A stretch of 47,517 nucleotides of DNA, taken from Candidatus Marithrix sp. Canyon 246 (GTDB taxonomy: Bacteria > Pseudomonadota > Gammaproteobacteria > Beggiatoales > Beggiatoaceae). How positions within the stretch are numbered: the stretch's first letter is position 1; every line of letters begins with the position of its first letter. Both the position numbers and the translations under genes were made by a program. Where the stretch lies: NCBI RefSeq assembly GCF_001723685.1, contig NZ_MCBX01000021.1, forward strand, positions 1-47,517, given 5' to 3'. Below, piece by piece: positions 1 through 47,517 of this stretch. The notes under the pieces were generated by a model. The model did not search any database, was not told the DNA's origin, and saw only the letters and a list, made by a program, of their open reading frames with translations.

Positions 1-474
1 GAAGAAGATCTAACAATAAATGTTATTGCACCAATTATAAATAAAGTAGATTTCTTTTTATTTGATGAAGAAATAAGAAACTTTTACGAACAAAGTCTAA
101 TTTATAAAACCGAGAAATTTATATTTAATGGGATAACTGACTTTTTAGTATCAAGTGGTCTTAAATATAGTAAAAAACCTTATTTTTTTATTCAAGAATT
201 TAAAAAATCAAAAAAAAATGACGATCCACAACCACAACTTTTAGCAGAACTGATAAGTGCAGTAGAGCTAAATAATTGGAATACTATAAAGGGTGCTTAT
301 ATTATAGGAGAAAATTGGAATTTTGTTATTTTAGAAAGGTTTGAAAAACATAAATACCAATATTTTGTCAGTAGAACTTTTAATTGTACAAATATAGAAG
401 ATTTGAAAGGGATTTATAAGAATTTACTGTTTGTGAAAAATGAAATCATTGAGATGGTTAAAAGTGATGGTTAA
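1..474 (+). CDS. Nuclease-fold-like hypothetical protein, 5' end outside window
   Basis: Frame 1 is open from the first base to a TAA at 472-474, giving 157 residues without a start, so the gene begins upstream. The visible part has the layout of a PD-(D/E)XK core: an Asp in ITDFLV (about residue 48), then QEFKK (about residue 69) as the E-x-K strand, then the helix DPQPQLLAEL. Proteins of this kind are common, poorly characterised, type I restriction R-subunit-like hypotheticals. No neighbour in the window shows its partner. Nuclease activity is an inference from the motif spacing only. It is not in the supplied list of translated frames because it lacks a start, but codon use and the uninterrupted frame make it real. 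Confidence 0.6.
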   Translation, partial: EEDLTINVIAPIINKVDFFLFDEEIRNFYEQSLIYKTEKFIFNGITDFLVSSGLKYSKKPYFFIQEFKKSKKNDDPQPQLLAELISAVELNNWNTIKGAYIIGENWNFVILERFEKHKYQYFVSRTFNCTNIEDLKGIYKNLLFVKNEIIEMVKSDG

Positions 475-476
475 AT

Positions 477-501
477 CTGTCAGGTTTTGAAAACCTGACA
501 G
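477..501. terminator. Palindrome of the CCTGACAGG family, likely bidirectional terminator
   Basis: A 12-bp perfect stem (CTGTCAGGTTTT / AAAACCTGACAG) around a single central G begins three bases after the stop at 474 and is followed by GTTTT. It lies between the convergent ends of the nuclease-like gene and pfp, so it can serve both. It is the shortest and inverted-centre member of a family found at nine other places in this window. Confidence 0.6.
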
Positions 502-520
502 GTTTTGCTACGATTTAGAC

Positions 521-1783
521 TTATTTCAATTCATAAGTACTAGCTAATTTTTTCGCTATGCCGACATTTTTCAATTCGACATATTGTGGTAAACCATCTT
601 TATATGGAGGATAGTCTTCTCCTAAAATCAATGGTTGTAAATATTCACGGCAAGCTTCAGTAATACCAAAACCATCTTCAGAAATATATTCTGTTGGCAT
701 CATTTTTTCAACATTAGCCACATCAGCTAAATCTGCTGAGCCAATTTCCCAAGTATATGGATTATTAGATGTACGTACTACTGTTGGCATTACTGCATTT
801 TTACCAGCTACTGCTAATTCTACAGCGGCTTTACCTAAAGCATATGCTTGTTCAACATCTGTTTTAGATGCAATGTGACGAGCAGCGCGTTGTAAATAAT
901 CAGCTACTGCCCAATGATATTTATATCCTAAATTATCTTTAATCATTTGGGCAACTACTGGAGCTACACCGCCTAATTGAGCATGTCCAAACGCATCTTT
1001 ACCGCCAGCTTCAGCTAAAAATGTACCTTCAGCATTTTTAACACCTTCTGAAACTACAATCGAACAATAACCGTAAGTTTTAACAGCATGATCTACTTTT
1101 GCTAAGAATTTTTCTTGATCAAAAGTAATTTCAGGGAATAAAATAATATGTGGTGCATCACCTTCTTTTTCTGCGGCTATACCACCAGCAGCAGCAATCC
1201 AACCAGCATGTCTGCCCATTACTTCCATGACAAAAATCTTGGTTGAAGTTTTTGCCATTGAGGCTACATCAAAACTAGCTTCACGAATAGAAACTGCTAC
1301 ATATTTAGCTACTGAACCAAAACCCGGGCAGTTATCAGTAATTGGCAAATCATTATCAACAGTCTTTGGTACACCAACACAAGTGATTGGATAACCCATT
1401 TTTTCGCCAATTTGTGATATTTTATGTGAAGTATCTTGAGAATCCCCACCACCATTATAGAAAAAATAACCAATATCATGTGCCTTAAACACTTCAATTA
1501 AACGCTCATATTCAGCCTTGCTTTCTTCTAAACCTTTTAATTTAAAACGGCAAGAGCCAAAAGCTCCAGATGGTGTATGACGTAAAGCAGCAATATCAGC
1601 ATCAGATTCTTGACTAGTATCAATTAAATCTTCTGTTAAAGCTCCAATAATACCATTACGCCCAGCATAGACTTTTCCGATTTTATCTGGATGTTGACGC
1701 GCGGTTTCAATAACACCACAAGCACTAGCATTAATAACGGCTGTAACACCACCGGATTGGGCATAAAAAGCATTTTTTGGCAT
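521..1783 (-). CDS. pfp: Pyrophosphate-dependent 6-phosphofructokinase
   Basis: Phosphorylates fructose 6-phosphate, using pyrophosphate rather than ATP in this subgroup, and is reversible. The 420-residue protein has the whole phosphofructokinase fold: AQSGGVTAVIN at the N-terminus, NGGGDSQDT (about residue 109), PKTVDNDL (about residue 139) with the catalytic Asp, and MEVMGRHAGW. The Asp that follows GGG, where ATP enzymes have Gly, and the Lys in PKTVDND, where ATP enzymes have PGT, are the two residues that define PPi dependence. The start is supported by GGAGAAG upstream of the ATG. It stands alone downstream of infA. In autotrophic sulfur and methane oxidisers such enzymes can also work in the fructose bisphosphatase direction; that role here is inference. 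Confidence 0.93.
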   Translation of the reverse strand: MPKNAFYAQSGGVTAVINASACGVIETARQHPDKIGKVYAGRNGIIGALTEDLIDTSQESDADIAALRHTPSGAFGSCRFKLKGLEESKAEYERLIEVFKAHDIGYFFYNGGGDSQDTSHKISQIGEKMGYPITCVGVPKTVDNDLPITDNCPGFGSVAKYVAVSIREASFDVASMAKTSTKIFVMEVMGRHAGWIAAAGGIAAEKEGDAPHIILFPEITFDQEKFLAKVDHAVKTYGYCSIVVSEGVKNAEGTFLAEAGGKDAFGHAQLGGVAPVVAQMIKDNLGYKYHWAVADYLQRAARHIASKTDVEQAYALGKAAVELAVAGKNAVMPTVVRTSNNPYTWEIGSADLADVANVEKMMPTEYISEDGFGITEACREYLQPLILGEDYPPYKDGLPQYVELKNVGIAKKLASTYELK

Positions 1784-1865
1784 AAGCTTCTCCTTTTTTA
1801 GGTTAAAAGCTTATGATTATACTAAATTCTGTAAAGATTATGTGAAAGTGAGGTGAAATAAATAA

Positions 1866-2084
1866 TTAGCGAGCGCGATAAGTTATACGCCCTTTAGTGA
1901 GATCATAAGGTGTTAATTGTACTGTGACTTTATCACCTGTTAATATGCGGATATAATGTTTACGCATTCTTCCTGAAATATGCGCAGTAACAATATGGTC
2001 ATTTTCTAATTTGACACGGAATGTAGTATTAGGCAAAGTTTCTACAACTGTACCATCCATTTCAATGTTATCTTCTTTAGGCAT
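1866..2084 (-). CDS. infA: Translation initiation factor IF-1
   Basis: A 72-residue single OB-fold protein of exactly the usual length, starting [20 protein letters not shown] and ending [11 protein letters not shown]-1 binds the A site of the 30S subunit during initiation. It sits 33 bases downstream of tatD on the same strand and 82 bases upstream of pfp. All family landmarks are present ([16 protein letters not shown]). Nothing odd is visible. Confidence 0.97.
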
Positions 2085-2117
2085 AAATTCTTTATTAGTA
2101 CTTAATAATATTTAATA

Positions 2118-2888
2118 TTACACTTTAATATATTTGCTATTTAATTGCAAGAAATTATTTGTGGTTGCTTGTGCAATATTATCAAAACTATCTTGCCTTA
2201 AATTAGCAATATATTCAGCTACATGTCGTACATAAGCTGGTTGATTGGTTTTGCCACGATATGGCACTGGAGCTAAATAAGGTGAATCTGTTTCTACCAA
2301 CATACGATCTAAAGGCATTTTTTTGGCGACATCTTGTATCTGTTTGGCACTTTTAAAAGTGACAATGCCGGAAAAAGAAATATAAAATCCCATATCCATA
2401 GCTTTTTGAGCCACTTCCCAATTTTCAACAAAACAGTGCATGATGCCACCAACTGCAGCTGCATTTTCCTCACTTAAAATTCGCAAAGTATCTTCTGCTG
2501 CATCACGAGTATGAATAATCAAGGGTTTATCAATTTCTTTAGCTGCTTGAATATGTCTGCGAAAACGCTGTTGTTGCCAACTTAAATCACCTTCATTACG
2601 AAAATAATCTAAACCAGTTTCGCCTATGGCAATAACCTTGGCATCATCAGCTAAATTGATAAGTGTATCAACATCAACAGTCAAATCTGGATCAGTAGTT
2701 GGATGAATACCTACTGATGTATAGACATTATCCATACGTTGGGTAATATCTAATAAAGTAGGAACATGATCCAAATTAATAGCAACAGTTAAAAAATAGC
2801 TCACACCTTGAGCTTGAGCATCAGCAACCAGAGTTTCTGGATTACTATTTTTAATTAAATCTAAATGGCAATGTGAATCAACTAACAT
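2118..2888 (-). CDS. tatD: TatD family metal-dependent hydrolase (DNase)
   Basis: A 256-residue TIM-barrel metallohydrolase of the TatD/YcfH family; members are Mg-dependent 3'-5' exonucleases or deoxyribonucleases in the cytoplasm. Metal ligands are visible in order: DSHCHLD at residues 4-10, GETGLDYF, IIHTRDA, GIMHCF and VETDSPYL. The open frame extends 22 codons further upstream, but the ATG at 2888 places the DSHCHL motif at the usual distance from the N-terminus, so I use it. That start is only 4 bases after the end of the DUF4189 gene. It precedes infA in the same direction. TatD, YcfH and YjjV paralogues cannot be told apart confidently by eye. Confidence 0.93.
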   Translation of the reverse strand: MLVDSHCHLDLIKNSNPETLVADAQAQGVSYFLTVAINLDHVPTLLDITQRMDNVYTSVGIHPTTDPDLTVDVDTLINLADDAKVIAIGETGLDYFRNEGDLSWQQQRFRRHIQAAKEIDKPLIIHTRDAAEDTLRILSEENAAAVGGIMHCFVENWEVAQKAMDMGFYISFSGIVTFKSAKQIQDVAKKMPLDRMLVETDSPYLAPVPYRGKTNQPAYVRHVAEYIANLRQDSFDNIAQATTNNFLQLNSKYIKV

Positions 2889-2892
2889 AAAA

Positions 2893-3273
2893 TTATCTAT
2901 TAGTACATACTGTACGAATAACACGGCAACGATTCGTATAGCGGCTACATACATTTAAAGCATGACGTTTAGCTGTTGTTCTTTGAACACCCGAACCGAA
3001 GCCAAATTTACCATTATAGCCTTTAGCGAGTGCGCCGCAACCATTTTTAAATCCAACGATTACTTTGCAATCTTTTTTGCTTGCGCGTATTCGACATAAA
3101 CGTATTGCTCGTCTCTTTGCAGAATATTGATTCTTATAATTATAAGAATAACCATGTGCGCCAGTTGAGCTAGAATAAGCAATTGCACCATATTTATTTG
3201 CTGCAAAAGCTGATTGATGACTTAAAACTAGTACTATGCTTAATACTAAGTTAATATTAAATGTGCGTGACAT
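2893..3273 (-). CDS. Secreted DUF4189-type protein
   Basis: A 126-residue exported protein. The ATG at 3273 is preceded by GGAG at a good spacing, while the longer open frame to 3312 would run into the hairpin and has no ribosome site. Residues 1-24 are a clear signal peptide (positive start, hydrophobic NINLVLSIVLVLS, cleavage after SAFA). The mature part, YGAIAYSSSTGAHGYSYN followed by four paired cysteines, matches the DUF4189 domain, in which a YGAIA-like strand and Cys pairs recur. Function is unknown for the family. It lies between glgP and tatD and nearly touches tatD, so the two may share a transcript. Confidence 0.8.
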   Translation of the reverse strand: MSRTFNINLVLSIVLVLSHQSAFAANKYGAIAYSSSTGAHGYSYNYKNQYSAKRRAIRLCRIRASKKDCKVIVGFKNGCGALAKGYNGKFGFGSGVQRTTAKRHALNVCSRYTNRCRVIRTVCTNR

Positions 3274-3291
3274 AAAGGGTCTCCGATTAAT

Positions 3292-3330
3292 AACCCCTAT
3301 TGATAATATCACATATTATCAATAGGGGTT
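3292..3330. repeat. 17-bp perfect stem-loop covering the glgP stop codon
   Basis: The arms 3292-3308 and 3314-3330 are exact reverse complements around the 5-base loop TCACA, which contains the TGA stop of glgP (3309-3311). No strong T run follows on the minus strand, so it may be a weak terminator or an mRNA-stabilising structure between glgP and the DUF4189 gene rather than a classic intrinsic terminator. Confidence 0.6.
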
Positions 3331-5768
3331 GGTTTTAATCCCCAAATTTCATCGGAATATTCTTTAATAGTACGATCAGAGGAGAATTTACCCATATTTG
3401 CTACATTTAATATTGTTTTACGTGTCCATTCTTGTTGATTTTTATACAAATCATCAACTCGTTGTTGGCATTTGATATAGTCTTCATAGTCTGCTAATAA
3501 CATAAAATTATCATTGTCATATGTCAGCGCGTCAACAATTGATTGAAAAATTGACGGTTCACTTGGCAAGAAATATCCTGAACTTATCATATCTAATACT
3601 TGTTTCAGTTCTTTATTTGCATGATAATAATCCCAAGAATGATAGCCTTGTTGCCGCAATGATGCTACACCTTCAGTGGTTAAACCAAAAATGAAAAAAT
3701 TATCTGCACCAACTTCTTCACGAATTTCTATATTAGCACCATCTAATGTACCAATGGTTAAAGCACCATTTAAAGCCAGTTTCATATTGCCAGTGCCTGA
3801 TGCTTCTAAACCGGCGGTAGAAATTTGTTCTGATAAATCAGCGGCTGGAATAATTTTTAAGGCATTGGAAACATCATAATTAGGAATAAATACTACTTTT
3901 AAACGCCCAGCTACGATTAGATCATTATTAACAACATCGGCGACACTATTAATTAATTTAATGATTAATTTTGCCATCATATAACCAGCAGCTGCTTTAC
4001 CAGCAAAAATCACAGTGCGTGGCACTATATCAATTTCAGGATTTGCACGAATACGATTATACAAAGTAATAACATGCAAGATATTCAGCAATTGCCGCTT
4101 ATATTCGTGCATACGCTTGATTTGCACATCAAACATGGAATTAGGATTAATTTCAATACCTAATTTTTGTTGAATAAAATCTGCGAGTTTTTGCTTATTG
4201 TTGTGCTTAATTTGTTTAAATTCAGCGCAAAAATTCTCATCATTTGCTAATGGTATTAAGTTTTTCAGCTCAGCAAGATCTTTTCTCCAACCACTACCAA
4301 TGCGATTATTAATTAACTGTGTTAATTCTGTATTCGCCTCTTCAAGCCAGCGACGTGGAGTAATACCGTTAGTCTTGTTGATAATTTTATCGGGATATAA
4401 ACGGTCAAAGTCATTAAATAATGTAGTTTTCATTAAATGGGTGTGCAATTCTGCTACCCCATTGACTTTATGACTACCAATAATAGCCAAATGACTCATA
4501 CGAATATGTCTTTCACCATCTTCACCAATAATAGACATACGTCTTAATATATCTATATCATCGGGATAACGCGAACGAACTTGTTGTAAAAACTCATGAT
4601 TTATTTGATAAATAATTACTAAATGGCGGGGTAATAATTTTTCTAATAAATTAACTGACCATGTTTCTAAGGCTTCAGGTAATAGAGTGTGATTGGTATA
4701 TCCAAAAATATTGCGACTAATATTCCATGCTTCATTCCAAGAAAGATGATAATTATCTAATAATAAGCGTAATAATTCAGGTATAGCTAATACTGGATGA
4801 GTATCATTAAGTTGAATCGCAATATGATCTGCTAAATTGCGAATATCATCATTATTTAATAAATAGCGGCGAATAATGTCTTGTATTGAGGCTGAGATAA
4901 AGAAATATTCTTGGCGTAATCGTAATTCACGCCCCATTTGTGTGCTATCATCAGGATATAAGACTTTAGACAAATTCTCAGAATCATTTTTATCTTCAAC
5001 AGCTTTAACATATTCACCGACATTAAAGCAGTCTAAATCAAATTCGCGTGAAGATTTAGCCGCCCAAAGACGCATATAATTAACATTAGAAGTGCCATAA
5101 CCTTGCATTGGCGTATCATAAGCCATAGCCATTACGTCATCAGTATTTTTCCAATGATAACTTTTATATCCTTGATCATTATCATACTCAACAATATTGC
5201 CACCAAAACGAATATGATATAATAATTCAGGGCGTGGAAATTCCCAAGGATTGTTATAGCGCAACCAATTATCAGGTTGTTCTAATTGAAATCCATCATG
5301 AATACGTTGATAAAACATACCATACTCATAACGAATACCATAACCATATCCGGGTAAATTTAAACTCGCCATTGAATCTAGGAAACAAGCGGCTAAACGT
5401 CCTAAACCACCATTACCAAGAGCTGGATCAGGTTCTAAATCAGACAATTTTTCTAATGAAAGCCCTAATTCCTTTAAGACTTGATCACACTGATCATAAA
5501 TACCTAAATTTAATAAATTTTTTACTAAAAATCGTCCAGTTAAAAATTCTAATGACAAATAATATACTCTTTTAGCATTTTGCTTACGATATTCATCAAT
5601 AGTAGTCATCCAATGTTCAGTTAGATAATCATTTAGAGTATAAGCAAGAGCATTAAACCAATCTAATTCAGTTGCCGTTTGCGATGGTTTGGCAACTGTA
5701 TGACGTAAATGCTTTAAAATATCTTCCTTAATATGAGCTGCATTTAGTTTATTTATATTGTTATTCAT
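3309..5768 (-). CDS. glgP: Glycogen/maltodextrin phosphorylase
   Basis: Releases glucose 1-phosphate from alpha-1,4-glucan ends with pyridoxal phosphate. The 819-residue length is usual for the family. The PLP lysine is Lys663 in EASGTGNMKLALNG; the active-site and dimer landmarks YYLSLEFLTGR, LGNGGLGRLAACFLDS, IQLNDTHP and MHEYKRQ are intact. It is the first gene of the pfp-infA-tatD-DUF4189 stretch read on this strand, though operon membership is uncertain because a strong hairpin closes it. The branching enzyme gene glgB lies far away at the right end of the window, so the glycogen genes are not clustered here. Confidence 0.97.
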   Translation of the reverse strand: MNNNINKLNAAHIKEDILKHLRHTVAKPSQTATELDWFNALAYTLNDYLTEHWMTTIDEYRKQNAKRVYYLSLEFLTGRFLVKNLLNLGIYDQCDQVLKELGLSLEKLSDLEPDPALGNGGLGRLAACFLDSMASLNLPGYGYGIRYEYGMFYQRIHDGFQLEQPDNWLRYNNPWEFPRPELLYHIRFGGNIVEYDNDQGYKSYHWKNTDDVMAMAYDTPMQGYGTSNVNYMRLWAAKSSREFDLDCFNVGEYVKAVEDKNDSENLSKVLYPDDSTQMGRELRLRQEYFFISASIQDIIRRYLLNNDDIRNLADHIAIQLNDTHPVLAIPELLRLLLDNYHLSWNEAWNISRNIFGYTNHTLLPEALETWSVNLLEKLLPRHLVIIYQINHEFLQQVRSRYPDDIDILRRMSIIGEDGERHIRMSHLAIIGSHKVNGVAELHTHLMKTTLFNDFDRLYPDKIINKTNGITPRRWLEEANTELTQLINNRIGSGWRKDLAELKNLIPLANDENFCAEFKQIKHNNKQKLADFIQQKLGIEINPNSMFDVQIKRMHEYKRQLLNILHVITLYNRIRANPEIDIVPRTVIFAGKAAAGYMMAKLIIKLINSVADVVNNDLIVAGRLKVVFIPNYDVSNALKIIPAADLSEQISTAGLEASGTGNMKLALNGALTIGTLDGANIEIREEVGADNFFIFGLTTEGVASLRQQGYHSWDYYHANKELKQVLDMISSGYFLPSEPSIFQSIVDALTYDNDNFMLLADYEDYIKCQQRVDDLYKNQQEWTRKTILNVANMGKFSSDRTIKEYSDEIWGLKPTPIDNM

Positions 5769-5795
5769 TGTGAAATGTGGTTTTAAATATGTTTT

Positions 5796-5820
5796 AGATG
5801 AGCAAAAAATATGCTCATCT
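5796..5820. repeat. Short inverted repeat between SH3 gene and glgP
   Basis: AGATGAGCA (5796-5804) and TGCTCATCT (5812-5820) form a 9-bp stem with a 7-base loop. On the minus strand, the coding strand here, it is followed by A residues, so a terminator for the upstream gene is doubtful. It could be an operator near the glgP promoter. Confidence 0.35.
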
Positions 5821-5828
5821 ATATATTT

Positions 5829-6809
5829 TTATTCTGGCTTAATTAAAGCTGCTATTTGACTGATTTGATTTAACAGTTTCTGTTTTTGTTGATAATTGGT
5901 TTTTTTAATTACCTGCTGTAACATTGAAATTTGCATTTGCAAATATTCAAAATCTTCTTGTGGTAATCGTACAGGAGTTTTAGATGAACCAATAAACTTA
6001 GTGATATTGTCTAATGCTTGATTAGCATATTTACCAGTAGGATGAAATTTCAAATATTTACCGCTAGTATCATAAACTCGTTGAAATTCACATTCAAAAA
6101 AACCTTCACATTCTCCACCAAAACCATTTTCTATAGCAGCCCATGCAATTTCATCTGAAATTGGTAATTGATAATATTTATCATGCAAATCCCAATATGT
6201 CTGAGAATTAATAAGCCATGTATCTTGAACTTCATCAAAATAAATCAAGTATCTTTGTTGCTGTCTTTCTACCCAACGGCGATAAGGAGCTAAATAGGAT
6301 TTATTAACATCAAGTTTATGAATTGCGGTTTGTAGAGATGATAAATGTAATAATGCTAATTCAGCGGCAATATCAGCGGGATATTTGATCTGATTCTGAG
6401 CTGTAAACAGAAAATCTGTCAATTCCATCTGTTTAGAGACAGTTAAATTAGCTTGTAATTGTTTTTGTACTAGTTCAAGGTATGCTTGAGCGCGTTGTGA
6501 AGTATCAAAATTACTAAATTTTTTACCAAAAATCCAGCCTTTTTTACCATCTGAAGTTTTAATTTTATACCAATAATCTAAAACTGAACGAATCTTTGCA
6601 GGTGCTGCGGAACGTTTAATTTCTTTAATAATAGTACCAATTCGCAACTTTTTAGTCAAACGAGCATAACGATATGGGCTAATACGTACATGTACCCTAT
6701 AATCGCTAATGATTCTATAATCGCTTGCCGCCACAGCGGTATTGAGAAATGGAACAGATAAAAATAACAATAAGAAACTGCTGATGAAACTCTTACTAAA
6801 ATAATTCAT
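5829..6809 (-). CDS. Secreted SH3-like domain protein
   Basis: A 326-residue exported protein: signal peptide at residues 1-28 (SFLLLFLSVPFLNTAVAA), then a bacterial SH3 domain at about 30-100 (RVHVRISPYRYARL ... WYKIKTSDGKKGWIFGKKF). The remainder is helical with no family I recognise; GGECEGFFECEF near residue 230 holds two close cysteines. Bacterial SH3 domains often bind cell-wall peptides, so a periplasmic or envelope role is likely but unproven. It is 26 bases downstream of thrC on the same strand and could be co-transcribed. Confidence 0.75.
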   Translation of the reverse strand: MNYFSKSFISSFLLLFLSVPFLNTAVAASDYRIISDYRVHVRISPYRYARLTKKLRIGTIIKEIKRSAAPAKIRSVLDYWYKIKTSDGKKGWIFGKKFSNFDTSQRAQAYLELVQKQLQANLTVSKQMELTDFLFTAQNQIKYPADIAAELALLHLSSLQTAIHKLDVNKSYLAPYRRWVERQQQRYLIYFDEVQDTWLINSQTYWDLHDKYYQLPISDEIAWAAIENGFGGECEGFFECEFQRVYDTSGKYLKFHPTGKYANQALDNITKFIGSSKTPVRLPQEDFEYLQMQISMLQQVIKKTNYQQKQKLLNQISQIAALIKPE

Positions 6810-6835
6810 TGTTAATGCCTTATATTGAGTTGAAA

Positions 6836-7900
6836 TTAATCCATATTCTGCAAAATCGCCGCTTTAACTTCTTCAAGTTGAGCTTTGATCTTAATTAAAG
6901 GAGCTGTGCTTTGACTAATTGCAGTGTCAGGATCTTTTAAACCATGCCCAGTCAGTGTACAAGTTATAACACTTCCTTCTGGAATTCTACCACTTTTTAT
7001 ATCTTTTATCGCACCTGCGATTGAAATTGCTGATGCAGGTTCACAAAAAATACCTTCTTTTTCTGCTAATAATTTTTGTGCTGCTAAAATTTCTTCATCA
7101 GAAAATTCATCAAACCAACCACCAGAATCTTGTTGAGCGGTTACTGCTTTATCCCAACTTTGTGGATTACCAATACGAATAGCAGTTGCGATAGTTTCAG
7201 GATTTTCTACTGGTTTACCACGTAAAAATGGCGCGGCACCACTGGCTTGATAACCACACATTTTCGGCTGTTTATTTGAAAATTCACTAAATCCCATCCA
7301 ATAAGCACTGATATTACCAGCATTACCCACAGGCAGGCAATGGTAATCAGGTGCTCTACCAAGTGCTTCAATAATTTCAAAAGCGGCGGTTTTTTGACCT
7401 TGTAAACGATATGGGTTAATAGAATTAACAATAGTAATAGGTGCATGATCTGCAACTTCTTTTACTAATCGCATACCATCATCAAAATTACCTTTAATTT
7501 GAAGTATAATGGCACCGTGCATCATAGCCTGCGCCAATTTACCTTGAGCAATTTTACCTTCAGGAATAAGTACAAATGAAGTAATACCGGCTCTAGCACT
7601 ATAAGCAGCGGCACTAGCAGAGGTATTACCAGTAGAGGCGCAAACGGTAGCTTTACTACCTGCTTCAACAGCCTTAGTAATAGCCATAGTCATACCACGG
7701 TCTTTAAAGGAACCGGTAGGATTTAAGCCTTCATATTTTACGTAAATATCAACATCTATCCCTAAAATTTTAGGGATATTATGAAGACGTATAAGGGGCG
7801 TATTACCTTCGGTTAAACTAATAATACGAGTATCGTCTTTTATGGGTAAATAATCACGATATTTATCAATAAGTCCAATATAACGAGAAGCTTTTAACAT
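6836..7900 (-). CDS. thrC: Threonine synthase
   Basis: Converts O-phosphohomoserine to threonine with PLP, the last step of threonine synthesis. The 354-residue protein belongs to the short fold-type II class. The PLP lysine is Lys66 in [10 protein letters not shown]; the phosphate-binding loop [13 protein letters not shown] and the [11 protein letters not shown] segment are intact. It is not next to hom or thrB here. The ATG at 7900 is followed by [19 protein letters not shown], the usual family start. Confidence 0.95.
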
Positions 7901-7959
7901 AAAAATCTTAAAATTTGTAAATAAAAAAGAATTATATTAACAAATTTTGAAATTAAGAC

Positions 7960-7988
7960 TTGTATTATTTTAAACGACGTGATAGAAT
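7960..7988 (+). promoter_or_regulatory. Sigma-70 type promoter for the tRNA
   Basis: TTGTAT (7960-7965), 17-base spacer, TAGAAT (7983-7988), followed by a GC-containing discriminator GCGTTCG. Transcription would begin near 7995, leaving a leader of about 15 bases before the tRNA. A G/C discriminator fits growth-rate controlled stable RNA promoters in general. Confidence 0.6.
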
Positions 7989-8009
7989 GCGTTCGATTTT
8001 TAAAATTTA

Positions 8010-8086
8010 GGGCCTGTAGCTCAGTTGGTTAGAGCAATCGACTCATAATCGATTGGTCGTAGGTTCGAGTCCTACCAGGCCCACCA
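8010..8086 (+). tRNA. tRNA with CAU anticodon, probably tRNA-Ile2 (lysidine type)
   Basis: All four stems fold: acceptor GGGCCTG/CAGGCCC, D stem GCTC/GAGC, anticodon stem ATCGA/TCGAT with loop CTCATAA, T stem GTAGG/CCTAC with TTCGAGT. CCA is encoded at 8084-8086. The anticodon CAT (8044-8046) would be Met unless modified. C4-G69, C5-G68 and C29-G41 pairs, and the variable loop TGGTC, match E. coli tRNA-Ile2 rather than elongator tRNA-Met, so I favour an Ile tRNA whose C34 is converted to lysidine by TilS and which reads AUA. It is the only RNA gene seen in the window and points against its minus-strand neighbours. Confidence 0.92.
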
Positions 8087-8094
8087 TCTTTTTT

Positions 8095-8129
8095 AAGACC
8101 TGACAGGTTTTTAAAACCTGTCAGGTCTT
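8095..8129. terminator. CCTGACAGG-family palindrome, bidirectional terminator
   Basis: A 17-bp perfect stem (8095-8111 with 8113-8129) around one T, followed by TTTTT on the plus strand and preceded by TTTTTT-rich sequence for the other side. It starts 9 bases after the tRNA and ends 2 bases before the glmS stop, so it can end both convergent transcripts. Confidence 0.75.
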
Positions 8130-8130
8130 T

Positions 8131-9963
8131 TTATTCCACAGTAACAGACTTAGCTAAATTGCGAGGCTGATCAACATCTGTACCTTTAATTAAAGCTACA
8201 TGATATGATAATAATTGTAAAGGAATTGTGTAAATTATTGGTGAAATAATTTCTTCAATTTCTCCTAGTTGAAGTACTTGAATATATTCTGAATTTTTCA
8301 TGATTGCTTGATGGTTGGCAAAAATTAATAATTGCCCTCCTCTAGCTTCCACTTCTTGTAAGTTTGATTTCAGTTTTTCTTGTAAGGAATTATTTGGTGC
8401 CACTGCTATTACTGGCATGTCTGCATCTACTAATGCTAAAGGTCCATGTTTTAGTTCACCTGCTGGATAGGCTTCGGCATGAATGTAAGAAATTTCTTTG
8501 AGTTTTAAAGCTCCTTCCATTGCTATTGGGTATTGAATCCCTCTACCTAAAAATAGACTATGTCGTTTATCTGCGAATTGTTCTGCTATTTCTTCTATTG
8601 GATCATTTAGTTCTAAGACTTTTTCAATCTGTTTTGGTATAGATAGCATCGCTTTAACAATTTCTTGTTCTTGTTCACTACTTATACTGCCGCGACGACG
8701 ACCTAATATAACTGTCAACATTAACAATGCAACTAATTGAGTTGTAAAAGCTTTTGTTGAAGCAACACCAATTTCTGGACCAGCATAAGTCATTAACACC
8801 ATATCAGATGCTCGTACTAATGAACTTTCTGCGACATTACAAATACTCAGACTTGGACCAAAACCTAAACGTTTAGTTTCTTCTAAAGCGGCTAAAGTGT
8901 CAGCAGTTTCACCAGATTGAGATAAAGTAACTACTAAAGTATTAGGTGTTGGTAAAGGTTGACGATAGCGGAATTCACTTGCAATTTCAACTGTACATTG
9001 TATTTTAGCTACACTTTCCAACCAATAACTAGCTACTAATCCAGCATGATAACTAGTACCACAAGCAATAATTCTAACAGAATCAATATTTTCTAATAAA
9101 GTCTCAGCATTGGGTCCCAAAGCGGCTTCTGCAACATGTCCATTATGAATACGACCTTCTAATGTATCAATAATAGCTTGAGGTTGTTCAAACATTTCCT
9201 TTTGCATGTAGTGGCGATATTCACCACGATCTGTCGAACCACCTCGTAATTGACTTAATTGTTCTGCACGTGTTACAGGATTACCAGAGGCATCAGTAAT
9301 ATTGATCTTATCGCGCTGTAATTCAACTAAATCACCATCTTCTAAGTAAATAATTCGCTGTGTTACAGAAGTTAAAGCTTGTACATCAGATGCAACAAAG
9401 CATTCACCGATTCCAAGTCCAATAATTAATGGGCTACCATGTCGTGCCGCTATCAGATGATCTGGTTCATCAGAACTAATTACTGCAATACCATAACTAC
9501 CTTCCAATATTTTTAAAGTATCAGAAACAGCGGCATACAAATTTTTACCTTGATCAATATAATAATGAATTTGATGAGCTATAACCTCAGTATCAGTATC
9601 TGATTCAAATTCATAACCTTTTTCTTCTAATTGCTTACGTAATTCGGCATGATTTTCAATAATACCATTATGAACAACCGCTATTTTATCCTTAGAAGTA
9701 TGTGGATGCGAATTGATTTCACTAGGCTTGCCATGAGTTGCCCAGCGAGTATGAGCTATACCTATAGGTGAAGATAAATTAGTATTATTAACTTTTGTTT
9801 CTAATTCATTTACTTTGCCTAAAACTTTTAGAGTTTCAAGCTGTTGCTCATTAATTGTAGCGAAGCCGGCAGAATCGTAACCACGATATTCTAAACGCTT
9901 TAAGCCTTCAATCAGAATTGGAACAACATTACGTTGTGCTATTGCAGCAATAATACCGCACAT
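8131..9963 (-). CDS. glmS: Glutamine--fructose-6-phosphate aminotransferase (isomerizing)
   Basis: Makes glucosamine 6-phosphate for cell wall and LPS. The 610-residue protein has the expected N-terminal glutaminase domain (Cys2 in MCGIIAAI, HTRWATHG, HNGIIENH) and two SIS sugar isomerase domains (IIACGTSYHAG, SQSGETADT, LGRGIQYPIA, ELKHGPLAL) and ends in the canonical AKSVTVE. AGGAGTTAAT gives a good ribosome site before the ATG at 9963. There is no glmU next to it and no ribozyme-like leader, as expected outside Firmicutes. Confidence 0.97.
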   Translation of the reverse strand: MCGIIAAIAQRNVVPILIEGLKRLEYRGYDSAGFATINEQQLETLKVLGKVNELETKVNNTNLSSPIGIAHTRWATHGKPSEINSHPHTSKDKIAVVHNGIIENHAELRKQLEEKGYEFESDTDTEVIAHQIHYYIDQGKNLYAAVSDTLKILEGSYGIAVISSDEPDHLIAARHGSPLIIGLGIGECFVASDVQALTSVTQRIIYLEDGDLVELQRDKINITDASGNPVTRAEQLSQLRGGSTDRGEYRHYMQKEMFEQPQAIIDTLEGRIHNGHVAEAALGPNAETLLENIDSVRIIACGTSYHAGLVASYWLESVAKIQCTVEIASEFRYRQPLPTPNTLVVTLSQSGETADTLAALEETKRLGFGPSLSICNVAESSLVRASDMVLMTYAGPEIGVASTKAFTTQLVALLMLTVILGRRRGSISSEQEQEIVKAMLSIPKQIEKVLELNDPIEEIAEQFADKRHSLFLGRGIQYPIAMEGALKLKEISYIHAEAYPAGELKHGPLALVDADMPVIAVAPNNSLQEKLKSNLQEVEARGGQLLIFANHQAIMKNSEYIQVLQLGEIEEIISPIIYTIPLQLLSYHVALIKGTDVDQPRNLAKSVTVE

Positions 9964-10008
9964 ATTAACTCCTTTATGTTTTTTTAATGATTTTTATTTT
10001 AATACAAT

Positions 10009-10837
10009 TTAAATGCCAGTGCCATTAAAATTTATTATGGCTGCTTTGTCAGTACCTAAAAAGGAGCCACTGTAACAACTATCTAGGATTAAAATTTGTT
10101 GTATATCAGTTGGTAACATGTCTAGCAATTGTTTTAGGTATGTGGCTGATAGTTGAGAATTGTTCATTATCAAGAAGTTGTTGGGGCTTGCATGTCCATG
10201 TAGAAAAAAGATAAATTGTTGTCCAGTTGTTAATTTAGTTGCCGCTTGCTCAAAAGCAGCTTTTAATTCTGTTTCAGGATCAAAAAAATTATAGTCTAGT
10301 AATTCATCTTCTTGATAAAGATCAAGATTAATATCCATTGCTTAATTTATATAAACTATTATTGTCAGAACCTCCAGCGGCTATTATTATGGCTTGTCCA
10401 ACACTATCTAATCGTTCTGCTGGTAAGACCATTTGAACTTTATAAGATTCGCCATTGAATCTGATCCAACCAGTTAATTCTGACCATGCTTCACCAGAAA
10501 ATTCACCAGTTTCTAAGTTAATTTTAACTTGAGAATGATCGGATTTAAACATTACCCAACCAAAATTTTGATTCCACGCATAACCAGACAAATTACCTTG
10601 CCCATCATGACTTACTTTCCAAGTGTCACCGTTTAATTGTAACCAACCAATATTTTCAGCCCAAGCATAACCTTCTAAGTGATCAGGAAATACCTGAACT
10701 TTAGCATGATTTGAATTAAAATCAATCCAACCACTATTAGTTGACCAAGCATATTTATTGTTGCTATCAATGTTATTTGCTGCTGATAATATGGTGGGTG
10801 ATATTAATAATATTAGGTATATTATGTATATTTTCAT
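10009..10837 (-). pseudogene. Decayed caspase-like (C13/C14 type) peptidase gene with WxFN repeats
   Basis: Two adjacent frames read as one broken gene. The 5' part (10837 to 10328, 169 codons) has a signal peptide (IYIIYLILLISPTILSAA), then four repeats of the form YAWS.N.GWI.FN, then SVGQAIIIAAGGSDNN, which is how the caspase-like domain begins. It stops at SNGY. The 3' part (10338 to 10009, 109 codons) resumes with DINLDLYQEDE and carries the His and Cys catalytic motifs FLHGHAS and ILDSCYSGSF, then ends abruptly. The frames overlap by 11 bases; about 25 residues expected between them are missing, and the C-terminal part after the Cys motif is absent. I infer two deletions. The separate frames could still be expressed, but not as a normal peptidase. 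Confidence 0.75.
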
Positions 10838-10867
10838 TTTTTGAATCCTGTTTGGGTTTATTGGCTA

Positions 10868-10945
10868 TTATATATCTTCATCACTCTGTAATTTAGCTGC
10901 TTCAAATAATTCATCAACACTTTTATTTAAAATTGTCTGAATCAG
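10868..10945 (-). pseudogene. Small C-terminal remnant of an unknown protein
   Basis: A 25-codon open piece ending in a stop reads LIQTILNKSVDELFEAA then KLQSDEDI; its frame is closed just upstream by TAA. It looks like the tail of a helical domain that lost its 5' part. Beside it at 10940-10975 are CAGGATTTACAGGATTTT-like direct repeats, and 10980-11004 is a 10-bp inverted repeat (GAGTTCAAAG/CTTTGAACTC). The parent gene is not recognised. Confidence 0.35.
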
Positions 10946-11029
10946 GATTTACAGGATTTTAGAATTTTCAGAATATCACGAGTTCAAAGCTTTGCTTTGA
11001 ACTCCAGTAATCAAGCTAATCAAGAAAAT

Positions 11030-11066
11030 CAAAAAAATCAAGGTACAGACAATTAGTACCTTGATT
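11030..11066 (-). terminator. Intrinsic terminator after the lectin-fold gene
   Basis: On the minus strand the arms at 11056-11066 and 11036-11046 form an 11-bp stem (AATCAAGGTAC/GTACCTTGATT) with a 9-base loop, followed by a run of seven T. It lies about 65 bases downstream of the stop at 11132 and suits that gene. Confidence 0.65.
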
Positions 11067-11131
11067 TTCTTGATTATTGCCTTATTATTAAAAATAATTT
11101 AAAAAGGGTAAAAGGGATAAAGTAAAAAGGG

Positions 11132-12430
11132 TTATAGCCTGGAGACCCGGAAGCCCACGTCGTTGCCGCGGTTCGCCGGCTTGCCCCCGTTGCGGAAAGC
11201 CGAGCGCACGTTCCTCGCGCCGTCGTTCCACGAGCCGCCGCGAAGGGACAAACTGCTATCATTATTGGCATTATTTTTGCTTAAATAAACAGCTTCTTTA
11301 CCATTATATGGATTTGCCCATTCTGAGCAAGTCCACTCCCATAAATTACCTACAGTATCATATAAACCAAATTGATTAGCTGCAAAAGACCCTACTGGTG
11401 ATGTATAATCAAAACTATCTCCACAATTAGAATTACACACGCCGTTATTTGTACCAATCTCATTACCCCACCAATATTTAGTCTCCGTACCTGCTCTAGC
11501 TGCATATTCCCACTCAGCCTCAGTAGGCAAACGATATTGTTTACCGGTTTGATTAGTTAGCCATTCTACATAAGCAGTTCCATCATTCCAACTTACACAT
11601 GTGACTGGATGATTATCATTTTGAGAAAAATTAAGATTCTGCCAATTAGCACCTTCTTGAGAACTCCATGAACCATCCTTATATACATAACAACTATTTT
11701 GCTTTTCTCCATCAGTCTTATAGCCAGTTGCATTAACAAATTTTCTAAATTCACCAACAGTAACTTCAAATTTCCCCATAGCAAACTGCCCCACAGAAAC
11801 AGAATGCACTGGTTGTTCATTACTCTCACCACCACCTTGAATGTCACCCATTCTAAAAGTACCAGCAGGGATCATAACCATATCTGGACCAGAACTACCA
11901 TCTTTCAAAGTATCACGAAAAGTAGAACCAGCAGTTGGAGTTTGAGGTTTTGGAGTATAAGTACCAACCACACCAAAAATACTAACACCAGCGCGAATAT
12001 TTTCAGGCTTTAAATTAGCATCACCTTTCACAACACCCGCCTGATAATAACCAGCGGCAATAGCCTGATCAGCCGCTTGAGGAACATAAGTCTTAGCACC
12101 ATGAACAGGCATAGTACCAGTTTGTAAACCCCAACTATCAGTTAAGCCCCAATACTTTTTACCAGCAGGAACTTCATTTGGATTAACCCCATCTGCAACT
12201 TTAGCAGGGGCTTTATCCATTAACTCATTCAAATTACAACCACTTTTCGTACCCGGAGCAGAACTTGGACCACGAAAAACCCGCTTCTCACCAGCCACCC
12301 CAGACTCCAAACGCTGACAAACATCAGGAATACTATACATAGCAGTAGAAGGATCACCCGGTGGTCCTGATGGACCAAAAGCATATGCTGCTAATGGTAA
12401 TATAGTTAGTGTTAATATTGTTGATTTCAT
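11132..12430 (-). CDS. Secreted FGE/sulfatase-modifying-factor-like protein, probable DGR target
   Basis: A 432-residue exported protein. Residues 1-17 are a signal peptide (ILTLTILPLAAYA), followed by GPSGPPGDP, a region with NIRAGVSIFGVVGTYTP as in many tail-fibre-like proteins, then at about 180-432 a formylglycine-generating-enzyme (C-type lectin) fold: MVMIPAGTFRMGD, FEVTVGEFRKFVN, HPVTCVSWNDGTAYVEWL, YRLPTEAEWEYAARAG, GLYDTVGNLWEW and RGGSWNDGARNVRSAFRNGG. True FGE enzymes have active-site cysteines in the GGSW segment; here there are none, so it should be a binding protein. The last ~37 codons change sharply to GC-rich codons. This matches variable proteins such as TvpA and TaqVP. Neighbours are a decayed caspase-like gene downstream and a toxin-antitoxin pair upstream. 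Confidence 0.85.
   Translation of the reverse strand: MKSTILTLTILPLAAYAFGPSGPPGDPSTAMYSIPDVCQRLESGVAGEKRVFRGPSSAPGTKSGCNLNELMDKAPAKVADGVNPNEVPAGKKYWGLTDSWGLQTGTMPVHGAKTYVPQAADQAIAAGYYQAGVVKGDANLKPENIRAGVSIFGVVGTYTPKPQTPTAGSTFRDTLKDGSSGPDMVMIPAGTFRMGDIQGGGESNEQPVHSVSVGQFAMGKFEVTVGEFRKFVNATGYKTDGEKQNSCYVYKDGSWSSQEGANWQNLNFSQNDNHPVTCVSWNDGTAYVEWLTNQTGKQYRLPTEAEWEYAARAGTETKYWWGNEIGTNNGVCNSNCGDSFDYTSPVGSFAANQFGLYDTVGNLWEWTCSEWANPYNGKEAVYLSKNNANNDSSLSLRGGSWNDGARNVRSAFRNGGKPANRGNDVGFRVSRL
11135..11250 (-). other. Putative DGR variable region (VR)
   Basis: By my count 79 of the 110 bases from 11141 to 11250 are G or C (72%), in a gene and neighbourhood near 35-40%. The island begins just after codons for SSLSL and ends at the stop, exactly over the ligand-binding face of the lectin fold. 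Codons such as GAC, GGC, GGG, AAC cluster at WNDG, RNGGKP and NRGND, the positions where adenine-templated AAC codons would vary. No matching template repeat, reverse transcriptase or accessory gene is in this window, so the template would have to be remote. Confidence 0.65.
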
Positions 12431-12462
12431 TTTGGTTTTTTCCTTATGATCTTAATCATAGA

Positions 12463-12948
12463 TTATTGCATTTGTTCTACTATTTTGGCATATATTGTTT
12501 TACTTAAGCGAAACCCTTGAGCTAGCAATTCATCTAAGGCTTTTTTGCCATTTTGAGGATGCCCTTGATAGTAACGAAGAAGTAATCCAACTGTACCAGT
12601 CAATCCTATATTTACTGATTCAGCTATATAACGACCATCACCATCATCAATTAATAACAGATCAGCATCAATTTCTTTCGCAAGAGCAATAGCCTCAGCT
12701 TCACCATCATCCAGTGAAATCTTTAAAAAAGTTACAAGATCACTATTGCTGACTTGACAGCAATGAATCCAATCAGCATTTTTTAGCTCTTCACTGCCAG
12801 CTCGTCCCTTACTGGCGGTGACTACTTCAGCGTAAACAGCAGGTGGAATCGCAATCTCTCCAAATAATTCTTGGAGTAAATCAAAACGATTTATTCGTGC
12901 TAAAGCAATCAACGGCGTTGAATCAGAAACTACTTTAATAGTAGTCAT
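12463..12948 (-). CDS. DUF3368 PIN-like toxin
   Basis: A 161-residue PIN-fold protein of the DUF3368 group: VVSDSTPLIAL at the start with the first acidic residue, DDGEAEAIALAKE in the middle and DLLLIDDGDGR with the later acidic residues. PIN domains are Mg-dependent RNases. Its ATG overlaps the stop of the UPF0175 gene by 4 bases (ATGA), the standard arrangement for this toxin-antitoxin type. The pair lies between ccmC and the lectin-fold gene. Confidence 0.88.
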   Translation of the reverse strand: MTTIKVVSDSTPLIALARINRFDLLQELFGEIAIPPAVYAEVVTASKGRAGSEELKNADWIHCCQVSNSDLVTFLKISLDDGEAEAIALAKEIDADLLLIDDGDGRYIAESVNIGLTGTVGLLLRYYQGHPQNGKKALDELLAQGFRLSKTIYAKIVEQMQ

Positions 12949-13217
12949 GATAATAATTTATTTAAGGTTTCTAAATCGTTTATGCTATCATCTGCGGAAT
13001 AATGAATATCGACACCACGTTCATTTAATAATTGAATCATTTCCCATTTATTAGATAGCCCAGCAAATTCTTTCGCTTTTCCAAGAGAAAGTTTGCCTTC
13101 TCGATAAAGTTCAACCGCAAGGCTTTTACGTAAGTATTCTACCCATTGTGTTTTAGGTATTTTAAGTGTCACCAAAATGGAATGGGGTATTTCCAAATTT
13201 AATTTTGTTTGTTGCAT
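12945..13217 (-). CDS. UPF0175 family antitoxin
   Basis: A 90-residue protein with the UPF0175 pattern: AVELYREGKLSLGKAKEFAGLSNKWEM, a helix-turn-helix-like core, and the tail DIHYSADDSINDLETLN. These small proteins are the usual partner of DUF3368 PIN proteins and probably bind DNA and neutralise the toxin. It is the first gene of the pair and overlaps the toxin start by 4 bases. Confidence 0.88.
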   Translation of the reverse strand: MQQTKLNLEIPHSILVTLKIPKTQWVEYLRKSLAVELYREGKLSLGKAKEFAGLSNKWEMIQLLNERGVDIHYSADDSINDLETLNKLLS

Positions 13218-13250
13218 ATCATTTAGTTTTCAGTTCACAAAGTAAGAATA

Positions 13251-13988
13251 TTATGTATTTTTAACTAATGCCTGCACCCAACTACTATTACGTTCTCTTT
13301 CTAAAACTTCGCAACGCGCACGCATTAATACTGTTAAAAGATAATACAGTTTAAATGCCACTGCCATTAATAATAATGGTATCAACATAGAAATATGAAT
13401 AGAAGGGGCATCAAATTTCGTAATAGTTGCGCCTTGATGTAAAGTATTCCACCATTCTACAGAATAATGGATTATAGGAATATTGACCACACCTACTAAA
13501 GCTAATACCGCAGTAGCACGCGCCGCTATACGTTTATCTTCAATTGCAGAATGTAGCGCAATCACTCCTAAATATAAAAACAACAAAATTAACTCAGAAG
13601 TTAAACGAGCATCCCATACCCACCAAGCACCCCACATAGGCTTACCCCATAAAGAACCAGTGACTAAAGCTAAAAAAGTAAATGAGGCACCAATAGGTGC
13701 AGAACTTGCCGCAATGACTTCAGCTAATTTAATACGCCAAACTAATCCAATACCACCAGCAATTGCCATGATCATATAAATCATCATAGACATCCATGCT
13801 GCTGGTACGTGTATAAAAATAATACGATAACTATCTTTTTGTTGATAATCCATTGGAGCTAAGACTAAGCCACCAATCAAACCTGCCAGCATAAAAGCTA
13901 GACAAAACCAACCAACCCACGGTATTAAACGTCCAGAAAAAGAATAAAAATATTTAGGTGATGAGAATTTATGTAAGAATTTCCACAT
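13251..13988 (-). CDS. ccmC: Heme exporter protein CcmC
   Basis: A six-helix inner membrane protein of 245 residues needed to load heme onto CcmE in system I cytochrome c maturation. The WWVWDARLTSE segment is the tryptophan-rich heme-binding motif, and conserved His residues occur in IIFIHVPAAWMS and IIHYSVEWWN. The usual operon partners ccmA, ccmB, ccmD and ccmE are not adjacent: a toxin-antitoxin pair lies downstream and an unrelated restriction-like pair upstream. The gene itself looks intact. Confidence 0.95.
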   Translation of the reverse strand: MWKFLHKFSSPKYFYSFSGRLIPWVGWFCLAFMLAGLIGGLVLAPMDYQQKDSYRIIFIHVPAAWMSMMIYMIMAIAGGIGLVWRIKLAEVIAASSAPIGASFTFLALVTGSLWGKPMWGAWWVWDARLTSELILLFLYLGVIALHSAIEDKRIAARATAVLALVGVVNIPIIHYSVEWWNTLHQGATITKFDAPSIHISMLIPLLLMAVAFKLYYLLTVLMRARCEVLERERNSSWVQALVKNT

Positions 13989-14055
13989 AATTGTTATTTA
14001 TAAAAGATATTGTTATGAATGATGAATAGTATTTTATAATATCATAATTTCTGAA

Positions 14056-15738
14056 TTAATCCACTCGCCAAGTTTTAACCGCTTGTTTTGCCAGCCAAGT
14101 TTGGTAATGGTATAGCGTGCCTAAATCCCAACTATCATATTCAGCTACTTTTTTTGCCAAATTAAAATTCGTCTCTAAGTAAGCTGATTTTTTAGTGGCA
14201 AAATCAGCTCGTTTTAATTCATCTTTTTCCAGTAACACCATATTACCAAGGCGATCTGAAATATCAAAAATACCTTCGCCAAAGTGTTTATGCCATTCTT
14301 GTTCTGGATTGTATGGACAAATATGTTCTAATCTGACATCTAAATAATTTAATGATCTGCCAAAATTGTTCTCTATTTCTACCAATAAAAATCGCAGTTT
14401 TTTCGATGATTGCCTGCTTGGTAATTTAAAATATTCAAAGGCACTTTTAAATGTATTGTCATCAGGATACAAACTTTTAAATTCATCACAATTTTTTATG
14501 TGACTTGCCCTAGTATAAGTACGGTCAAATACTTTCATTGCAATTTTATTGTAAGCATTATCCTGTTCATTCGGTGAAAACCGGCAAACCACATTATAGC
14601 GAATAGATAAAATATAAAGATACTTCAATAGCTTAATGAGTTCTTGGTCTGCAAACTTACGATAAATTGCTGCCATTAACATAGAAAAGGGTTGTTTTAT
14701 CTTAAATAATTTAAAGCCTTCCAAATAATGTATGATCTTCTCTTTTTCATTACTATAAGTGTTCCACCACTCATCATGTGGCTTCAAAAGTGCAGCATAA
14801 ACTGGCGCATAATCTCCCAGAGATTTTAAATAATGACTAGCATCTATTGGTTTTGTGACAATTTGTTGTATTGACTTAAAAAGTCCTCTTTTTGATACCA
14901 GTGGCTTTTGTATATTATGATGGTAACTTATGAAATCCGTAAAATTATTTTCACCTAGTTGGCTAATGATTACAGACCAGTCTTCATCCAGCTTATTTAA
15001 ATGATTATCTGTTACATCATCATTCTGGGTTAATGTTGAAAAAATATGATTTTTTAATAAATCTGGAGTTGATAGTTGAATGCCTCTTGCATTCAGAGTT
15101 TCAAATATTTTATAGGCGTTAATACTGTCTTGAGTGATTATTTTTGTGAAAAATATTTTATCTGCTAATTTTTCTATGAATATAGCCAATTCTGTCGCAT
15201 TTTTGCTTGTAAATTTACTCACAAAAAAATCAAAAGCAGTATTCAGCAGTACATTGGTTTTACTTAATCCTATCTCTTTTAAGGTTTCTAAATTCGATGC
15301 TATCTTACTAAAATGTCGATGATTATTTCTATTCAGTGATAGTTTGTTTTCTACTATTAAGGTAATTGCACTTTTTGTTCCTAAGAAACGGTCACTCCAT
15401 ACTGCTAACCTCTGCCTATTTTTTTCTTTATCAATACCATCATTTATGAAATATTGTATTATTCTCATTACAGCAATAACAATTAAAGACAATGTTATCA
15501 GTCGTTGCTGCCCATCAATAATCTCAAATTCGTGTTCACCTGTCTTTAGCAACACGATATAGCCCATATAGTGAGAATCTTCTTTATCAAGTGCTTGGAT
15601 ATCAATCCATAAATCTTCCCACTGTTCCTGATCCCATGCATAATCACGCTGAAAACGAGGAACTTTGTATTTAGTGCCGTTACTAAAAAGTTCAGCAAAT
15701 GTCTGGTTGGATGGTGGCATTAACATAAAATTGCTCAT
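14056..15738 (-). CDS. DUF262/DUF1524 (GmrSD-type) protein
   Basis: A 560-residue protein. The N-terminal DUF262 part has YKVPRFQRDYAW (about residue 23) and EIIDGQQRLITLSLI (about 74), the DGQQR motif linked to nucleotide-driven activity. The C-terminal DUF1524 part has LEHICPYNPEQEW (about 468) followed by RLGNMVLLE, the His-centred nuclease motif. The same pair of domains makes the type IV enzyme GmrSD and the antiphage protein BrxU. AGGAAACC precedes the ATG at 15738. It begins 15 bases after the helicase gene and must be its operon partner. A defence role is likely; the target is unknown. Confidence 0.85.
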   Translation of the reverse strand: MSNFMLMPPSNQTFAELFSNGTKYKVPRFQRDYAWDQEQWEDLWIDIQALDKEDSHYMGYIVLLKTGEHEFEIIDGQQRLITLSLIVIAVMRIIQYFINDGIDKEKNRQRLAVWSDRFLGTKSAITLIVENKLSLNRNNHRHFSKIASNLETLKEIGLSKTNVLLNTAFDFFVSKFTSKNATELAIFIEKLADKIFFTKIITQDSINAYKIFETLNARGIQLSTPDLLKNHIFSTLTQNDDVTDNHLNKLDEDWSVIISQLGENNFTDFISYHHNIQKPLVSKRGLFKSIQQIVTKPIDASHYLKSLGDYAPVYAALLKPHDEWWNTYSNEKEKIIHYLEGFKLFKIKQPFSMLMAAIYRKFADQELIKLLKYLYILSIRYNVVCRFSPNEQDNAYNKIAMKVFDRTYTRASHIKNCDEFKSLYPDDNTFKSAFEYFKLPSRQSSKKLRFLLVEIENNFGRSLNYLDVRLEHICPYNPEQEWHKHFGEGIFDISDRLGNMVLLEKDELKRADFATKKSAYLETNFNLAKKVAEYDSWDLGTLYHYQTWLAKQAVKTWRVD

Positions 15739-15753
15739 GATATGGTTTCCTTT

Positions 15754-18387
15754 TTAATTAACAAACACATCCACCACTTTTTCATCTAAGCTAATTATAT
15801 ATTTAGTTGTAGATTTAGTATAAATATTGATACTTTGATGGCGTAAAATCTCTGTATTTTGTTCAATATAATTTGCTTGCTTAAATAAAATTTGTTCTAT
15901 TTCCGCCGCTTTAAATTTTTGAGTATTAGCTTTAATTTGTTTATCTTCTAATGTTGTCTCTAGTCGTTTTATCTGTTCTATTCCCTCAATATCTGGTATC
16001 AACAAAATTAGATAATCCTTAGCGCGGCTAATAGCAACATTTAAAATATGTTGCTTATTCAAAATTATGTTTTTGCTTATGGTTTTTGGAGGATTAAATA
16101 CGCTTAAAATAATATCAAATTCATCTCCTTGAAATTTATGGATAGTTCCTATCAATATCGTTATATTTTCATTAATATCATATTGCGCATTAATCATCTT
16201 TTCTATTAAATTTGCTTGGGCTAAATATGGACAAATTATTCCAATTTTCCATTTCGCTTTTTGCTTTTTACATTCTGCAACTAGAGACAAAGTTAATTCT
16301 AAACACAGTAAAGCGGAATAAATATGATAAGTACTATTTTTATTTAAACTATGCGGCTTATATAACTGATGTTTCTTTTTGATTGGAAATTTTATGACGC
16401 TGATTTCAGTTAAATTCACGCCATTAAACTTTAATGGTTTTTGAGACGCTGCTTGTCGATGATGGCTGATTAATCCATTATAACTAAATTTACTAAACAA
16501 GCTACCAATAGCAGGAAGGCTGCGATATTGTCGCATTAATGAAGTTTTGTTAGATTTAAATTTTTTTAATTTTAAAAAGCTATAAATATTTTCATCCTGC
16601 CACTCCTTGGCTAAAACTACAGGCGGAATTTGAAATGGATCACCAGCAATTATAAATTTACTAGGTTTATATAACACATAAATAATTTGCGCTAACATTA
16701 TCATTGAAGCCTCATCAAATATAACAATATCCCAATGATAATCCAAGCTATGATCATATAAAAATTTAGCAATTGTAGTAACAACAATAGATGATTTACT
16801 AGAATCATACTTCTTAGCTTTAACTGCCTCAATTTCTGTATCTGAACTTATACCAATACGAATTAGCTTTTTACTTATTTTATTACTAGCAAACTCTATA
16901 GTTTTTTTAACTAACAAATCTGCCGCTTTATTGGTAGGAGTCAAAACTAAAATTTTTTTATTCTGCTCAGCTAAAGGAATGATTTTTTCTTTAACTAAAA
17001 ACGTTGTTTTACCAGTTCCCGGTGGACCATAAATAAACTCAATATCAGAATAAAAAGTTTCTTGTAAGTTATCTTGACTATTTAATTGTTGAAAAGCAAT
17101 TTTTAATGATTCCCAGATAAAACTTTTATCAAGTAAATTTTCCAAATTCAATAAATCATTAAACCATGCAACACTATATTTCTCAGTTACAGCAATACGA
17201 GATTGAAGTGTTTCAATTTGAGATTGTTTTGCTATTCTTTCTGTAAATTGCTTTTCTAAAAGTACTAGTTTACTACTTTTAGCACTAGCAATTTTTAACT
17301 TCTCAATTAAAATTTTGGCAGCATAACTATTTGTGTTATAACTAGAATTTAAGTCTGCTAATTTAATATCATTAGCTTTCAAACACTGCAAATCTTGATT
17401 ATAAAGCCATTCCGTATCGCGTAAACTGATTAAAAATTTAGCATCAAAATAATAATATTTGTTATCGCGATAAAACCAATTATATTGCCCTTTAAAAATT
17501 TCCTTACCTTTTGCTGCTACAATTTTATTTAATAATAATTGCCATAATAATTTAGACTTATCAAAATTCATTGTCGCTAAAAAATTATTTAATCCTTCTA
17601 AATCATAATCATAACTATATTCAATCAAATGAGAATAATCATTGCTGCAATATCCTTGATGAATATCATGTCTTTCCAGTGCTGATAATTCTGTTTTTAT
17701 TTTAATCCGTCGAGGTAAGTCAGAAATGCCTAAACCCTTGAAAAAGTTCTTTAAAATATTTTTACCATATAAATTGAAAAAGGCAGAATAAAACTTATCG
17801 TTTAAAAAATAAACACTTGGATAATCCTGAAAATAATGAGTTAAACTATTGCAATAAATCTCGCTTGCTAACAATAATTTATCTGCATAACAAAAAGGAT
17901 ATTTTTGTAATTGTTGTAGATAACTAAATTTTTGTTGCGGTGATGAAAGACTTAAAAAAGATTGCAAAATTTTTTCAAAATCATTAAAAATAACAGCCTC
18001 TGATATATCCTGTTCTGTTTTATATTTAGGCAATATATAATATTGAATTTCATCATGTTCTTGTGGAGTAGTCAAACCTAAGTCCTTTAAAAAGTGTAAA
18101 GTTTTTTTATCTTGTATAAAACAATCTTTAATTGTCGGATATTCTAAATCATTGTTATTAGGTAAATATGCTTGTATATGACCAAGGCGATTATAAAAAG
18201 AGACTATTTCATTAGTAGTTAAACGTAAAATTGGTTTAGTTTTCAATAAAAAAACAATTTTAGTATTAGATAAATAATTCTCATTTAATATATAAATATA
18301 AAATCTTATTAACCAGTCATCAGTCTGATCCTCAATCCAAGTCCTATTAATACCGCGCAAAAAATTCTCAAAACTTCTATTAATCAT
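15754..18387 (-). CDS. Superfamily 1 (Upf1/Dna2-like) helicase with long N-terminal extension
   Basis: An 877-residue protein. Residues from about 450 are a full superfamily 1 motor: [15 protein letters not shown] (Walker A), LVLTPTNKAADLL, DIVIFDEASMIMLAQI (Walker B), IAGDPFQIPP, MRQYRSLPAIGSLFS, IGTIHKFQGDEFDI and LNVAISRAKDYLIL. The first ~440 residues are rich in Tyr, Phe and Lys with no domain I recognise. It is the first gene of a two-gene unit with the DUF262/DUF1524 protein. A divergent promoter region separates it from groES. The motor assignment is firm; the cellular role is not known. Confidence 0.88.
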   Translation of the reverse strand: MINRSFENFLRGINRTWIEDQTDDWLIRFYIYILNENYLSNTKIVFLLKTKPILRLTTNEIVSFYNRLGHIQAYLPNNNDLEYPTIKDCFIQDKKTLHFLKDLGLTTPQEHDEIQYYILPKYKTEQDISEAVIFNDFEKILQSFLSLSSPQQKFSYLQQLQKYPFCYADKLLLASEIYCNSLTHYFQDYPSVYFLNDKFYSAFFNLYGKNILKNFFKGLGISDLPRRIKIKTELSALERHDIHQGYCSNDYSHLIEYSYDYDLEGLNNFLATMNFDKSKLLWQLLLNKIVAAKGKEIFKGQYNWFYRDNKYYYFDAKFLISLRDTEWLYNQDLQCLKANDIKLADLNSSYNTNSYAAKILIEKLKIASAKSSKLVLLEKQFTERIAKQSQIETLQSRIAVTEKYSVAWFNDLLNLENLLDKSFIWESLKIAFQQLNSQDNLQETFYSDIEFIYGPPGTGKTTFLVKEKIIPLAEQNKKILVLTPTNKAADLLVKKTIEFASNKISKKLIRIGISSDTEIEAVKAKKYDSSKSSIVVTTIAKFLYDHSLDYHWDIVIFDEASMIMLAQIIYVLYKPSKFIIAGDPFQIPPVVLAKEWQDENIYSFLKLKKFKSNKTSLMRQYRSLPAIGSLFSKFSYNGLISHHRQAASQKPLKFNGVNLTEISVIKFPIKKKHQLYKPHSLNKNSTYHIYSALLCLELTLSLVAECKKQKAKWKIGIICPYLAQANLIEKMINAQYDINENITILIGTIHKFQGDEFDIILSVFNPPKTISKNIILNKQHILNVAISRAKDYLILLIPDIEGIEQIKRLETTLEDKQIKANTQKFKAAEIEQILFKQANYIEQNTEILRHQSINIYTKSTTKYIISLDEKVVDVFVN

Positions 18388-18416
18388 TTAAAAAATAAAA
18401 TTTATTACAAATAAAC

Positions 18417-18444
18417 CTTGAGATTATAAATGATGTCCTTATAC
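18417..18444 (+). promoter_or_regulatory. Candidate sigma-32 heat-shock promoter of groESL
   Basis: CTTGAGA (18417-18423), 13-base spacer and CCTTATAC (18437-18444) resemble the heat-shock consensus CTTGAAA / CCCCATNT. Transcription would begin near 18450, about 43 bases before groES. No CIRCE inverted repeat is visible, which agrees with sigma-32 rather than HrcA control. Confidence 0.45.
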
Positions 18445-18492
18445 ATAGCACCAATTAAAGCTCAGTAAAAAATTTTTAACATAGGAACATAT

Positions 18493-18783
18493 ATGCAAAT
18501 TCGTCCTTTACACGACCGTGTGATTGTGAAACGTCTCGATGAAGAAAAAGTCAGTGCTGGTGGAATCGTAATTCCTGATTCAGCTACCGAAAAACCTGTA
18601 CGCGGTAAAATATTAGCCGTTGGTAAAGGTAAAATTATGGATAATGGCGATGTACGCCCTCTTGATGTTCAAGTAGGTGATACCGTGTTATTTGGTAAAT
18701 ATGCCGGCACTGAAGTCAAAGTTGATGGTGAAGAATTACTAGTTATGCGTGAAGAAGACATCACGGGTATCATTGAAGCTTAA
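18493..18783 (+). CDS. groES: Co-chaperonin GroES
   Basis: The 96-residue lid of the chaperonin, starting [18 protein letters not shown] and with the mobile loop [21 protein letters not shown] lies 8 bases before the ATG. It is 23 bases upstream of groEL and shares its promoter. Length and motifs are standard. Confidence 0.98.
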
Positions 18784-18800
18784 TAATAATAAAAGGATAA

Positions 18801-20465
<1,665 letters not shown>

Positions 20466-20499
20466 ATCACATCTTCCCCTTTTTTCTCCCTCCTCCAAT

Positions 20500-20537
20500 A
20501 AACCTGACAGGTTTTTAAAACCTGTCAGGTTTTTTTT
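20500..20537. terminator. CCTGACAGG-family palindrome ending groESL
   Basis: A 16-bp stem (20500-20515 with 20517-20532) followed by a T run to 20537. It lies 35 bases after the groEL stop and ends only 5 bases before the oxyR ATG, so it also occupies the place where an oxyR promoter and ribosome site would be expected. Confidence 0.8.
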
Positions 20538-20542
20538 ACTTC

Positions 20543-21466
20543 ATGAATATTACCCTTAAACAATTACGTTATTTAATCGCTGTTGCAGATACATTACATT
20601 TTGGTAAAGCGGCAGAAAATTGTTGTATTAGTCAACCAGCATTAAGCTTACAAATTCAATCACTGGAAGAAAATTTAGGAATCTCATTAATAGAACGCAA
20701 TAAGCAGCGAGTGTTAATAACGCCTTTAGGCAATGAAATTATTCAACGAGCGCGATTTATTTTAGGTGATGTGAATGAATTAATTGAAACTGCACAATCC
20801 AATTGTGAGCCGCTTACAAATCCTCTATCTTTAGGCGTTATTCCAACGATTGGTCCATACTTGTTACCAAAGATATTACCTAAATTACGCCAAGCCTATC
20901 CAGATTTATCCTTAATCTTACAAGAAGAAAAAACCTATTTATTATTACAGCGGCTACGTGAAGGGCAATTAGATTTAGCCTTATTAGCTTTACCAATTGA
21001 GATTGGCGATTTAATGAGCCAAGACATTGCAGAAGAACCATTTGTAGTAGCAATGCCAAGCAAACATCCGCTCTGCAAACAAAAGGTAATTACTGAAAGT
21101 ACATTAGCAGAACAACAAGTATTGCTATTAGAGGATGGGCATTGTTTACGACAACATGCACTATCAGTATGCAAACAAATGGGAGCTAAAGAACAAACTC
21201 AAGTACAAGCAAGTAGCTTAGGAACACTAACTCAAATGGTAGCCAATGGTTTTGGCATCACCTTATTACCAGTAACTAGTTTAACTAGAGAAGCATATCA
21301 ACAAAATGACTTAGAAATACGCCATTTTAAACCACCAATACCAAGCCGGCGTTTAGGCTTTGTCTGGCGACGCACATCAGGCAGATTAAAAGAATTTCAG
21401 ATATTGATCAATTTTTTTAAGCCATTGGTAGAGCGAATAATTGAGGAAAATAATCGGGATTATTAA
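20543..21466 (+). CDS. oxyR: Hydrogen-peroxide sensing LysR regulator OxyR
   Basis: A 307-residue LysR-type regulator. The N-terminal helix-turn-helix is LHFGKAAENCCISQPALSLQIQSLEENLG; the sensing domain has LEDGHCLRQHALSVC with Cys201 and Cys210, nine residues apart as Cys199 and Cys208 of E. coli OxyR, and the SSLGTLTQMVANGFGITLLP segment. These make OxyR much more likely than a generic LysR protein. The ATG lies just 5 bases after the terminator T run and has no visible ribosome site, so translation may depend on read-through or be leaderless. Its 3' end overlaps the convergent HEPN gene by 4 bases. Confidence 0.92.
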   Translation: MNITLKQLRYLIAVADTLHFGKAAENCCISQPALSLQIQSLEENLGISLIERNKQRVLITPLGNEIIQRARFILGDVNELIETAQSNCEPLTNPLSLGVIPTIGPYLLPKILPKLRQAYPDLSLILQEEKTYLLLQRLREGQLDLALLALPIEIGDLMSQDIAEEPFVVAMPSKHPLCKQKVITESTLAEQQVLLLEDGHCLRQHALSVCKQMGAKEQTQVQASSLGTLTQMVANGFGITLLPVTSLTREAYQQNDLEIRHFKPPIPSRRLGFVWRRTSGRLKEFQILINFFKPLVERIIEENNRDY

Positions 21467-21885
21467 ACATCAGTTAATCGCTGTTCTACTAATTTTTCCA
21501 GTCTTTTGAAAAAACTTGCATACTCAGACATTTTAACTAAAGTTTGTTGATAAGCTGCTTCATCATAACGATGACTTAGTGTGTTTCTGTCATTCAGTGC
21601 TTGTATCCAAAGTAAATAATCATCTTCATTGATATAGCCAGCAGTATAATAAGCTTTGATGGCTTGCTTTGGTGTTTTAGTATCTACCGCTTCGTGTTTG
21701 AGAAGCAATGTTTTAATTAATTTCCAGCTTTGTTCTGTGACAATTTCAAATTTTTGCACCAAACCATTTTCCAAGCCATCAATAAGACGTGGATCCAGCA
21801 CTCCTTCTAAGAGTTTATAATCCACATTTGCTAGATAGTCAAAACCTTCTAAACTTTGTTTAAAAACTTTTAGTTTTAATTCCAT
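21463..21885 (-). CDS. HEPN-type toxin (HI0074 family nucleotidyltransferase partner)
   Basis: A 140-residue all-helical protein of the HI0074/HEPN group. The RNase-type R-x4-H motif is visible in DRNTLSHRYDE (about residue 99). Such proteins form complexes with a small nucleotidyltransferase that blocks them by adding nucleotides near the motif. The start overlaps the 3' end of the upstream nucleotidyltransferase gene by 10 bases, and the 3' end overlaps oxyR by 4 bases on the other strand. Confidence 0.88.
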   Translation of the reverse strand: MELKLKVFKQSLEGFDYLANVDYKLLEGVLDPRLIDGLENGLVQKFEIVTEQSWKLIKTLLLKHEAVDTKTPKQAIKAYYTAGYINEDDYLLWIQALNDRNTLSHRYDEAAYQQTLVKMSEYASFFKRLEKLVEQRLTDV

Positions 21886-22181
21886 GGAATAATTTTCTTC
21901 AGGGCTTGCTGTTTAAACTGTTCGGAAACTTTTGAAAAGTCAACCAAATCAACATCATAAGGAATAAAAGACTCTTCTATTATTTCCTGTAGTTTTGCAA
22001 TGGTTGTATGATCCAACGGTTTTTGAGGCAAAATACCAATATCAATATCTGACGCAAAACCGGCTGAACCATTTGCCCTAGAACCAAACAGAAAAAATTT
22101 ACTAGCAGTTGGCAATTGGTTTTTGAGTAATTGTTTTAAATAAGTTTCACTGTTTTGATAAAGTATTGTAGCATTATTCAT
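21876..22181 (-). CDS. Minimal nucleotidyltransferase antitoxin (MntA-like)
   Basis: A 101-residue protein with the polymerase-beta nucleotidyltransferase motif FGSRANGSAGFASDIDIGI (GSRxxG..SDID at about residues 33-49) and a third acidic residue in DVDLVDF. It is the usual partner of the HEPN protein encoded just downstream, with a 10-base overlap. It is divergent from the aminotransferase gene, with about 50 bases between them containing AT-rich promoter-like sequence. Confidence 0.9.
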   Translation of the reverse strand: MNNATILYQNSETYLKQLLKNQLPTASKFFLFGSRANGSAGFASDIDIGILPQKPLDHTTIAKLQEIIEESFIPYDVDLVDFSKVSEQFKQQALKKIIPWN

Positions 22182-22233
22182 AATGCTATTATTATATCAT
22201 ATATTGACTCTTTTTATAACTAGTACAACCAAT

Positions 22234-22833
22234 ATGTCAAATCAACAATTTTTATTAGAAACCATCAAAATTATCAATGGAATTCCACAACATTTAGAAT
22301 TTCATAACCAGCGTCTAAATTATACCAGACAACATTTTAACAGCCAATCGAATACCATTGATCTAAAACAATTTATTGTTGCTCCATCAACAAATGGTAT
22401 TTATAAATGTCGTGTTATTTATTCAAATACAATTGAAGATATTCAATATAGTAGCTACACAGATAGACAATTTAAAACCTTTCAAACTGTTATAGCTAAT
22501 GATATTAATTATCAATTTAAATACTTAAATAGAGACGCTTTAAATCAATTACAGGCAGGAGCAAGAGGAGCAGATGATATATTAATCATCAAAAATGGAT
22601 TTATAACAGATACATCAATTGCCAATCTTGCATTTTATGATGACAAGAAATGGATTACACCAACAACACCCTTACTAGAAGGTACAACGCGAGCGCGACT
22701 GTTAAAACAAAAAAAAATAATAGCAGCACCGATAAGACTAGAAAATATAAAGAAGTATTCTAAAATGGCACTAATGAATGCCTTACTGGGATTTTATATA
22801 ATCAAACAACCAATCATCAATAAAACTGGATAA
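22234..22833 (+). CDS. Class IV PLP aminotransferase (PabC/branched-chain fold)
   Basis: A 199-residue fold-type IV PLP protein. Visible family marks are the candidate PLP lysine in FKYLNRDALNQ (about residue 90-95), the GFITDTSIANLAFYDD segment with the PLP-phosphate contacts, and TPLLEGTTRARLL. It is shorter than most class IV enzymes (about 270), missing part of the N-terminal domain; small relatives of this size annotated as aminodeoxychorismate lyase-like do exist. I chose ATG 22234 (MSNQQF) over an upstream frame start, because homology-like sequence begins there. Its 3' end overlaps the convergent membrane protein gene by 40 bases. Confidence 0.75.
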   Translation: MSNQQFLLETIKIINGIPQHLEFHNQRLNYTRQHFNSQSNTIDLKQFIVAPSTNGIYKCRVIYSNTIEDIQYSSYTDRQFKTFQTVIANDINYQFKYLNRDALNQLQAGARGADDILIIKNGFITDTSIANLAFYDDKKWITPTTPLLEGTTRARLLKQKKIIAAPIRLENIKKYSKMALMNALLGFYIIKQPIINKTG

Positions 22834-23348
22834 ATCCATTGCCATACAGGCGGTGATTTCGTTTCTGCTATTTCTAAACTAACTAATGGAGTGGTTTCAG
22901 CATGATCCAATATTTGTATAAATAAATTGCTGACAGTTTCAGTTATGTTTTTGATAGGGTTGACTTGAAGTTTTTGCACAGATTCTACAGTTTCAAAAAT
23001 TAGACTCAGTCTAACTGCGAATCTTTCAGTCTCAAAACCTAGTTTTTTAACTGGATATAACCACCACAATAAAGCAGCAACCAGTTGTTGAATTGAAGTG
23101 GTAAACATTAATAAATGAGACGCTAAAACAATAATTATTAAAACAGCAAGATTATGGAAAGCGTGTAGAACTAATAAAGATAAAAAAAACCAGCGTAAAC
23201 GCATTAACAATGGCAAAACTGAAGAGAAACTACAATAACACCTAAATATTACCAAAAACAATGGTACTACAACAATAAAAAACCAATTGCTTATTGTTAA
23301 ACCAATAAGCAATAAAATAAAACAAGCAAGTCGTATAATTGGATCCAA
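22794..23348 (-). CDS. Membrane protein resembling ECF transporter T component
   Basis: A 184-residue protein with hydrophobic stretches near residues 5-35, 45-80 and at the extreme C-terminus (IYPVLLMIGCLII). The middle, LLWWLYPVKKLGFETERFAVRLSLIFETVESVQ, resembles CbiQ/EcfT proteins, whose coupling helices follow such a segment; it is shorter than the usual 200-270. No ATPase or substrate-binding gene is adjacent. It follows pal by 3 bases, so it could be the last gene of the tol-pal transcript. Assignment is tentative. Confidence 0.5.
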   Translation of the reverse strand: MDPIIRLACFILLLIGLTISNWFFIVVVPLFLVIFRCYCSFSSVLPLLMRLRWFFLSLLVLHAFHNLAVLIIIVLASHLLMFTTSIQQLVAALLWWLYPVKKLGFETERFAVRLSLIFETVESVQKLQVNPIKNITETVSNLFIQILDHAETTPLVSLEIAETKSPPVWQWIYPVLLMIGCLII

Positions 23349-23351
23349 GAT

Positions 23352-23942
23352 TTAAGGATAAACCAACTCAACTCTACGATTTTTCCGCCATGCTTTTGCT
23401 GTATGCTCTAAAGCAATTGCTTGTTCTTCACCATAACTTAAAATAGAAATTTGATTTTCTATAACGCCTAATTTCAATAATAACTCTTGTGTAGTCTTCG
23501 CACGCCGCTCACCTAATGCTAAATTATATTCGCGTGAACCACGTTCATCAGTATGCCCTTCTAAACGCACGAAACTATTAGGATTTTTTTTCAAAAAACT
23601 TGCATGAGATTGTAGAATCTTACGATCCTTTTCTGTTAAAGTACTTTTATTGAAATCAAAATAAATTATTCGTTGACTAGGAATGCCGCTAAGACGCTGA
23701 TTTGAACCTTCATTTGTGAAATTTGGAAAATTACCAGCTGCCAAACTAGTACCATTTCCAGTATGCACTGTTGCTACTGGAAAATTAGGTTGCATTGAAG
23801 GGCGTTGTGGTTTAAATAGCGGTGGCGGTATCCGTGATGCCTGTTGAGCTTTATTGCTTTTTTTCACTAGCGGTTTTTTAGCACAAGCTGTTGATATAAC
23901 AACAGTTAAAAATATTAATAATACCGTATGCCATATTTTCAT
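23352..23942 (-). CDS. pal: Peptidoglycan-associated lipoprotein Pal
   Basis: A 196-residue outer membrane lipoprotein that ties the membrane to peptidoglycan and binds TolB. The ATG at 23942 follows GGAGATTTTC and gives a lipoprotein signal (TVLLIFLTVVISTAC, lipidated Cys at residue 21). The C-terminal OmpA-like domain has IIYFDFNKSTLTEKDRK, LEGHTDERGSREYNLALGERRA and WRKNRRVELVYP with the peptidoglycan-binding Asp and Arg. It is last of the core tol genes, 13 bases after tolB. Confidence 0.95.
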   Translation of the reverse strand: MKIWHTVLLIFLTVVISTACAKKPLVKKSNKAQQASRIPPPLFKPQRPSMQPNFPVATVHTGNGTSLAAGNFPNFTNEGSNQRLSGIPSQRIIYFDFNKSTLTEKDRKILQSHASFLKKNPNSFVRLEGHTDERGSREYNLALGERRAKTTQELLLKLGVIENQISILSYGEEQAIALEHTAKAWRKNRRVELVYP

Positions 23943-23955
23943 TGAAAATCTCCTA

Positions 23956-25260
23956 TTATTGTGTAAAAGGTGACCATGTTGGTTCACGCACTTCACTTAT
24001 TGGTATAGTTAAACGCTTTTGTATTTTACCATCAACTGACACTGTAGCAAGTTCATTGCCAGTTGAATATATTATAACTTCTCCATTAGGTGCAAAACTA
24101 GGTGAATCATTGAATTTAGTGTTACTAACAATTCTTAACTTTTTAGTTTTTAAGCTTAAAACAGCAATTTGATATTGACCTTTTTTTTGATGTAAAAAAG
24201 TTAATTTACTACCATCCGGGGAAAACCTAGCGCGTGCATTATAACCTCCTTTAAAAGTTAAGCGTCGTACTTTGCCACCATTCACTCCAACACGATAAAT
24301 CTGAGGTTTTTTCTTATAACGATCAGATGTAAATACAATTGATTTACCATTTGGTGCCCATTCAGCTTCAGTATCAATAGCTTTATTTTTAGTTAAACGT
24401 TTGAATTTGCGTTTTTTTATGGTATATATATATATTTCTGGGTTATTATCTTTTGATAAAGTTAAGGCTAAATATTGACTATCAGGAGACCATGCAGGAG
24501 CGGCATTCAAACCACGATATGCTGAAACTAAGATCTGTTTACCAGTACTAATTTCCTGTATATAAACCGCCATACGTTTACGTTGAGCGATATTGCTATA
24601 AGTGACATAGGCAATACTTTTTCCATCTGGAGACCAACGGGGTGAAAAAATCGGTTCATTTGACCTTAACATTAATTGGGGATTTTGCCCGTCTACATCT
24701 GAAATTGATAGATGATATTGTGGTTTTTGACCATTTTGTCGATGTACACTCACATAAGCAATACGTGTACTAAAAATACCACGTTTTCCTATAATTGCAT
24801 AATAAATATCATCAGTTATCTTATTTGATACTTGTTTTAAAGTTTGAGTAGTTGCTTGATAGGCTAATCCGATTAGACGCTTCTGATCATAAACATCAAA
24901 TAATTCAAATTCTATTTTATAATTTCCAGTCGTATTGCTAATCGCTCGTCCAATAACTAAATAAGGAATATTCATAGCCTGCCAACGGGCAAAATTAACT
25001 TGACGAGCATAAAAAGGTTGCTCTGGTAATTTTTTTCTAGCTAAAGGATTAAACAGCCCACTACTTGTTAAATTTTTAGAAATAATACCAACAATATTTT
25101 GAGGTAATGATTGCATTCCAGTTTGTTGAGCAAAAGGTACAATGGCAATAGCTTTTTTTCCGTTATCTTCTTTGCCACCTACAATGTCTATATTTAAAAT
25201 AGCATAGCTATTGCTTATGAATATAAAATAACTTATAAATAAAAATATTATTTTTAGCAT
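23956..25260 (-). CDS. tolB: Tol-Pal system protein TolB
   Basis: A 434-residue periplasmic protein with a signal peptide (IIFLFISYFIFISNSYA), an N-terminal domain with NIVGIISKNLTSSGLFNP, and a six-bladed propeller of repeats such as SPRWSPDGKSIAYVTY and APAWSPDSQYLALTLS. It links Pal to TolA. It starts 3 bases after tolA and belongs to one operon with tolQ, tolR, tolA and pal. Confidence 0.96.
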   Translation of the reverse strand: MLKIIFLFISYFIFISNSYAILNIDIVGGKEDNGKKAIAIVPFAQQTGMQSLPQNIVGIISKNLTSSGLFNPLARKKLPEQPFYARQVNFARWQAMNIPYLVIGRAISNTTGNYKIEFELFDVYDQKRLIGLAYQATTQTLKQVSNKITDDIYYAIIGKRGIFSTRIAYVSVHRQNGQKPQYHLSISDVDGQNPQLMLRSNEPIFSPRWSPDGKSIAYVTYSNIAQRKRMAVYIQEISTGKQILVSAYRGLNAAPAWSPDSQYLALTLSKDNNPEIYIYTIKKRKFKRLTKNKAIDTEAEWAPNGKSIVFTSDRYKKKPQIYRVGVNGGKVRRLTFKGGYNARARFSPDGSKLTFLHQKKGQYQIAVLSLKTKKLRIVSNTKFNDSPSFAPNGEVIIYSTGNELATVSVDGKIQKRLTIPISEVREPTWSPFTQ

Positions 25261-25263
25261 GGT

Positions 25264-26358
25264 TTATTTGGGTCTAAAAGTAAATTTAAAATGTTTAAAA
25301 GTATCACTTAATTCAGCAGGAATAGGTAATGGTGATGAACGGCGTATAGCTACGACTGCTGATTGATCAAAAACTTTATCGCCGCTACTTTCACTGACAA
25401 TAACAGAGCTAATAACCCCGTTACTCTTGACACGCAATTCTATAACACAAGAAGTATTATTATTAGCACCCCTAGGGCGTATCCATTTACTCAAAACTTG
25501 AGTTTGAATGTTTTTTACTGTCGTTTTAATCAGTGTTTTACGATTTTTAGCCTTATCTTCATCCAATTTTTTACGTTCAACAAGTTTCTTTTTTTCATCT
25601 TCTTCCGCTTGTAATTTTTTCTCTTCAGCGATACGACGAGCGCGTTCTTTAGCAAGTTGAGTCTGTCTTTTTTGAGCTAAACTACGAGCGCGTTCAGCTC
25701 GCTTAGCTGCTTGTTTACGTTCTCGTATTAAACGAGCACGTCTAGCAGCACGACGTTGTTTTTCTCTAGCTAAACGAGCGCGTTCAGCCGCATCACGCCT
25801 TTGTTTTCTAGCTAATAAAGCCAGTTTTACCGCTTCACGTTTTTTCTCTTTAGCTATACGAGCTTGTTCAGTTGCCTCATATGCACGTCGCAGTTTTTCT
25901 CGACGCTTTAAACGTGCCATTTCTGCTATTTGACGACGTTTTTCTTCGGCAATTTTAGCTAAACGAGCTTGTTTTTCTAACTTACGTCTTTCAATTTGTT
26001 CGCGTTTAAACTTTTCCAATGCAGCCGCTTCAGTTACTTGACGTTGCTTAATTAAGGCTAAACGCTGTACTTCTAATTGCTTTTGTTGACGTAATTCATT
26101 TAAAGCTTGTCTTTTATCAATTAAGCTCTGTTCCAATTTTGTTATAGGTACAGAAGTTTTTTCATTATTTTTAATCGTAGCTAACCATTGCTCCTCATTC
26201 ATTGCAACTGCTTGCATAACCGGTTGTTCTGGTTCAGGAGATGAAGGTGATATTTTTATTTCTGGTATCTTTTGCCATGTTATACTTATAACTAAGATAG
26301 CGAATAATAAACCATGAATAACTATCGAATTAAAAAATGAAATAAATTTATCCCACAT
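25264..26358 (-). CDS. tolA: Tol-Pal system protein TolA (full length)
   Basis: A 364-residue inner membrane protein that spans the periplasm. It has an N-terminal membrane helix (IVIHGLLFAILVISITW) after MWDKFISFF, a long Arg/Lys/Glu/Ala-rich helical rod at about 60-265 and a C-terminal TonB-like domain (VLSKWIRPRGANNN, CVIELRVKSNGVI, FTFRPK). The rod is much more basic than in E. coli. It follows, by 4 bases, a shorter protein with a similar N-terminus. Confidence 0.93.
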   Translation of the reverse strand: MWDKFISFFNSIVIHGLLFAILVISITWQKIPEIKISPSSPEPEQPVMQAVAMNEEQWLATIKNNEKTSVPITKLEQSLIDKRQALNELRQQKQLEVQRLALIKQRQVTEAAALEKFKREQIERRKLEKQARLAKIAEEKRRQIAEMARLKRREKLRRAYEATEQARIAKEKKREAVKLALLARKQRRDAAERARLAREKQRRAARRARLIRERKQAAKRAERARSLAQKRQTQLAKERARRIAEEKKLQAEEDEKKKLVERKKLDEDKAKNRKTLIKTTVKNIQTQVLSKWIRPRGANNNTSCVIELRVKSNGVISSVIVSESSGDKVFDQSAVVAIRRSSPLPIPAELSDTFKHFKFTFRPK

Positions 26359-26362
26359 TTTT

Positions 26363-26731
26363 TTAATTATCTTTCGCTAATTGTGCTTCCAGCCTAAGTG
26401 CTTCTAAAGCTTCCATTTCTACTAATCTACGTTGTTTTAATGCTTCTATTTCTTGTCTTGCTTGTTGTTCTTGCTGACTTAATTGTTCTAAATATGATTC
26501 TGTAATTATATGATCATATTTATTTTTTTGCTGTTCAGCTTGTTTTACTTGTGTTAAACGCTCAATTTCAGCATCTACAGCATTTTCATCTACAATAACT
26601 TCATTAATAATAGTTGTAGATTTAGATTTAGATTTAGATGTATTAAGCCAGTTAAAACTATATATTAATATAGCGAACAGAATGACATTAATAATAAGAG
26701 CATAAATAAATGAAACTATTTTATCCCACAT
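26363..26731 (-). CDS. Short TolA-like paralogue without C-terminal domain
   Basis: A 122-residue protein starting MWDKIVSFIYALIIN, closely similar to the MWDKFISFFNSIVIH start of TolA, with the same single membrane helix and a coiled-coil segment (EQQARQEIEALKQRRLVEMEALEA). It ends where the TolA rod would continue and lacks the C-terminal domain. It sits between tolR and tolA with 4-base spacers, so it is translated with them. I infer a tandem duplication of the tolA 5' end. Both copies have their own start, so it is not simply a frameshifted tolA. Confidence 0.75.
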   Translation of the reverse strand: MWDKIVSFIYALIINVILFAILIYSFNWLNTSKSKSKSTTIINEVIVDENAVDAEIERLTQVKQAEQQKNKYDHIITESYLEQLSQQEQQARQEIEALKQRRLVEMEALEALRLEAQLAKDN

Positions 26732-26735
26732 ATCA

Positions 26736-27155
26736 CTATTTTAATGGTTTTGTCATTAATCCAACTTTAGCAACTCCAATACCTTGTAATAATGACATTA
26801 CTTTTACAATCTCACCATAAGCTAAACTACTATCTCCTCTTACTAACACAGATGAATTTGAAGATAAACGTCTTAATGCAGTAATACGAGTCATAAGTTG
26901 TTCTGTTGAAAGTGGTTTTGTATCTGAATTAATAAATAATTGTCCTTGTGCATTAATAGAAACAATAATAATCTCTGTCTTTGAAGAAGATACTGTTGTT
27001 GCTTTTTTAACATTTGGCAATTCCACATCAACACTTTTACTTAATAAAGGTGAAGTGATCATAAAAATAATTAACAATACTAACATCACATCAATATAAG
27101 GCACTACATTCATATCAGTGATGCGACGACGGCGACGACGATAATGTTGCGACAT
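26736..27155 (-). CDS. tolR: Tol-Pal system protein TolR
   Basis: A 139-residue ExbD/TolR protein with a short basic N-terminus (HYRRRRRRI), the single membrane helix with the essential Asp in VVPYIDVMLVLLIIFM and a periplasmic domain ending in VGLMTKPLK. With TolQ it forms the proton-driven motor of the Tol system. It begins 2 bases after tolQ. Confidence 0.96.
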   Translation of the reverse strand: MSQHYRRRRRRITDMNVVPYIDVMLVLLIIFMITSPLLSKSVDVELPNVKKATTVSSSKTEIIIVSINAQGQLFINSDTKPLSTEQLMTRITALRRLSSNSSVLVRGDSSLAYGEIVKVMSLLQGIGVAKVGLMTKPLK

Positions 27156-27157
27156 AG

Positions 27158-27835
27158 TTATGAATTTAAGTGTGCTTGACGTTGTAATATACCGGTAAAT
27201 TCGTCTAAAAATGTATCATAACGAGTAGTTAAACGATCTGCATCATTAACATACTGATTATAAGCCATTACCGCTGGAATTGCTGCAAATAAACCCATTG
27301 CTGTAGCAATTAATGCTTCAGAAATACCGGGTGCTACCATTGCTAATGTAACTTGCTGCATACTACCTAAAGCATGAAAAGAATTCATAATACCCCAGAC
27401 AGTTCCAAACAAACCTATATATGGGCTTACAGAACCGACTGTAGCTAATGCAGGTAAATTAGCATCTAACTGATCTAGTTCTCGATGTAAAGCCACACGC
27501 ATAGCGCGTTGTGATCCATCTAATAAAGCATCTGCTGACATATTAGCTTGTTTACTTAACCTGATAAATTCCATATATCCAGATGTAAAAATATTTTCCA
27601 TACCTGTTGGTTCTTCATCATAACTACAGATACGATTATATAATCCATTTAAATCTTTAAACTTCCAAAAACTATCTTCAAACTCTTTCGCTGCTTTACG
27701 AGCCTTCTTTAAAAAACGACTTTTGCGAAAAATTAGCGTCCATGAATAGATGGAAATTGTTAATAAAAATAGCATTACCAGTTGTACTAATATACTGGCA
27801 TTTTGCACTAATTGTACCAATGATAATTCATTCAT
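27158..27835 (-). CDS. tolQ: Tol-Pal system protein TolQ
   Basis: A 225-residue ExbB/TolQ protein with three membrane helices: VMLFLLTISIYSWTLIF, the glycine-rich TVGSVSPYIGLFGTVWGIM and APGISEALIATAMGLFAAIPAVMAYN. These contain the conserved Thr and Pro-Gly residues of the proton channel. It is the first tol gene, 10 bases downstream of ruvB; ybgC, often found between them, is absent. Confidence 0.96.
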   Translation of the reverse strand: MNELSLVQLVQNASILVQLVMLFLLTISIYSWTLIFRKSRFLKKARKAAKEFEDSFWKFKDLNGLYNRICSYDEEPTGMENIFTSGYMEFIRLSKQANMSADALLDGSQRAMRVALHRELDQLDANLPALATVGSVSPYIGLFGTVWGIMNSFHALGSMQQVTLAMVAPGISEALIATAMGLFAAIPAVMAYNQYVNDADRLTTRYDTFLDEFTGILQRQAHLNS

Positions 27836-27845
27836 TTTTTTATAT

Positions 27846-28856
27846 TTATAGTTTTTTCTTATTTAAATCAAAATGTTGCCATGTTAAGGCGGTGACGACT
27901 CGGCCTCTTGGAGTGCGTATTAATAAACCCTGTTGTAATAAAAATGGTTCAATAACATCTTCGATTGTACCGCGTTCTTCACCTATAATAGCGGCTAAAT
28001 TTTCTATACCTACTGGTCCACCATTAAATTTCTCCATCATTGCCATTAGCAATTTTCGGTCCATCATATCCAAACCATATGTATCAACATTGAGTAAATC
28101 TAATGCTTGTTGTGTAACTTTATGATTAATAATACCATTTGCACGTACTTGAGCATAATCACGTACTCGTCTTAATAAGCGATTACTAATACGTGGAGTA
28201 CCTCGTGATCGACGCGCTAATTCATTTGCAGCATCATCATCCATTTCTAAATTCAATATACCAGCAGAACGACTAATAATACTAGCTAAATCATTATGAG
28301 AATAAAATTCAAGACGCTGAGTAATACCAAAACGATCACGTAAAGGTGATGTTAATAAACCAGCGCGAGTAGTAGCACCTATGAGGGTGAAAGGGGGTAA
28401 ATCAATTTTAATCGAACGAGCTGAAGGCCCTTCACCAATCATAATATCTAATTGAAAATCTTCCATTGCTGGATATAAAATTTCCTCAACCATAGGGCTG
28501 AGACGATGAATTTCATCTATAAATAAAACATCATTAGGCTCTAAATTAGTTAATAAAGCGGCTAAATCACCCGGACGTTCTAAAATCGGACCTGATGTTT
28601 GACGTAAATTTGCCTCCATTTCATTAGCAATGATATGTGATAAAGTAGTTTTACCGGTACCCGGTGGACCAAAGATAAGTACATGATCAAGAGCCTCTTT
28701 GCGTGATTTAGCAGCAGGAATAAAGATTTCCATTTGCTCACTAACATGCGCTTGCCCAACATAATCACTTAGCTTTGTTGGGCGAATAGCCTTATCAATA
28801 ACCTTATCATCAGAACTTTCTATGGGACTGATTAAACGATCAGTTTCAATACTCAC
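27846..28856 (-). CDS. ruvB: Holliday junction branch migration ATPase RuvB
   Basis: A 336-residue AAA+ motor of the RuvAB complex. Walker [10 protein letters not shown] is at 63-71, Walker B is [11 protein letters not shown], and the sensor and winged-helix parts ([49 protein letters not shown]) are intact. It is complete, although its first 66 codons and 77 bases of leader are duplicated 2.9 kb away beyond an inserted module. The insertion lies directly upstream, so ruvB may now be separated from ruvA/ruvC or its old promoter. Confidence 0.97.
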
Positions 28857-28933
28857 AATTATGGTAGCACAATATTTTTAAAAATATAATTATATCTGAT
28901 TTTTAACTAGCTTTCTATTATTAATAAATCTAT
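28661..28933. repeat. 273-bp direct repeat, left copy (ruvB 5' end and leader)
   Basis: Bases 28661-28933 equal 31586-31858 except at 28922 (T) versus 31847 (G). The repeat starts at the ruvB Walker A codons and ends in the AT-rich leader. Looser similarity continues for about ten bases. The two copies flank a 2.65-kb three-gene segment in direct orientation, a distance of 2925 bases copy to copy. Confidence 0.95.
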
Positions 28934-28960
28934 AATGTAAAAAATTTGAAAAGTACAACG

Positions 28961-28996
28961 AATTAAGAAATAAACTAATTAGTTTATTTCTTAATT
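28961..28996. repeat. 36-bp palindrome at the left edge of the inserted module
   Basis: Arms 28961-28976 and 28981-28996 are exact reverse complements (AATTAAGAAATAAACT and its complement) around AATT, so the whole 36 bases are a perfect palindrome. It lies 27 bases inside the insertion and about 105 bases before the first module gene. No T run follows. An operator, a weak terminator or a recombination site are possible. Confidence 0.7.
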
Positions 28997-29101
28997 CAGC
29001 TACTATCGGGGAAACATATAATCCTATTTTAACAGACGGGGTATGATGAAGCCGACTGAAAATAGCTTGATTTTATTTTTGAAAATGATGGACTTTACAG
29101 A

Positions 29102-29464
29102 ATGATAACAATTAGAGAAGAACAAATGGATGCACTTAATTTAGCCTACTATCGAAGGCAATGCGTCAAATTTGTAAAAGAAGAACTACAATTATTTGAT
29201 TATATTATTCCAGAACAAGAAATACAGTCACTATTTGAGCAATTTTATCCATTGATTGATATTAAAAACCGCGATGATCGTCTTACTTTGATTTTACTTA
29301 TGCTTGCAAGTTTGGCATTCCATGAAATATATACGCAACAGGCAATTATGGGTTTTATGGATAAATCAATGACATCAGGAGATCGTAGAAATAGTTTACA
29401 GCACATGCTCTTAGAAGATGTAGGATACAATTCTGAATTCTTATATCGTAAGAGTTGGATTTAA
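29102..29464 (+). CDS. Possible effector-associated adaptor, first gene of the module
   Basis: A 120-residue, mostly helical acidic protein. The start MITIREEQMDALNLAYYRR resembles small proteins with an I-R-x-E-Q-M-x-A-L start that are encoded beside type VI secretion lipases and similar effectors; this likeness is from memory of the family, not a search. The rest (ESLFEQ-like and LILLMLASLAFHEIY segments) has no known motif. It is followed after one base by the ankyrin gene, so the two are translated together. An adaptor or chaperone role is inference. Confidence 0.55.
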   Translation: MITIREEQMDALNLAYYRRQCVKFVKEELQLFDYIIPEQEIQSLFEQFYPLIDIKNRDDRLTLILLMLASLAFHEIYTQQAIMGFMDKSMTSGDRRNSLQHMLLEDVGYNSEFLYRKSWI

Positions 29465-29465
29465 A

Positions 29466-30203
29466 ATGGCTTCCTCATTAATTGCAAAGTCACAACACGC
29501 CATGTATTTGGTAGTAATAGTCATTTTAATGAGTTGTTCTTTCTTTATTTCAAATTATACAGGAGTTATTATGGATCAGAATCATCTTTTTTCAAATCCA
29601 ACAATGAAGTTATTAGACAGCCTGATACGAGATGACAAGGCTGGTGTGTCTGAGACATTAAATTATGGTGCAGATATTAATGAATCGGGTGTGAATGGAA
29701 TTACACCGTTAATTTATTCAGTCATTCAACTAAATCAACCCGCAGTTGCTGCCTTATTGAAGTTAGGAGCTAATCCCAATATCAAGCAAGACGATGGATA
29801 TAACGCTTTAACCGCTGCTTACGAACTTTCACGGACAGCCCCTTTAATCATGGAGACGCTCATTAACAGCGGACAATGTGATTTAAATGTACTTATGCCT
29901 GATGATGAGCCAATGCTGTATTACCTTGTAGCAAGCGGTAAACTTAATTTTCTGGAAATGGCATTAAAAAAAGGGGCTAACCCATCTTTGCATACCCGTG
30001 GTAAACGCCAACTTGTAATTGCAGCTGCGATAATAGAAGAATATGATGCTGTGCAGTTATTACTAGATGCAGGTGCGTCGCCAATAGCGACTGACGCAGC
30101 AGGTACTCCTTTACTTGAATTTGTTCAAACAGGTGCGGTACAAGCAATTGATCCTAATGGTAGTAAAAATAAGAGTCGATTACGTCTTCTGAAACGTCTT
30201 TAA
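29466..30203 (+). CDS. Membrane-anchored ankyrin-repeat protein, putative immunity protein
   Basis: A 245-residue protein. A hydrophobic segment at 13-31 (MYLVVIVILMSCSFFI) could be a lipoprotein signal with Cys25, or a membrane anchor; Met13 (29502) is an alternative start. Residues about 45-225 are ankyrin repeats: NGITPLIYSVIQLNQPAVAA, LLKLGANPNIKQDDGYNALT, MALKKGANPS and LLLDAGASPIATDAAGTPLL. Ankyrin proteins with export signals are frequent neighbours of type VI lipase effectors, where they protect the producer. It stands directly upstream of the lipase gene. The repeats are certain; the immunity role is inference. Confidence 0.75.
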   Translation: MASSLIAKSQHAMYLVVIVILMSCSFFISNYTGVIMDQNHLFSNPTMKLLDSLIRDDKAGVSETLNYGADINESGVNGITPLIYSVIQLNQPAVAALLKLGANPNIKQDDGYNALTAAYELSRTAPLIMETLINSGQCDLNVLMPDDEPMLYYLVASGKLNFLEMALKKGANPSLHTRGKRQLVIAAAIIEEYDAVQLLLDAGASPIATDAAGTPLLEFVQTGAVQAIDPNGSKNKSRLRLLKRL

Positions 30204-30234
30204 AAAATTATAGCTAACTGAGAAAATATCTTAA

Positions 30235-31545
30235 ATGAGCCCTGCTATTCAATCATGTTCACATCATAAAAGTCCTGAGTGCCAAAAACAGCAACAGGCG
30301 GAAGACTGTTTTTCACGGATTGCTGAAAATGCCATCAAAGAGGATAAAACTGGCGATAGTTCAACAAAAAAGATGTTGAAGGTGAAACTGGATCAACATA
30401 AAAAAGATCAAAAAGCCGCACGTCGAGCAAAAGCTGCGACTGCAATCTATGACATCGACATAAACGGAAAGCTTGCTAAATCACCCTCTTGCCTTAAATT
30501 GATTGATACTAATTCAGAAGAATCATTAAGGCAGCTAGAATCTGCATTAAAACTTCCTGTTAATTCCCTAGAACAAAGTTATTTTTCCAATGAAAAAAAT
30601 GGTTATCGGGCTAGCGTTTTTTATGATCAGCGTGATGAAAAATATGTTGTAACTTTTCGGGGGACGAATAAGAATAATCTAATTGATTGGAAAAATAATA
30701 TCAATAATCAATTACCTGATGCAAAGAAGGAGGATGCTCCATCATATTTTGCCGCAAAAAAATTGGGTGGGCTCCTTAAAACAAGCAACCCTCAAGTTGA
30801 GTATACTGGACATTCAAAAGGTGGAGGCGAAGTATATGAAGCTCTTTCCAATTCGCCCAATAGTGTAGCAACCGTATTTAATGCTGCTGGACCTAGTCCA
30901 CGTATAAATAGTGTCACTAAAAATCATATAGCAGCTCGGACACAAAACTACCAAGTGGGTGGCGAAATGCTAAACCTAATGCAGGATGAAACAGATCCTG
31001 AAAAGACAATAGAAAATATGAAATGGTTAAAAAAACAAGTTAATGATGGTTTACTTGGAACCGCACTGGCTGTGAAAATTACTGAACTTGACAATACTAC
31101 TATTGCTAAAAAAGAAGTTCAGGAAAAAAGAACTGCTCTTTTTTTTAACACTACTGATGATGAAAAAAAGGCTCAAACCAAACTGAATTGTATTGAGAAA
31201 AAGTATAAAGATGAACGTAAAGAATTCATGAACAAGCTTGACAAGAATATAGAATCTAGAGAAGAATGGTTGAAAGATAAAAAAGCAGGAAAAAAAGTAG
31301 AGGATTGGGTTCCTCCATTTTCTGCAACACTTGGTGAGCGACGTGTAGTAGGTGGTGACTCTACTCGTGAATCGGTTAGTAGTGGTTTTACAGGAACAGC
31401 TGCATTATCAGATCACAAAATGGAAAATATGAATGAGGCCCTAGAAGATCAAATTGAAACTGACCACAAGGATATTGAAGAAGCAGTTCGTCAGTATGAC
31501 CCTAATTTCGATAAAAAATTAAAAAAATGTTCTTCTGGTATCTAA
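30235..31545 (+). CDS. Class 3-like lipase, putative type VI secretion effector
   Basis: A 436-residue cytosolic-looking protein without a signal peptide. The alpha/beta hydrolase core spans about 70-230: YVVTFRGTNKNN supplies the oxyanion strand and EYTGHSKGGGEVYEAL carries the nucleophile Ser194 in GHSKG. A candidate catalytic His lies in ALSDHKMENM (about 402). The sequence between about 260 and 390 is charged and helical (KKAQTKLNCIEKKYKDERKEF). Lack of a secretion signal together with an ankyrin neighbour fits a type VI lipase effector. No secretion genes, VgrG or PAAR are in the window. A housekeeping lipase is an alternative but the inserted setting argues against it. Confidence 0.72.
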   Translation: MSPAIQSCSHHKSPECQKQQQAEDCFSRIAENAIKEDKTGDSSTKKMLKVKLDQHKKDQKAARRAKAATAIYDIDINGKLAKSPSCLKLIDTNSEESLRQLESALKLPVNSLEQSYFSNEKNGYRASVFYDQRDEKYVVTFRGTNKNNLIDWKNNINNQLPDAKKEDAPSYFAAKKLGGLLKTSNPQVEYTGHSKGGGEVYEALSNSPNSVATVFNAAGPSPRINSVTKNHIAARTQNYQVGGEMLNLMQDETDPEKTIENMKWLKKQVNDGLLGTALAVKITELDNTTIAKKEVQEKRTALFFNTTDDEKKAQTKLNCIEKKYKDERKEFMNKLDKNIESREEWLKDKKAGKKVEDWVPPFSATLGERRVVGGDSTRESVSSGFTGTAALSDHKMENMNEALEDQIETDHKDIEEAVRQYDPNFDKKLKKCSSGI

Positions 31546-31585
31546 AAAACTTTGGCTGCCAAACCACATCAGATTTAACACCCCA

Positions 31586-31781
31586 CCGGTGGACCAAAGA
31601 TAAGTACATGATCAAGAGCCTCTTTGCGTGATTTAGCAGCAGGAATAAAGATTTCCATTTGCTCACTAACATGCGCTTGCCCAACATAATCACTTAGCTT
31701 TGTTGGGCGAATAGCCTTATCAATAACCTTATCATCAGAACTTTCTATGGGACTGATTAAACGATCAGTTTCAATACTCAC
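31586..31781 (-). pseudogene. Truncated ruvB copy (first ~65 codons)
   Basis: Within the right repeat the ruvB start codon (31781) and codons through LIFGPP are kept, then the frame runs out of ruvB sequence into VGC and a stop at 31575. It lacks Walker A completion and every later motif, so it cannot make an active motor. The leader upstream of its ATG is also duplicated and could still be transcribed. Confidence 0.85.
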
Positions 31782-31858
31782 AATTATGGTAGCACAATAT
31801 TTTTAAAAATATAATTATATCTGATTTTTAACTAGCTTTCTATTATGAATAAATCTAT
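31586..31858. repeat. 273-bp direct repeat, right copy
   Basis: The second copy of the ruvB 5' segment, 272 of 273 bases identical to 28661-28933 and in the same orientation. It begins 40 bases after the lipase stop and ends about 105 bases before the outer membrane protein gene. Together with the left copy it bounds the inserted module. Confidence 0.95.
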
Positions 31859-31964
31859 TATTTAAGATATGTTCAAGATTCAGAATTCAAATTTCCATCT
31901 GGATATTCAATGATGATAAAAATTTGTTAGAATAAGTATCCATGAAAACTTATAGAGAACAAAC

Positions 31965-32687
31965 ATGAAAATATATACATTAATGCTAGTGTTATTATCG
32001 CTAACTAGTTTAGCTACGGCAAAAGATATTGAATTCACAGATCAAATTACGCAGGGTGATTTTAAGAACTTTGTCAAGGAATTTGGAACCAGTCTATTGT
32101 TTAATCCAATGGCTCCCGCTGAACCTTTGGGTATCACAGGGTTTGATGCTTCTGTCGAAATGGTGGTAACTGATATTAATGATCAAGAACAATATTGGCA
32201 AAAATTGGTTGATGATAATGATCCATATCCTTTTCTAGCTGTACCAAGGTTGCATGTTCAAAAAGGTTTACCTTTTAACATAGATGTAGGCGCGATGTAT
32301 ATGGCTGTGCCTAATTCCAATATAAAATTGTGGGGAATTGAGGCTAAATATGCCATTCTCGAAGGCTCAATCGTAACACCGGCTGTTAGTGTCAGAGCTA
32401 GTTATAGTCAACTTCTAGGTGTTGATGATGTTGATTTAAATACTCAGTCACTCGATTTGCTTGTCAGTAAAGGTTTTCTTATGTTGACTCCGTATGGTGG
32501 CGTGTCTATGATTCGGGTGAATGGCAGTGAAAATTCAGAAATAGTGACTTTGGGTGATGTCAATGAAACTAGTTATCGAGCATTAGCTGGTATTCAATTT
32601 TCGCCGCTGCCGTTGTTGATTATTAACGGTGAAGTTTCATTTGGTGATATTCAACAGTATGGGTTAAAAGTAGGTTTTAGGTTTTAG
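31965..32687 (+). CDS. Outer-membrane beta-barrel-like protein
   Basis: A 240-residue exported protein with a signal peptide (IYTLMLVLLSLTSLATA) and a C-terminus ending VGFRF, the aromatic end typical of outer membrane barrels. Alternating strands are seen, such as PFNIDVGAMYMAV, IKLWGIEAKYAIL, SLDLLVSKGFLMLTPYGG and LLIINGEVSFG. It resembles DUF6588-like proteins of unknown role. GAGAAC precedes the ATG. A hairpin terminator follows within 11 bases. Confidence 0.72.
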   Translation: MKIYTLMLVLLSLTSLATAKDIEFTDQITQGDFKNFVKEFGTSLLFNPMAPAEPLGITGFDASVEMVVTDINDQEQYWQKLVDDNDPYPFLAVPRLHVQKGLPFNIDVGAMYMAVPNSNIKLWGIEAKYAILEGSIVTPAVSVRASYSQLLGVDDVDLNTQSLDLLVSKGFLMLTPYGGVSMIRVNGSENSEIVTLGDVNETSYRALAGIQFSPLPLLIINGEVSFGDIQQYGLKVGFRF

Positions 32688-32697
32688 GTTTTAAATT

Positions 32698-32722
32698 AAA
32701 TACCCCAAAATTTGGGGTATTT
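32698..32722. terminator. Bidirectional intrinsic terminator
   Basis: AAATACCCCAAA (32698-32709) pairs with TTTGGGGTATTT (32711-32722) around one A. It lies between the outer membrane protein gene and the convergent plsC gene, whose stop begins one base later. A-rich and T-rich flanks allow termination in both directions. Confidence 0.8.
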
Positions 32723-32723
32723 A

Positions 32724-33353
32724 TTACTCCCAAGGCGCAAACATTCCCTCTTTTGCTAATTGCTGCATAGCAGAATCCAATTGTTCCATATATTGTTTTT
32801 TATTCTCACAAAATGGCAAGGCTTCTCCTACAAAAATATCACAAAAAAATGGCACAAACACTGTTTCTCCTTTAGGAAGTGCTTTGCCTAAGCCGTGTAG
32901 AAATATTGGTATCACTGGTATTTGAGGATTATGTTTTGCTAAATGAGCAATGCCGCTTTTGAATTTATCCATTTGTTCTGGTTTTCCGCGTGTTCCTTCC
33001 GGAAATAATATCAGAATTTTTCCTTCTGATAGAGCATTAGTAGCGGCTTCAAAAGGATCAGAATGTGCTTTTATAGTTCGTTGTATAGGAATTATGCCAA
33101 TTATTTTTAGAGCAAACCAAGCCAATATAGGATTACGTAAAAAATAATCTGCTGCCGCTATTGGGTGTGGCAAAGTCGGAAATAAACTCATTAACACTAA
33201 TGTATCCAAATGACTATTATGATTCGCAATTATAATCGCTGGACCTTTTTTAGGTAAACGTTCACGGTGGCGCAGATTTAAACCAAGGATAATTAATACT
33301 AATGGACGTACAAATATAGCAAAAAATAAGTAACGTAAGATTCGATTAAACAT
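32724..33353 (-). CDS. plsC: 1-acyl-glycerol-3-phosphate acyltransferase family protein
   Basis: A 209-residue membrane acyltransferase with the catalytic H-x4-D motif in ANHNSHLDTL (His45, Asp50), the substrate motif LFPEGTRGKPEQ and a hydrophobic N-terminus (LFFAIFVRPLVLIILGL). It acylates lysophosphatidate-type acceptors at the inner membrane. It is 1 base downstream of the cytidylyltransferase gene and is the last gene of a three-gene lipid operon, so its acceptor may be specific to that route rather than general phospholipid synthesis. Confidence 0.88.
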   Translation of the reverse strand: MFNRILRYLFFAIFVRPLVLIILGLNLRHRERLPKKGPAIIIANHNSHLDTLVLMSLFPTLPHPIAAADYFLRNPILAWFALKIIGIIPIQRTIKAHSDPFEAATNALSEGKILILFPEGTRGKPEQMDKFKSGIAHLAKHNPQIPVIPIFLHGLGKALPKGETVFVPFFCDIFVGEALPFCENKKQYMEQLDSAMQQLAKEGMFAPWE

Positions 33354-33354
33354 A

Positions 33355-34278
33355 TTAATAATGTAAATAAATCAAGCCATGAAAAAATAAAGGTGCTGTA
33401 TAAGTCAAACTATCAACTCGATCTAAAATTCCGCCATGCCCGGGTAATATATTGCCACTATCTTTAATTCCTAAATCGCGTTTTAATGCTGAAAGAGTCA
33501 CATCTCCAAAAAAACCCGCAGTAGCTATTAATGCACCAAAAAATATTGATTGCCCAAAAGTCAAAGGAGTTAGCCAAGGCGCAAGTAAAGTAGCTAATAA
33601 AGTTGTAGTAACTAAACCTCCTAAAAATCCTTCCCATGTTTTATTCGGGCTGACTTTTGGTATGATTTTATGCTTGCCTAACAATTTGCCCCATACATAT
33701 TGCAACACATCATTAAATTCAGTTAAAAAGATTAAAAATAATAATAATCCAGCACTGCCAGCAATCGGATTCACTGCATCCGGTAAGACTAATAAATAAG
33801 CAGCATGACTAAGACAAAATACTGTAATCATCAAACCCCAATGCAAGGTGCCGGCAGCTTTTAAAAAGCCTTGGGTTTCTCCAATTAGCAACATTCTAAT
33901 CGGTAAAAACAAAAACATATAAACGGGAATAAAGATAATAAATACGCCATACCAAGCAATGCTAATCCAATAATATTGCAGCGGAATTGCCAAATAAGCC
34001 CAAAGTAAAACGCGCCTATCAGCACGACGAGTAGGAATTAAAGATAAATACTCTTTAAAAGCTAGAAAACTCAAAAAGCCAATCATGATTAATGAAATTA
34101 TAGGATCCATCAACATAGCCAGAATAAAAATCCCCGCCATCCACCACCATGAACGCAAACGCGCGTTTAATTCTTCTTTGTAGGGCAAGAGTTTAATTAT
34201 TATTGTTGCGCATATTAATAATATTATTATGCCTGCACTTGCCCATAATAATGCTGGTTTGACATGCCATTCAAACAT
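33355..34278 (-). CDS. ynbB: CdsA-family phosphatidate cytidylyltransferase, YnbB-like
   Basis: A 307-residue polytopic membrane enzyme that makes CDP-diacylglycerol-type intermediates. The family signature is clear: KVSPNKTWEGFLGG, then DVTLSALKRDLGIKDSG and ILPGHGGILDRVDS. The segments LTEFNDVLQYVWGK and LSHAAYLLVLPD match E. coli YnbB more closely than CdsA. It overlaps the upstream YnbA-like gene by 8 bases, and the same order occurs in E. coli ynbAB. The housekeeping cdsA is probably elsewhere. Confidence 0.88.
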   Translation of the reverse strand: MFEWHVKPALLWASAGIIILLICATIIIKLLPYKEELNARLRSWWWMAGIFILAMLMDPIISLIMIGFLSFLAFKEYLSLIPTRRADRRVLLWAYLAIPLQYYWISIAWYGVFIIFIPVYMFLFLPIRMLLIGETQGFLKAAGTLHWGLMITVFCLSHAAYLLVLPDAVNPIAGSAGLLLFLIFLTEFNDVLQYVWGKLLGKHKIIPKVSPNKTWEGFLGGLVTTTLLATLLAPWLTPLTFGQSIFFGALIATAGFFGDVTLSALKRDLGIKDSGNILPGHGGILDRVDSLTYTAPLFFHGLIYLHY

Positions 34279-34882
34279 TTTGAACCTCTTTTATCGCCTG
34301 AAAAGCGCGATTAAAAATCGTAACAATTAACAATCCAATCATCAAAATAAAAATCAGATTAATCCACATTCCCAGCGAAATTCCTAAACCTAATAACAAA
34401 GCAATCAATCCAAATATAAAAGCTCTATCACTTTTACCCATTGGACCATCGTAGCGGCGACTAGCACCTATTTGCACTGCAATCACTCCAGTCATTTCAC
34501 TGATAATTGCCAATAATACCACTAACACCACTAAAATAGGCATAACATTTACTAATAAAGCAAATGGTAAATATAAGCCAGCATCAGCTACCACATCACC
34601 TAACTCATTTAATATTGCTCCAAGTGGAGTTTTCATATCATGTTCACGAGCTAGCATACCATCAATAGCATTTAAAGCCATACGCACAAATAATACAATA
34701 GGCAATAACAATAATAAAGATTGTACATGTGGCTGCCATGCAATTGCTGCACCCATGCCTAAAGATAACAAAACCGCTGCAATAGTAACTTGATTAGCAG
34801 TAATACCCCAATTGACTAGACGCTGACATAAAGGGCGCAATAGCTTTTGAAAAGCTGGTTTTAAATCATATATCGTTATCAT
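34271..34882 (-). CDS. ynbA: CDP-alcohol phosphatidyltransferase, YnbA-like
   Basis: A 203-residue membrane protein of the CDP-alcohol phosphatidyltransferase class. The motif reads NAIDGMLAR ... GAILNELGDVVAD, so the first and third Asp of the normal D-x2-DG-x2-AR-x8-G-x3-D-x3-D pattern are Asn. E. coli YnbA has the same Asn substitutions, so this is a family trait and not decay. The acceptor alcohol is unknown. It is the first gene of the ynbA-ynbB-plsC operon. Confidence 0.85.
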   Translation of the reverse strand: MITIYDLKPAFQKLLRPLCQRLVNWGITANQVTIAAVLLSLGMGAAIAWQPHVQSLLLLLPIVLFVRMALNAIDGMLAREHDMKTPLGAILNELGDVVADAGLYLPFALLVNVMPILVVLVVLLAIISEMTGVIAVQIGASRRYDGPMGKSDRAFIFGLIALLLGLGISLGMWINLIFILMIGLLIVTIFNRAFQAIKEVQNV

Positions 34883-34997
34883 AACTTAGTTCTCACTAAA
34901 ATAAGATAGTTTATCCACTCCTACTAAAGAAATCTTATCTTTTTATGACAAAATTACAAGACTTACCTTGGATTGTATAATTTATACACTTATAATT

Positions 34998-35031
34998 GTA
35001 GGTTGGGCTGACGATAGGAAGCCCAACCTAC
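34998..35031. repeat. GTAGGTTGGG stem-loop repeat
   Basis: GTAGGTTGGGCT (34998-35009) pairs with AGCCCAACCTAC (35020-35031) around 10 bases. The sequence is like the GTAGGTTGGG..CCCAACCTAC intergenic repeats seen in many AT-rich proteobacteria and cyanobacteria. It lies in the 225-base divergent gap between ynbA and the monooxygenase-like gene and has no T run. Confidence 0.6.
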
Positions 35032-35107
35032 GAGTGCTTTATTGAAGATAAGCGAGTTTAAATTGTGGAATGTATATTGCGTATAATTTTTTCAAAAGGA
35101 TAAAAAA

Positions 35108-35470
35108 ATGGCTACCAAAGATACATGTTGTACAATCGTACCTTATTTTAAAATCGCTAGTGGCAAGATAGAAGATTTTAAAACTTTATGTGAACGCTTT
35201 GTTGAAAAAACTAATAATGAAGCTAAATGTATCTATTATGGCTTTAGTTTTAATGGTGAACAAGCTCATTGTCGAGAAGGTTATGAAGATGCAGAGGGTG
35301 TATTAACACATCTGGAAAATGTGGGTTCTTTATTAGAAGAAGCATTAACAATTTCTGAACTTACTTGTTTGGAAATTCATGGTTCTGAAGCAGAGTTGGC
35401 AAAACTTCGAGAACCATTGGCTCATTTAAAACCTAAGTTTTTTGTTCTTGAATATGGTTTTCGTCGTTAA
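35108..35470 (+). CDS. Small ferredoxin-like fold protein, possible quinol monooxygenase-like
   Basis: A 120-residue protein that resembles antibiotic biosynthesis monooxygenase (ABM) domains: VPYFKIASGKIEDFKTLCERFVEKTNNEAKCIYYGFS followed by REGYEDAEGVLTHLENV, the pattern of a dimeric alpha/beta barrel. AAAGGATAAAAAA precedes the ATG at a good distance. No operon partner is evident; a repeat-type terminator follows. Activity cannot be told from sequence. Confidence 0.65.
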   Translation: MATKDTCCTIVPYFKIASGKIEDFKTLCERFVEKTNNEAKCIYYGFSFNGEQAHCREGYEDAEGVLTHLENVGSLLEEALTISELTCLEIHGSEAELAKLREPLAHLKPKFFVLEYGFRR

Positions 35471-35525
35471 TTCTCCCTGTTTTGCTAATTGCTGCATATA
35501 ACTTTTCAGAAAGATAAAAACTCTC

Positions 35526-35558
35526 AGACCTGACAGGTTTTAAAAACCTGTCAGGTCT
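35526..35558. terminator. CCTGACAGG-family palindrome
   Basis: A 16-bp stem (AGACCTGACAGGTTTT and its complement) around one A, about 55 bases after the monooxygenase-like gene. Unlike most family members, it is followed by TTGCACC rather than a clear T run. It lies between that gene and the decayed WD40 gene. Confidence 0.6.
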
Positions 35559-35592
35559 TGCACCTTACAAATGTAATGTCAAGTTATGAGTA

Positions 35593-36581
35593 ACTTTCTC
35601 ATCGGACGGCCGCTACGCAGTATATAGTTTCTATTATAATAGTATAATTAATCTGTTGGAGGTGTCAAGTTGGGAGAAAATACACACATTAGAAGGGCAT
35701 AATAATCGTGTTCAATCAGTAGTATTATCCCCTGATGGCCGTTACGCACATTCAAAGGACATGAAGGTAGCATTAATTCAGTAGCCTTCTCCCCGGATGG
35801 CAATTATGTGTATTCTGGTAGTGATGATGGAACTGTAAAAATATGGGAATCTGGTCTTGGTGTCATCAATCCACCACCTCAAGCAGCTTTTACTATGAAT
35901 CCTAATACTGGCGTTGCGCCCTTGACTGTGCAATTGGATGCTAGTACATCTACTGATGATGGTAATATAGCTAAATATCAATGGGCATCATCTGACGGGC
36001 AAAATGCTGAAGGTGTCAAAACTAGTCTGAAATTTTCAGCAGCTGGGAATTATGATATAACTTTGACTGTTACTGATAATAAAGGTGCAACAGCAACTAA
36101 AACACAGACTATTACTGTAAATGCAGCAACAACAGAAGAGCCTAATAAACCAACAACAGAAGAGCCTAATCAACCAACAACAGAAGAATCTGATACAACA
36201 GCTCAAATTGAATTTGAAAATTTAAAAACATTCTATAAAGTAGGAGAAACCTTATCAGTAAATTTAGTACAAAAAGTACAAACAAATCGTTTTCAACGAG
36301 TTGATCTATGGGCAATGATTGAAATGCCCTCTGGTAAAATGATATATAACACACCACTTCCATTCGCGCCATTTAGCTTTAAACCACAAGCCTTTCAAAA
36401 ATCTTTGGAAACCTCAAGCAAAAAACAAAAAATATTAGATTTTGAAATACCCCCCGGTATAGGTGGTAGCTATGTATTCTATGGAATATATCTAAAAGAA
36501 GGAAGTAGTTTAGAAAAAGATGGAATTATGGCATTGAGATCAAATGTAGCTCAGAAAAAACTTACCCTTGCTGACAAATAA
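35593..36581 (+). pseudogene. Decayed WD40-repeat/PKD-domain protein
   Basis: The 5' part (35593-35784) reads TFSSDGRYAVYS and WEKIHTLEGHNNRVQSVVLSPDGRYA, which are WD40 blades, then runs into a stop. Another frame, from 35748, reads TFKGHEGSINSVAFSPDGNYVYSGSDDGTVKIWE and continues open to 36581. The join at 35748-35784 implies loss of roughly one blade plus a frame change, and no start precedes the first part. The second frame has a PKD domain (AAFTMNPNTGVAPLTVQLDA ... YDITLTVTDNKGATA), TTEEPN repeats and a tail GETLSVNLVQKVQTNRFQRVDLWAMIEMPSG. A shortened product from GTG 35808 is possible. Confidence 0.75.
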
Positions 36582-36826
36582 AATTCAGACCTGACAGGTT
36601 TTAAAAACCTGTCAGGTCTTTCACCTTCTTTTATACTCTAAATAAAATTCAGACCTGACAGGTTTTTAAAACCTGTCAGGTCTTTCACCTTCTTTTATAC
36701 TCTAAATAAAATTCAGACCTGACAGGTTTTAAAAACCTGTCAGGTCTTTAACCTTCTTTTATACTCTAAATAAAATTCAGACCTGACAGGTTTTTAAAAC
36801 CTGTCAGGTCTTGCACCTTGTTTTAG
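36581..36826. repeat. Four tandem 63-64 bp units, each with a CCTGACAGG palindrome
   Basis: Units begin AAAATTCAGACCTGACAGG at 36581, 36644, 36708 and 36772. Each has the palindrome, then TCTTT, CACCTTC and TTTTATACTCTAAAT; the last diverges (TTGCACCTTGTTTTAG). Centres vary between TTTAAAAA, TTTTTAAAA and TTTTAAAAA. The gap from 36582 to 36909 otherwise holds nothing coding. The array could terminate transcripts from the decayed gene or shield the transporter gene. Confidence 0.9.
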
Positions 36827-36909
36827 TAACATTCGTAAATAAATAAGTATATTATGATATTCTCATGTATAATAATACACTATCATTAACCTTTAAATTT
36901 GAGGATATC

Positions 36910-38439
36910 ATGTTTCAACTTACTTGTCCCGGTAAAATGTGTGTCAAAAATGACATACTTTCTGGTCTTACTGTATCACTTGCGCTGGTGCCAGAGGCAA
37001 TCGCCTTTGCCTTTGTTGCTGGCGTAGAACCCCTTGTAGGCTTATATGCAGCTTTTATGATGGGTTTGATTGCTGCTGTAATTGGTGGTCGCCCCGGGAT
37101 GATATCTGGCGCAACTGGCGCAATGGCTGTGGTGATGGTTGCCTTAGTTTCACAACATGGTGTTGAATATTTATTTGCAGCAGTGCTGCTCGCTGGTATA
37201 TTTCAAATTGTTGCTGGTATTTTACATTTAGGTAAATTTATTCGCATGGTTCCACATCCTGTCATGCTTGGTTTTGTTAATGGTCTTGCGATTGTGATTT
37301 TCTTAGCTCAATTACAGCAATTTAAAGGGGTTACTGGCTCAAGTTTATGGATTATGCTTAGTTTGATAGCCTTGACCATGTTGATTATTCACTTTTTACC
37401 ACGTTTAACAACTGCAATTCCCGCCTCTTTAGTTGCCATTCTTGTAGTTACTGCTATGGTTTTTGGTTTTGATTTAGATTCGCGTACTGTGCAAGATGTA
37501 TTAGCTGATATGACTGGTGATCCTAATGCTAGTATCGCCGGTGGTTTACCAACTTTTCATCTGCCTGAAGTTCCCTTGACTTTAGAAATGCTTTATATAA
37601 TTTTGCCATATTCTTTAATTCTTGCCGCTGTGGGATTAATCGAATCCTTGTTGACGCTGACACTGATTGATGAATTGACCGAAACTCGCGGGCGTGGGAA
37701 TCAGGAATGTATTGGTCAAGGTGTTGGTAATACAGTAAATGGCTTTTTTGGTGGTATGGGAGGTTGTGCCATGATTGGACAAAGCATGATTAACATCAAT
37801 TCTGGTGGTAAAGGGCGTTTATCTGGTATTGCTGCCGCTTTGTTTTTATTAGCGTTTATTCTTGTAGGTTCAGGTTTAATTGAAATGATTCCTGTTGCTG
37901 CTTTAGTAGGTGTGATGTTTATTGTGGTTTTAGGCACATTTGAATGGGCAAGTTTCCGTTTATTAGGCAAAATTCCTGTGGCTGATACCTTTGTTGGTAT
38001 TCTGGTTGCGGTTGTGACGGTATTAACTGATTTAGCGGTTGCTGTTATTGTTGGTGTGATTGTTTCTGCTTTAGTATTTGCATGGGAACATGCTAAACAA
38101 ATGCAGGCTAAGGCTTTTGTGAATGAAGATGGTGTAAAAATATATGAATTACAAGGACCATTATTTTTTGGTTCAGTACATGCTTTTAACAATATTTTTG
38201 ATCCTCATAAAGATCCTGATCATGTAATTGTTGATTTTTATGATTCTCGTGTTGCGGATCATTCTGGTATAGAAGCAATTGATGCTTTGGCTGAACGCTA
38301 TCAACGTTTAGGTAAAAAATTACAACTTAAATCTTTAAGTGAAGAATGCCGTATATTGTTGAATAAAGCTGGTGATTTAGTGGAAGTTAATTTGCTCGCT
38401 GATCCAAAATATCATGTTGCTGATGATAGATTAGCTTAG
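36910..38439 (+). CDS. SulP family anion transporter with STAS domain
   Basis: A 509-residue membrane protein of the SLC26/SulP family, transporting sulfate, bicarbonate or related anions. The family start is clear in [33 protein letters not shown] and [15 protein letters not shown], followed by 10 or more membrane segments, and a cytoplasmic STAS domain at about 415-500 ([27 protein letters not shown]). GAGG lies 5 bases before ATG 36910; the longer frame from 36865 lacks a ribosome site. The substrate cannot be read from sequence. Confidence 0.92.
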
Positions 38440-38451
38440 GAATGTGCAACT

Positions 38452-38484
38452 AAACCTGACAGGTTTTAAAAACCTGTCAGGTTT
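38452..38484. terminator. CCTGACAGG-family palindrome after the SulP gene
   Basis: AAACCTGACAGGTTTT (38452-38467) pairs with 38469-38484 around one A. It starts 13 bases after the transporter stop and 30 bases before the ycjX start, so it separates the two same-strand genes. The following T run is short (GTTTG). Confidence 0.6.
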
Positions 38485-38514
38485 GCATCTTCCTTAATAT
38501 GATATTATATCGAG

Positions 38515-39891
38515 ATGAATGAATGGCTATCTCGAATTAATCGCACACTTGATAAAGAAGTAAAATTAGCTGTTACCGGTTTAAGTCGCAGCGGTAAAAC
38601 GGTTTTTATTACTTCTTTAGTACATCAGTTATTACATGGTACAGAGTCTTCACACTTACCATTTTTTACAATTGCAAATAGTGGCCGCTTACGCGGTACG
38701 AAAGCTATGCCACAACCAGATTTGCATATTCCCTCATTTCGCTATGATCAAGCTATTGAACAGTTATGTGGAGAAGTTCCCACATGGCCCAAACCCACTA
38801 GCGGCATCAGTGAACTCAGATTAGCAATTCGCTATATTTCTAATAATCCTTTGACCAAACATATTTCACCTATAAATACTTTATATGTGGATATAATTGA
38901 TTATCCGGGTGAGTGGTTATTAGATTTACCCTTGTTAGAATTAAGTTACGAACAATGGTGTCAACAAATAGTTGAACAGTGTAAAGAGCAACCGCGTTTA
39001 TCTTTATCAGAACAATGGCGAACATTTCTCGATACTTTTAATCCTAGCGATGAAGTAAATGCAACCATCATACGAGAAGCTAGTGTTTTATATACAGATT
39101 TTTTATATAAATGTAAAAAACAATATGGTTTAAATCTATTACAACCCGGACGTTTTACCATGCCCGGAGATGATTTAAAAGGGGCACCAGTATTAGAATT
39201 TTGTCCATTATTTAATATTCCTGAAACTGATAATGGAAATACTATTTATACTGAAATGAAAAAAAGGTATGAATATTACAAAGAATACATAGTAAAAAAA
39301 TTTTACCGAGAACATTTTTCTAGCTTTGATCGTCAAATCATACTAGCAGATGTATTAAAAGCCTTTAATCAGGGTTATGCAACTTTTACAGATATGCGTG
39401 ATTCGCTGAATATGGTATTAAAAAGCTTTCACTATGGAAAATCAGGATTTTTAAACAAGCTATTTGGTTTAAAAATTGACAAAATCTTATTTGCCGCCAC
39501 TAAGGCAGATCATGTAACACCAGAACAACTGCCAAATTTGGAAGCATTTTTACAAAACATGCTAGCAAACACTCATAACAACGCCAATTTTGAAGGAGTA
39601 GATACAAAAACCTTAGCACTAGCATCAGTAAAATGCACACAAGCGGCTCACGCTACCTATAAGGGTCAAAGAATTTCTTGCATAAAAGGCGTACCGATAG
39701 AATCAAATAAACCAATAGCCTTATTTCCCGGCGAAGTACCAGTAAAAACCCCATTACCAGAAGAATGGGTAAAAGATAGATTTCACTTTTTGGATTTCAA
39801 ACCTCCACGTTTAGCGAATATACATGGCAATGGGCTGCCACATATTCGGATAGATCGCGCATTGGAATTTTTGTTGGGGGATAAGTTTTAA
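38515..39891 (+). CDS. ycjX: YcjX family GTPase-like protein
   Basis: A 458-residue P-loop protein of the YcjX (DUF463) family, part of the phage-shock-linked ycjXF pair in enterobacteria. Walker A GLSRSGKT is at 22-29, followed by family segments LYVDIIDYPGEWLLDLPLL, KIDKILFAATKADHV (the base-recognising TKAD motif) and LASVKCTQAAHATYKGQ, ending FKPPRLANIHGNGLPHIRIDRALEFLLGDKF. ycjF is not downstream. A palindromic element begins 5 bases after the stop, and a fragmented second copy of this gene lies at 47082-47198. Confidence 0.92.
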   Translation: MNEWLSRINRTLDKEVKLAVTGLSRSGKTVFITSLVHQLLHGTESSHLPFFTIANSGRLRGTKAMPQPDLHIPSFRYDQAIEQLCGEVPTWPKPTSGISELRLAIRYISNNPLTKHISPINTLYVDIIDYPGEWLLDLPLLELSYEQWCQQIVEQCKEQPRLSLSEQWRTFLDTFNPSDEVNATIIREASVLYTDFLYKCKKQYGLNLLQPGRFTMPGDDLKGAPVLEFCPLFNIPETDNGNTIYTEMKKRYEYYKEYIVKKFYREHFSSFDRQIILADVLKAFNQGYATFTDMRDSLNMVLKSFHYGKSGFLNKLFGLKIDKILFAATKADHVTPEQLPNLEAFLQNMLANTHNNANFEGVDTKTLALASVKCTQAAHATYKGQRISCIKGVPIESNKPIALFPGEVPVKTPLPEEWVKDRFHFLDFKPPRLANIHGNGLPHIRIDRALEFLLGDKF

Positions 39892-39895
39892 ACTA

Positions 39896-40076
39896 AGCCC
39901 TGAAGGGGCGTAATAATATAGCCTAGGGCAACGCCCTAGGTGAATTAGGATTGATTTAATTTAGCCCTGAAGGGGCGAAATAATGATGTTTTTTAATACG
40001 CCCCTTCAGGGCTAAATTTAAATAACATTCGCACCTAGGGCGTTGCCATAGGCTATATTATTTCGCCCTTTCAGGG
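39896..40076. repeat. Complex palindromic element (AGCCCTGAAGGGGCG family), copy A
   Basis: A 181-base block made of nested inverted repeats: AGCCCTGAAGGGGCG at 39896 and 39963, reverse forms at 39999-40013 and 40064-40076, and CCTAGGGC..GCCCTAGG at 39921-39940 with its mate at 40034-40047. It begins 5 bases after ycjX. An inverted copy is at 47198-47368. It has no reading frame and looks like a non-autonomous repeat. Confidence 0.9.
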
Positions 40077-40093
40077 ATTATAAGCAATTTTTA

Positions 40094-40465
40094 TTGCATT
40101 TATGGCAGCAGTTTCATCAGAAACCCTTAAATGAATGCCCTGATTTATTTGATATTTTATCGGATTTGGAGCAAACTGAACAGCAGTTTATCATTGTATT
40201 AAATCACTTGGATGTTATGGGTAACGCTGATGTGGATGCTCGATTTAATCAAGGTTTTTATGAACGGCTCAATAGTTTGAAAAATTACCGCCATGTTGCC
40301 TTGTTGATAATGACACAAGTCCGTTATGATAAGATGTTGTTTAATATTGAAGGAGAGTTTAAAACGTCGAAATTGGATATTCGTTTGTTAAATATAGTCT
40401 TTTCAGACTGGCCGATTGTTTTAATAGAAAAAATCAGCGAACTGTTTAAAAAACGTAAGGATTAA
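40094..40465 (+). pseudogene. C-terminal remnant of an ATPase-like gene
   Basis: A 123-codon frame beginning right after the palindromic element. FIIVLNHLDVMGNADVDARFNQGFYERLNSL followed by NYRHVALLIMTQVR resembles the Walker B and sensor part of the STAND/ORC-like ATPase family that the next gene belongs to, then ends in SELFKKRKD. The upstream part, with Walker A, is missing, apparently cut by the element. There is no ribosome site I trust. It is 6 bases before the next gene. A short independent gene is possible but less likely. Confidence 0.5.
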
Positions 40466-40471
40466 GTCGTT

Positions 40472-42432
40472 ATGTCTAAGTTATTTGATAAACCAAGCAC
40501 TCCAAAAAATAACTTGCAAGTTTTGCAATGGCTGATTTTTGAACCAATTTTATTACGGCGATATGAAGAATCTTTGAATGAAGCTCAAATACATAACATA
40601 CTTTTAAAAAGTCTTAGCATCAATTTCTTTATCCTCATTGTCCCATTGACTTTAGTGATTTATTTCATTAGCGTTGTTATTATTGCTGGTTTTGATTTAC
40701 TGCTAGTTTTTCATCCCGATATGCCAAAATATATACTTCAGCAATGGCAAACCTATACCACATTGTGGGAGAAAGCTTACTTTTTTATTAATTTTGATGA
40801 TTATAGAAGTTTGAAAGATTTAGCATTTGGTTGTATCCTTGGCATTTTCTAAAATCACAACGTTCTGTCAATTTGACCAACAATTCATATATTAATGATG
40901 GTGTGATTTGGCTACATATTTGGGTTCTAACCCGTAAATTCACCACTCTAGCCCAACAAGACTCTGAAACAGGCTTGGCTTTTGTCAACTTTCTCCAAGA
41001 ATACCGTCCATTACAAAAACAACTGGCTATGCACATTGCTCACGCAGCCACTGCGGGCAACTGGTTACACCATCCTTTACAAAAACAATACCTATTGCCT
41101 CCGCCCCTAATTCAGGAAACTCCAAAGCTGACACCTTCTGAAGGCTGGCTTAATAAGTTTGAAAAACTCCAAAACCAATTTATAGCTTATGACAAAGAAC
41201 ATCAAATTAGTCTACAAAAAGAACAAATTATAAATTTTAATGAACAATTGCAAAAGTTTAGAGACTTAACCATACTCGAACCCTATCGCTGGCATCAGTA
41301 CTATCTACCAGCACTTGATCAATGGCTAATGGCAACTAAAGAACGTCTAGCGCAATTGACTCTAAAGGCAGAAAGACAAGAACCGATTACTCTCAATATT
41401 TACCGTTATGGTGACATTTTAGATCCCGACGGAGACAAAAATATTTTCTTTGGTAGAGATGATCTAAAAGAAGAATTGCAACACCAAATTCTCACAGCAC
41501 GCACAATGCCAATGTTTCTATGTTACGGACAACGTAGAGTTGGCAAAAGCAGTCTATTAAAATTTTTACCACTACTCTTAGGCAGCCGTTTCCAAGTTAT
41601 TTATCAAGACTGTCAAAACCACAAAGTAAATAATTTACAAACTTGGTTAAAAAACTTGCATCAACGCCTAAATAAAATTTTCAAATCCACAACAATTGAC
41701 TGGCAACAAACTGATAATTGGCTACAAGCTTGGGGGAAAATGCAAACTTACCTAGAAACCCTAAGTCAACAACATGAAGAGAAAATAATCCTAGCTTTTG
41801 ACGAATACGAAGCCCTACATGAACGCATTTTTAGCAAGGATCCTGAACAAGGCAAAATGCTATTAGGCGCGATGCGAAGTTTCTCACAACAACAAAATCA
41901 AATAGTATTCCTATTCGTAGGAGCTGCTCAATTCGCCGATCTAAAAAATCCCAATTGGGATAACTACTTCATTCAGGCCATGCCACTGCGAGTCGATTAC
42001 CTAAAACCGCAAGATGCAACGCGCCTAATTACAGAACCGGTAGATTTAAATTATCCAGACACAGTAATTAAACGCATGTTAGAACTAACTCAAGGACATC
42101 CAGCACTACTACAAATGCTATGTCGCCACATAGTAATAATAGCAAATAAAGAAAGCCGCAAAAACATGACACTAGAAGATTTACAACAAGTAATCACCGA
42201 CAAAATTGTGCAACCTGACACTTATGCCCTAAAGACATTCTGGACAGAATTTTGCGACAATCACCAATGCCAACCAACAGTAGAACAAATACTAAATAAA
42301 CAACCAATAACCGACAAACGGAGCTTATCAAAACTCAAAAACTACGGCTACATAATCCCCGACGGAGATAGCTGGAAATTTAGAGTGCCATTATTAGAAA
42401 TGTGGTTACGGGAATATCGGGAAGGGTTTTAA
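40472..42432 (+). pseudogene. Membrane-linked STAND-type ATPase, frameshifted
   Basis: Two overlapping frames form one gene. The first (40472-40852, 126 codons) has a cytoplasmic start and a membrane helix (SINFFILIVPLTLVIYFISVVIIAGF) and stops after LAFGCILGIF. The second (40831-42432, 533 codons from a spurious ATG) begins inside it and holds the rest: helical region, GQRRVGKSSLL (Walker A, about residue 233), IILAFDEYEALHE (Walker B), QQNQIVFLFVGAAQFADL and GHPALLQMLC with a winged-helix-like tail ending LEMWLREYREGF. A one- or two-base change near 40831-40852 explains the break. Such ATPases occur in many copies in large sulfur bacteria, by my recollection. The second frame may still be translated. 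Confidence 0.7.
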
Positions 42433-42480
42433 ATTTTTTGGAATTCAAAGCAAAGCTTTGTACTCCAATCAATTAAACAG

Positions 42481-43176
42481 TTATTTACATCTAACCAAAC
42501 AAGTCAAGTCTTTATCCGTTGCGAATAAATATTGAAAGCCACTACTTAAAATAATCTCAATTTGATTGTCTATCAACAAATAGCGATCATGCGATTTGGT
42601 AAACATATGACGGCTATCTGGTTTTATTTTCCAGCCAGCATAAATTTTTTTAATCTCTGAGACTTTGGAATTTAAATGATCTTCATGCAATAATGTCAAG
42701 CTTTTCTTAGGTATAATCTGCTTAAAAAAATTCTGTGTATCTTGCCAGTTATCACAAAAATAACTATCAAAAATCAAAATAAACTTTGCATTAGCACATA
42801 GAGCTGTTATTAGTTGAATTGCTTTGTCACGGTTTTCACCGACACGAAATGTCAAACTAAAATTTTTTTCTATGGAATCCTTTAAAATATGAACGTAAGG
42901 AAAATAAGATATTTCTGTATTTAAAATAATTTTATAGCGCGTTTGTTCTGCTAACTCTTCTAAAGGTTGCGAAATAAAACCTTGTGCTGATAATTGTTGT
43001 AAGAGTTCGGTATCTTCATATTCAATACCTTTTAATTGTTCAACATTTGTTAGGTGAGGAGCATGATAATAGCTCAGAAAAGGCTCAAGCAACTTACAAT
43101 CATCAACTTTGCCATCTTTAAAATCCAAATAGAGAGCTAACAATTCATCACTTAAAACCAGAGAATATTTACTCAT
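42481..43176 (-). CDS. PLD-like/unknown protein, third gene of a DUF262-AAA unit
   Basis: A 231-residue soluble protein. The C-terminal part has TKSHDRYLLIDNQIEIILSSGF (about residue 189-210), which has the shape of a phospholipase D half-site (H-x-K...D, here H-D-R...D) followed by a turn and Ser-Gly; such domains act as nucleases in several defence systems. The N-terminal ~85 residues have no recognised motif. The ATG overlaps the stop of the ATPase gene by 4 bases, so translation is coupled. The nuclease idea is inference and the Lys-to-Arg change is a warning. Confidence 0.6.
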   Translation of the reverse strand: MSKYSLVLSDELLALYLDFKDGKVDDCKLLEPFLSYYHAPHLTNVEQLKGIEYEDTELLQQLSAQGFISQPLEELAEQTRYKIILNTEISYFPYVHILKDSIEKNFSLTFRVGENRDKAIQLITALCANAKFILIFDSYFCDNWQDTQNFFKQIIPKKSLTLLHEDHLNSKVSEIKKIYAGWKIKPDSRHMFTKSHDRYLLIDNQIEIILSSGFQYLFATDKDLTCLVRCK

Positions 43177-44201
43177 CCTATTTCCAATAACTCTTGCAAA
43201 GTTGAATCAAAAAAACCTGATGGAAACATAACTCTATTCCCCTCCTTATCAATAAATTTTCCTCTTTGATTAACAGCTAACTGAATAAAGTCTTCTTGTA
43301 TAGATGGTTTATAATAAATAATCGCATCATCTGCTGATAATTCTTCTTGATAAATTTGATACTTTACTTTATTAATTAAATGCTCACAATGCGTCTCAAC
43401 AATTATCTGAACACCTGCTTGAGCTACCCAAGCAAAAAATTCACCTAGTCGTGCTTGTGCTTTAGGGTGTAAATGAATCTCTGGATTTTCAATTAGCAAT
43501 AGATCTTTTTGACGACACATTAAAGTCACAATCAGTACTTTGACTAAATAACTATTTCCAGCACCTAAATTAAACGGATTAATCGCGTCAATTCCATCAC
43601 TACTAAAAGATACCTTAACATTAGTTGAGGTTATTTTTTCTGTCTGTAAGGAAATTGGCAGTTCGATAATATATTGTAACCATTCATTAACTTGTGCTTT
43701 TAATGTACGCCCTGATGTTTTAAATTTTACTAATGAGTTTTCAAGTAAGGCATCTTTATTATGTTCAAAATAACCAAAAATATATTCGCCATTTCGTCCA
43801 ATTTTTTGTTCTTTACTTAAAAGAGCTAATTGTTCTTGCCCTATTCTGTTAGCAGAAAGATAATAAAGTTTATCTTCATAATTTAAGGCTGCCCCATCTA
43901 AGACAGTTGAATGCTCAACATTATCATAATCCATCAATAATGAATAATGATCGGCACTAATTTTTAAGAATTTAGCATTTTTGTATTTATTACGAATCTC
44001 ACTAAAATCAGAAAAGTGAGCAACCAATGTGCTTACAATATCTTGTTTACTATATGAATAAAATCGACTTAACAATAAAATTGCTTGAATAAGCGAGGAT
44101 TTGCCGGTGGAGTTTAAGCCTGTTAATATTGTTAGAGGTTTTATTGTAAAAACTTGAGAATCAATACTTTTAAAATTCTCAATTTCTAATTTACTGAGCA
44201 T
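43173..44201 (-). CDS. AAA ATPase, RecF/OLD-like (DUF3696 type)
   Basis: A 342-residue SMC/ABC-like ATPase. MLSKLEIENFKSIDSQVF is the usual start; ILTGLNSTGKSSLIQAIL (Walker A, about 28-45), a central coiled region, LIENPEIHLHPKAQARLGEFFAW (signature and Walker B) and QIIVETHCEHLINKVKYQI follow. The C-terminal stretch DFIQLAVNQRGKFID and WPSGFF-like FPSGFFD match DUF3696 ATPases. It overlaps DUF262 by 11 bases and the PLD-like gene by 4. Such ATPases supply sensing or gating in anti-phage systems such as Septu, OLD and PARIS. Confidence 0.85.
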   Translation of the reverse strand: MLSKLEIENFKSIDSQVFTIKPLTILTGLNSTGKSSLIQAILLLSRFYSYSKQDIVSTLVAHFSDFSEIRNKYKNAKFLKISADHYSLLMDYDNVEHSTVLDGAALNYEDKLYYLSANRIGQEQLALLSKEQKIGRNGEYIFGYFEHNKDALLENSLVKFKTSGRTLKAQVNEWLQYIIELPISLQTEKITSTNVKVSFSSDGIDAINPFNLGAGNSYLVKVLIVTLMCRQKDLLLIENPEIHLHPKAQARLGEFFAWVAQAGVQIIVETHCEHLINKVKYQIYQEELSADDAIIYYKPSIQEDFIQLAVNQRGKFIDKEGNRVMFPSGFFDSTLQELLEIG

Positions 44202-45276
44202 TTATTAATTCCTTTCTTATTTGATCTGCTTTATCAAAACGATAACCAAATCTTCCAAAGTTATTACTTTGATTCATTTCCTGTTTTAAGTCTTCAATTT
44301 TTTGTTTTAATTTTTTTCTATTGAGATTTTTAGGCAATGCAATGCTTAACATATAACTTAAAGATTCAAACAATCCCATGTTAATTGGTATTTTTTTACC
44401 AGAATTACTAAAACGAAAAGCATTTTCGCCTAAGACATTATAACAATTCTGCATAGCTAAATGAAATACAGATTCTAATTGTTCTATCTGCTCATCAGTA
44501 AAGCTATTATTTATGTACTGCATGACTTTTGCTAAAAACTCATCTATATCACTTTTATATTCAATACCCTTTAGCTGTTCTGTACGCAATAAAAAGAACC
44601 CTAAAAAACGTAAGATAATATATTTATCTTTCATTCTTTTTGGAGAAATTGTCTTACCTGTAGCTAATAAAAAATATTCTGACTTAGATAAGCTATTTAA
44701 AAGTTTAGTTACTTTACCTAAATATAAAGCATTACGCATTTCCTGATTATTTAATTGTGTACCACCCCTATTTACACGATCAAAAATATCAAATTTAATT
44801 TTTTCAGGTGTTGGATATTCTATAGTGTAGGCGAATAATTGATAATCCTCTATTTTTGCTTGAAATTGTGGTGTTATTTGTTCAAATACCTTACCATTCA
44901 GATCCTTTAAAAGATTAAGATTGTTTAATGTAAATTCATTATTGATAAAATCAAAAATACAGCTTAAACGCTGCCGCCCATCAACAACTTGTTTAAATCC
45001 CTGTTCATCTTCAAATAAATAAATAATCGGAATAGGTATTCCCATTAATATAGACTCAATCAATTCAGATTTTTGTTTGTCTGTCCATAAATTACCTTCT
45101 CGTTGAAAATCAGGATTCATTATAATTGTTTTATTTTTTTCATAACGACGTTTTAGTTCAAAGATACTGAACTGTTCCTTAGTCATTTTAATACTAATAT
45201 CAGGGTAATCAGACACATGATTATTTAAAGAATTTTCTTCTTCCAACTCATTATTTTCTGGTGTTATTTGACTCAT
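44191..45276 (-). CDS. DUF262 protein, first gene of a three-gene unit
   Basis: A 361-residue protein with the DUF262 (ParB/sulfiredoxin-like) core: MNPDFQREGNLWTDKQKSELIESILMGIPIP and KQVVDGRQRLSCIFDFI, the DGQQR-like motif being DGRQR. There is no DUF1524 nuclease domain, so the partner genes must supply the cutting. I use ATG 45276; the longer frame begins with GTG at 45288 and neither has a strong ribosome site. It overlaps the ATPase gene by 11 bases. The octapeptide EQLKGIEY at about 240 recurs in the PLD-like protein. Confidence 0.85.
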   Translation of the reverse strand: MSQITPENNELEEENSLNNHVSDYPDISIKMTKEQFSIFELKRRYEKNKTIIMNPDFQREGNLWTDKQKSELIESILMGIPIPIIYLFEDEQGFKQVVDGRQRLSCIFDFINNEFTLNNLNLLKDLNGKVFEQITPQFQAKIEDYQLFAYTIEYPTPEKIKFDIFDRVNRGGTQLNNQEMRNALYLGKVTKLLNSLSKSEYFLLATGKTISPKRMKDKYIILRFLGFFLLRTEQLKGIEYKSDIDEFLAKVMQYINNSFTDEQIEQLESVFHLAMQNCYNVLGENAFRFSNSGKKIPINMGLFESLSYMLSIALPKNLNRKKLKQKIEDLKQEMNQSNNFGRFGYRFDKADQIRKELINAQ

Positions 45277-45301
45277 GATTAAGTACACTTATTCTAAATA
45301 T

Positions 45302-45460
45302 TTATATTATAACATCAAATTTAATACTAACCTTAGCACCAAGATTTTCTTGACTCTCAACAATCATCTTAACAAGATATAAACCTAAACCATAACCACC
45401 AGTTTCTCGTTGGCGAGATGGATCTACACGATAAAAGGGTTCTGTCAAATAATGATTTTT
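45302..45460 (-). pseudogene. Remnant of a sensor histidine kinase C-terminus
   Basis: A 52-codon piece reads [31 protein letters not shown] then ends with a stop at 45302. This is the F box and G box of a HATPase_c domain, which lies at the end of histidine kinases. The frame is closed upstream by TAA, so the rest of the kinase is lost. It points the same way as the DUF262 unit and lies just upstream of it. Confidence 0.8.
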
Positions 45461-45564
45461 TTAACTTTATTCATCTGAATAACTCCGAAAATTGATATTG
45501 AGAGGTTGTATCTTACAGAAAATGCTTGTAACAAGCTTATCAGATTTGTAACAAATTGTAATTA

Positions 45565-45792
45565 ATGATTATCAAAAAATTATATTTTAGCAATTTTCGA
45601 CGCTTTGATAAACTGGAAATAAATTTCGACAACAAGCTGACTGTCATTGTAGCTCGCAACGGACATGGGCAGTAACAATTGCACTGGGTACATTTGTTGG
45701 TGTATTTGCCTCCTTACAACCATGCAGATGTAATCAAAATGGATGTAGAAGATCCTAGTTCAGAAATATTTTACCTTTCTCTTGAATCTTAA
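45565..45792 (+). pseudogene. Remnant of an AAA ATPase with a large internal loss
   Basis: From ATG 45565 the frame reads MIIKKLYFSNFRRFDKLEINF and VIVARNGHGQ and stops, where an intact Walker A would read NGxGK[ST]. Another frame right after it reads IALGTFVGVFA, the helix expected after Walker A, and a third ends HADVIKMDVEDPSSEIF and YLSLES at 45792. So the start and end of a RecF/AAA-type gene remain with most of the middle gone. It lies just before the CAP-domain gene. Confidence 0.7.
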
Positions 45793-45850
45793 TCTATTAT
45801 TGCTAATAATTAATATATTAGATATATTGAAGTCAAAAGAGAGTCATAAA

Positions 45851-47071
45851 ATGAAATTTAGAAAAAAAACTATATTAACATTAAGTTATTTATTCACTGC
45901 TAATTTAGCTTATGCTGCACCTAGTGAAGAATGGACATATCACAAAACTGCTGATGGGCAACATCCTAATGATTCAGAACAAATGATTGTTTGGCTTATG
46001 AATAGAGCGCGACAAGATCCTGCTGCTGAGGGTGCTTGGTTAGCTAGTTCTAGTGAAAATGATGTTGCTGGTGGGCGTGATTATTTTAAAGTTGATACTA
46101 CACAATTACAAAATGAATTTAATGGATATACAGCAAAACCACCGGCAGCATTTGATGTACGTTTATATAATGCAGCTTATGAACATTCTGTAGATTTAAT
46201 TGCTAGAAATGCTCAAGATCATAATGGACAATTTGAACGAGTTGAAAATGCTGGCTTTCAGTATAGTAATATTCGTGGTAATGTATTTGCTTACTCAGAT
46301 AATGCTCTTAATGCTCACGCAGCTTGGAATATTGATTGGGGTGGTAATGATGGTGGTATGCAAACAACACGAGGGCATCGTAAAGCTGTTATGGCTTTAG
46401 ATGGTAATTATACTAATGTTGGTATTGCCGCTGTAGCTAATAATAGCCAGTTAGTGACAACCGGTAATTATGCTATAGCTCAAACTTCCAGTTCAAATCA
46501 CTTTAATCGCTTTATTGTTGGAACTGTTTGGAAAGATAGTAATAATAATGCGCGTTATGATGTTGGTGAAGCTTATGCAAATGTAACTGTTATGCCAAAT
46601 AAAGGTAAGTATTATGCTATCACTTCTGCTGGAGGTGGATATGCAATTCCCGTCACAGAAGAAGGTGAATATCAAGTTAGCTTTTCTGGTGGCAATTTAC
46701 AAGCAGAAGTAGTTAAAACCATTACGGTGAGTTCAGATAGCGTTTTGTTGGATTATAAGGAAGGTGATAGTAGTAGCAACAACAATAATTCTAATGAAAC
46801 TACTGTTTCTGAATTGACATTTGAAGATAAATCAAATGCTATTTTTGATAGACTTGAACAAGATTATTCAGACTTATTTTCTCCACATTCCACAACGCAA
46901 ACTCAAGGTTCAGGAAATGAACTAATTTATTATCGTATTTATAATAATCAATCTCAAACAGGGCTAGCTACGCAAAATGGTCAACTTTTTTATGCTATAA
47001 ATTCTAAGTGGAATCACTTTGGTACGCTTGATCAAGGAAATCAGGCTCTTTGTAATAGTCAATGCTGGTAA
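45851..47071 (+). CDS. Secreted CAP (SCP/PR-1) domain protein
   Basis: A 406-residue exported protein. ATG 45851 follows GAGAG and gives a signal peptide (TILTLSYLFTANLAYA). The CAP domain spans about 35-215: MIVWLMNRARQDPAAEGAWL, LYNAAYEHSVDLIARNAQDH, the His in TTRGHRKAVMALDG and YTNVGIAAV. After it lies a B-type domain, VGTVWKDSNNNARYDVGEAYANVTV, with a GGGYAIPV end, then a Ser/Asn linker and a Cys-containing tail. The open frame continues upstream to 45782 but overlaps the ATPase remnant. The CAP function in bacteria is unclear. Confidence 0.8.
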   Translation: MKFRKKTILTLSYLFTANLAYAAPSEEWTYHKTADGQHPNDSEQMIVWLMNRARQDPAAEGAWLASSSENDVAGGRDYFKVDTTQLQNEFNGYTAKPPAAFDVRLYNAAYEHSVDLIARNAQDHNGQFERVENAGFQYSNIRGNVFAYSDNALNAHAAWNIDWGGNDGGMQTTRGHRKAVMALDGNYTNVGIAAVANNSQLVTTGNYAIAQTSSSNHFNRFIVGTVWKDSNNNARYDVGEAYANVTVMPNKGKYYAITSAGGGYAIPVTEEGEYQVSFSGGNLQAEVVKTITVSSDSVLLDYKEGDSSSNNNNSNETTVSELTFEDKSNAIFDRLEQDYSDLFSPHSTTQTQGSGNELIYYRIYNNQSQTGLATQNGQLFYAINSKWNHFGTLDQGNQALCNSQCW

Positions 47072-47081
47072 AATTTAATAA

Positions 47082-47198
47082 AGATTTGCATATTCCATTG
47101 CTAGAATTAAGTTATGAATAATGGTGCGTAACATCAGTTACTAAACAAACTCTTTGGCTTAAAAATTGACAAAATCTTATTTGCCGCCACTAAGGCAG
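47082..47198 (+). pseudogene. Fragmentary second copy of ycjX
   Basis: Three patches match ycjX in order: 47082-47096 with 38718-38732, 47098-47126 with 38932-38960, where CAA has become the stop TAA, and 47142-47198 with 39452-39508, which differs at only three bases. The pieces between them are deleted. It has no open frame. It runs directly into the inverted palindromic element. Confidence 0.85.
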
Positions 47199-47368
47199 CA
47201 ACGCCCTAGGTGCGGATGTTATTTGAATTTAGCCCTGAAAGGGCGTAATAAAACATAAACATCATTATTTCGCCCTTTCAGGGCTAAATGAAATCAATCC
47301 TAATTTACCTAGGGCGTTGCCCTCCCGACATTAGGAGGGACCTTGTATTATTTCGCCCCTTCAGGGCT
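47198..47368. repeat. Complex palindromic element, copy B (inverted relative to copy A)
   Basis: This 171-base block is the reverse complement of most of 39896-40047, with scattered base changes and with TAGGCTATATTATTA replaced by CCCGACATTAGGAGGG..., itself a small stem. It lacks the outer arm on the ycjX-remnant side. Its right end overlaps the 3' end of glgB. Confidence 0.9.
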
Positions 47369-47517
47369 TAATATCAAAGCCCCCAAAGGTGGCAAAGTAA
47401 CTGAAATAGAATATTGTTGATTCATGCAGGCTATTTTTTCTGCCTTTAAATCATTGTTATGAACATTACTGCCACCATAAATTGCTGCATCTGAATTCAA
47501 CACTTCTTTATAAGTCG
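47348..47517 (-). CDS. glgB: 1,4-alpha-glucan branching enzyme, 3' end only
   Basis: The minus-strand frame from the window edge reads YKEVLNSDAAIYGGSNVHNN and, later, YSISVTLPPLGALILSPEGAK before TAA at 47348. This is the end of GlgB (the E-x-LN-D ... YGGSN ... LPPL pattern), the glycogen branching enzyme. The last six residues SPEGAK and the stop are encoded by the palindromic element, so the natural end has been replaced. Only 56 codons are visible. Confidence 0.85.
   Translation of the reverse strand, partial: TYKEVLNSDAAIYGGSNVHNNDLKAEKIACMNQQYSISVTLPPLGALILSPEGAK

Follow-up and report, generated by a model that had tools for sequence, protein, structure and literature searches.

How diversity-generating retroelements (DGRs) find remote targets is an open question, and the cis signal described so far is a hairpin beside the variable repeat (VR). 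A hairpin or cruciform 3′ of the VR is a feature of many DGRs, though not of all. The DGR of Bordetella phage BPP-1 (PMC3240598, PMC12875486) resembles the system reported here in its reverse transcriptase (RT), its Avd protein, its template repeat (TR) with spacer RNA, its adenine mutagenesis and the 3′-terminal position of the VR in the target gene. However, BPP-1 targets require inverted repeats 3′ of the VR, as a hairpin or cruciform, whereas a linear conserved element is found here, and the BPP-1 avd, TR and RT run in one direction, whereas our TR lies on the strand opposite avd and RT. Hairpins of that kind are retained by archaeal DGRs (PMC4372165).

Remote, multi-gene DGRs are already known. 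Those of cyanobacteria (PMC7517822) are alike in having genome-wide targets with lectin-fold C-termini and, in some variable proteins, orthocaspase domains at the N-terminus, but the accessible sections of that survey only suppose conserved cis features, with no sequence described, and the present host is gammaproteobacterial. Thiohalocapsa PB-PSB1 (PMC10907252), itself a gammaproteobacterium, likewise has many targets, for which diversification in trans was considered, as well as degenerate loci and repeats that replaced DGR parts; it carries nine DGR loci, whose 15 targets fall into four classes, whereas one DGR-type RT and one TR were found here, with seven targets. Treponema denticola (PMC4891356) also diversifies an FGE-like lectin, TvpA, and has remote targets; some of its isolates carry targets without RT or TR, which parallels the relative G001 described below.

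In this work, we focus on a window of 47,517 nucleotides (the whole stretch of DNA analysed; contig NZ_MCBX01000021.1 of Candidatus Marithrix sp. Canyon 246, here C17 of genome G000). The assembly is a 44-contig draft of 3.24 Mb, 98% complete with 3.8% estimated contamination. From sequence comparison, a GC-rich island in this window is almost certainly a VR, in a gene that a chromosomal DGR has targeted remotely. Such a target is known in kind; the new part is an element shared by the targets directly behind their VRs, of which a search of the open-access literature returned no description.

The window gene and its GC-rich island

The target gene, on the minus strand (11132–12430), encodes 432 aa. 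Its product comprises an N-terminal signal-like stretch, recognised by eye, a middle region, and a C-terminal FGE/C-type-lectin-like domain. The fold proposed by the first-pass annotation was borne out by a profile search (PF03781 at residues 181–429, E 8e-64) and by a distant sequence similarity to TvpA (structure 2y3c, E 3e-10). An AlphaFold model of the domain (eight paralogs) was poor, with a mean pLDDT of 56 and values mostly below 50 in the VR region.

Our count reproduced the annotated 79 G or C among the 110 bases of positions 11141–11250, with 28% and 33% GC in the flanking 110-bp windows (11035–11144 and 11255–11364). As for the annotated extent (11135–11250), the island stood but its edges shifted by a few bases, the exact VR covering 115 bp (11139–11253, minus strand) when aligned to the template on contig C20. 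The VR thus lies in the C-terminal part of the FGE-like domain; it has 70% GC and a GC3 of 0.95, against 36% and 0.21 for the part of the gene upstream of it (up to 540 nt). No Rfam match was obtained at gathering scores in the window gene or the TR locus.

The surroundings of the gene include two overlapping ORFs at 10009–10837 (minus strand), which may together represent a split caspase-like gene. One of them matches peptidase C13 weakly (E 0.001, below cut-off) and contains LDSCYSG; the other contains repeats and matches nothing in Pfam. Also on the minus strand are a PIN/DUF3368 and UPF0175 pair resembling a toxin-antitoxin module (12463–13217), and a GmrSD-type protein adjoining an AAA helicase, possibly defence genes (14056–18387).

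One template for seven dispersed genes

The first-pass annotation had proposed, as a check, a genome search for a near-identical copy differing where it has A and for a DGR-type RT; both were found on contig C20. With the island as DNA query, 11 places in G000 matched at E <1e-6, the window included. One of them, C20:9438–9552 (plus strand), is the TR: of 99 changed cells in the VRs, 92 fall on an A of this copy. Between the window VR and this TR, 12 of 28 template adenines are changed and none of the 87 other bases (Fisher p = 4.9e-9), as expected of the DGR variable region that had been claimed. Chance does not account for the island, given that the genome itself contains a template and that its adenines are where the differences lie.

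Seven VRs, on seven contigs, are clean: C17 (the window), C20, C34, C43, C3, C30 and C11. Pooled, they are changed at 92 of 196 template adenines versus 7 of 609 other bases (Fisher p = 2.5e-56), the seven non-A changes being unaccounted for by the DGR rule. All 28 template adenines occupy codon positions 1 or 2. The changes at these sites in the seven VRs are skewed (50 to G, 36 to T and only 6 to C, with A kept in 104). Apart from the TR, the places left uncounted are a decayed VR on C25 (9/28 A and 19/88 non-A changed), a weakly similar place on C22, and C6, where the likeness to the template is restricted to the 3′ half. The latter locus (G000:C6:28254–28330, L018) is a broken FGE gene followed by the element with four mismatches, and may stem from partial homing or from a deletion.

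The bodies of the seven genes are diverged, with a mean identity over 21 pairs of 0.77 (0.66 at fourfold sites) and a GC3 of about 0.2. In contrast, the non-A sites of their VRs are 0.98 identical (fourfold 0.97) with a GC3 of about 0.95, while identity at template-A sites is 0.40. Copying from one template, but not shared descent, explains such homogenised VRs in diverged genes. The island is template codon usage pasted into AT-rich genes, and one template is common to the window gene and at least six further scattered genes.

With regard to their N-terminal parts, the clean targets on C34 and C30 are fusions of a caspase (PF00656) with the FGE domain, as is the decayed one on C25, and C11 has a separate caspase ORF upstream of its target gene; those of C17, C20, C3 and C43 are of other kinds. 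Several target genes begin in a lipoprotein-like manner, as judged by eye.

Reverse transcriptase, Avd and the state of the cassette

The RT gene (C20:7753–8649) lies on the strand opposite to the TR, about 0.8 kb from it. Its product scores above the PF00078 cut-off, carries a YVDD motif as well as IGNLTSQ, which we take to mark DGR-type RTs, and is related to RTs found beside TRs in other genomes; the nearest among named contigs belongs to Candidatus Parabeggiatoa (56%). Against NCBIfam, it reached no DGR-specific model, the best being TIGR04416 with 137.7 bits for a cut-off of 300. The avd gene precedes it on the same strand (PF22296, 44.7 bits, cut-off 40); NF033474 gave 77.6 bits for Avd, just below the curated cut-off of 80. 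Between avd and the TR, on the TR strand, is a gene for a 112-residue MutS domain I protein (PF01624), a family listed as a DGR accessory (PMC10053308). PADLOC assigned the RT to general or defence RT models only, and returned nothing for Avd or the MutS-like protein. The remaining RT matches in G000 are five in frames of 493–645 aa and fragments on C44 and C23; by their length we take these other RTs for group II introns, which leaves the one on C20 as the sole RT of DGR type seen. None was found on the contig of the window, so that the target is remote, as proposed.

In G024, G006, G016 and G011, RT and TR share a strand, with the TR coming second, whereas in G000 the TR is inverted and lies beyond avd, its spacer having moved along. 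Over six TRs, the flanks can form a 10-bp helix (58 of 60 cells paired, with both partners altered in three pairs), whose strands were picked by eye and whose shuffle control is weak (1–57% of 300 shuffles reach the observed pairs), so that the compensating changes alone count as evidence. Judged by these flanks, the TR still resembles a functional RNA despite its relocation.

In G000, 292 nt separate avd from the RT core, versus 428–456 nt in the four closest relatives (136–164 nt shorter). The open frame of the RT is also short, at 301 aa (five relatives have 338–378 aa), and a GGW stretch conserved at the C-terminus of Avd is missing. These comparisons indicate a deletion across the avd–RT junction that removed the end of Avd and the start of the RT. 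Together with the inverted and moved TR, it makes present activity doubtful; service in trans, as put forward by the first-pass annotation, is therefore demonstrated for the past but not for the present, with both proteins shortened.

A dispersed repeat may have helped the rearrangement. It has 35 matches in G000, and occurs behind the RT gene, before the C20 target gene and adjoining the window gene, where a copy at 10929–10990 (plus strand) shares 90% identity with C20:7640–7701, just behind the RT. Its extents at these places are 10925–11090 in the window, and 7640–7701 and 11134–11244 on C20. DGR cassettes with inversion and multiple VRs are known (PMC3521204, PMC6642488).

A conserved element behind the VRs

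In the window, the VR is followed by the element TAACCCTTTTTACTTTATCCCTTTTAC (11108–11134, minus strand), located by pattern match, whose first three bases are the stop codon and whose likeness to other targets extends about 10 bases further. The corresponding 27-bp pattern, TAACCCTTTNNNNTTTATCNNTTTTAC, is pyrimidine-rich. The sequence TAACCNTTTNNNNTTTATC has seven exact matches in G000, one directly behind each clean VR; up to one mismatch, there are 13 matches (six added) versus 9 for the reversed control. The TAA of the element is the stop codon in four targets, but C34, C11 and C3 read it in a different frame, which indicates conservation as DNA or RNA.

The family survey covered 42 genomes of 25 genera. 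The family is probably Beggiatoaceae, in line with the nearest named RT and with PMC11172852, which likewise counts 25 genera in Beggiatoaceae. At no more than one mismatch, TAACCCTTTNNNNTTTATCNNTTTTAC has 29 matches in it, and all 29 are behind VR-like lectin ends, 27 after a TR-like VR and two after the end of a lectin domain. The gap between VR end and element is 4–5 nt in nearly all strong cases. C43 of G000 matches only at three mismatches; at this tolerance, the pattern marks the seven VRs of G000 and one unrelated place, and among its 24 FGE matches only the seven clean VRs carry it. Family-wide, the scan at up to three mismatches is noisy (120 matches versus 59 for the reversed pattern). 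None of the 11 TRs, classed as such by their place beside an RT, carries TAACCCTTTNNNNTTTATCNNTTTTAC, at least 10 positions being different.

Beyond the family, in a class sample of 369 genomes, four of them within the family, no outside match was obtained at up to one mismatch, and two genomes, G238 and G227, had one at two mismatches. That of G238 adjoins a lectin-domain end, whereas that of G227 does not, and the putative tag discussed below may accordingly reach beyond the family. With the G024 RT as query, no match was found in either genome, in a search that had no positive control. The G238 locus (L218, G238:C148, 546–2009, plus strand), which belongs to another family, has an FGE-like end of 69% GC in a locus of 48%. 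At exactly two mismatches, 10 of 19 sites (17 family, 2 outside) are behind VR-like ends and 9 are not.

For a set that is not circular, the 62 TR-like matches were reduced to 46 at E ≤1e-9 and, after removal of nine TRs and one unframeable match, to 36 VRs chosen without regard to the element. Of these, 23 have the element at up to one mismatch, 28 at up to three, and eight have none. A positional profile is circular inside the element, its rows having been picked by it, and was left out of the evidence. For the 285 pairs that join genus g1 with genera g17/g18, post-VR positions 1–45 are 0.62 identical, versus 0.32 at fourfold sites and 0.19 at positions 46–80; between g17 and g18 (84 pairs), the values are 0.71, 0.35 and 0.42. 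In the 105 pairs within g1, positions 1–45 do not exceed fourfold sites (0.57 for both), and the value beyond is 0.16.

As for a hairpin, the scan was for perfect stems of at least 7 bp that start no further than 45 nt from the VR. Behind the seven clean VRs, none with G or C was found, and the only such stem, at C11, is made of A and T. Of all 41 VR-like ends covered, four have such a stem, two of them purely A/T. Longer perfect stems were found further out in six of the seven clean VRs, so that a distant hairpin is still conceivable. The element occupies the site where other DGR targets have the hairpin, and we infer a role in targeting. H-DNA, DnaA-box and IHF-site readings of it were dropped after weighing by eye.

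The relatives differ in what they have kept. In G001, of the same genus, there are six TR-like matches, of which four carry the element (up to three mismatches); no DGR-like RT was found in it, its two RT matches being 28–31% identical in frames of 613–631 aa. G017 has a larger repertoire than G000, with 16 TR-like matches (E ≤1e-5; L209–L212, L216, L217 and others), most with the element.

Mechanism and competing explanations

According to the mechanism that we favour, RNA from the single C20 TR underwent reverse transcription that was error-prone at adenines. By mutagenic retrohoming, in trans for six of the seven, the resulting cDNA replaced the 3′-terminal part of FGE/C-type-lectin genes, at least seven in number and spread over seven contigs. 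Every round pastes the GC-rich template over an AT-rich gene, producing a GC island with template codon usage. The diversified residues would form a binding surface. The post-VR element would help to pick targets, replacing the hairpin or cruciform. A process with no reverse transcription involved, either ordinary gene conversion between paralogs or the transfer of a cassette rich in GC, would suit the paralogy of the VR genes and a GC-rich island in an AT-rich gene; it neither restricts differences to the adenines of one non-coding copy nor explains why these stand at codon positions 1 and 2 only, and its probability is negligible. A different matter is whether retrohoming continues, since the DGR seems to have acted recently and, because the deletion spans the avd–RT junction, is probably impaired now. 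That this deletion left the DGR dead and the genes with a frozen set of lectin variants differs from the favoured mechanism in the present state only, and we regard it as slightly more likely than not: the shortened RT and Avd speak for it, as do the TR-like VRs of G001, a genome in which no DGR-like RT was found, but the rarity of non-A changes would make any stop recent, the relocated TR retains its flanking helix, a shortened RT could be made from a GTG start, and an assembly error at the junction is possible.

Known Rho sites are C-rich and G-poor. So is the element, whose start coincides with the stop codon or slightly precedes it, and which might therefore serve the target mRNA, through 3′-UTR stability or Rho-dependent termination, instead of retrohoming. 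In line with this, no link of its integrity to VR upkeep was seen in 15 VRs of G017 and G031 (Spearman −0.01); the values are 0.66 for six VRs of G032 (p 0.16) and 0.60 for ten of G000 (p 0.065), and given these values we claim no link. Yet the other FGE genes of G000 lack the element, and its distance from the VR end is fixed in nearly all strong cases; we consider a role in the mRNA rather unlikely. Rather less doubtful, but still tentative, is the reading of the element as a sequence-specific target tag of a gammaproteobacterial DGR group, which would replace the hairpin or cruciform and open any lectin gene carrying it to one template.

Significance

The abrupt jump in GC3 at the end of the window gene illustrates how a pasted template can be revealed in raw sequence, and the case adds caspase-lectin proteins with a diversified lectin end. 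The post-VR element is a concrete candidate for targeting, as the 27-bp pattern alone pointed to DGR-like targets. If the target-tag reading is true, it would explain how one DGR serves many scattered genes.
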